Positions 1-38,783 of a stretch of DNA of 38,783 nucleotides are shown here, one piece after another (position 1 is the first letter of the stretch; each line of letters starts with the position of its first letter). Below the pieces are notes generated by a model, which was given only the letters and a program-made list of their open reading frames with translations, was not told the DNA's origin and did no database searches. The stretch is from Candidatus Roizmanbacteria bacterium. Its GTDB lineage: Bacteria > Patescibacteriota > Microgenomatia > UBA1406 > GWC2-37-13. The translations under genes and the position numbers were made by a program. The stretch spans positions 1 through 38,783 of the forward strand of contig JACOYT010000019.1 in NCBI GenBank assembly GCA_016181725.1. Direction: 5' to 3'.

Positions 1-461
1 TCATCTATTACCCCTCGATTCCACTGTACTTGTCAGGTAACTTCCTTATCCTCTTGATTTTCTTAAGCGTCATGGTGAAGCTGGTTTCCGACTGGCACTA
101 CAACTTATATATCGTCACAACGCGAAAGATTTTGAAGGTGAGTTGTTCACCGCTTTTTTCACAGACCATAAGCGAGGTACTCTTGGATCAGGTGCGGGTA
201 ATTGAGGTAAACGTGAAGATTAAGAATTTTGTCCATGTTCTTTTAGATATGGGCGACGTTGTTATTGTCTTTGATCGGCCATCGCATGAGGAGATGTTTG
301 TCATCGCAAACATAGAAGATCCGGGAGCAACAGGAGACTTCTTGACCCATGCCTTTGAGCTTATCATGCATTCGTCTCCGGTTTGGTTCCACCCAAGAGA
401 CACAAAGCATCTCTATAAGTTGACAGAAGATGTCTATGAACGACCCCACACAGAGTCATAA
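1..461 (+). CDS. Bacterial PH-domain-like membrane protein, 5'-truncated by the window edge
   Basis: Frame stays open upstream of the TTG at 30 to the window edge (IYYPSIPLYLSGNF...). Hydrophobic segment followed by LYIVTTRKILKV...SQTISEVLLDQVRVIEV, a bPH2/YdbS-like pattern. Confidence 0.55.
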   Translation, partial: IYYPSIPLYLSGNFLILLIFLSVMVKLVSDWHYNLYIVTTRKILKVSCSPLFSQTISEVLLDQVRVIEVNVKIKNFVHVLLDMGDVVIVFDRPSHEEMFVIANIEDPGATGDFLTHAFELIMHSSPVWFHPRDTKHLYKLTEDVYERPHTES

Positions 462-475
462 GAAAGGAGGTGATC
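461..475 (+). promoter_or_regulatory. Extended Shine-Dalgarno AGAAAGGAGGTGATC
   Basis: 15 nt match the complement of the typical 16S rRNA 3' tail (GATCACCTCCTTTCT); GGAGG core is 8 nt before ATG at 479. Confidence 0.7.
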
Positions 476-478
476 GAT

Positions 479-691
479 ATGGACTTTGTGACGACAGTAT
501 TTCTTACAATCTTTTTGACGGCTGTTGCGGTTTTAGCCCTTTTCAACATCCTCTATGTTGGAGGAGTGGAGAGGACGAGAAAACAGACAGGGATGCATCC
601 CCCCACATATATTCACGGGATTTTAAGGGTGAATATTGTGGTTGCGCTCTTTGTCGTAGGACTCATCGCCGTTTTTATGGCAGTGCTATAA
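479..691 (+). CDS. Small two-TM membrane protein
   Basis: ORF 470..691; ATG at 479 preceded by a very strong SD; two hydrophobic segments. Confidence 0.6.
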   Translation: MDFVTTVFLTIFLTAVAVLALFNILYVGGVERTRKQTGMHPPTYIHGILRVNIVVALFVVGLIAVFMAVL

Positions 692-1198
692 GCCTGGAGA
701 TATGGGTTGAGATATTCCCCTTCGAGTTTTTCCTTTTCGTCTTTCAACTTGAATTCTGACCGCTCTATCCATCTGTTCTTTCGCAATCACAAGAGTTTTT
801 CTTATCGGGGCGCCGACCTCTCTTGCATACTCTTTTACTTTTGAAACAACATTTCTATCTTGTGCTTGGTCGAAAGGAGGAAGTCCGAGGGTTTCTTTGA
901 GGCCCGAAATCTTGTTTGAGACGAGTTCATCACGGGCAATGATAGTGGTTTCGAGATAGGTTTCTGCATCTTTAGAAAATTGTCCTGCAAGACGCGCTTC
1001 CTTAAAGTGAGAAGATTTTTGCCTATTTTTTTCTTTAAGGCGATTATAGAGTTCTTGAGCTTGTGGGGCTAACAGCCCCCAGATGAGTATCGATTTAAGC
1101 AGCTTCTCGCCCTCTTTCCTGTTTCGTGCAAGTTCCTGTTTAAGGCGAGATGGATCTTTGGGTGCTGAAATAACCGGTGCCATCTCTACTTGTGCCAT
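686..1198 (-). CDS. Conserved hypothetical, coiled/helical, charged
   Basis: 170 aa ORF; contains PPFDQAQDRN, which looks like a repeat insertion translated in frame. Confidence 0.55.
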   Translation of the reverse strand: MAQVEMAPVISAPKDPSRLKQELARNRKEGEKLLKSILIWGLLAPQAQELYNRLKEKNRQKSSHFKEARLAGQFSKDAETYLETTIIARDELVSNKISGLKETLGLPPFDQAQDRNVVSKVKEYAREVGAPIRKTLVIAKEQMDRAVRIQVERRKGKTRRGISQPISPGL

Positions 1199-1254
1199 GG
1201 CACATCACATTGTACCCATTTTGAAAAAGAAGTCAACCCCAAAAAAGAGAAGGT

Positions 1255-1551
1255 TCATTTTACGATCTCAAAACCGTCATGCATCTCTTGTTGTTCTTCC
1301 CAAAAGACCTCAACATCGTCTACCCGAGATACTGGAGACCCCTGTTTTACTGTTTCAATCATTTTTCGAAGTTTTTCCTCCGCTCCTTGAGCTAAAACCT
1401 CAACTCCTCCATAGGGACCAAAGATTTCGGGGCGGTCAAAAACATTCCGCACCCAGCCGGTAATTCCAATCATTTTTGCCTGGATTTTGGTCCAGGCGCG
1501 GAAACCAACACCGATGACATCGCCCTTGACATATAAGCGCACCTGCTTCAT
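1255..1551 (-). CDS. acyP: Acylphosphatase
   Basis: VKGDVIGVGFRAWTKIQAKMIGITGWVRN...GGVEVLAQG, the acylphosphatase signature. Confidence 0.9.
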   Translation of the reverse strand: MKQVRLYVKGDVIGVGFRAWTKIQAKMIGITGWVRNVFDRPEIFGPYGGVEVLAQGAEEKLRKMIETVKQGSPVSRVDDVEVFWEEQQEMHDGFEIVK

Positions 1552-1724
1552 AGGTTAAATCCGAAATCCGAATCTCGAAGCACTAGTTTAGGAAGGAAGA
1601 GGTATGATGTAGGAAGCTGGATTGATGAAGTAAGAAGTAAGAACAATATCCTACTTCCTACCTCCATATCTAGCTTCCTACGTCCTCCTTCCTACTTCTC
1701 CCATCGGGATTTGGTACCTCGGAT

Positions 1725-2132
1725 TTATTCTCTAATCTCCGGGTCTACCGCCTTTGCCCGCTCAAGATACATCTTCGCCTTTTCTCTCTCTCCTGCATCC
1801 CTGTGGAGCAAAAAAAGACTGTAGAGAACTTCCTTTGCTTTCGGGTTCTCTTTCAAGATTTGTTCAAGATTTTGTATCATTTTTTCCCGGCGTTCTTCTT
1901 TCTCAAAAACAGCGTCTTCAATACGCCGCCCGTAGAGATTTTTAAACAAGAGAAGTTTGCCTGGGAACTCTGGGAGGCTTTTTATTCGGGTGAGAAACTC
2001 AACGATGTTTTCTTTTTCATTGTCCACAAGCCTAAAATAGAGAGGCGAGATGAGTTGAGAAGAAGCAATATTTGCGAATAGAAGGATTCCTAAGAGAGTT
2101 ACGACAAAGAATTGTTGCGGTTTCATTATCAA
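1725..2132 (-). CDS. Hypothetical exported protein with a C-terminal TPR-like unit
   Basis: N-terminal hydrophobic signal (FFVVTLLGILLFANIASS); NPKAKEVLYSLFLLHRDAGEREKAKMYLERAKAVDP resembles a TPR. Confidence 0.6.
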   Translation of the reverse strand: MIMKPQQFFVVTLLGILLFANIASSQLISPLYFRLVDNEKENIVEFLTRIKSLPEFPGKLLLFKNLYGRRIEDAVFEKEERREKMIQNLEQILKENPKAKEVLYSLFLLHRDAGEREKAKMYLERAKAVDPEIRE

Positions 2133-2255
2133 GTTTCAAATGACAAAATCAAAATTTCAAATCAAGCTCAAAGCTCAAAATCCAAAAAGGTATTTAGTCA
2201 TTTTGATTTTGGATTTGATTTGACATTTGAGCTTTGAAATTTGGACTTCGAGATT
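2133..2255. repeat. AT-rich 'caaaatc/caaatttc' inverted-repeat tract
   Basis: aagctcaaagctcaaaatccaaaa ... ttttggatttgatttgacatttgagctttg form an imperfect inverted repeat. Confidence 0.6.
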
Positions 2256-2298
2256 AATTCGGTCAATTATTTCGCCCTGTCTATTATATAATTTTTCC

Positions 2299-4821
2299 AT
2301 GGACGTTTTGGCAAGTACAGAGATTTTAGAGCGGTTGATAACGTTTGTATTGGCGCTCTTTGCGGCCGCCGCAGCAGGCGCCCTCACCTTGGTTTTGATC
2401 TATCTTGTGGTTATTTACTTTCGATTAAAGAAGCGGGAAGAGCAGTCTTTGGAGATGGTAACGGTTGAGGTAAGACTTTCCAAAGACAACGAGATCAAGA
2501 TCGACGCTGCAGAGCAGATGATCGCATCGTTTGCCTCGCTCAAAAAGTCCGGGTGGACCTCGTTTTTAGATGTTGATGACACGATCGCCTTTGAAATTGT
2601 CGGAAAGAAAGCAGATATAAGATTCTATGTGTCTGCCCCTGCAAAAATCATCGATCTTGTTGAGAAAACGGTTTACGGATACTATCCCCAGGCAGAGATT
2701 CATCGAGCGGACGAACCAAATATTTTCTCTGAAGACGGGAAAGTTGCCTATGCCGCACTTGTCCAGAAAGACTATGCGTTTATGCCATTTAAGACATACA
2801 AGGATCTTCCGACCGACCCTCTTGCTGCAATCACCTCGGCACTTTCAAAGCTGGGCGAGGGCGAGGGGACAATCTTGCAGGTGTTGATTCGGCCTGCCGC
2901 CTCAAAATGGAAAAAGCGCGGTAAATCATATGTATCGCACACGAAAAAAAGTGAATCCGATCCGGAGAAAGCCACCTTTAAAACCGACCCAAAGACGCTG
3001 GAGAAGATTGAAGATAAAGCATCAAAAAGCAGTTTTGACACAGCAGTTCGAGTGGTTGTCTCATCAAAAAGCCCCCAGACGGCAAATGTCCACCTTCGAA
3101 ACATCATAACTTCGATGGCGCAGTTCAACGGCGACCTCAACAACTTGAAGAAATCGCGCATTGTCTTTAAGGGAGGATTTATGCTCAATTTCGTCTATAA
3201 ATTCTTCCCGGTTCTTGAGACTCCGTTTTTCAAGTCAACCTCAGTTTTTTCAGCAGACGAAGTTGCGTCAATCTTCCATTTCCCAAATAAAACCGTTGAG
3301 ACGCCCCACATCCAGTGGCTAAAATCAAAGACCGCCCCGGTCTCATCCGAGGTTCTTGCAGAGGGAGGAGTCTACATAGGAGACGGATTTTATCGAGGGG
3401 TCAGAAGACCCATCCATATCGGGCTTGAGGATCGGAGAAGACACATCTACATAATCGGGAAAACCGGGGTTGGGAAATCAATTCTTCTTTTAAATATGGC
3501 GATTCAAGATATAGAGGCAGGCCGCGGCGTCTGCGTCATTGACCCCCATGGCGATCTCATCGACGAGATTGTAAAGTACATCCCGCCACAGCGAGCAGAG
3601 GATGTCATCTACTTTGATCCTTCAGATACGGGCCGCCCGATGGGGCTCAATCTCCTTGAGGCATATACCGAAGAGCAGCAGCATTACATCACAACCGCCA
3701 TCATAAACCTTATGTACAAGCTGTATGATCCGCAGAGAACCGGTATCATCGGGCCGCGATTTGAACATGCAGTCCGAAATGCAATGCTTACCGCAATGTC
3801 GGAGCAAGGAACGACATTTGTTGAGGTGGTGCGGATCTTAACCGACTCAAAGTATGTACAGGAGATCCTTCCTCGGGTTCAAGACCCGATCGTAAGGCGC
3901 TACTGGACAGACCAGATTGCACAGACCGCAGACTTCCATAAGTCAGAAGTTTTAGACTACATTGTCTCAAAATTTGGGCGCTTCGTCACCAACAAAACCA
4001 TGCGAAACATCATCGGCCAGTCAGTATCGGCATTTGATTTCAGACGGGTAATGGATGAGGGAAAGGTGCTTTTAATAAATCTTTCAAAGGGGAAGCTTGG
4101 CGAGGAGAATTCGAGCTTCTTAGGATTGGTACTGGTTCCAAAGATCCTGATTGCCGCAATGAGCAGGCAGGAGGTACCGGAGGAGAAGCGCCCTGACTTT
4201 TTCCTCTATGTTGATGAGTTTCAGAATTTTGCAACGCCTGATTTTGCAACGATTCTATCTGAAGCAAGAAAATATCGGCTCAATCTGACGGTTGCAAATC
4301 AGTTCATCGGACAGGTGGAGGAGGAGGTAAAGAATGCGGTCTTTGGCAACATCGGAACCCTTGTCTCGTTTCGCGTGGGCGTAACTGACGCATCGTATCT
4401 GCAGCGCGAATTCCAGCCGGTTTTCACCGAGTCAGACCTCATAAACGTTGAGCGCTTCCATGTGTATATGAAAACAATCGTGCGCAATGAGCCGGTTCCT
4501 CCGTTTTCTGCGGACCTGACGATTGACATGAAGAAGCTTAAGGCAAGGGCAAACGAGAAGATTGCCCAGGCCGTGATCCAGCTCTCTCGGCTCAAATTCG
4601 GCAGGCCCAAAGAGCTCATCGAAGCAGAGAGCAAGGTTATAGGTGAAGGTTGGGGTGAGGAAGTTGGTGTTCCATATGTCATCCCCGCGAAAGCGGGGAT
4701 CCAGAACATCTGGATTCCCAATCACCCCGCACCAGAGCAAGTACGGTGCGGGGTAGTCCCGTACCGATCTTCGATCTGGTACTGGGACAAGTTGGGAATG
4801 ACACCTAACCCAACTTCCTAA
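2299..4821 (+). CDS. HerA/TraD/VirB4-like ATPase (type IV secretion coupling-type) with N-terminal TM
   Basis: Walker A IGKTGVGKS, Walker B FFLYVDEFQNF, VCVIDPHGDL; ATG at 2299. The C-terminal ~45 aa derive from a repeat (see 4677..4803). Confidence 0.85.
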   Translation: MDVLASTEILERLITFVLALFAAAAAGALTLVLIYLVVIYFRLKKREEQSLEMVTVEVRLSKDNEIKIDAAEQMIASFASLKKSGWTSFLDVDDTIAFEIVGKKADIRFYVSAPAKIIDLVEKTVYGYYPQAEIHRADEPNIFSEDGKVAYAALVQKDYAFMPFKTYKDLPTDPLAAITSALSKLGEGEGTILQVLIRPAASKWKKRGKSYVSHTKKSESDPEKATFKTDPKTLEKIEDKASKSSFDTAVRVVVSSKSPQTANVHLRNIITSMAQFNGDLNNLKKSRIVFKGGFMLNFVYKFFPVLETPFFKSTSVFSADEVASIFHFPNKTVETPHIQWLKSKTAPVSSEVLAEGGVYIGDGFYRGVRRPIHIGLEDRRRHIYIIGKTGVGKSILLLNMAIQDIEAGRGVCVIDPHGDLIDEIVKYIPPQRAEDVIYFDPSDTGRPMGLNLLEAYTEEQQHYITTAIINLMYKLYDPQRTGIIGPRFEHAVRNAMLTAMSEQGTTFVEVVRILTDSKYVQEILPRVQDPIVRRYWTDQIAQTADFHKSEVLDYIVSKFGRFVTNKTMRNIIGQSVSAFDFRRVMDEGKVLLINLSKGKLGEENSSFLGLVLVPKILIAAMSRQEVPEEKRPDFFLYVDEFQNFATPDFATILSEARKYRLNLTVANQFIGQVEEEVKNAVFGNIGTLVSFRVGVTDASYLQREFQPVFTESDLINVERFHVYMKTIVRNEPVPPFSADLTIDMKKLKARANEKIAQAVIQLSRLKFGRPKELIEAESKVIGEGWGEEVGVPYVIPAKAGIQNIWIPNHPAPEQVRCGVVPYRSSIWYWDKLGMTPNPTS
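4677..4803. repeat. MITE/REP-like element with TGTCATcCCC...GGGaATGACA ends, within the 3' end of the ATPase ORF
   Basis: Inverted ends TGTCATCCCC / GGGAATGACA, internal hairpin CCCCGCgaaaGCGGGG; translates as VIPAKAGIQ. Confidence 0.8.
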
Positions 4822-4873
4822 CCCAAACCGGCTTCCTAACCTTTTCCCTAACCCAATTTCCAACCAATAGTAT

Positions 4874-5650
4874 ATGTTTCAGCCCATAACCGCCCGTCTT
4901 ACCAAAAGAACAGACTTAACTTACGATGTCTCACAATTTCATTTCAAGTGCATAAATCCGCTTGAGCTTGATTTTTCCGCAGGGCAGTATATGCTGATCC
5001 ACGTACCGCTTACCCACGGCCATATCCGGCGGAAGCATTACTCAATCGTATCATCGGAAAAAGAGAAAGAGATCTTTGAACTTTTGGTACAACTTTTTAA
5101 AGGGGGAGTAGGGTCGGAGTATTTGAGAAAGCTTAAGATCGGTGACGAAGTATCCATGCAGGGCGCGGCAGGGGTTTTTACGTATAAAAACAGTCCTCGC
5201 GACAAAGTATTTATTGCAACCGGAACCGGGATTGCGCCGATTAAGAGCATTCTCACAACCGTTTTGAATCCCAAGAAACAAGATACAAGAAACATACAAA
5301 TTCAAAATTCACAGTTCAATGTTCAAAATTCCAAATTCTATCTCTTCTGGGGCTTAAAGACGGCAAAAGACGTCTACTTTCTTGATGACTTTAAGCGCCT
5401 TGCGAAAGAAAACCCAAACTTTACCTTTCAAATCTTTCTTTCCCGCCAACAAAGACTTAAAGAAGACGAAGTGTTTCGAAGCGGCCGCGTTGCAGCAGGC
5501 CTCAAAGAGCTAATTCAAAATTCAGAGTTCTCCGTTCAAAATTCCGATTTCTACATCGCCGGCTACCGTGATACCGTTGAGGCACTTCGTCAATGGGTGA
5601 TAGCCCACGGGGCAAAACCCGAGCGAATAACCTTTGAGAAGTTCGTATAA
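4874..5650 (+). CDS. Ferredoxin-NADP reductase-like FAD/NAD(P)-binding oxidoreductase
   Basis: RKHYSIVSS (FAD-binding RxYS-type), IATGTGIAPIKSIL (NAD-binding), C-terminal FYIAGYRDTVEALRQW. Carries two in-frame IQNSxFxVQNSxF repeats. Confidence 0.85.
   Translation: MFQPITARLTKRTDLTYDVSQFHFKCINPLELDFSAGQYMLIHVPLTHGHIRRKHYSIVSSEKEKEIFELLVQLFKGGVGSEYLRKLKIGDEVSMQGAAGVFTYKNSPRDKVFIATGTGIAPIKSILTTVLNPKKQDTRNIQIQNSQFNVQNSKFYLFWGLKTAKDVYFLDDFKRLAKENPNFTFQIFLSRQQRLKEDEVFRSGRVAAGLKELIQNSEFSVQNSDFYIAGYRDTVEALRQWVIAHGAKPERITFEKFV
5297..5340. repeat. Short repeat, copy 1, in coding sequence (IQNSQFNVQNSKF)
   Basis: attcaaaattcacagttcaatgttcaaaattccaaattcta. Confidence 0.8.
5512..5552. repeat. Short repeat, copy 2, in coding sequence (IQNSEFSVQNSDF)
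   Basis: attcaaaattcagagttctccgttcaaaattccgatttcta, near-identical to copy 1. Confidence 0.8.
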
Positions 5651-5694
5651 AAAGCCCTCACAAGCTGGTGGAGCCTCATTTTTAAGACTCAGGA

Positions 5695-5717
5695 AATCAC
5701 ACCGACGCGGTGTGATT
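5695..5717. repeat. Dispersed palindrome class A (AATCACACCG-ACG-CGGTGTGATT)
   Basis: Perfect 10-bp arms, 3-nt centre. Confidence 0.9.
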
Positions 5718-5743
5718 CTTGGCTTGACAAATGAGCGCACATA

Positions 5744-5762
5744 TTGCACCTCGGAGGTGTAA
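5744..5762. repeat. Dispersed palindrome class B (TTGCACCTC-G-GAGGTGTAA)
   Basis: 9-bp arms with one mismatch, 29 bp from the class A copy. Confidence 0.85.
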
Positions 5763-5767
5763 AACTT

Positions 5768-6010
5768 TCACAGTTTTTTGTATGTTTTCTCTGCTCTTCG
5801 CTCTATTTTTAAAATAAACACGTTATCTTCTTCTAGGCGATACATAACCCGTATTCTTCCTTTTTTCACCCGGAAAATGTCTCCTCTTCCCTTAAGTTTC
5901 TGGATATCGAGGCCGGTTGGGTCTTTTGCACGAAGCTTTAGGAGGATAGCTTTAATCTGCCGACGTTCTTTCGAAGAGAATTTTCGAAGCACTTTCTCAA
6001 TCCTGTCCAT
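5768..6010 (-). CDS. RelE/ParE-family toxin
   Basis: LRAKDPTGLDIQKLKGRGDIFRVKKGRIRVMYRLEEDNVFILKIERRAEKTYKKL; paired with an upstream Phd-like ORF. Confidence 0.85.
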   Translation of the reverse strand: MDRIEKVLRKFSSKERRQIKAILLKLRAKDPTGLDIQKLKGRGDIFRVKKGRIRVMYRLEEDNVFILKIERRAEKTYKKL

Positions 6011-6015
6011 AGAAG

Positions 6016-6234
6016 TTACAATCGAGAAAGTACTTCGCTCATCGGGACACCACCTTTTTTAATCTGGGTAAAGTCAATCACCGTTTCCCACAGCGATTCT
6101 TCTTGGGAAAGAGGAGTGATCTTAAACACCGGTTTTGAACGGCGCACAACAGTAAAAGACCCCCCTTTTTCTACTTGGGATATGTATTTCTCAAGATGGG
6201 TACGAAGCTCTTTGACTCCAATGATGTCTGCCAT
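6016..6234 (-). CDS. Phd/YefM-family antitoxin
   Basis: IGVKELRTHLEKYISQVEKGGSFTVVRRSKPVFKITPL; directly upstream of the RelE-like gene. Confidence 0.85.
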   Translation of the reverse strand: MADIIGVKELRTHLEKYISQVEKGGSFTVVRRSKPVFKITPLSQEESLWETVIDFTQIKKGGVPMSEVLSRL

Positions 6235-6241
6235 AGAACTT

Positions 6242-6263
6242 AAGTTTATCTTAAGATAAACTT
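6242..6263. promoter_or_regulatory. 22-bp perfect palindrome, candidate operator of the RelE/Phd pair
   Basis: AAGTTTATCTTAAGATAAACTT lies between -35 TTGACA (6271-6266) and -10 TAAACT (6248-6243) on the minus strand. Confidence 0.75.
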
Positions 6264-6350
6264 CTTGTCAAGGCTTGGTGTGTACACCGGAGCAAGGTGT
6301 GTACAAAGAGACGTTTCTAAAATCCCGTGACAAAGCGGAAACCACTTATC

Positions 6351-6365
6351 CAACCGCGGCGGTTG
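6351..6365. repeat. Dispersed palindrome (CAACCG-CGG-CGGTTG)
   Basis: 6-bp arms, 3-nt centre, 9 bp from a class A copy. Confidence 0.7.
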
Positions 6366-6374
6366 ACCATGGAT

Positions 6375-6395
6375 ATCACACCGCGTCGGTGTGAT
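6375..6395. repeat. Dispersed palindrome class A
   Basis: ATCACACCG-CGT-CGGTGTGAT followed by TTTTTTGGCTTG. Confidence 0.9.
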
Positions 6396-6411
6396 TTTTT
6401 GGCTTGTGGGG

Positions 6412-6905
6412 CTAGAAGCCTGTCACGAAAAAGTCAGAGGGGATCTGGGGGTAGGATTGGAAAAGCTCAACCTTCTTCGATACTCCGGTCTGTGAGGTTG
6501 CTTCGGAGTTTACGAACTTTGACTTTTGCATTTTGATAATTTGCCGCAGTAAGCGCTTGAGTTCGACAATTAAAACGGATTCCTTTTACCTCTTGGGGAG
6601 TAAAGCTTGAATCATACAGATCATTCGTATTTGTTCCGAAGGTATCGCCGGAATCAACAATAAATCGCTTGATTTGATAGCCTGAAACTCCTGGATCATC
6701 ATAGATTACCGAAAGCTCAAGGGCGATACTGTTGCAGGATGCTCCTCCTGTGCCGTAGTAGACTGCGACGTTTCCGGTATACGGGTTGCCAAGCGCAGGA
6801 TAGTCTGATAGGTAGAACGTGTATTGAGACGATTGTCATCGTCAAAGCAAGAAGCATGACCGCAATAAGCAGGATCTGGCCAGACTGGTTTGTTTTAGAT
6901 CTCAT
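6412..6905 (-). pseudogene. Decayed type IV pilin-like / PilX-like protein
   Basis: MRSKTNQSGQILLIAVMLLALTMTIV (N-terminal pilin-like), then a second frame QYTFYLSDYPALGNPYTGNVAVYYGTGGASCNSIALELSVIYDD...AKVKV, then a third frame NSEATSQTGVSKKVELFQSYPQIPSDFFVTGF*. Confidence 0.7.
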
Positions 6906-6923
6906 AGGGGACAGGTACCCAAA

Positions 6924-7031
6924 CGTCATTCTGGCTTGTCCCGAGCGCAGTCGAGGGACTTGTCCAGAATCAGCCATACGAGACCTGATTCTGGAGTTCT
7001 CCGATGTAACATCGGACTCCCCAGAATGACG
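6924..7031. repeat. Inverted-terminal repeat element (CGTCATTCTGG ... CCAGAATGACG)
   Basis: Perfect 11-bp terminal inverted repeats; internal GGCTTGTCCCGAGCGCAGTCGAGGGAC and TCCGATGTAACATCGGA hairpin. Confidence 0.8.
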
Positions 7032-7038
7032 GTGTAGC

Positions 7039-9395
7039 CTATTGCTTCTGCTGGTACTCATACTTTGCGGTTGATAATGATGGTAATAGTTTAATAAAAA
7101 GTTCCGGATCAAACACGATAAAGACTGCGGGCTTTGAGTTGTCGGTCACCTCTCTTTTATTCTGGAATGCGGATTTCGCATTGAGATTTCCGGTGATCTT
7201 TAACCCGTTTGCCGTATTTGTCCCGGTATCTATGGTATCTGCGACAAAGACGCCGCGCGCCTCCTTTACCGTGTCGGCAAACGTTATCGTCGTTGCAACC
7301 AGGGCAACCGCGGAGGTTGGCTTAAAGTCGGCGTTTATCTGTATCTCCCCTGCAGTTACCAAAACGACGTTGTCCTTGCCGTCGAAGGCGCTGGTGTCGG
7401 AGATTACAACGGGATCATCTTTATTCTGCCAGAAATACGTCTTTCCTCCCTCGGTAATTGCGGAAAGGTTGCTTATTGTTTGGTAGTCTTTGCGGGTCTT
7501 GAGGTACTCCCGGTAACTTTTTGGGGAAAGGTTGCTTGCGGTTTCGTAGCTGCCGCGTGCCCACTCGTTTTGCGAGACTTTTGCGGTTCCGGTGTTTATG
7601 GAAGTTGCGGCAACCACTCCCGGATCACTCCCTGAACCTCCCACGATAAAGACGCGCTGTGCGGCATCGTCATCTTGGTCAAAGGCCGTGATTAAGGCGG
7701 GGATGGGATTTGAGAGTGCGGAGACTGCGGAAAAGGAGGAGTTCTTCAGCTTCACCCACGGACCTGAAACTTGAAAGAGGAAGTCTTTATTGAATAAGAT
7801 TGTTGGATTGGCACCGCATACATCAACCGCAATCGTGTTGTTTCCCGTTGCTTGACAGACTCCCTGATCAACGAGGTAGCCTTGCTGATACTCGACGGGT
7901 CGTGCCGCGAGAGTAAGGTTTTGTGAACAATCAGCTCCTGCGTAGGCATCGAAGTTCACCGTACAACTATATGATGTCTTTGTGGTGCCGGTTGATGGAC
8001 TTATGGTACAGGATGAGGTGACACCCGTTCGGTTTTGAGGCGTGACCGTAATAAAGTTGGGTGTTGCCGTTTCGATACCTGCTGAACATGAGGTAGTATT
8101 GTACTCCTTGAGGGCGCCTTGGATGGTAACCGAAGGGTAGGGAGCGATTACCCGAATCGTGACCGACCGGGAGTCACCATAGGTATTGCAGCTTCCGCCA
8201 TGCACCCAGACAAGATAGGTGTGTCCCACCTCAAAGGTGTAGGACCAGAAGGTCCGGGAGGTAGTGAAACATTCATCACCCTGACCGTCTCGCCCCTGGG
8301 TCTTGCCGCAGACTGACGCGGCTCCTCCTTGTTGTGTGCCATCTGTCTGGTCCTCAATGCGGACGGCATACTGGGTGACGAGATTCGGTTGGGTTGGGGA
8401 AGACCAGGTGATGTTTTGGGTTCCCGGCGGGATATCTCGCAGGCATTCTCGCTTATTACCCACCAGTAATAGCTTGTGCCTCGCTCAAAAAGGTACCGGT
8501 AGTAGGCGACTGTCGGGAGGAACCATTGGGTGACATTGTCATTGCACTCGCCGTCCTTATGGTCGGTACCTTGGGGCTTGCCGCAGGTTGATGCGGCACT
8601 CTGGCCTGGGGCATTGGCGCGAAACTTAAATCTTCCCTGTGAAGTCCCCCAGCTCCCTCGCCAATCGTAGTTTCGAAGGCCTGGGCATACCAGGTCTGGC
8701 CCAAGGTCATAGGGTCTTTGCGGGGCAGTACACCCCTCACAGACTGAGGCGGAATTCTTGAAGGTCCCGTCACAGCATGAGCCGGTATATGTGGGATCGG
8801 TGGTTGATTTCCCTTGGGGAGTGCAGCTTTTGACACAGACTCCTGCAAAGCCTTGGATAAGACTGGCGCAGCATGAGCCGTTATATACCGGGTTCCAGGC
8901 AAACTGTCCCTCAGGCGCACAGCCTTTAGAGCAGACGCCATAGAGGTTTGGGGAGGTACCAAATCAACAGGAGCCGTTGTATCGTGAGTCAAAGATATTT
9001 TGCCCCTCCGGCGCACAGGACTTGGGGGGAGGAGGGGAGCCGTCACCGCCAACAGGCGTACCACTGCAGCCTTCGGTAGTCCAGTCACCCTCTTTTTGTC
9101 CCGTATCTACACATTTTGCACCAAAAGGACCGACTTCGATCTTACACGTATGAATCGCAACAGATTGAGGACGCTCACATCGTCCGTTATGGCGTCTACA
9201 AGCGACAATCCCTTCTCCTCCCAGCGGCTCACCTAAACACAATCCAGAAGGAGGATCGCATGAAGATCCTCCTCCGACGAACGCCATTCCACCACCTACA
9301 CATTGGGCAATTATTTTCTGCGGAACAATTAGAAAAATTAATGAGAAGACCGATGTCGCCAAAAATATATTAGCAAGTTGCTTGGAAATTGACAT
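7039..9395 (-). pseudogene. Large secreted Cys-rich / Ig-like surface protein broken by an in-frame TGA and a frameshift
   Basis: N-terminal signal MSISKQLANIFLATSVFSLIFLIVPQKIIAQ; repeats CxPxGxxxxxxxYxGSCC; TGA at 8966-8964; reading moves to the frame of ORF 7039..8463 after ~8484; C-terminus FDPELFIKLLPSLSTAKYEYQQKQ. Confidence 0.7.
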
Positions 9396-9491
9396 GCCTT
9401 ATAGCTTTTCTAGCTTACCTCCGGGCAATAATAGTTTCAGTGTAGATAAAAGAAAGAGGAAATGCAAGAAATAAATATAATCGTTTGAAGC

Positions 9492-10628
9492 TTATTTAAT
9501 CTGAAGTACGGGTACAGCATTTTTAATAAAAGCACACCCAACGAAAGCAATTGTATTATATGCTTCGTCAAAATCATGAAAGTCATTTTTTAAATAGGCC
9601 GGAGATCTGTTTGCTTCGGTTATAACTAAACCCTGTAGCGCTGCTTCGTCTATTTTTTGCTGAAAAAGTGACATATTTCCTCCCAATAATAATTGGAAGT
9701 TCAAATAAAAGTTTCTTACGGGAGGTGACATTAGATTATATTTCCCTTCTGGATCTCCAGGAATTGGTTTGCTACCATTTTGCGTTATAAACGAGATCGG
9801 CTTTCCAATGGTGTTCTCCAGTTTATTTAATACCTCTTTACGCTTAACAAATTGTACAGGTTTAAAATTAGAACTCTGTAAATTATTTTTGCTGGGAGCA
9901 TCAAGATAAAAATTGCCAAGCTCACCTTTTACTGGAAATTTCTGAAACTCTGGATTAGAAGGATCAGCAGCGCTCGTTAAGACGGGAAGTATTAATTTTT
10001 GACCGCCGAGTGCAGGTGGAAATACGAGCCCCATAAACGTTACCGACACTTCTCCATCTGCCGATGACTTTAGAGGTAAGTTTGCTGTTCCTAAATTTAT
10101 TGCAACAAATTGATAAGACTCATCTTCTGAATCAAATTCAAAAAGAGACAAATGAGGTCCAATCTCTGCGGTAAAGGTTTCGTTATAAATAATTGTGGAA
10201 AAGGTATCGTCGCCATTATGATAAGCGGTACTACGATTGGGTTCCCACCGTGGGAACCCCCAAGGACCATCACCATAGCTGCCGTAAATAACATTATTGA
10301 CGCCGGAAGAGTCAGTCTGATAGGCCCAATCTGTAATGTCCTCATTTGTGAGCTTAAAGAATGCTTCAAAATTAGTTTCAAGTCGACGAAGTTCTTTCTT
10401 CCTCTTGGTTAAGGAGGACTCTTTCCCTTTCTTCTTTTTCTCTGTCTTTAGCTTTGCAGGTTTCTCCCCTGGGTCTTTCTTGGTGAGGATAGATTGGGGG
10501 AGTTCGGAGGCTGAGGCTGGGCGAAGAGATTCAACAACCGGGGTAAGTCCAAGAGAACTTCCCAAGCTTAATGCAGAAGCTGCCACGAAACGTCTTGCTT
10601 TATGTCTTTTCGGCTCTCTCTCTTTCAT
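9492..10628 (-). CDS. Hypothetical exported protein
   Basis: 378 aa ORF; Arg-rich N-terminus plus hydrophobic segment (RRFVAASALSLGSSLGLTPVV) resembles a signal; no recognised family. Confidence 0.65.
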   Translation of the reverse strand: MKEREPKRHKARRFVAASALSLGSSLGLTPVVESLRPASASELPQSILTKKDPGEKPAKLKTEKKKKGKESSLTKRKKELRRLETNFEAFFKLTNEDITDWAYQTDSSGVNNVIYGSYGDGPWGFPRWEPNRSTAYHNGDDTFSTIIYNETFTAEIGPHLSLFEFDSEDESYQFVAINLGTANLPLKSSADGEVSVTFMGLVFPPALGGQKLILPVLTSAADPSNPEFQKFPVKGELGNFYLDAPSKNNLQSSNFKPVQFVKRKEVLNKLENTIGKPISFITQNGSKPIPGDPEGKYNLMSPPVRNFYLNFQLLLGGNMSLFQQKIDEAALQGLVITEANRSPAYLKNDFHDFDEAYNTIAFVGCAFIKNAVPVLQIK

Positions 10629-10740
10629 AGAAAAAAAGTGAAAAAAAGCTTAAATTGCAAACCTTAACACAAAACCTATAGTACGATAATCCTCTCCTTT
10701 ATTCTACACTCCCTTCCTCTTATTTGTCAAGCCAAGAAAG

Positions 10741-10759
10741 TTACACCTCGGAGGTGCAA
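10741..10759. repeat. Dispersed palindrome class B
   Basis: TTACACCTC-G-GAGGTGCAA. Confidence 0.85.
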
Positions 10760-10851
10760 TATTCTATCCAGCCCCGGGTGGAACCCTGAAGGAAGTGGTC
10801 CATTCGTTTAATCTATTGAGGCACACGTTTCAATCAATCAAACAAAACACG

Positions 10852-10881
10852 TACGTTCAATTGTTTAAACAATTGAACGTA
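10852..10881. repeat. 30-bp perfect palindrome
   Basis: TACGTTCAATTGTTTAAACAATTGAACGTA. Confidence 0.9.
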
Positions 10882-10886
10882 TTTAC

Positions 10887-10908
10887 TTCAGTTAAGTGTT
10901 TAACTGAA
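10887..10908. repeat. Inverted repeat TTCAGTTAA-GTGT-TTAACTGAA
   Basis: 9-bp perfect arms, 4-nt loop. Confidence 0.9.
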
Positions 10909-10912
10909 AAAC

Positions 10913-10929
10913 TGCACCTCCGAGGTGTA
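10913..10929. repeat. Dispersed palindrome class B
   Basis: TGCACCTC-C-GAGGTGTA. Confidence 0.85.
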
Positions 10930-10938
10930 TTGGCTGTA

Positions 10939-11541
10939 TTAGTAGAAGATCTGGCTGGCGGTTGGGCTGCAGGACTTGTTCATAAAGAGCGGAAGCACCG
11001 ATCCCACACCTTGTCCGCGAGTCGCAGCCGAAAAAAGCTTTTGAGTTGCAGCTCCGCATCTTGCTATATACGGGTCTTCCTTAAAGAGCGAATTGTCCTT
11101 AAGGAGTTTAAGAAGAACGATATCGCGACGAAATTTTCCAAGCGAGACTTCCGCTCTTTCTTTGAGACTCCTACAGGTGTGTGCCGATTCGTATTGATCA
11201 CCGATTACCTTGCATACCGGCAATGCGTACCCATTCTTGTATACGTTTCCAACGCGAAACTTGATAGGGACCGAAAGACCAGCAAAGAGGGGATACTTGG
11301 CAAAAAGATAGACCTCGTTTTTCTCATGGATGACTTTTTTTGGTTCAAGAAAAAGGTACAACCCCTGAAGCGGTGTATCGCCCCCACCAAAGTAGCACCC
11401 CGCATTTTTCTTTACAAACGTTTTTGCTTGGCAGGGCCGAAGGGGGAAAAGAGTGAAGGATAGAAACACGACAAGCTGCACGGAGACTACGAGGAGAAGG
11501 ACGCCTAAAAATATCTTAAGAAGCCGCGGTGAGAATTGCAC
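10939..11541 (-). CDS. Hypothetical membrane-anchored protein
   Basis: 200 aa ORF with N-terminal TM (LLKIFLGVLLLVVSVQLVVFLSFTLF) and paired Cys; more protein-like than the antisense ORF. Confidence 0.6.
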   Translation of the reverse strand: MQFSPRLLKIFLGVLLLVVSVQLVVFLSFTLFPLRPCQAKTFVKKNAGCYFGGGDTPLQGLYLFLEPKKVIHEKNEVYLFAKYPLFAGLSVPIKFRVGNVYKNGYALPVCKVIGDQYESAHTCRSLKERAEVSLGKFRRDIVLLKLLKDNSLFKEDPYIARCGAATQKLFSAATRGQGVGSVLPLFMNKSCSPTASQIFY

Positions 11542-11603
11542 AATACAAAAAATGTACTAAAAAGAAGGGCGGATTGCAATAAGATTGTGCTAATATGTAG
11601 CCT

Positions 11604-12662
11604 ATGGCGCTTCTTACTCTACCCGGCCTTATCGATATGCATGTGCATCTTCGGGATCCGGGGCAGACGTGGAAGGAGGATTTTTACACCGGGACGGCCG
11701 CCGCCTTGGCCGGAGGATTTACCACGGTCTTTGATATGCCGAATAATGAGGAACCGATTATATCAGTTAAACGGTTAAACAGGAAGATAAAAGAGGCGAA
11801 GAAAAAAATCGTGTGTGATGTAGGGTTCTATGGGGGAGCGGTAGGGAGTAGTTTTGAGAGCTTAAAGGGTTTAGAGGGAAAAGTGTTTGGACCGAAGCTT
11901 TACTTAAATGTAACGACCGGTGGATTTATGATTGACGTAAAAAAACTTGAACAAATATGTCATATTTGGCATGCAAGACAGCCTATTTTAATCCATGCTG
12001 AAGGTAGGATGATTACGGGCGTGATAGATATCGTAAAGAAAACAAGCGTGAAAACGCACGTATGCCATGTCTCGGGGATTGAAGAATTGAAACCAATTAT
12101 AAAAGCGAAAGAGGAGGGGTTACCGCTCACATGCGGGGTGACACCCCACCATTTATTTCTAAACGAACGTGACCTTTCCAGTTTAGGACCTTATGGCGTG
12201 ATGAAGCCGCCTCTTAAATCGAAAAAAGACCAAGAGTTTTTATGGAGAAACCTCAAATATATCGACGTTGTTGAATCCGATCATGCCCCTCATACCAGAG
12301 GCGAGAAGGAATCCGAAAATCCTCCCTTCGGCGTCCCAGGATTGGAGACCACCCTTCCCCTTCTTCTTTCAGACAAGCGAATTACAATCGGCGATGTTGT
12401 TAGGCTCTGCTATAAAAACCCCAAAAAGATACTCGGTGTAAAAACCGATCGCACGACAAAAGTCGTTGTTGACACAAATTCTCAATTCATAATTCACAAT
12501 TCCAAATTGCATACGAAATGCGCATGGTCGCCTTTCCATGGATGGAAAGCGCGAGGAAAAGTAAGACGAGTTTATATCCGCGAGCGAAAAGTTTTTGAGG
12601 ACGGAAAAGTCTTAGTCAAGAGAGGATTTGGGAAGGTGATGTTTCCTTCTTTTAATCCATGA
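11604..12662 (+). CDS. pyrC: Dihydroorotase
   Basis: LPGLIDMHVHLRDPGQTWKEDF, ILIHAEG, HVCHVSG, ESDHAPHT metal-binding motifs; carries NSQFIIHNSKL repeat insertion. Confidence 0.92.
   Translation: MALLTLPGLIDMHVHLRDPGQTWKEDFYTGTAAALAGGFTTVFDMPNNEEPIISVKRLNRKIKEAKKKIVCDVGFYGGAVGSSFESLKGLEGKVFGPKLYLNVTTGGFMIDVKKLEQICHIWHARQPILIHAEGRMITGVIDIVKKTSVKTHVCHVSGIEELKPIIKAKEEGLPLTCGVTPHHLFLNERDLSSLGPYGVMKPPLKSKKDQEFLWRNLKYIDVVESDHAPHTRGEKESENPPFGVPGLETTLPLLLSDKRITIGDVVRLCYKNPKKILGVKTDRTTKVVVDTNSQFIIHNSKLHTKCAWSPFHGWKARGKVRRVYIRERKVFEDGKVLVKRGFGKVMFPSFNP
12478..12513. repeat. Short in-frame repeat (NSQFIIHNSKL) in pyrC
   Basis: attctcaattcataattcacaattccaaattg, same style as the repeats at 5297 and 5512. 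Confidence 0.7.
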
Positions 12663-13016
12663 TGCGATTTCCTCCAAGGACAACTTATGTGAATCAACAT
12701 CAAGAGTAAACTGTATTGATTCTTTTTTAGGAAGTTTCAAAATCCACCCGTTTTTTGCCAGGAAAGCGGCGCAGCTTGTGATTGCAGTTCTTTTATTCCC
12801 ATCGTCAAACGGATGGTTAAGGATAAGCGACTGGATGAGAGCCGCTGCTTTGCCAAAGAGCGTTGCATACAAATCCGATCCCCCAAACGTTGCTTTTGGA
12901 CGCTCAACAGCCGAGTGAAGCAAGGTAAAATCATGGACATCTGGTCTACCGCCAAACAAACGAATCATCTGCTCGTGGATAACAAGCACCTCATCGACAG
13001 CGAGATACTGAGTCAT
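12612..13016 (-). CDS. doc: Doc (Fic-fold) toxin
   Basis: LLHSAVERPKATFGG and HPFDDGNKRTA Fic/Doc motif; adjacent AbrB-type antitoxin. Confidence 0.9.
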   Translation of the reverse strand: MTQYLAVDEVLVIHEQMIRLFGGRPDVHDFTLLHSAVERPKATFGGSDLYATLFGKAAALIQSLILNHPFDDGNKRTAITSCAAFLAKNGWILKLPKKESIQFTLDVDSHKLSLEEIASWIKRRKHHLPKSSLD

Positions 13017-13270
13017 GGAGTGTTTGCCAATTCTTTAAGGAGAGCCTTATGCTTCTTTGTAAAGGCGTTCAGCCATTTTTTAAACTCCGGCGAAACAGCT
13101 GTTTTTGCTTTTTTCTGGTGGGGACGTGAGGGCCTGACAATGATCGTTGAGGTTTCTTCTAAAGCCTCGATTTGTAATTTTCTCCCCACTTTCATCTTCA
13201 TTTTATTGACCAACTCTTTTGGGAAAATCATCCCAAGCGAATTGCCTACCTTAATAACTTTTTGAGTCAT
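13013..13270 (-). CDS. SpoVT-AbrB-type antitoxin
   Basis: MTQKVIKVGNSLGMIFPKELVNKMKMKVGRKLQIEALE; overlaps doc start by 4 bp. Confidence 0.85.
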   Translation of the reverse strand: MTQKVIKVGNSLGMIFPKELVNKMKMKVGRKLQIEALEETSTIIVRPSRPHQKKAKTAVSPEFKKWLNAFTKKHKALLKELANTP

Positions 13271-13286
13271 ACGAAAGCTTCTTAAC

Positions 13287-13305
13287 GTTATAACAATGTT
13301 ATAAC
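13287..13305. promoter_or_regulatory. Tandem GTTATAAC palindromes, candidate TA operator
   Basis: GTTATAAC-aat-GTTATAAC with 11-bp centre spacing, directly upstream of the antitoxin ATG. Confidence 0.7.
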
Positions 13306-13360
13306 ATATACGAGGAAAAGTCAAGAGAGCTTAATGATATAAGGGTCCTGAACTAAAAAA

Positions 13361-14302
13361 TTAATCAAGCGTTTTAAGTTTTCCACGAAAATCTTCAAGT
13401 GAATCGTATCCTCTCTTTTTCATGTAGGAGACAAGCTCCATTTGGATTCGCGCAAAACATTTTGGACCTTCTTGCATATACACCGTCCCAAGTTGCACTG
13501 CCGTTGCGCCCGCAAGAATAAATTCGAACACATCAACGCCTGTAAAGATTCCGCCCACTCCTACAATCTTAATCCTATTCCCAACGAGTTCGTAAAATTT
13601 CCTCACGTTTGCAAGAGCGGTGTATTTGATGAAGCGCCCGCCCAAACCACCAAATCCTCCTTTTGGCTTTATCACAGGCTGTTCCTTTTTTGGGTCGATG
13701 ACCAACGCGTTGCCGATCGCGTTAATACAGGAGACATACTCGACGGGATATTTTTGAAGTACTTTCGCCATGCCCTCAAAATGTACAAAGTCAAAGTAGG
13801 GAGGGAGCTTCACCCCCAAAGGTTTTTTGCAAATTTTTGTAAGTTTCGCAAGACTTCTGTCCATCTCCCCAATATCATACCCAACAATCGGCTTCCCAAT
13901 GGTATTAGGCGAGCCGGGATTGAATTCGATTATGTCGGCAGCTGAATTATTAAATGCTTGAAACATAGTGACGTTGTCTTGAAGCGACATCCCACAAATA
14001 CTTGCAATCACAGGCTTTTTATATTTTTTCTTCAAAGTCTTTGCGAATTTTATGTATTCTTTGTATCCGAGATTGGGAAGCCCCATCGAATTTATGGAGG
14101 ACTTGCCAGGAAGATCTACGTAACGCGGTTCTGGATTGCCAACTCTTGGCTCAAGTGTACACGATTTCATAGTGATCGCGGATGCTTTTGATTTCGCAAT
14201 TCTTTCAAGAAGAGGAAGGGTTTCGTCTTTCGGTCCTGAGGCATTGAAGATACAGGTTTCAAACTCAAACCCGCCAATTGTTACGCCAATTTTAGGTTGC
14301 AT
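13361..14302 (-). CDS. pyrD: Dihydroorotate dehydrogenase, class 1A-like
   Basis: NASGP, KSCTLEPRVGNPEPRYVDLPGKSSINSMGLPNLG, LGVKLPPYFDFVHFE, GGLGGRFIKYTALANVR, GVGGIFTGVDVFEFILAGATAVQLGT; ATG at 14302. Confidence 0.92.
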   Translation of the reverse strand: MQPKIGVTIGGFEFETCIFNASGPKDETLPLLERIAKSKASAITMKSCTLEPRVGNPEPRYVDLPGKSSINSMGLPNLGYKEYIKFAKTLKKKYKKPVIASICGMSLQDNVTMFQAFNNSAADIIEFNPGSPNTIGKPIVGYDIGEMDRSLAKLTKICKKPLGVKLPPYFDFVHFEGMAKVLQKYPVEYVSCINAIGNALVIDPKKEQPVIKPKGGFGGLGGRFIKYTALANVRKFYELVGNRIKIVGVGGIFTGVDVFEFILAGATAVQLGTVYMQEGPKCFARIQMELVSYMKKRGYDSLEDFRGKLKTLD

Positions 14303-14368
14303 GTGGACGATGATTATGACATGAGAGAAACACATTGTCAAGGGACTTATCTTGTATAATACTTTCCA

Positions 14369-15019
14369 ATGAAGCTTACTAAAAAGCAGAAAAGCCTGTG
14401 TCTTGAGCTTTTTAAGATCGGGGCAATAAAGTTTGGCGAGTTTAAATTGAAGCTTCACGATGAGAATCCCAAAGCGCCGCTTTCCCCAGTTTATATCGAC
14501 CTTCGGATCCTTCGAAGATTTCCAAAAGCAAAAAGGGCGGCAGTCGATGTGTATGTTGAGCTTCTTCGCCCTTTAAAATTTGATCTTTTGGCGGATGTGC
14601 CAACTGCCGCAACGCCATTGGTTTCCTCATTGTCAGACCGGTTGAGGGTTGGGATGATCACACCAAGAAAAGATGCGAAAAAGCATGGGAGCGGGGCGAA
14701 GGTGGATGGAATGGTAAGAGAAGATAAGGGAAAGAAGGCGGTCATGGTTGATGATTTGGTGACGCGGGCCGACTCAAAACTTGAGGCGGCAGAGACCTTA
14801 AAGAGCGAGGGAGTAAGGGTAAAAGACATTGTTGTTCTGATAGATCGCAAGCAGGGCGGGGGAAGGCAGCTTAAAAGCAAAGGATACCGCCTCCGAAGCG
14901 CACTCACCATGCAGCAGATGCTGGATTTTTATCTTGAAAAAGGCGTAATTAAAAAGAGGGTTTACCAAAACACCGTCTCCGGAATCACCGCCCTCAACAA
15001 GTTTTTAGGCATAAAGTAG
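14369..15019 (+). CDS. pyrE: Orotate phosphoribosyltransferase
   Basis: KKAVMVDDLVTRADSKLEAAETLKSEGVRVKDIVVLIDR PRTase motif; next to pyrD. Confidence 0.8.
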   Translation: MKLTKKQKSLCLELFKIGAIKFGEFKLKLHDENPKAPLSPVYIDLRILRRFPKAKRAAVDVYVELLRPLKFDLLADVPTAATPLVSSLSDRLRVGMITPRKDAKKHGSGAKVDGMVREDKGKKAVMVDDLVTRADSKLEAAETLKSEGVRVKDIVVLIDRKQGGGRQLKSKGYRLRSALTMQQMLDFYLEKGVIKKRVYQNTVSGITALNKFLGIK

Positions 15020-15111
15020 GTCTACTTCGACTTCTTCGCTTTTTTGCAAATATTTGTCAGCGTACTATAAGCGACAAAAAGTGATGTTTGGGGCATCAAA
15101 ACAACCAAATA

Positions 15112-15148
15112 GCCAAAAAGTTGCACCTCCGAGGTGTAACTTTTTGGC
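15112..15148. repeat. 37-bp near-perfect inverted repeat with class B core
   Basis: GCCAAAAAGTTGCACCTC-C-GAGGTGTAACTTTTTGGC, one mismatch; could also act as a bidirectional terminator. Confidence 0.85.
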
Positions 15149-15271
15149 GTTTATTTCTTTTTACGAAGTTTTTGTCTTTCTTTAAGAAGCTCCTTAAGGA
15201 TCGGTTCAAACTCCGTCTCTGTGAGATATTTTTCCGCATTCTCCCAAAACTCACCATAGTATAATAGCTTG

Positions 15272-16159
15272 ATGCAAGGATTAATCGAAGCAATAATTTC
15301 TCCATTTTTTTCAAGCTTGGCAACAATTATTGCTGCTCAGGCGTTGAAGATACTAAATCCGCTCGCAGTAAGAAGTTTCGGAGCATTATTTGCAGCACTT
15401 GTTTTGTTTGCTGTTATTAAAAAGAGTAAAGAGAAATTAGATGCGAAAGCAATAAAGTCTTCAATTCCTGATCTTTCAAAGCTCATCCTTTTGCGTCCGC
15501 TTATCGGCAACTTATTTTTGGTTTATGGTCTTAGTCTTACGAGTGGTATTAAAGCGATCTTTTTCACAAAAGTTGAACCATATTTTGTTCTCTTTTGGCA
15601 CTGGTTTTTGAGGAAGGAAAAAGTCCGCTTAAAACATGTAGTTTTGCTTTTCTTTCATATCGCAGGAGCCCTAATTCTTTCAACTGGAGGGACTTTTCGA
15701 TTTGAGAGAACACAAATGGGCGATTTATTAATTATTATCTCTATGTTCTTTCTTTCGCTTTCATATTTTTATGCAGAGAAATTCTCAAAAAAACTTGGAG
15801 CAAAAAGCACCGTTGCGGTAACTGAGGGGATTGCTGGAGTAGTTCTTCTGCCTTTTGTATTCTTATTTGTTCCAGTCAATAAATATGCAAACTTATCCTT
15901 ACTCGTCCCCTGGATGTATATTATAGTGGCAGTCTTGTTATTTACTGTTCTAAGTTTGACTTTATGGTATTCGTCGCTGAAGACAGTTAAAGGATGGATG
16001 GTTTCAGCTCTTCGTTCATTGGGCCCCATTCTTGGAGCACCTGTCGCCTGGATATTCTTTGGCCAAAAATTAACCTTAATTCAAATAGGAGGAGCAGTCG
16101 TTATTCTCGTCACTTCGTCTTTAATTGCCTACGAGCATTTAAGCAAAGAAAGTATGTAA
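15272..16159 (+). CDS. EamA/DMT-family transporter
   Basis: ~10 hydrophobic segments; LSYFYAEKFSKKLGA and C-terminal GPILGAPVAWIFFGQKLTLIQIGGAVVILVTSSLIAYEH. Confidence 0.85.
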   Translation: MQGLIEAIISPFFSSLATIIAAQALKILNPLAVRSFGALFAALVLFAVIKKSKEKLDAKAIKSSIPDLSKLILLRPLIGNLFLVYGLSLTSGIKAIFFTKVEPYFVLFWHWFLRKEKVRLKHVVLLFFHIAGALILSTGGTFRFERTQMGDLLIIISMFFLSLSYFYAEKFSKKLGAKSTVAVTEGIAGVVLLPFVFLFVPVNKYANLSLLVPWMYIIVAVLLFTVLSLTLWYSSLKTVKGWMVSALRSLGPILGAPVAWIFFGQKLTLIQIGGAVVILVTSSLIAYEHLSKESM

Positions 16160-16185
16160 GCAAATTCAGCAAAATTATCGTCCCC

Positions 16186-16746
16186 TCACGTCCACCCTAT
16201 AAATTCGTTTACTTTTTTTATCCTTTCTTGAAGATCCCCAGATAAGAGCCTATAAGGGAGCCCTAATCTTGTAAGAAGTATTATAAATGCATCATGTAGT
16301 TTACTCCTGAACAATCCACTTTCTATACGTACCTCGTCGTTTTCATAAACAACATCATTTAAGTTAAGCAAAAAAAATTCAGAATATGTAGGTAGCCAAA
16401 ATAGGACTCTTTGTATAAGTTCTTCTGCCTTCGTATTATTCCCATATGCTAATATATGCGCGGGCGCTGTTATCACCGACCCATCACAAATTACAAGCTT
16501 TGCACTTGATCTATGAGCTTCTTGTTCCTGTTTGAGAACAAGATTTTGTATCTCTACGTGGTTATCCGGCACCCTTCTATCGATTTCTGGGCGAGCTTTC
16601 AGAAAAATTCTGCCAGCGTCTGGAACGAAAACAACACCCGGCATATTAATAAGCAAGTTTCTATACTCATTTAATAAAGTAGTTTTACCTGCGCCCATCG
16701 CACCGACGAAAGCAAATTTTTTTACATTTTCCCTTTCCATAAACAC
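16186..16746 (-). CDS. P-loop NTPase (NadR/AAA_28-like kinase)
   Basis: FVGAMGAGKTTLLNEYRN Walker A; VICDGSVITAPAHILAYG; helical C-terminus. Confidence 0.7.
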   Translation of the reverse strand: MFMERENVKKFAFVGAMGAGKTTLLNEYRNLLINMPGVVFVPDAGRIFLKARPEIDRRVPDNHVEIQNLVLKQEQEAHRSSAKLVICDGSVITAPAHILAYGNNTKAEELIQRVLFWLPTYSEFFLLNLNDVVYENDEVRIESGLFRSKLHDAFIILLTRLGLPYRLLSGDLQERIKKVNEFIGWT

Positions 16747-16853
16747 AAGTATGTCAAATTATAGCAGAAGTATTGTTTATCTTAAGCAATGGGGAGAGGC
16801 CGGACTCAAAGTTTTTCTACGGGTTAACGTAAAAATTGTGGTATATTTTCTCT

Positions 16854-17261
16854 ATGCAAAATGTACAAAATTTAAGTAAAAAGGATGTAGGGCTTCTTGA
16901 GGTTGCACAAAAACATGCTAAAAAATCCTATAAAAGCGGCCAAACTACAATAGCAGCTGCACTGCGTACAAAAAATGGAAATGTTTATACGGGCATTAAT
17001 ATAAAATATCGTGTTCGAAATACCTCGATGTGTGCAGAAAGACTGGCAATTTTTAAAGCGATAGAAGCAGGAGAGAGAAATCTAGATACAATTGTCGGTG
17101 TTAAATATTTTCCAAAGAGAGACACCTATAAAATAGTTGTTGCATGTGGTGAATGCCGCCAAGTCGCAGCACATCATGCACCTATAAAGACAATTATAAA
17201 TAACAAGGGTGTGACCAAAATAGTTTCTATAGAAGCGCTACTCCCTCATGCATATAAATAA
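16854..17261 (+). CDS. Cytidine deaminase-family (CDA fold) deaminase
   Basis: SMCAERLAIFKAIEAGE and VVACGECRQV zinc motifs. Confidence 0.85.
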   Translation: MQNVQNLSKKDVGLLEVAQKHAKKSYKSGQTTIAAALRTKNGNVYTGINIKYRVRNTSMCAERLAIFKAIEAGERNLDTIVGVKYFPKRDTYKIVVACGECRQVAAHHAPIKTIINNKGVTKIVSIEALLPHAYK

Positions 17262-17365
17262 TTTTTCCTTGCCTCATAAACTTTGTTTCTAGATAAAAGA
17301 ATTGGTTAAGAAAACAAGCTTTGTAAAAGACCATGATATAATAATTGTCTATTCTTCTCCAATCT

Positions 17366-18457
17366 ATGGAAGATTTTGCTGAACGATTTCCTGTATTCCA
17401 TCATCATTTTTCTCAACTTAAACTTAATAGATACGTGTTTACTTTTGTATATCACTTAAACACAAATAATGCTCCCTTCTTAGAGTATTGGGTTAGACAG
17501 ACAAATACATTGGCTGTTATCTCAATTCCTTATTCAGAAATCGTCGAAGTAAAAAAACGCCTCAAGAGATTGATACGAGTATTTTCACCGCAAAACTTTA
17601 ATGAGATTTCTAGATATATTAAAAAGATTAACGATGCGCATACAAAGAAAAATATTATACTTGTTGAGATTGGAGGCTACTCTTCGACTATAAGTCAAAA
17701 ACTGCATAATGTAATTCTCGCAGTTGAAGACACAAACTATGGCCACTGGGCTCATATTAAAAAAGGGGGACGGAATTTCCCTGTTGTCAGCATGGCACAA
17801 GCACAAGTAAAAATGCTTGAGAATAGGCTTATCGGAGAATCAATAATAAGAACTGTTGAGAATATAATTAACGAAGTACTTTCAAACGAAAGGCTTGCGA
17901 ATAAGACAATCGCTGTAATTGGATACGGAGGTATTGGGAGTTCTGTATGTCTTGCTTTAAGAAGGAGAAATATTATCCCTTACGTTTACGACATTGATCC
18001 ATACAAAGCCGCACTTGCACATGCTGACAGCTATAAAATAGCGCCTAGACAGGGCGTTTTGCAGATCGCAGATATCGTTTTAGGATGTACGGGAAAACAT
18101 AGTGTGATGGTCAAGGACGGCCATCTTATTAAAAAGGGGGCATTTTTATTCAGTGGATCTTCTAAAAAAGTAGAATTTAGTAGTCTTTTACAACTAGAAA
18201 AAGAACCAACCAGGCATAGCGTTATTGAAAAATATAAATTTGAGCAAAATTATTTTTATATTGCATATAATGGACAGCCAATAAATTTTCTTGACACTTT
18301 GCAGCCAGAATTATTTGATATACAATTTGCTGCCCTTACGCAATGCGTAAAATATGGGCTAGAGAAAAAATTATCAAACGCCGTGCACCCTTTACCTTAC
18401 ACATATCAGACTTCCATTTTGAATTCGTATATACAGAACAACTATTCAAAGAGATAG
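17366..18457 (+). CDS. S-adenosylhomocysteine hydrolase-like NAD-binding protein
   Basis: LAVEDTNYGHWAHIKKGGRNFPVVSMAQAQVKMLENRLIGES...NKTIAVIGYGGIGSSVCLALRRRNIIPYVYDIDPYKAALA...GCTGKHSVM aligns by eye to SAHH. Confidence 0.7.
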   Translation: MEDFAERFPVFHHHFSQLKLNRYVFTFVYHLNTNNAPFLEYWVRQTNTLAVISIPYSEIVEVKKRLKRLIRVFSPQNFNEISRYIKKINDAHTKKNIILVEIGGYSSTISQKLHNVILAVEDTNYGHWAHIKKGGRNFPVVSMAQAQVKMLENRLIGESIIRTVENIINEVLSNERLANKTIAVIGYGGIGSSVCLALRRRNIIPYVYDIDPYKAALAHADSYKIAPRQGVLQIADIVLGCTGKHSVMVKDGHLIKKGAFLFSGSSKKVEFSSLLQLEKEPTRHSVIEKYKFEQNYFYIAYNGQPINFLDTLQPELFDIQFAALTQCVKYGLEKKLSNAVHPLPYTYQTSILNSYIQNNYSKR

Positions 18458-18513
18458 TTTTAGCCTAAGGGAAGGCCTATCAAAGTTTAAGAGCTTTCTG
18501 ATATAATCTCCTC

Positions 18514-19182
18514 ATGAAGAAGAAACAGATCCTTCAGGCAACAAGAAGACATGTAAGGGGGCTTCTAAGTGGTGAGCCTACAGGACACGACTGGTGGCAC
18601 ATAGAAAGAGTGACTAGACTTTCAAAACGCATAGCTCAAAAAGAAGGGGGAGACCTATTTGTTATCGAACTCGCCGCTCTTCTACACGATATTGCAGACT
18701 GGAAGTTTCACGGGGGCGACGAGACTGTAGGTGCAAAGAAAGCAAGAGAATGGCTGCAGAAACTTCAAATAGATGAAGCAACGATCTCAGATGTGGAGAG
18801 TATCATCCAAAATATATCCTATAAGGCTACAACAAAAGCTTCTAAAATGAAAACAAAAGAGGGAATAATAGTGCAAGACGCGGACAGACTTGATGCAATA
18901 GGAGCAACTGGTATTGCAAGAGCGTTCGCTTTTGGTGGTCATGTTGGAATTGAGATATACAACCCAGCCATTAAGCCAAAAAAATTTGAATCATTTAAAG
19001 ATCTTAAAAAAATAATAAATAAAACTACAACAATTAATCATTTTTATGAAAAACTCCTTCTTTTAAAAGATAAGATGAATACAAAAACTGGTAAAAAATT
19101 AGCAAAAGAAAGGCATAAGTTTATGGAGCAGTATTTAAAACAGTTTTATAAAGAATCGCAAGAAGCTAAAGCGCCCACGTAA
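18514..19182 (+). CDS. HD-domain phosphohydrolase
   Basis: GHDWWHIERVTRLSKRIA...ELAALLHDIADWKFHGGDE and VQDADRLDAIGA. Confidence 0.88.
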   Translation: MKKKQILQATRRHVRGLLSGEPTGHDWWHIERVTRLSKRIAQKEGGDLFVIELAALLHDIADWKFHGGDETVGAKKAREWLQKLQIDEATISDVESIIQNISYKATTKASKMKTKEGIIVQDADRLDAIGATGIARAFAFGGHVGIEIYNPAIKPKKFESFKDLKKIINKTTTINHFYEKLLLLKDKMNTKTGKKLAKERHKFMEQYLKQFYKESQEAKAPT

Positions 19183-19234
19183 CGACGCCTTGAGTTATCG
19201 TAGATATCCGAATCTGGAAGCTATTTCTTTAGAT

Positions 19235-20404
19235 TTAAAAAAATTGACTCGCGAGCTTATTAATATGTTTATAGTGCCGTACGTAATTTTCCTCCTTAGC
19301 AATTTGCAAAGCCCTTTCTACCTTTGTCGTAAGATAACTTTTATCCTTAGTTTTAATGGCAATAGACATCTCTAAGTCGCTTCTTACCTCAGAAACCTCA
19401 TGGATTCTCCTTCCTTCAAGACCGGCATTAAAATGCTTGGATGCCAATTCTTTGATTTTCAGTGGATCCGATAGATGAAATATTGCTACCCCTTCCGAGA
19501 TTATATTAAATAAGTTAAGTCCGTTTAAAAAATGGGTAGGATTGGTTTGCGGTAACTGATTTAACGCGGTTTTTTTAAGGTTTATAAAATCTTGCTTATC
19601 GCGAAGGTATATCATGCACGCAATGATATTTCTTAATGCAAAAAGTTTTTCGTGATTTGAGTCAGGAAGAAGTTGAAATGCTCTTTGTGCTTGATTAATT
19701 GATCGGCCATATAGGGATTTAGCTCTGAAACTGTATGAATAATTGCCAGCGACATAATAAGCACCTGCTAGAATAATATTTCCATAAGCCTCATAGACAG
19801 GGTTTTTATTTTGTTTAGCTATGGTAATAAGTTGTGAGACGATTTTTACAGCTTCATCTACAATTACATTTGGCAGTCCAGTGGCGCCAAGAGCATTTCC
19901 TTTCAGAAACAAGACTGTTCCCAGCTGTTCTAATAGCTTTTTTCTTAAGGACGCTTTTTTGACTATGTGCAAACTTTTTTGTATGTAAGTATGCGTTATA
20001 TTTGCTATACTTTCCTGGTCGTCATTTTTTCCTTTTAGTCGATAATCCAAAGCTTTATCAAGTAAAGAATCAAAAAGGTCAAGAATATCATAATTAATTT
20101 GAGAAGATAAAGGGAGAGAGACTCCATATTTTTTAACCTGATCTAAATATAAAGCGTATTCAAGCTTTTCTTTTTCCCGTTCAGGTAAGGCGAGCACTTC
20201 GCAAAAAACTTCAAGTTGTCGAGGCGTAAAAAGACGCACCCCATTGAGAACTCTAGATACGACACTCGCATCGATGCCTCTGTACCCTAGCCGTTCCCAC
20301 ATCTCCAGTGAAAGTTGATTCAATGAAAGATTACTTCTGAAGAGGAGTTTATTCCCCGATCTTACGTAGTACTTTTTTAGAGCTTCTCCAAGATGGGTAG
20401 TCAT
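19235..20404 (-). CDS. HTH + helical-repeat (TPR-like) regulator, paralog 1
   Basis: N-terminal HTH-like SLNQLSLEMWERLGYRGIDASVVSRVLNGVRLFTPRQLEVFCEVL; paralogous along its length to 24223..25398. Confidence 0.7.
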   Translation of the reverse strand: MTTHLGEALKKYYVRSGNKLLFRSNLSLNQLSLEMWERLGYRGIDASVVSRVLNGVRLFTPRQLEVFCEVLALPEREKEKLEYALYLDQVKKYGVSLPLSSQINYDILDLFDSLLDKALDYRLKGKNDDQESIANITHTYIQKSLHIVKKASLRKKLLEQLGTVLFLKGNALGATGLPNVIVDEAVKIVSQLITIAKQNKNPVYEAYGNIILAGAYYVAGNYSYSFRAKSLYGRSINQAQRAFQLLPDSNHEKLFALRNIIACMIYLRDKQDFINLKKTALNQLPQTNPTHFLNGLNLFNIISEGVAIFHLSDPLKIKELASKHFNAGLEGRRIHEVSEVRSDLEMSIAIKTKDKSYLTTKVERALQIAKEENYVRHYKHINKLASQFF

Positions 20405-20430
20405 ATAGGCGCACCAATTATACCCTAACT

Positions 20431-20448
20431 ATTGACAATTTTGTCAAT
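20431..20448. promoter_or_regulatory. Candidate operator ATTGACAA-TT-TTGTCAAT
   Basis: Perfect 8-bp arms between regulator 1 and the divergent ribA-like gene; overlaps the -35 region of regulator 1. Confidence 0.65.
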
Positions 20449-20524
20449 GAAATAAAAGCGAGGTTTTTTAAAATAAAGTTAAAGAGAGGAGAGCGGGGGT
20501 ACAAAATAGTCTAAATATGTCAAT

Positions 20525-21340
20525 ATGTCAGAAGAACGTGAGCGAAGCCAAGGACGTATAGCAGAAATCAATTACCATTTATTATGGAATAATCCGGGAT
20601 TATTAATTAGAGCCCGAAAGGAAGCCTTTATTATGAAAAGAGAGTCTCTGATAGAGCGTCTTGGTGAGTGTCCCCTTCCAATCCGGATTCAGACATCCCT
20701 TCCTCTTTCTCAAAAAGAGCAGGACGCTATTAAAATTAGAGAAAGAGTGGGACGGTTTATTCTTCTTCAGGAGGTGGAGCAGACATATCACATGTACGTG
20801 TATGGAGACAAAACTACCGGTCAAGAACACATCGCGCTTATTAAAGGGCTTAAGAACGGGGAAAATGTTCCAATGCGTATACACTCTTCTTGCATAACAG
20901 CAGAAACCTTTCGTGCATCTAATTGTGATTGTGCAGAACAGCTGCAGACCACATTAGATATAATTGAGAAAGAAGGGTTTGGGGGCATCATACGGCTCCA
21001 ACAGGAGGGAAGAGGAAATGGGCTCGTAGGGAAAACGCGGCAATTAAAACTTATGATCCAAAAAGGAATTGATACGGCTGAGGCATTTAGGGAGGCAGGA
21101 TACCCCATTGATCAAAGGGATTATACGGTAGCCGCTGACATTTTACATGATCTTGGGGTAGAAAGCATTCGTCTTATTACCAACAATCCAGATAAAATAC
21201 AACAGATTAAAAACCAAGGGGTCAAGGTAAAAGCTCGCATCCCTTGTGAGGTTACACCATCCAACAGTATCGTGCGAAAAGATCTAATAGCAAAAAGAGA
21301 CAAGTTAGGGCATTTTATAAGTGAGAAAAATACACTATAA
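20525..21340 (+). CDS. GTP cyclohydrolase II-like protein (RibA family) with N-terminal extension
   Basis: Zn ligands SSCITAETFRASNCDCAEQ, RLQQEGRGNGL, PIDQRDYTVAADILHDLGVESIRLITNNPDKI; start may instead be ATG 20633. Confidence 0.88.
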   Translation: MSEERERSQGRIAEINYHLLWNNPGLLIRARKEAFIMKRESLIERLGECPLPIRIQTSLPLSQKEQDAIKIRERVGRFILLQEVEQTYHMYVYGDKTTGQEHIALIKGLKNGENVPMRIHSSCITAETFRASNCDCAEQLQTTLDIIEKEGFGGIIRLQQEGRGNGLVGKTRQLKLMIQKGIDTAEAFREAGYPIDQRDYTVAADILHDLGVESIRLITNNPDKIQQIKNQGVKVKARIPCEVTPSNSIVRKDLIAKRDKLGHFISEKNTL

Positions 21341-21980
21341 GCTTTTTATATTTGATTTCGATGGCACCCTTGTTGATTCGCGAATAAATATTGCAAACAG
21401 TCTTAATTATGCCCTCTCACGACATGGCTTTCAAAAAATTCATGCAAAGAATATTTATCCTCTGATCGGGAAAATACCTATAGAAGAAACAATAAAGAGC
21501 TTCTATCCTAAGCTCGATAGGAGAACAATTGAAAGCATAACGAAAGACTTTCGCATATATCAAAAATTACATGCAAAAAAAGAAGTTGTGTTTTTCCCCC
21601 ACGTCTTAAGAACTTTGAAATTCCTAAAAAGCAAAAAGAAACAACTTGCAATATTAACAACAAAAAACGCGAAACAAACCATAAGCTTGCTTAAAGTCTT
21701 TCGCATACATACGTTATTTGATGTTGTATATGGAGGGGGGATGCCAGCTGGCGAAAAACCAGCAAGAAGTTGTATAGAGTTCATATGGGCAAAAATAAAA
21801 GAGACTATGCCATTTGAGACGGTATTAATTGGAGATTCAGAAGTCGATTGTATTGCAGCACAAAATGCTCAAATAGATATGATCGGAGTACCTCACGGCG
21901 TTGACCCACAAGACGTGTTAAAGAGTAAAGGGGCGGTGTATATTCTTAATACTTTCAAAGAGCTTAAACAATTTATTTAA
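21321..21980 (+). CDS. HAD-superfamily phosphatase (phosphoglycolate phosphatase-like)
   Basis: FDFDGTLVDS and IGDSEVDCIAAQNA; overlaps ribA-like gene by 20 bp (GTG start). Confidence 0.88.
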   Translation: MRKIHYKLFIFDFDGTLVDSRINIANSLNYALSRHGFQKIHAKNIYPLIGKIPIEETIKSFYPKLDRRTIESITKDFRIYQKLHAKKEVVFFPHVLRTLKFLKSKKKQLAILTTKNAKQTISLLKVFRIHTLFDVVYGGGMPAGEKPARSCIEFIWAKIKETMPFETVLIGDSEVDCIAAQNAQIDMIGVPHGVDPQDVLKSKGAVYILNTFKELKQFI

Positions 21981-21989
21981 TATCTTTAC

Positions 21990-22880
21990 ATGAAAGAACT
22001 CTTGAACGTCGGCTACGCAGCAATTGACCAAATTAAGGGAAGGGAATATTATGGCGGGGCCGCCGCAGGAATTGCAATTAATGGGAAAAATTTAGGCTTA
22101 CAGACGGGATTACTTGCACTTTTTGGATCCGATGAAAGGAGCAAGATATATTGGAAATACTTAACACGGCTAGGAGTTGATCTCTCACTCTCTTACATCA
22201 GTGATCATGTAAATCTTCCTGTGAATATTGTCTTATCTGATGAAAAGGAACATAGATGGAACGACTTTGGGATATTTCGGTTTTTCAAAGATATACAAGT
22301 CGAATCGAGCTTGATAAATCAATATAAAGTCATTCATTTAGCAAGCGCTCATTATACGCTCGTAGATAAGGTCCTTTCTCGAAGAGACCAAAAAAAAGGA
22401 ATTCTTACCTACTCACCTGGCCCGAAATTATTAATAGATAAGTCATATCTTCAAAGAGAAGCTTTAGCAGCTTCAGAAATTGTATTTTTTAACCAGCGTG
22501 AGTGGGAAAAAATACAAGGGCTACTTGGCATAAATCATCCGAAAGATCTGTTCCGATTCGGTCCCCGCGTTGTGATCGTAACCTGCGGAGAGGATGGAGC
22601 TTTGATTTTTTCAGAGAAACGGGGCGATCTTCTTGAGCGGTACGTTCCAGCTTTTCGAATCGCAAATCCTGAACCAACTGGTGCGGGCGATGCTTTTGCA
22701 CTGGGTTTTATTATTGGTTACATAAACAGCCTTTCTTTGGATACATGTGGGGAGATAGGAAGCGTTCTAGCGGCCGCTTCGGTAAAAAATGACGGCATTG
22801 TTGCCACCACATCTGGAATTAGGAGGTTTAAAGAAGTGTTATATCTAAACAGTGTGACGAGAAACACCTTAATTGTATGA
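21990..22880 (+). CDS. PfkB-family carbohydrate/nucleoside kinase
   Basis: YYGGAAAGIAINGKNLGLQTGLLALFGSD and NPEPTGAGDAFALGFI. Confidence 0.88.
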   Translation: MKELLNVGYAAIDQIKGREYYGGAAAGIAINGKNLGLQTGLLALFGSDERSKIYWKYLTRLGVDLSLSYISDHVNLPVNIVLSDEKEHRWNDFGIFRFFKDIQVESSLINQYKVIHLASAHYTLVDKVLSRRDQKKGILTYSPGPKLLIDKSYLQREALAASEIVFFNQREWEKIQGLLGINHPKDLFRFGPRVVIVTCGEDGALIFSEKRGDLLERYVPAFRIANPEPTGAGDAFALGFIIGYINSLSLDTCGEIGSVLAAASVKNDGIVATTSGIRRFKEVLYLNSVTRNTLIV

Positions 22881-23602
22881 ACAAGGGTAGGAATGTTCTT
22901 ATAACTGGAGCAACAGGAGAGATAGGATTTGCAGTAGTGGAGCATTTAGTGAAAGAAGGATACCGTCTGATTCTTTGTGATGTGAAAAATAATAAAAAAA
23001 GAGAGTTGAAGATCTTGAGAAAAAGATATCCAATCGAATTGCATGAATTTGACCTTCGAGACAACAAAATGACTTCGAAAGCGCTTAAATATATTGGAAG
23101 ACAATATCGGGCATTTTATGCGCTCGTTAACAATGCGGGGATATATCCTATTAAGAAAATCAACGAGTATGACCTGGCATTGTGGAATGAAGTAATTTCA
23201 GTGAATCTAACTGGTGCCTTTCTTTGTGTCCTATACCTACGACCTTACGTATCTCCTGGTGGGAGAATTGTAAACATTGCATCAACCGCAGCGCATCTAG
23301 GAAGTAGGGATCCAGGATACAGTGCATCAAAAGCCGGATTAGTTGGCCTTACTAAAGCGATTGCACGCAACCTATCACGTTTTGACATCAGGGTTAACGC
23401 TATTGCTCCAGGGCTAATTGATACGAAGATGTCGCAAGAAATGACTAAAGAAGATAGGAAAGGGCTAATTCAAAGCGCTCTTATTAAAAGAGCTGGAAGA
23501 CCGTCTGACGTTGCCTCTGTTGTGAGCTTTCTTCTATCCCCAGGCGCGGACTTTATCACCGGGGCGACTCTCGATGTGAATGGCGGAATTTATCTTCGTT
23601 AG
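22877..23602 (+). CDS. Short-chain dehydrogenase/reductase (classical, FabG-like)
   Basis: TGATGEIG, NNAG, YSASKAG, PGLIDTKM, GGIY; ATGA overlap with the PfkB gene. Confidence 0.92.
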   Translation: MNKGRNVLITGATGEIGFAVVEHLVKEGYRLILCDVKNNKKRELKILRKRYPIELHEFDLRDNKMTSKALKYIGRQYRAFYALVNNAGIYPIKKINEYDLALWNEVISVNLTGAFLCVLYLRPYVSPGGRIVNIASTAAHLGSRDPGYSASKAGLVGLTKAIARNLSRFDIRVNAIAPGLIDTKMSQEMTKEDRKGLIQSALIKRAGRPSDVASVVSFLLSPGADFITGATLDVNGGIYLR

Positions 23603-23648
23603 CTAAGAAAGACAGATAGAAGCAAATCCACCTGCTATAATCTTCTCG

Positions 23649-24254
23649 ATGAAAAGGATCATTCTTGCCTCCGCTTCGCCCCGAAGGAAACAACTTTTAG
23701 AGCAGATCGGCGTTCCCTTTCAGATTGTAAGAAGTGATATTGAAGAAGAACATATCAAAAGTGAAGACAGTCATCATAAACTTGCCCAACGTCTTTCTTT
23801 GGGAAAAGCACGTGCTGTAGGAAAAACACACAAAAACGCTATTATTATTGCGGCCGATACGATTGTTGTGTTTCAGAAAAGAATTATTGGAAAGCCAAAA
23901 ACTGAAGCAAACGCAAGCAAGATATTAAAATTATTATGTGGGAAAACTCACAAGGTCATAACCGGTTTCACTATTATAGATTCTGAATCGAGAAAATCCG
24001 TCACAAAATCTGTCGAAACAAAGGTCAAGATGAAGGCGTTGACAGACGAGGAGATTAAATCATACGTAAAAACTAAAGAGCCGTTGGATAAGGCAGGAGG
24101 GTATGGGATACAAGAGAAAGGCGCGATGCTGATCGAGAGCATAAAAGGGGATTATTTCAATGTCGTTGGCCTCCCTCTTGCCGCCCTTTCAGAAGAACTA
24201 AAAAAATTTGGGATAAGGCCGTTTACCCAAACGCTCTCTGGGCGAGCTTTTTGA
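23649..24254 (+). CDS. maf: Maf-family nucleotide pyrophosphatase
   Basis: ILASASPRRKQLLEQIG, AADTIV, GKP, DKAGGYGIQEKGAMLIESIKGDYFNVVGLPL. Confidence 0.93.
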   Translation: MKRIILASASPRRKQLLEQIGVPFQIVRSDIEEEHIKSEDSHHKLAQRLSLGKARAVGKTHKNAIIIAADTIVVFQKRIIGKPKTEANASKILKLLCGKTHKVITGFTIIDSESRKSVTKSVETKVKMKALTDEEIKSYVKTKEPLDKAGGYGIQEKGAMLIESIKGDYFNVVGLPLAALSEELKKFGIRPFTQTLSGRAF

Positions 24255-25398
24255 TGTTTTTGTAATGCCGTACGTAATTCTCCTCTTTTGCAATCTGCAA
24301 AGCCTTTTCTACTCTTACCTTCAGATCAGATTTATCTTTTGTCTTAAGCGCCAAAGACATCTCCAAGTCACTTCTGGTTTCCGAGACCTCATGGATGCGC
24401 CTCCCCTCAAGTGTAACTTTGAAATGGTTAAACGCCATTTCTTTAATCTTGAAAGGATCTGATGTCTGAAATATTGCAGCGCCTTCAGCAATAGCGTTGT
24501 ATAAGTTAATCCCGTTTAAGAAGTAGGTGTCGGCTGGAATTTTGGGGAGATGATCAAGAGCCGTTTTTTTGATTCGGAGAAAATCTTCCTTATCCCGAAG
24601 ATAGATCGTGCTTGTTGCAAGGGTCCTTAATGCGAAAAGCTTCTCCGCATTGTTGTCCGGAAGGACTTGATATGCTCTCTTTGCGCGGTTTATAGAATGC
24701 AGGTATAAAGACTTGAATCTTGAACTTGATGAATAATTGCCCGAAACATAATACGCGTAGGCAAGGAGGATATTCCCTGAGGCCTCATATCGAGGATTTT
24801 TTATTTGTTTGCTGATCTCAAAAAGGCGTCTGACTATCCCCATGACTTCATTCACAACCGTCTGTGGGAGCCATACGCCGCCTAAGGCATTCCCTTTTAA
24901 AACCAATGCCATGCCTAATTGATCCAACATCTTATTCCTGAAGTTTTCCTTTTTGACGCAGCGTACAAGTTTTTCTATATACGCCTCTATGATTTCCGCA
25001 ATACTTCTTTGATCGTCGTTTTTACCTTCCGATCGATAATCGCGGGCTTTTTTAAGGAGAGAGTCAAAAAGATCAAGGACGCCGTAGTCTAATTGGTGGA
25101 ATGGCGGGAGCGAGATTCCGTAGCGTTCAATATTATCAAGATACAAAGCATACTCAAGATGCTCCCTCTCCTTTTTTTCCAACTGAAGGACGGTGCAAAA
25201 GGCGTCAAACTGCTGGGGTGTGAAGAGACGATAACCGGAAACAACGCGAGAGAGAATGCTTGCATCGATCCCTCGATAACCCATAACCCCCCACATCTCC
25301 AATGCAAGCTGATTGAGCGAATACAGGTCCTTGAAGAGGAGTTTATTCCCCAACCGTACGTAGAATTTTTTAAGAGCTTCTTTAAGGTGGGCGCCCAT
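24223..25398 (-). CDS. HTH + helical-repeat (TPR-like) regulator, paralog 2
   Basis: Same architecture and strong identity with 19235..20404 (SLNQLALEMWGVMGYRGIDASILSRVVSGYRLFTPQQFDAFCTVL; EGRRIHEVSETRSDLEMSLALKTKDKS). Confidence 0.7.
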   Translation of the reverse strand: MGAHLKEALKKFYVRLGNKLLFKDLYSLNQLALEMWGVMGYRGIDASILSRVVSGYRLFTPQQFDAFCTVLQLEKKEREHLEYALYLDNIERYGISLPPFHQLDYGVLDLFDSLLKKARDYRSEGKNDDQRSIAEIIEAYIEKLVRCVKKENFRNKMLDQLGMALVLKGNALGGVWLPQTVVNEVMGIVRRLFEISKQIKNPRYEASGNILLAYAYYVSGNYSSSSRFKSLYLHSINRAKRAYQVLPDNNAEKLFALRTLATSTIYLRDKEDFLRIKKTALDHLPKIPADTYFLNGINLYNAIAEGAAIFQTSDPFKIKEMAFNHFKVTLEGRRIHEVSETRSDLEMSLALKTKDKSDLKVRVEKALQIAKEENYVRHYKNIKKLAQRAFG

Positions 25399-25438
25399 AT
25401 GTCCGGCTCCCTATTATACAGGATTAATTTTAAAAAGT

Positions 25439-25456
25439 ATTGACAACGGTGGCAAT
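25439..25456. promoter_or_regulatory. Operator-like ATTGACAA-CG-GTGGCAAT upstream of paralog 2
   Basis: One half site identical and the other half 6/8 to the palindrome upstream of paralog 1. Confidence 0.5.
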
Positions 25457-25518
25457 GATTTGCATAGGTAGCTGTACTGTAATACGCGCTGTGGCAATAG
25501 GCTTACCTTAAGCAACCT

Positions 25519-25737
25519 ATGCGGGGAAACTTTATTTATAAAAGGCTTGGAGATCGGATTGTTTCGGAGCGAAAAAGAAAGCAGCTTTCGCAGGAGCAGT
25601 TGTCGATTTTATCTCGGGTTGAGCGGACGTATCTTTCACGGATCGAGAAGGGGAGGGCGAATCCTTCGGTGAGGGTGCTGGGGAAACTCTCGCGCGTCTT
25701 AAACACCAAGATCTATCAGCTTCTTGAGAACCTATAG
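25519..25737 (+). CDS. XRE-family HTH protein
   Basis: LGDRIVSERKRKQLSQEQLSILSRVERTYLSRIEKGRANPSVRVLGKLSRVL. Confidence 0.88.
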   Translation: MRGNFIYKRLGDRIVSERKRKQLSQEQLSILSRVERTYLSRIEKGRANPSVRVLGKLSRVLNTKIYQLLENL

Positions 25738-25772
25738 CGCTTGACAGATGTAAGACATTGTAATACAATTCT

Positions 25773-26063
25773 ATGAGAGAGGTAAAGATCGACAAGGAAA
25801 ATCTCATTTGGGACGAATGGAATGTAAAGCATATTCGAAAACACAACATTGTGCCATATGAAATTGAGGAGTTATTGAAGAACGATTATGTTGCGAGAAA
25901 GACACATAAAGATAGGATAATGATCACTGGAAGAAGCGGGAAGCGTATACTGAGTGTAATTTTGGAACAAGAAGAGAAAGGTTATTATGTAGTTACAGCG
26001 CGAGATGCAGGCCGCAGAGAAAGGAGGGCGTATCGAGATGAGAAGACTAAAAAAACTACCTAA
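25773..26063 (+). CDS. brnT: BrnT-family toxin
   Basis: LIWDEWNVKHIRKHNIVPYEIEELL...RIMITGRSGKRILSVILEQ...YYVVTARDAGRRERRAY; TTGACA-N17-TACAAT promoter immediately upstream. Confidence 0.8.
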   Translation: MREVKIDKENLIWDEWNVKHIRKHNIVPYEIEELLKNDYVARKTHKDRIMITGRSGKRILSVILEQEEKGYYVVTARDAGRRERRAYRDEKTKKTT

Positions 26064-26328
26064 AAAATTCCCTGAATTCAAAAGTTACGAAGAAGAGGCA
26101 GAATTTTGGGATACACACGATCTTTCGGATATCATAAAATACGGAGAACCGGTGGAGATAAAGTTTACAAATAAACCAAAGAGTGAGGACTCAATCACAA
26201 TACGAGTTCAGCAAGATTTGACGGAATCAATGGAGAAAATTGCAAGAGATAAAGGTCTTTCGGTTTCCACTCTTGCGAGAAAGTGGTTTATCGAGAAGCT
26301 TCGCGAGCATGCAAAACGCCCCCGCTAA
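26038..26328 (+). CDS. brnA: BrnA/CopG-type antitoxin
   Basis: EEEAEFWDTHDLSDI ... ITIRVQQDLTESMEKIARDKGLSVSTLARKWFIEKLRE (RHH); SD aaggaggg before ATG 26038. Confidence 0.8.
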   Translation: MRRLKKLPKKFPEFKSYEEEAEFWDTHDLSDIIKYGEPVEIKFTNKPKSEDSITIRVQQDLTESMEKIARDKGLSVSTLARKWFIEKLREHAKRPR

Positions 26329-26340
26329 GCGAGCTGCTCA

Positions 26341-27678
26341 CTACGTCTTCTCCACGCCGTAGAAGCGGACGCGGTCGCCACGGAAGATGAGGTCAAGCTC
26401 TCCTGTCGGCCCATTTCTATGTTTTGCGATATAGACCTTCACCAAGCGCTTGCTTTGCTCAAGCAGATCCTCTGATTCCTCCTCGTGATATAAAAAGCAG
26501 ACGACATCCGCATCCTGTTCTATTGCGCCACTTTCCCGAAGATCCGCAAGCTGTGGCCTTTTTGAGCCTCTTTGCTCAACTGCGCGCGAAAGTTGGGAAA
26601 CAGCAAGAACAGGAATCTTAAGTTCGCGCGCAAGATTTTTCAATCCTTGAGAAACATAGGAAACCTCCTGCACCCGCGACTCAAAACGCCTGCCCGAATC
26701 CGCAAGCTGAAGATAATCAACAATGAGAAGCTTTAAATCTTTTTCGACCTTGAGTTTGCGCGCCTTGGTTCGCATCTCAAGAATCGAGATCCCCGGCGTA
26801 TCATCGATATAGAGCGGGGCTTCAGAAAGCTCTCCCATCGTCTCGGTCAGGCGCTTGTAATCATCATCGGAGAGTCTTCCGGTCTTCAGTCTCCACGAAT
26901 CGATATCTGCGTGGCTCACTAAGAGACGATCAACAAGCTCTTCCTTACTCATCTCCAAGGAAAAAAATCCAACCGGAGCATGTTCTTTCTCGGCAACGTA
27001 GAGCGCGATATTTAAGGCGAGACTTGTCTTTCCAAGGCCGGGGCGGGACGCAAGGATGAGGAGATTTGAGGCCTGCATGCCGGCAAGTTTATTGTCGAGA
27101 TCAGCAAAACCGGTTGCTACCCCTCGGAGTCTTGCCCCCCGCTTTATAAACTCCTCGAGTCTTTCAAAACTTTCGGCAAGCGCTTCCTTAAGCTCAATAA
27201 ATGCGCCGCGCTGGTGTTCCTGCGAAAGAGAAAAGATCTCGGTCTCTGCCTGATCAAGGAGCTTCCGAACATCCGACTTTTCATCAAAGGAAAGTTCCGC
27301 TGTTTTGGAGGAAAGCTCAATAAGCTTTCGTTTGGTGTAGTGGTCTTTTACGATGTGGGCATAGTGCTCGGCATACGCTGAGGTTGGGACGGTATTTATG
27401 AGGTCCGATAGATACGCTGCGCCCCCAATTTTTTTTAATGCGCCGTCTTTCTTGAGTTCGTTCTGAAGCGTCACCACATCAACTGGTTTCTGCTTTTCAA
27501 ATAAAGAGATCATTGCGGAGAAGATACTCTGATGCTCTGGGAGGTAAAAATATACTGGTTTCAAAGCCTCAATCACAATATGGATGACTGAAGGATCAAT
27601 CAAAACCGCGCCAAGCACCGATTTCTCAGCTTGGATGTCGTGGGGAGGAACTTTGAGGGCGTCAGATGCGGTAGCCAT
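26341..27678 (-). CDS. dnaB: Replicative DNA helicase DnaB
   Basis: PPHDIQAEKSVLGAVL, ILASRPGLGKTSLALNIA, LLIVDYLQL, SQLSRAVEQRGSKRPQLADLRESGAIEQDADVV. Confidence 0.96.
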   Translation of the reverse strand: MATASDALKVPPHDIQAEKSVLGAVLIDPSVIHIVIEALKPVYFYLPEHQSIFSAMISLFEKQKPVDVVTLQNELKKDGALKKIGGAAYLSDLINTVPTSAYAEHYAHIVKDHYTKRKLIELSSKTAELSFDEKSDVRKLLDQAETEIFSLSQEHQRGAFIELKEALAESFERLEEFIKRGARLRGVATGFADLDNKLAGMQASNLLILASRPGLGKTSLALNIALYVAEKEHAPVGFFSLEMSKEELVDRLLVSHADIDSWRLKTGRLSDDDYKRLTETMGELSEAPLYIDDTPGISILEMRTKARKLKVEKDLKLLIVDYLQLADSGRRFESRVQEVSYVSQGLKNLARELKIPVLAVSQLSRAVEQRGSKRPQLADLRESGAIEQDADVVCFLYHEEESEDLLEQSKRLVKVYIAKHRNGPTGELDLIFRGDRVRFYGVEKT

Positions 27679-27750
27679 AAAAGCTAAAAACTAATATGGA
27701 AAATGTAATAACAACAACTTAAAAGTAAAAAGTTTTACGTTTTGCACTGT

Positions 27751-27799
27751 CCTTCGATTTCACTCAGGATCTTTCTGGATCTTGAGCTTGTCGAAAGAT
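27751..27799. repeat. Degenerate inverted repeat of the 'CCTTCGA...CTCAGGATC / GATC..TGAGC..TCGAAAG' type
   Basis: CCTTCGATTTCACTCAGGATCtttctGGATCTTGAGCTTGTCGAAAG. Confidence 0.6.
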
Positions 27800-27829
27800 G
27801 GTTTTGCGTTTTGCGCTTTACCCTTTGAG

Positions 27830-28486
27830 CTAGTTGCTCATCTTCAGGACCACTACTTTCGTCTCTGCATCGGCAAGATCTTCTTTCTTGACTTGCAGTT
27901 GGTCAACCGGTTCAGCCGATTCGGCTCCGTATTTTTTCAAAAAATCAGTAAGCGGCGCAAGGCGCTCAAATACTTTCGGATTAAGCTTCTCATGGTTGTA
28001 GTGCATGGGGATAACGATTGAGGGTTCGAGGTGTTTGATCGCCTCCAAAGCGCCGTTTGCATCGATTGTGTAGAAGCCGCCAACCGGGATAAGCAAGATG
28101 TCGACTTCTCCAATCTCATCAACAAGCTCATCATCCGGCACAACTCCCATATCGCCACAGTGTAGTACAGAAACTCCCTCTGCCTCGATCTTATAGAGAA
28201 TGTTTTCGCCGCGGCTTTTGCCGTTTTCCGTATCATGGTAGCTTTTGAATCCGAAGACCCGCACCGCGTTCTTCTCATACTCACCGGGCCAGTCCAAGAC
28301 TAAAGGGGCGCCGGAGACAAGGTGGACGCGGTCATGGTCTTGGTGATGGTGGGATACGGTGACGATGTCTGCTTCAACCTTTGGAAATTTCATGCCAGTC
28401 ATTTGGGGGTCATAGGGGTCGGTAACTACTTTTGCGTCTTTTGTTCGTATGAAAAACGAAGCGTGTCCTAAATATTTGATCGTCAT
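27830..28486 (-). CDS. MBL-fold metal-dependent hydrolase (UlaG-like)
   Basis: MTIKYLGHASFFIRT, VSHHHQDHD, HCGDMGV, VIPMHYNH. Confidence 0.9.
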   Translation of the reverse strand: MTIKYLGHASFFIRTKDAKVVTDPYDPQMTGMKFPKVEADIVTVSHHHQDHDRVHLVSGAPLVLDWPGEYEKNAVRVFGFKSYHDTENGKSRGENILYKIEAEGVSVLHCGDMGVVPDDELVDEIGEVDILLIPVGGFYTIDANGALEAIKHLEPSIVIPMHYNHEKLNPKVFERLAPLTDFLKKYGAESAEPVDQLQVKKEDLADAETKVVVLKMSN

Positions 28487-28542
28487 AGGGAGCAATCAGA
28501 ATAGCAGAAAAAAACCCAATTTTCAACACAGAAGCAGCTCGT

Positions 28543-28559
28543 ACCACCTCCGAAGTGGA
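28543..28559. repeat. Degenerate class B palindrome
   Basis: TACCACCTC-C-GAAGTGGAA-like; imperfect. Confidence 0.5.
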
Positions 28560-28615
28560 ACAGACTATCCCAACGGCCTAATGAAGGTATCCGAGCGATT
28601 CTGGGGCAATATGAG

Positions 28616-28634
28616 TTACGCCGACGCGGTGTAA
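28616..28634. repeat. Class A-like palindrome
   Basis: TTACGCCG-ACG-CGGTGTAA, one mismatch. Confidence 0.7.
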
Positions 28635-28647
28635 TTTCTCATAAAAA

Positions 28648-30405
28648 CTATTCGTCGAGGATGAAGCCGCTGACCTGATGATCCCAAAGATTTTTGAAAA
28701 AACCTTTGATTTTTTTAAGCAGGTCCTCTGGTCTCCCATCCTCCACGATCTTCCCTTCTTCAATCACGACTATTCGACTCATCTCTTTTAATGTGGAAAG
28801 TCTGTGGGCTATTGCAATTACCGTTCTTCCGCGCATTAAGACCGCGAGCGATTCTTGAATCGCCTTCTCACTTTCACTGTCTAAACTACTGGTCGCCTCA
28901 TCCAGCACAAGGATCGGTGAATCCTTAAGGAACGCACGGGCTATTGCGATGCGCTGTCTTTGTCCACCCGACAATTTCACACCTCGTTCTCCTACCACCG
29001 TACCGTATCCCCTTTTAAGTCTCCTTATAAATTTATCTGCCTGGGCTTTCTTAGCAGCGTCAACGACTTCTTCTTTAGTTGCATCGGGTTTACTATAGCG
29101 AATATTGTCAAAAATGCTTCTGTGAAAAAGACTGGTGTCTTGCGGGACAAATGCGATTGCGCGCCGTAAAGTATCAAGAGTTACCTTGTGAATATTCTGT
29201 CCATCAATCTTAATTGCTCCACCCTGCACATCAAAATGCCGAAGTAGCAAGGAGACTAACGTCGTTTTTCCAGCTCCGCTTCTTCCAACAAGACCCGCCT
29301 TCTCACCGCCCGGGATGTTCAAAGAAAAATTTTCAAAGATGTTTTGATTGTCGTATTTGAAATCAATCGATTCAAAAGAGATTTTTCCTTTCGTTGCTCT
29401 AAGTTCTTTTGCTTTCGGATCATCTACGACGATATGTTTGTGAAGAATCTCATCCAGTCCCTCCTGCGCCTCACCATAATCCTGAGATGATCGAGACATT
29501 TCCGAGCCGATAAAGAAAAACGAACTGGACAACTCTCCAACTATGGCGACCACCATTACAACTACTCCGATGGTAATAATTTTTTGCTGGAGCAAATAGA
29601 TCGCAGTCCCGATCATAAAAAACATAAAAAGCGCAATTAAAATTCCATTCATCACCAGAACCCATTCAAAATAAAGCCAATTTCTTAATCCTGCCTTATG
29701 TTGTTTTTTAACAAATCTTTCGATGTAACCATGCTCTCCTCCGATATATGCGTATTCATGTACGAGAGATATGTTGGAAAGTGAGTCTACTATCCTTCCT
29801 TTCAAAGTAGAAAGTGACTCCGCAAATTCATAAGAATACGGACGTAGTTTATTCACAAGATAGGCGTTTGCACCAAGAAAAACAACTGCCCAAATTGCAA
29901 TGATTATACCCAGTCTCCAATCGCTCACGCCCGTGAAAATAATATAAACAATCAACGTGAAGAATAATGGCAAAAATCTCCAGAGCGCCCGCTGAAAAAG
30001 ATTCACAAATCCATTGACTGCATTGGAAATTTTATTGGTAAGCGATCCTGCAAAACGATTGTTAAAATATTCCTTGCTGTGTTGCGAGAGGTATTCGTAC
30101 AAAGTCTGATAAGCTGTGGATTGGGCCCCCATCATCCACCGCATTCCGGTAAATCCACTCGCTCTCCAAATTGTCTGACCGATAACATATATCAAAGGAT
30201 AGGCGATCGCCCACTTCCACACCTCATCTATCTTTACAGGTTGAGTTGCAATAGCGTCGGTAAGATTTTTCAATACAAGAACAAAAAACCGATCACTGAT
30301 TGAAGCTATAAATACCGCCACCAATGCAGCAATTACCCATTTTTTATGTGGCTTGGATGCAAAAATCCCGAACCGAATTGGTGACTTTGGAATATCTCCA
30401 GACAT
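28648..30405 (-). CDS. ABC transporter, fused permease/ATPase (exporter type)
   Basis: TM domain followed by GLVGRSGAGKTTLVSLLLRHFDVQGG, LSGGQRQRIAIARAFLKDSPILVLDEATSSLD. Confidence 0.95.
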   Translation of the reverse strand: MSGDIPKSPIRFGIFASKPHKKWVIAALVAVFIASISDRFFVLVLKNLTDAIATQPVKIDEVWKWAIAYPLIYVIGQTIWRASGFTGMRWMMGAQSTAYQTLYEYLSQHSKEYFNNRFAGSLTNKISNAVNGFVNLFQRALWRFLPLFFTLIVYIIFTGVSDWRLGIIIAIWAVVFLGANAYLVNKLRPYSYEFAESLSTLKGRIVDSLSNISLVHEYAYIGGEHGYIERFVKKQHKAGLRNWLYFEWVLVMNGILIALFMFFMIGTAIYLLQQKIITIGVVVMVVAIVGELSSSFFFIGSEMSRSSQDYGEAQEGLDEILHKHIVVDDPKAKELRATKGKISFESIDFKYDNQNIFENFSLNIPGGEKAGLVGRSGAGKTTLVSLLLRHFDVQGGAIKIDGQNIHKVTLDTLRRAIAFVPQDTSLFHRSIFDNIRYSKPDATKEEVVDAAKKAQADKFIRRLKRGYGTVVGERGVKLSGGQRQRIAIARAFLKDSPILVLDEATSSLDSESEKAIQESLAVLMRGRTVIAIAHRLSTLKEMSRIVVIEEGKIVEDGRPEDLLKKIKGFFKNLWDHQVSGFILDE

Positions 30406-30492
30406 ATCTTAAGTCTAACTTGCGCAAGAGGAAGAGTGAGAACTCTCCATTGCAGACTCTTATTATACTCTAATGAGAATTTCGCCATGGTA

Positions 30493-30517
30493 AAATCACA
30501 CCGCGTCGGTGTGATTT
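30493..30517. repeat. Dispersed palindrome class A
   Basis: AAATCACACCG-CGT-CGGTGTGATTT, perfect 11-bp arms. Confidence 0.9.
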
Positions 30518-30617
30518 GTGTAATTTTGAATTGGTTGGAAGGAGCAAATTTTTTTGGGAGTAATCAACGGGACTCCTCGTCAGACCTTAGGCTCGGAGGA
30601 ACCGCGTTCGACGCGGG

Positions 30618-30690
30618 GGTGGCTGACGGGATTTGAACCCGCAACACTCAGCTCCACAAGCTGACGCTCTACCGTTGAGCTACAGCCACC
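30618..30690 (-). tRNA. tRNA-His (GTG)
   Basis: Minus strand G GTGGCTG TA GCTC AACGGTA GAGC ... CAGCT TGTGGA GCTG ... GCGGGTTCAAATCCCGT CAGCCAC C; encoded G-1 opposite C73; no encoded CCA. Confidence 0.95.
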
Positions 30691-30750
30691 AGGTCTTTTT
30701 ATTGTAACACACGGTTGACATATTTTTACACACAGCCCTACAATAAAGGT

Positions 30751-31188
30751 ATGCCGGTCAAGAAGATCGTTGACACGGAGATGCAGGAGTTGTATATCAA
30801 AGCAGCGATCGTGGGGACTCTCATCGTACTTGGTGTCGCAACGGCCTTTGCCTTAAACCGTAAACAAAAAACTCCCCCTTCGGCAGCAAAACCACAAACG
30901 CAAAAAGAAGAAATCTTGGGTGGCGAGACGAAGTTAAAGACCGACACGAAAACAGTGAATTACAGTAAGACACCCGACTACAAGAAACTTGAGACCCAAA
31001 CAAAAAATGTCGTTGATCAAGTGATTCAAGGCACGCAGACCACCGTACAAAATGTCCTTGGGCAAACCGCGGAGAAAGCAAAAGAGGTAGTTGTCCAAAG
31101 CGCCTCGCAAGGCATAGTTTCGCAGATAGAGAAACTGCCGAAAGACCAACAAGAGGAACTAAAGAATAACATATGTAAGCCAAACTAG
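30751..31188 (+). CDS. Hypothetical single-TM protein with coiled tail
   Basis: TTGACA-N18-TACAAT promoter 6 nt before ATG; hydrophobic segment IVGTLIVLGVATAFAL. Confidence 0.65.
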   Translation: MPVKKIVDTEMQELYIKAAIVGTLIVLGVATAFALNRKQKTPPSAAKPQTQKEEILGGETKLKTDTKTVNYSKTPDYKKLETQTKNVVDQVIQGTQTTVQNVLGQTAEKAKEVVVQSASQGIVSQIEKLPKDQQEELKNNICKPN

Positions 31189-31191
31189 GAA

Positions 31192-31292
31192 AATTTAGAA
31201 TTTATAATTCAGAATTAAGAATGATTTTAGAATTTAGAATTGATTCTTGATTCTTAATTCAATTCTTAATTCATAACTCATAATTCTAAATT
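31192..31292. repeat. 'aattctaaattc'-type repeat tract with 11-bp inverted ends
   Basis: AATTTAGAATT ... AATTCTAAATT flanking multiple ttaattc/gaatta units. Confidence 0.75.
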
Positions 31293-31317
31293 CTATTACG
31301 GGGGGAGGTGAAGAAGA

Positions 31318-31506
31318 TTGCGTAAGGTAAATAAGTATTTCAGTGCGCACCCAACGTATAATTCTGTGGTTCACGCCGTAGGCGGAGTAGGGTTGGGGAT
31401 ACTTTTGGCCCGTCCCTTGGCCGCGACACATCCGGTTCGTTGGGGAGTTGCGCTCTTGGTTTTGAGTATTTTGGGCCATGTATACGCTCATATTTCAAAG
31501 CCTTGA
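31318..31506 (+). CDS. Small membrane protein
   Basis: SD ggggaggtga upstream of TTG start; two hydrophobic stretches. Confidence 0.55.
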   Translation: MRKVNKYFSAHPTYNSVVHAVGGVGLGILLARPLAATHPVRWGVALLVLSILGHVYAHISKP

Positions 31507-31536
31507 CTTTGAGGAAACTTATAGTATCATTGAGAT

Positions 31537-32400
31537 ATGAGGCGTGCAGTTTTCATTCTCGCCACAATTCTTTTTGCAGTCTTTCTTGCAGTAGGTGCGC
31601 GTTTCGTCTCTGCAAAACCGAATTTCTCAAGCGCTAATTTATCGACTCCCGGTACCCAGCGTACGCTTGTTCTTCCCCAAACCGCAGATAGTTCTCCTGT
31701 GATATCTTTAGGCACTGCTGTTGATCCACAAACCGGAAAGAAAGTCGAAGGCCTTGCAATCATTCATTTTAAAAAGGAATTTACCCATAAACCACAGCAT
31801 CAACCGGGGACAGGTGGAGCAGTAAATAAATGTTTCAGCTTCTTATCCAACGGTGCGAAATGGAGGACCGTTGAAGCATGGGTTGTAAATCCATCAAACA
31901 CCAGAGGGTTGGCAGACGACTTTGTTTTCGGAAATGTAGGCGGGAATGTTTCCAAATGGGAGGATGCTGCCGATGGGGTGGTTGGCAACGGAGCAGGAGT
32001 TGACATTTTAGGCGCAGGTTCAACCACAGCTACCCAACTTTCTGCAGACACCACAGCACCAGACGGCTCAAACGAGGTGTACTTTGCTGACGTATCAAAC
32101 TCCGGTGCAATCGCAGTGACTATCGTATGGGGAATTTTCGCTGGGCCACCTTCTCAAAGAGAGCTCGTTGAGTGGGATCAAGTCTACGATGATTCCGATT
32201 TTGATTGGTCTTCGGCAGGGGAGACAGGAAAGATGGATTTTGAAAACATAAGCACGCATGAGATCGGGCACAGTACCGGCATGGGGCACCCTGATGATTC
32301 ATGCACCGAGGAAACTATGTACCGTTTCTCGTCAACCGGTGAAACGAAAAAACGAGACCTGAATACAGGCGATATCGCCGGTGCAAACCAGCTGTATTAA
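31537..32400 (+). CDS. Secreted matrixin-like (M10-type) zinc metalloprotease
   Basis: Signal peptide; HEIGHSTGMGHPDDSCTEETMY = HExxHxxGxxH plus a downstream Met (Met-turn). Confidence 0.85.
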   Translation: MRRAVFILATILFAVFLAVGARFVSAKPNFSSANLSTPGTQRTLVLPQTADSSPVISLGTAVDPQTGKKVEGLAIIHFKKEFTHKPQHQPGTGGAVNKCFSFLSNGAKWRTVEAWVVNPSNTRGLADDFVFGNVGGNVSKWEDAADGVVGNGAGVDILGAGSTTATQLSADTTAPDGSNEVYFADVSNSGAIAVTIVWGIFAGPPSQRELVEWDQVYDDSDFDWSSAGETGKMDFENISTHEIGHSTGMGHPDDSCTEETMYRFSSTGETKKRDLNTGDIAGANQLY

Positions 32401-32642
32401 ACCTCCTCAGGCCCCCTTTCTGGATAGAGAACCCTTTCTGCGTCTTTGAGAAGTTTTCCCACATCGTACTTCAACGTCTGCGCCTTTCCAACGGACTGGT
32501 TAAAAAGCTCGAGCATCTCTTCTCTCCTCTCAATTTCCTTGGGTTTCCCAACGAGCTCAATACTTGGCACGTCTAATACTCCTTTTGTCATTACAAGATT
32601 ACGCAGTATCTCATGGGGAGTAGGAGTTTTTCGCTCTGTCAT
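32397..32642 (-). CDS. Small hypothetical protein
   Basis: 81 aa ORF converging with the matrixin gene stop (4-bp overlap). Confidence 0.5.
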   Translation of the reverse strand: MTERKTPTPHEILRNLVMTKGVLDVPSIELVGKPKEIERREEMLELFNQSVGKAQTLKYDVGKLLKDAERVLYPERGPEEV

Positions 32643-32719
32643 AACATGATAGTATAAAAAATGAAACTGGACTTGACAAATGAATTTCCCGTCCCTTATA
32701 TTATTTATATACCTTATCT

Positions 32720-35377
32720 ATGCATAGGCGCTTAAAAGCCGGTCTTTCGGTTTGCCTAGGCGTGCTGCTTCTTGCGGCAGTTCTTTCTACCCCCAAAGTT
32801 TCAGCGCTTGAAAACCCGCATCTCTATTTTGATTGGACCCCTTACACCGCACCTGACGGCCAAGTACTGGGAGTTACGGTAAGCGCCCAAGAAGGCGCAG
32901 GGACGCAGGCGACACCGTCAGCTCAACCAGTTGCCGCAACCCACAAGAACTACTTAGGACACAACTACTTCTTTGGATTTGTTGCAAATGCCGCACCAAA
33001 CAATCCCTTCTACTTCTTAAAGAGGGTTGAGGAAGGGGCTTCTCTTGCTTTTACCTTTAATGGGCAAACACGGGCGCGGATGAGGCTTGAGTATGCAGGG
33101 GAGAGGCTCTCTGAGATGGAAGCAATGGTTCAGCTTGGCCGAGCAAACGTGCTAGCATCACTTGCACGTGATTACCAAAACACGATGACGCAGGTTGGAA
33201 ATGCTCTTGAGAACCTTAAGAATCAGAAGCGAGACGTCCGAGTTCTCTCCTCAATAGTGGATGTTGAGGGAGCAAAACACACGCTGGTTCTTGAGGAGCT
33301 TGCCGTACGCGTTCCTCCCCAAGCAGAGCAGGGGATAGAGACGGCCCTTGCCGCAAGCGAGAATGCCGTTGATACTGTTGCGGATGTTTTGGGAAAACCA
33401 GCAGTTCCGCCCGCAGTTATACAGAGGCTTCAATCTCTGAAGGCGCAAGGTATTTTGAGTGAAGAAGAGGTTACGAAACTTGTTGGTGTGAAATCTCGCC
33501 AGGAAGCCCGCGAGGAGCTTCGAAAGTACGTTGACAATCGTCTCTTTCCGGAGGCGGATTTCAAGAAATTCGATGAAAGTGCGCTCCAATACTTTCCACA
33601 AGCATACTACGTCACTTTAGAGATTAAAAAGTTCAGAGAGCTTAAGGATCTTGAGACGCAAAAACCAGATGATGCAACACTTCGAAGAGTGCAAGAATTC
33701 GCAAGGACCTACGAACCAGGCAATGTTGTCCCGACAGAACTTCGAAGGTGGTGGGTGCCGTTGGTGAGGCTTGAGGAGCTTCAAAATACCATTCGTCCAG
33801 ATCTTATTCGGGAAGACTTTTTCCAAAACAGGCCAGAGGATAGGCAGAGATATAGGGAAGTTGTTGAAAGAACTAAGCCAAGAATTGAGGATCTAAACTA
33901 TGTGAACAATCTCGTAAGAACCAATCCGGATCTCCTGAACGACCCTGCCTATGCGAGAATAAAAGCACTTGGAGACAGATTTGGAACAGCAGATCCTTCG
34001 GCCGGCGTGCGGGTGGGAAGAACCTGTCAGGGTGGGACTCACTGGGTAAGCGTGCCGTTTATGCCGGATGGAGGATACTGTGTGGCAAATTACAACTACC
34101 CGCAACCAGGGGATACCGATACCACAGAGACACCGTGTCCTCCAGCTTATCACCGGACAGGCCCAGGGAGCGCATGTTATCCGGATAATCCGGGAGGACC
34201 AGGGATCGTGGGGACATTGCCTGCTCCAGGAGTCTGTCCGTCCGGATACACATGGACCACGGGTACAGGATCAGGTCGAGGCTACTGTTCTCCAGATTAT
34301 GCAAAACAAGGAGGCGGATATCCGAACCCCATAGCGCTTCCCGGATACTGTCCTGGCGGGCAGTTCTTTAGAGACGGAAAGTGTGAATCCTATCCGATAC
34401 CGCCATCTGGAGGATGTTCGGCTGGACAGTGGTGGAGTGGTAAGAAGTGTATTGCGCCTCGCGACTGCGGACCGGGAAGGTATCAAGATGGAGATGGAAA
34501 TTGTCGAGAGGGATCAACGCGGGAAGATCAGTGTAGAAAGGCTCGAGAAGGTTGTAGAAATGTAGGGAATTCATGGTTTGATGAAGGAACATGTAGCTGT
34601 CGTTCAACCTTTGATATAGGTCCTTTCCCAAATCGTCAAACTCCTTCGCCCGGCGCAGGTGGAGGTGTCGGTGATGTCAGTCCAAATGACGGCTGTCCGT
34701 ACGGATATGATAGAGCAGGAGCTGGTGGAGGGTGTGTAAGAAATACCTATCCGGCTCAAACTGGCGGCTATACGCCTCCTTCTTCTTACACAGGTGCACC
34801 GGGGACAAGTGACGGTGGAGCAGTTCCAGGTTCGCGTTGCGGCCCAGGCTATTACTGGACCGGAACCTATTGTGCGCTCTCAGGATCAGGCGGTAGCGGA
34901 TCAAGCGGGACTGGAAGCTCAGGAGGAACTGGCTCAAGCGGCAGCGGAAGCTGTGGACCGGGATATTACTGGACAGGAACCTATTGTAGAGTGAGTGAAA
35001 GTGGGGGAGGAGGATATACTCCACCTTCCTCATATACGCCCCCACCGCCATCGGGCGGATACACCCCACCTTCAAGCTACTCACCTCCACCGCCATCTGG
35101 AGGTTACACACCGCCCTCATCATACTCACCGCCATCCTCATATACGCCCCCACCGCCATCAGGCTCATCTCCGCCCCCACCGCCCTCGTCCTATTCGCCA
35201 CCACCCCCACCATCAAGCTATGAAGCACCACCGCCGCCCCCACCGCCCTCGTCCTATTCGCCACCACCTCCACCCTCAAGCTATGAGGCTCCACCTCCGC
35301 CACCACCAGGCGTGCAGGGCGCAGCAACCCAAAAGGGACTTTTTGAGAGACTCTTCGACTTCCTCTTCGGCAGATAA
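32720..35377 (+). CDS. Large secreted surface protein: DUF5667-like N-domain, Cys/Gly-rich repeats, extensin-like Pro-rich C-terminus
   Basis: Signal peptide; NPFYFLKRVEEGASLAFTFNGQTRARMRLEYAGERLSEMEAM (DUF5667-like); CGPGYYWTGTYC x2; SPPPPSGGYTPPSSY / SPPPPPSSYEAPPPPPP; C-terminal LFERLFDFLFGR. Confidence 0.85.
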   Translation: MHRRLKAGLSVCLGVLLLAAVLSTPKVSALENPHLYFDWTPYTAPDGQVLGVTVSAQEGAGTQATPSAQPVAATHKNYLGHNYFFGFVANAAPNNPFYFLKRVEEGASLAFTFNGQTRARMRLEYAGERLSEMEAMVQLGRANVLASLARDYQNTMTQVGNALENLKNQKRDVRVLSSIVDVEGAKHTLVLEELAVRVPPQAEQGIETALAASENAVDTVADVLGKPAVPPAVIQRLQSLKAQGILSEEEVTKLVGVKSRQEAREELRKYVDNRLFPEADFKKFDESALQYFPQAYYVTLEIKKFRELKDLETQKPDDATLRRVQEFARTYEPGNVVPTELRRWWVPLVRLEELQNTIRPDLIREDFFQNRPEDRQRYREVVERTKPRIEDLNYVNNLVRTNPDLLNDPAYARIKALGDRFGTADPSAGVRVGRTCQGGTHWVSVPFMPDGGYCVANYNYPQPGDTDTTETPCPPAYHRTGPGSACYPDNPGGPGIVGTLPAPGVCPSGYTWTTGTGSGRGYCSPDYAKQGGGYPNPIALPGYCPGGQFFRDGKCESYPIPPSGGCSAGQWWSGKKCIAPRDCGPGRYQDGDGNCREGSTREDQCRKAREGCRNVGNSWFDEGTCSCRSTFDIGPFPNRQTPSPGAGGGVGDVSPNDGCPYGYDRAGAGGGCVRNTYPAQTGGYTPPSSYTGAPGTSDGGAVPGSRCGPGYYWTGTYCALSGSGGSGSSGTGSSGGTGSSGSGSCGPGYYWTGTYCRVSESGGGGYTPPSSYTPPPPSGGYTPPSSYSPPPPSGGYTPPSSYSPPSSYTPPPPSGSSPPPPPSSYSPPPPPSSYEAPPPPPPPSSYSPPPPPSSYEAPPPPPPGVQGAATQKGLFERLFDFLFGR

Positions 35378-35429
35378 CACCAACCCACCGATAACCTACG
35401 AGGTTAAAATCGGCCTATTGTAAAAATCC

Positions 35430-35454
35430 AAATCACACCGACGCGGTGTGATTT
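35430..35454. repeat. Dispersed palindrome class A
   Basis: AAATCACACCG-ACG-CGGTGTGATTT between convergent gene ends. Confidence 0.9.
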
Positions 35455-35473
35455 CTAAGTGGTAGTCTTTTTT

Positions 35474-38047
35474 CTATTCAACAACCGTTATGGTGCCGGC
35501 TTGGGAGGGGAAGAGGTGGTCGTGATAGCGCCAGATTCCGGCTTTTTGAAAGACAAAGCTCCATGTTTCCCCCGGATTAACCGGCTTTTTCGGATCAAAT
35601 TCAGGATAGATGCGATGGGTAGGGTGGATGTTTGAAGCAGGCCAACGGGCGTCTTCGGCGGCATTCTTAAAGCTCACTTTCGCACCTCTTTTTACGGTAA
35701 GCGACTTTGGAGAAAAACCACGGTCTGTTATGGTAACAACCGCGCTCTGCACGGCGTTTGAAGAAGTTAAAGAGTTTGGAGCGTTTTGAGCGTTTAGAGA
35801 GTTGGATGTGCCGGCTATGGATGTAAATTGCGCGCACGAAACCCCTAGAGCTTTTGGAATACGGTTGCAAAATGTCGTAAGTTCTTTACCGTTTAAAACC
35901 TCTGTTGCACGCTGGGCGATGGTCTCATAGCAACGCCGCACCTCCCCACCTTCTTTAAGAAGTGAACAGAAGAGAAGCGCATCATCTTTCCCCTTGGGAT
36001 CCCAGAAGGTATCCTGTGCGGCACCTGAGAGACACTCGGTACGATACAATCCAGAAGGAGCATTCTGGCAGGCCTGGATAGAAAGCCGGACGCCCTGCCT
36101 ATTCATGCCGCTTGCGTCACGCCCCATACTCTGGAAACAGCGAAAACGGTATTTTTGCGGAGCCCCCATGCACGCCTCACTGATCTTTTTGAAATCCGTT
36201 CCAAAAAGCTGTACCATGCGTGATGTCTGGAGGAAATAACAGGCCCCTTTATACTTTTCAGGGACAATATTGCAGGGATACTGCGGGTTATCGCTTATGT
36301 AGGAAGTGTAGTGACCGGATGTATTTTCGGAAAGCCCCCCAACAGCATTTTCCATAAAAACGCCGGTCCAGCAGGAAGACTGGTCTTCGTAAGTTTTAAG
36401 CTGATTACATGAGGAAAGCGCATCAAAAAGCTCATAACTTGACCACGCCATAAGCCCGTGTCCGACTCCATGGATACACTGATGCCGAAAGAACCGGTTA
36501 AGTTGCCCCTGGCAGATTACTGCAAGATTTTTTTCAAGATTCGCTGTCCCTTTGTCATTGAAGAATGCTTCGGTTGCGCCATGGTAGCAGCCCGAGTGAC
36601 ACTGGCTACTACACAATTTGAATGCATCGCCCCGGTAGATTTTATAGGCAAACCGCCCGGTCACATGCGCTCGGTCATGACAGCTCAAACTTCGCTTTGG
36701 CATAATCTCGGAAAGTTTCTCAACAACGAATGAAGGACTAAACTTTTTAACGAAAGACAGAAGATAATTGTCGTCTTGGATAAGGCGGCTTTCATCGAAG
36801 GCGACTGTTTCGGTCTGAGGCTCTACAGCAGCCTTTCTTGTTTGTACGCCCTGCAGACAACTAATACGCCCAGACTCCGGTTGCAGTTTGGCACAGATGG
36901 TGTCTGCTTCATTTGGATTCCTGACCAAACCCGCAACTGATCGGCCAATTTCAGAATAACACGAATTTTTATACTGCCCATTAACAAGGCTGCAGAAGAG
37001 AGAGGAGCGGCCGATACCAAGCCCGTCAAAATTATGGATATTCCCAATAGCTCCTATCACACAGTCTTCTTGAGCAACCAGTGGCATTTCTTGACACATC
37101 TCCCACGCGACCTGGACATTTCGCCTCGGATCGTTTATGGTGTCGATTCCTCGCATGGATTTTTGCCAGATCGGATTCGTCGTCATAAGCCCAATGCTTT
37201 GGATACACGGTCTTTTCCCGTTGTTTGGAGAAGATAAGCAAATATCTACCGCTTTTTTAAGGTTTAAGTTGGTTACCTTCATCAAGTATCCCGCGTGATT
37301 GATATAACATTGCCATACGTAGCGGCCCTCGACTTTATCGCATGGCGCAAGCGGATCGTCTTTTGAAAAGCCCAAAACCTTATCCTCATCGGTGACTGCG
37401 GCATTGGAGTTTTCCATGAAAGAGCCCTGCCAGCAGCCGTCCTTCGCAGTCTGATTTGGAAACTGGTTGCAGACATCAAGGGATTTTTGAAGATCGTATG
37501 CCAGAGCCATCATAAGGCCGTGACCGACGCCGTGGTAGCAATATGAGTAAAGTTTGGGCGAGCGCCCGTCTTTTATGTTTTCGCAGATTGTGGTTGCAGC
37601 CTCTTTATAGGAGTTAGTTTTTGAGAGCGCGTATTCAAAAAAGCCATGCTGGCAGCCGTAATTGTACGTTGAGGGACACATAAGAAACGCTTCGCTGTTT
37701 AATCCCTTGAGTTTCGCGGTTGCCCTTCCTATTTCATGGACATGTTGGTGGTCATCAAATTTCGCATCGATAACTCCGGCATCGCGAAGATGTTGGAGGA
37801 CTAAGACGGCCCGAGCTGTCCCTTCCTCGCGTACCGCAGCGCGAAGGATTTTGCGGTAACATGTGTCAAGGATCTCCTTGCCAACAAGCCCTCTACACTC
37901 GCTTTTTGTTCTGTCAACCCAATAAGCAAGATTGTCCGTATCCTTTTTGTTATTAAAATTTTGTTTTTGTGCAATGAGGGCAAAAAGAAACAGGAAAAAA
38001 ACAAGGAAAAAGGGAAGAAGTGGGAAAAGAACTCCCTTTTTGGCCAT
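35474..38047 (-). CDS. Membrane-anchored protein with tandem Cys/His-rich HGxGHGLM domains and C-terminal cupredoxin
   Basis: ATG 38047; TM FPLLPFFLVFFLFLFALIA; duplicated GCxHGxxE / CxHGVGHGLM / CWxGxFMEN; cupredoxin-like ITDRGFSPKSLTVKRGAKVSFKNA...YRYHDHLFPSQAGTITVVE region. Confidence 0.8.
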   Translation of the reverse strand: MAKKGVLFPLLPFFLVFFLFLFALIAQKQNFNNKKDTDNLAYWVDRTKSECRGLVGKEILDTCYRKILRAAVREEGTARAVLVLQHLRDAGVIDAKFDDHQHVHEIGRATAKLKGLNSEAFLMCPSTYNYGCQHGFFEYALSKTNSYKEAATTICENIKDGRSPKLYSYCYHGVGHGLMMALAYDLQKSLDVCNQFPNQTAKDGCWQGSFMENSNAAVTDEDKVLGFSKDDPLAPCDKVEGRYVWQCYINHAGYLMKVTNLNLKKAVDICLSSPNNGKRPCIQSIGLMTTNPIWQKSMRGIDTINDPRRNVQVAWEMCQEMPLVAQEDCVIGAIGNIHNFDGLGIGRSSLFCSLVNGQYKNSCYSEIGRSVAGLVRNPNEADTICAKLQPESGRISCLQGVQTRKAAVEPQTETVAFDESRLIQDDNYLLSFVKKFSPSFVVEKLSEIMPKRSLSCHDRAHVTGRFAYKIYRGDAFKLCSSQCHSGCYHGATEAFFNDKGTANLEKNLAVICQGQLNRFFRHQCIHGVGHGLMAWSSYELFDALSSCNQLKTYEDQSSCWTGVFMENAVGGLSENTSGHYTSYISDNPQYPCNIVPEKYKGACYFLQTSRMVQLFGTDFKKISEACMGAPQKYRFRCFQSMGRDASGMNRQGVRLSIQACQNAPSGLYRTECLSGAAQDTFWDPKGKDDALLFCSLLKEGGEVRRCYETIAQRATEVLNGKELTTFCNRIPKALGVSCAQFTSIAGTSNSLNAQNAPNSLTSSNAVQSAVVTITDRGFSPKSLTVKRGAKVSFKNAAEDARWPASNIHPTHRIYPEFDPKKPVNPGETWSFVFQKAGIWRYHDHLFPSQAGTITVVE

Positions 38048-38111
38048 TACTTTTATGATACTACATTTTCCCAGTTTGCAAGCGAACTTAAGTGTCCGAT
38101 TATCATTGGAC

Positions 38112-38140
38112 TTGACATACGGGGAAAAACATGCTAACTT
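38112..38140 (+). promoter_or_regulatory. Promoter TTGACA-N17-TAACTT for the arsR-like gene
   Basis: cTTGACAtacggggaaaaacatgcTAACTT. Confidence 0.6.
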
Positions 38141-38142
38141 AT

Positions 38143-38162
38143 ATTTAAGCAATTGCTTAAAT
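38143..38162. promoter_or_regulatory. 20-bp perfect palindrome, candidate ArsR operator
   Basis: ATTTAAGCAATTGCTTAAAT immediately downstream of the -10, upstream of ATG 38179. Confidence 0.75.
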
Positions 38163-38178
38163 TACTTAAAGATTTTGT

Positions 38179-38502
38179 ATGCTCTCAAAAGCAAAAATTA
38201 CCCAGATCCAGTGGTTTTTGAGGGGAGTTGATCTGAGACTCTCGGTTATCTTTGATGGTCTAAGCGATCCAACAAGAATTCGTATTTTTTCACTTCTTTT
38301 GCGGTACAAAGACCTTTGTGTTACCGATATTGCGCGTATTTTGGGCGTTACCGTCTCTGCGGCATCGCAGCAGCTTCGCATCCTTGAGATGACAGGGTTG
38401 ATACGGAAAAACCGGGCCGGTCAGATGACCTGTTACACGGTTGAGAAGAGCAGTCCAATCGTTCGAACAATTGCACGGTATCTGGTGCAAAAACACCTAT
38501 GA
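38179..38502 (+). CDS. ArsR/SmtB-family regulator
   Basis: IFDGLSDPTRIRIFSLLLRYKDLCVTDIARILGVTVSAASQQLRILEMTGLIRKNRAGQMTCYTV. Confidence 0.92.
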   Translation: MLSKAKITQIQWFLRGVDLRLSVIFDGLSDPTRIRIFSLLLRYKDLCVTDIARILGVTVSAASQQLRILEMTGLIRKNRAGQMTCYTVEKSSPIVRTIARYLVQKHL

Positions 38503-38783
38503 AAAAGCTAACCGTCCCAAAACTCGTAATGCTCTTCATTGCCGGTTTCTTACTTTTTCTTATTGCGAAGGTCTTTTTGTTCGGGCAGTATAAGCTTCCA
38601 AAAGGCGGCGAAACAAAAAAAACCACGATCCAAACTGCCCAAGGCAAAAGAGAAGTTATGGTAACAGATGGTGTGAAACATAGCATTTCTCTTTCAGAGA
38701 TTGTATCCGGCGGTCCGCCAAAAGATGGAATTCCTCCGATAGACAAACCGAAGTTTGTATCGGTGGCAGAAGCAAGTAAATCC
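38499..38783 (+). CDS. DUF3179-like protein, truncated at the right edge
   Basis: ATGA overlap with arsR-like gene; signal/TM; HSISLSEIVSGGPPKDGIPPIDKPKFVSVAEAS. Confidence 0.75.
   Translation, partial: MKKLTVPKLVMLFIAGFLLFLIAKVFLFGQYKLPKGGETKKTTIQTAQGKREVMVTDGVKHSISLSEIVSGGPPKDGIPPIDKPKFVSVAEASKS

Follow-up and report, generated by a model that had tools for sequence, protein, structure and literature searches.

A leucine-type GTP cyclohydrolase II-like enzyme of Candidatus Roizmanbacteria with a likely role outside riboflavin synthesis

The window analyzed here, a 38,783-nucleotide stretch of a Candidatus Roizmanbacteria genome, carries on its forward strand a gene for a GTP cyclohydrolase II (GCHII)-like protein of 271 amino acids (positions 20525 to 21340; PF00925, E=8e-47) with an N-terminal extension of ~85 residues. 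This gene heads a tight run of forward-strand genes. A PGP-like HAD phosphatase gene (21321 to 21980; PF13419, E=1.8e-35) overlaps it by 20 bp and is followed after a 9-bp gap by a PfkB kinase gene (21990 to 22880), a 4-bp overlap with an SDR oxidoreductase gene (22877 to 23602; PF13561, E=2e-52) and, after 46 bp, a Maf nucleotide pyrophosphatase gene that closes the run (23649 to 24254; PF02545, E=4.6e-65; TIGR00172 over cut-off). The five genes are presumably co-transcribed. The nearest solved structure to the PfkB kinase is MJ0406 (2c49/2c4e; E 1e-24), which we take to be a nucleoside kinase; the NCBIfam matches of the window kinase are ribose-1-phosphate and nucleoside kinases, all below their cut-offs.

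The run is bracketed by two reverse-strand paralogs in the same orientation (19235 to 20404 and 24223 to 25398), seemingly XRE/TPR-like, with 64% amino acid identity and 67% DNA identity over 1.16 kb; they are possibly the footprint of a duplication or insertion. Further upstream lie an AdoHcy hydrolase-like gene (17345 to 18457, forward strand), whose sole match, a weak one, is to the NAD domain (PF00670, E 1e-9), and pyrC-, pyrD- and pyrE-like genes at 11604 to 15019, 5 to 9 kb from the run. A full AdoHcyase and a PfkB gene also occur near a non-Tyr GCHII-like gene at another locus (L034).

A preliminary description of this DNA had singled out positions 21032 to 21046 (AAAACGCGGCAATTA, translated KTRQL) as placing Leu where canonical enzymes have the product-determining Tyr, and this reading is borne out. 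In a phmmer alignment, residues 165 to 176 of the cyclohydrolase (NGLVGKTRQLKL; 21017 to 21052) pair with IGLLNKIRAYAL of E. coli RibA (2bz0), which sets Leu174 (codon TTA, 21044 to 21046) on Tyr105. Re-alignments by three MAFFT modes on random subsets, inspected for a Tyr at the equivalent position, returned Leu every time (36/36), and hhalign gave the same pairing between the clade profile and a Tyr-RibA profile; mis-alignment is thereby ruled out as the source of the Leu. Alignment with RibA likewise confirmed that the zinc cysteines C123, C134 and C136 (20891 to 20932) and the catalytic D196-Q-R198 (21110 to 21118; E. coli D126-x-R128) are kept, together with the nucleotide-binding E161-G-R163 and with T184, T219 and K224, the equivalents of Thr114, Thr149 and Lys154. 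The Glu53 position is Ser. The same description had drawn attention to QQEGR (residues 159 to 163; 20999 to 21013) in place of RQEGR. The change itself is real, and we dismiss it as uninformative because RibAs encoded within riboflavin operons vary at this site, reading HQEGR, DQEGR, NQEGR or QEEGR.

The protein scores 159.3 bits against a curated cut-off of 23.3 for PF00925 and also exceeds the NF001591 cut-off, whereas it falls short of the ribA equivalog TIGR00505 (154.1 bits versus 205.85). An AF2 model, computed from a shallow alignment of the window protein and related-locus proteins only (mean pLDDT 79.7), has 2bz0 as its best match (Foldseek E 1.7e-16, TMt 0.88). The window protein thus resembles E. 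coli RibA in fold, zinc cysteines, EGR, D-x-R and TNNPxK, and differs from it in Leu for Tyr105, Ser for Glu53, the N-terminal extension and a setting devoid of riboflavin genes. Domain searches of its own genome (824 kb, 95% complete) found one PF00925 gene and neither lumazine synthase (RibH; PF00885) nor DHBP synthase (RibB; PF00926), and the flanks of the cyclohydrolase gene hold no riboflavin genes. A scan of a wider collection of genome contigs with the window protein matched just one protein, a Micrarchaeota RibA that has the Tyr and lies in a riboflavin operon.

Searches for relatives across the order (83 genomes) and the class (373 genomes) recovered close homologues in G401, G422, G718, G628, G522 and G465. 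Together with a tailed-phage protein, they form with the window protein an eight-member clade (bootstrap 98, SH-aLRT 97) in a tree computed without the Tyr105 column. Leu is invariant in all seven other members and all eight share a K-x-x-Q-L motif; Leu174 is therefore not a lone oddity. Forcing the window protein into the Tyr set was rejected (AU p 1e-4), in a test that includes long branches and a group named late. In each of the seven carrier genomes, all small, the Leu-type protein is the only GCHII found. The catalytic residues are conserved across the clade at about 40% identity. Glu stands in for Asp at the D126 position in most of the other members, and for Gln at the Q70 position in several; the window protein keeps both Asp and Gln.

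The phage member was found by a viral scan that returned no matches with a three-row clade alignment and succeeded with a broader one. It lies on a 59-kb IMG/VR contig (IMGVR_UViG_3300022818_000179; L125) carrying portal, terminase, major head, head protease and tape-measure genes. The intact Leu-type gene (L125, 4878 to 5681) sits between head genes and glycosyltransferase-like genes; none of the PHROG families matches its product, which is ~60% identical to several clade members and 41% identical to the window protein.

The neighbors of the Leu-type genes vary between clade members. In G401, a PfkB gene orthologous to that of the window (42% identity, E 3e-80) lies ~1.7 kb away from the Leu-type gene, and a short HAD gene is present as well. 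Of the 83 genomes of the order, no others have this PfkB, and in both it is near the Leu-type gene. Apart from the window genome, two genomes of the order carry a Leu-type gene, and the chance that the second PfkB carrier would be among them is ~2/82. PfkB is also the sole ortholog that the window run shares with another clade locus, that of G401. Downstream of the Leu-type gene in G718 come genes for a UMP-kinase-like protein and a uridine kinase, with a HAD gene further on; at locus L088, genes of these two kinds follow directly. HAD types differ among the clade loci, the SDR is confined to the window, Maf is not conserved beside other members, and the phage fragment holds no kinase or phosphatase neighbors. 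Kinase and phosphatase neighbors are consistent with nucleoside or nucleotide processing by a set of enzymes that changes from member to member.

Beyond this clade, the residue at the Tyr105 position tracks genomic context. Among 104 aligned GCHII homologues, from loci with flanks of unequal length, 62 of the Tyr-type proteins were riboflavin-linked (riboflavin genes nearby or fused) and 17 were not, versus none and 25 of the non-Tyr proteins. This split is a pattern and not a corrected test: the Fisher p of 3e-13 counts related rows separately with no phylogenetic correction, and a tree-based pair test, of little power, yielded one independent pair on starred branches. The non-Tyr residue is Met in L112, L092, L038 and L039. 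In L113, L114 and L115, sequence reading places a Tyr-type GCHII domain behind an adenylate-kinase-like domain, followed by an NTP-pyrophosphatase-like gene, and no riboflavin genes were found nearby.

Non-Tyr GCHII genes of other clades have recurrent neighbors of their own. Creatininase-family genes, from the family that includes the known FAPy formamidases, adjoin them in L112 (Met) and in L046 and L047 (Leu), and PyrF-family genes lie beside them in about ten genomes; the two PyrF proteins tested both exceed the TIGR02127 cut-off. The single PF00215 (PyrF) match in the window's own genome sits on another contig. An orotidine-5'-phosphate decarboxylase or relative was noted near divergent non-Tyr genes in ten genomes (L035, L036, L038, L039, L058 and L093 to L097), in some cases accompanied by a guanylate-kinase-like or PfkB gene. 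A cysteine-rich protein of ~115 to 130 amino acids (YCxxC...LYQKDGPG) also recurs near non-Tyr genes in more than one clade (L035, 2592 to 2975; L036, 641 to 1054; L038, 4084 to 4479; L039, 5041 to 5439; L056, 6447 to 6782; L058, 2115 to 2462; and L097); no Pfam family matches the copy in L056, and a search of the window's own genome for this protein gave nothing at E<=1.

The absence of RibH and RibB from the genome, the lack of riboflavin neighbors, the separate all-Leu clade and the Tyr/context split together make a non-riboflavin role of the window enzyme well supported, in agreement with the non-riboflavin product that the preliminary description raised as a possibility. As for the product, Tyr-to-Met replacement in the Streptomyces coelicolor RibA paralog SCO6655 is reportedly associated with a stop at the formylated intermediate FAPy. 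The window enzyme resembles SCO6655 at this position, an aliphatic-type residue replacing the Tyr in both, Leu in the window enzyme and Met in SCO6655. Together with the creatininase neighbors of non-Tyr relatives in other clades, this makes FAPy a plausible product. The argument runs by analogy from those clades, since a PF02633 search of the window's own, 95% complete genome found no creatininase that could serve as partner.

A formamidase acting on FAPyMP has been demonstrated in bacteria, namely BrbF, first annotated as a creatininase, whereas the bacterial FAPy-forming enzyme that partners it was reported as still unknown (PMC9478397). The archaeal ArfA/ArfB and bacterial BrbF routes offer a proposed parallel to the window enzyme in their FAPy nucleotide intermediate; they differ from it in that its genome has no creatininase-family formamidase and its fold is that of PF00925, not GCH III. 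The creatininases of L046, L047 and L112 score below the ArfB cut-off, so that FAPy deformylase activity can only be suggested for them.

The substrate is probably GTP. Q139 (Gln70 in E. coli) and LITNNPxK are of the GTP type in a phmmer alignment with 7ej3, and UTP cyclohydrolase differs at both while keeping the Tyr. Other pocket positions differ, Glu53 being Ser in the window protein and Q70 and D126 being Glu in clade members; the substrate may therefore have changed. We favor, with slightly less than even confidence, a GTP-using, non-riboflavin enzyme that stops at a formylated FAPy-nucleotide and feeds nucleotide remodeling. The retained zinc site, EGR loop and D-x-R would open the imidazole ring of GTP and release pyrophosphate; with Leu in place of Tyr105, the second hydrolysis would not be completed and the formyl group would stay on a FAPy ribonucleotide. 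The HAD phosphatase may then dephosphorylate this product, the SDR oxidize or reduce its sugar or base, and the nucleoside-kinase-like PfkB re-phosphorylate it, with Maf perhaps clearing unwanted triphosphates.

An unlikely alternative keeps the non-riboflavin pathway and makes the substrate a pyrimidine nucleotide, UTP-like as in the URC-pathway UTP cyclohydrolase. The PyrF-family genes beside other non-Tyr homologues in about ten genomes, the kinase genes directly downstream in L088 and the pyrimidine genes upstream in the window all point that way, as does the presence among the fold matches of the UTP cyclohydrolases 7eev and 7ej3, which share the fold superfamily and serve a non-riboflavin pathway. 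Yet these enzymes keep the Tyr, have Tyr for Gln70 and read SMSNMK for TNNPxK, none of which the window protein shares; at ~18% identity in structural alignment they are also more distant from it than 2bz0, the closer structure.

Nucleotide-pool sanitation, in which damaged guanine nucleotides such as 8-oxo-GTP would be hydrolyzed with the help of Maf and the HAD phosphatase, is less probable still. In vitro, 8-oxo-dGTP is a substrate of E. coli RibA, Maf belongs to the same gene run, and genes that by sequence reading belong to an NTP-pyrophosphatase-like family follow GCHII genes in L037 and L113 to L115; this leaves the PfkB nucleoside kinase, the SDR and the all-Leu clade unexplained, and Maf is not a conserved neighbor. 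We give equally little credence to an ordinary GCHII whose normal deformylated product would serve either alongside scavenged intermediates or in a partner cell. Its catalytic and zinc residues are all kept and the PF00925 and NF001591 cut-offs are exceeded, but the genome has neither RibB nor RibH, the score lies below the ribA equivalog cut-off, and the invariant residue is Tyr in all riboflavin-linked homologues but Leu in this clade. A non-catalytic or decaying paralog, conceivable from the loss of one active-site residue, is very improbable given the intact ORF, catalytic residues conserved at about 40% identity, the tight gene run and the intact phage-borne copy.

Annotation routinely assigns GCHII genes to riboflavin synthesis. 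Among the homologues compared here, a single residue sets the riboflavin-linked enzymes, which all have Tyr, apart from a group that was never observed next to riboflavin genes; for this group the annotation is therefore probably wrong. Direct candidates for the FAPy-forming partner of BrbF are provided by the non-Tyr homologues with creatininase neighbors. More speculatively, the preferred FAPy reading might extend to a new nucleotide pathway, found in bacteria with small genomes and in one phage or more. The Leu-type enzyme would there convert GTP to a formylated ring-opened nucleotide, from which enzymes encoded nearby would, by remodeling and re-phosphorylation, make a nucleotide or nucleoside metabolite of non-canonical type. 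The Leu clade, with its phage member, offers an assayable entry point to such a pathway.
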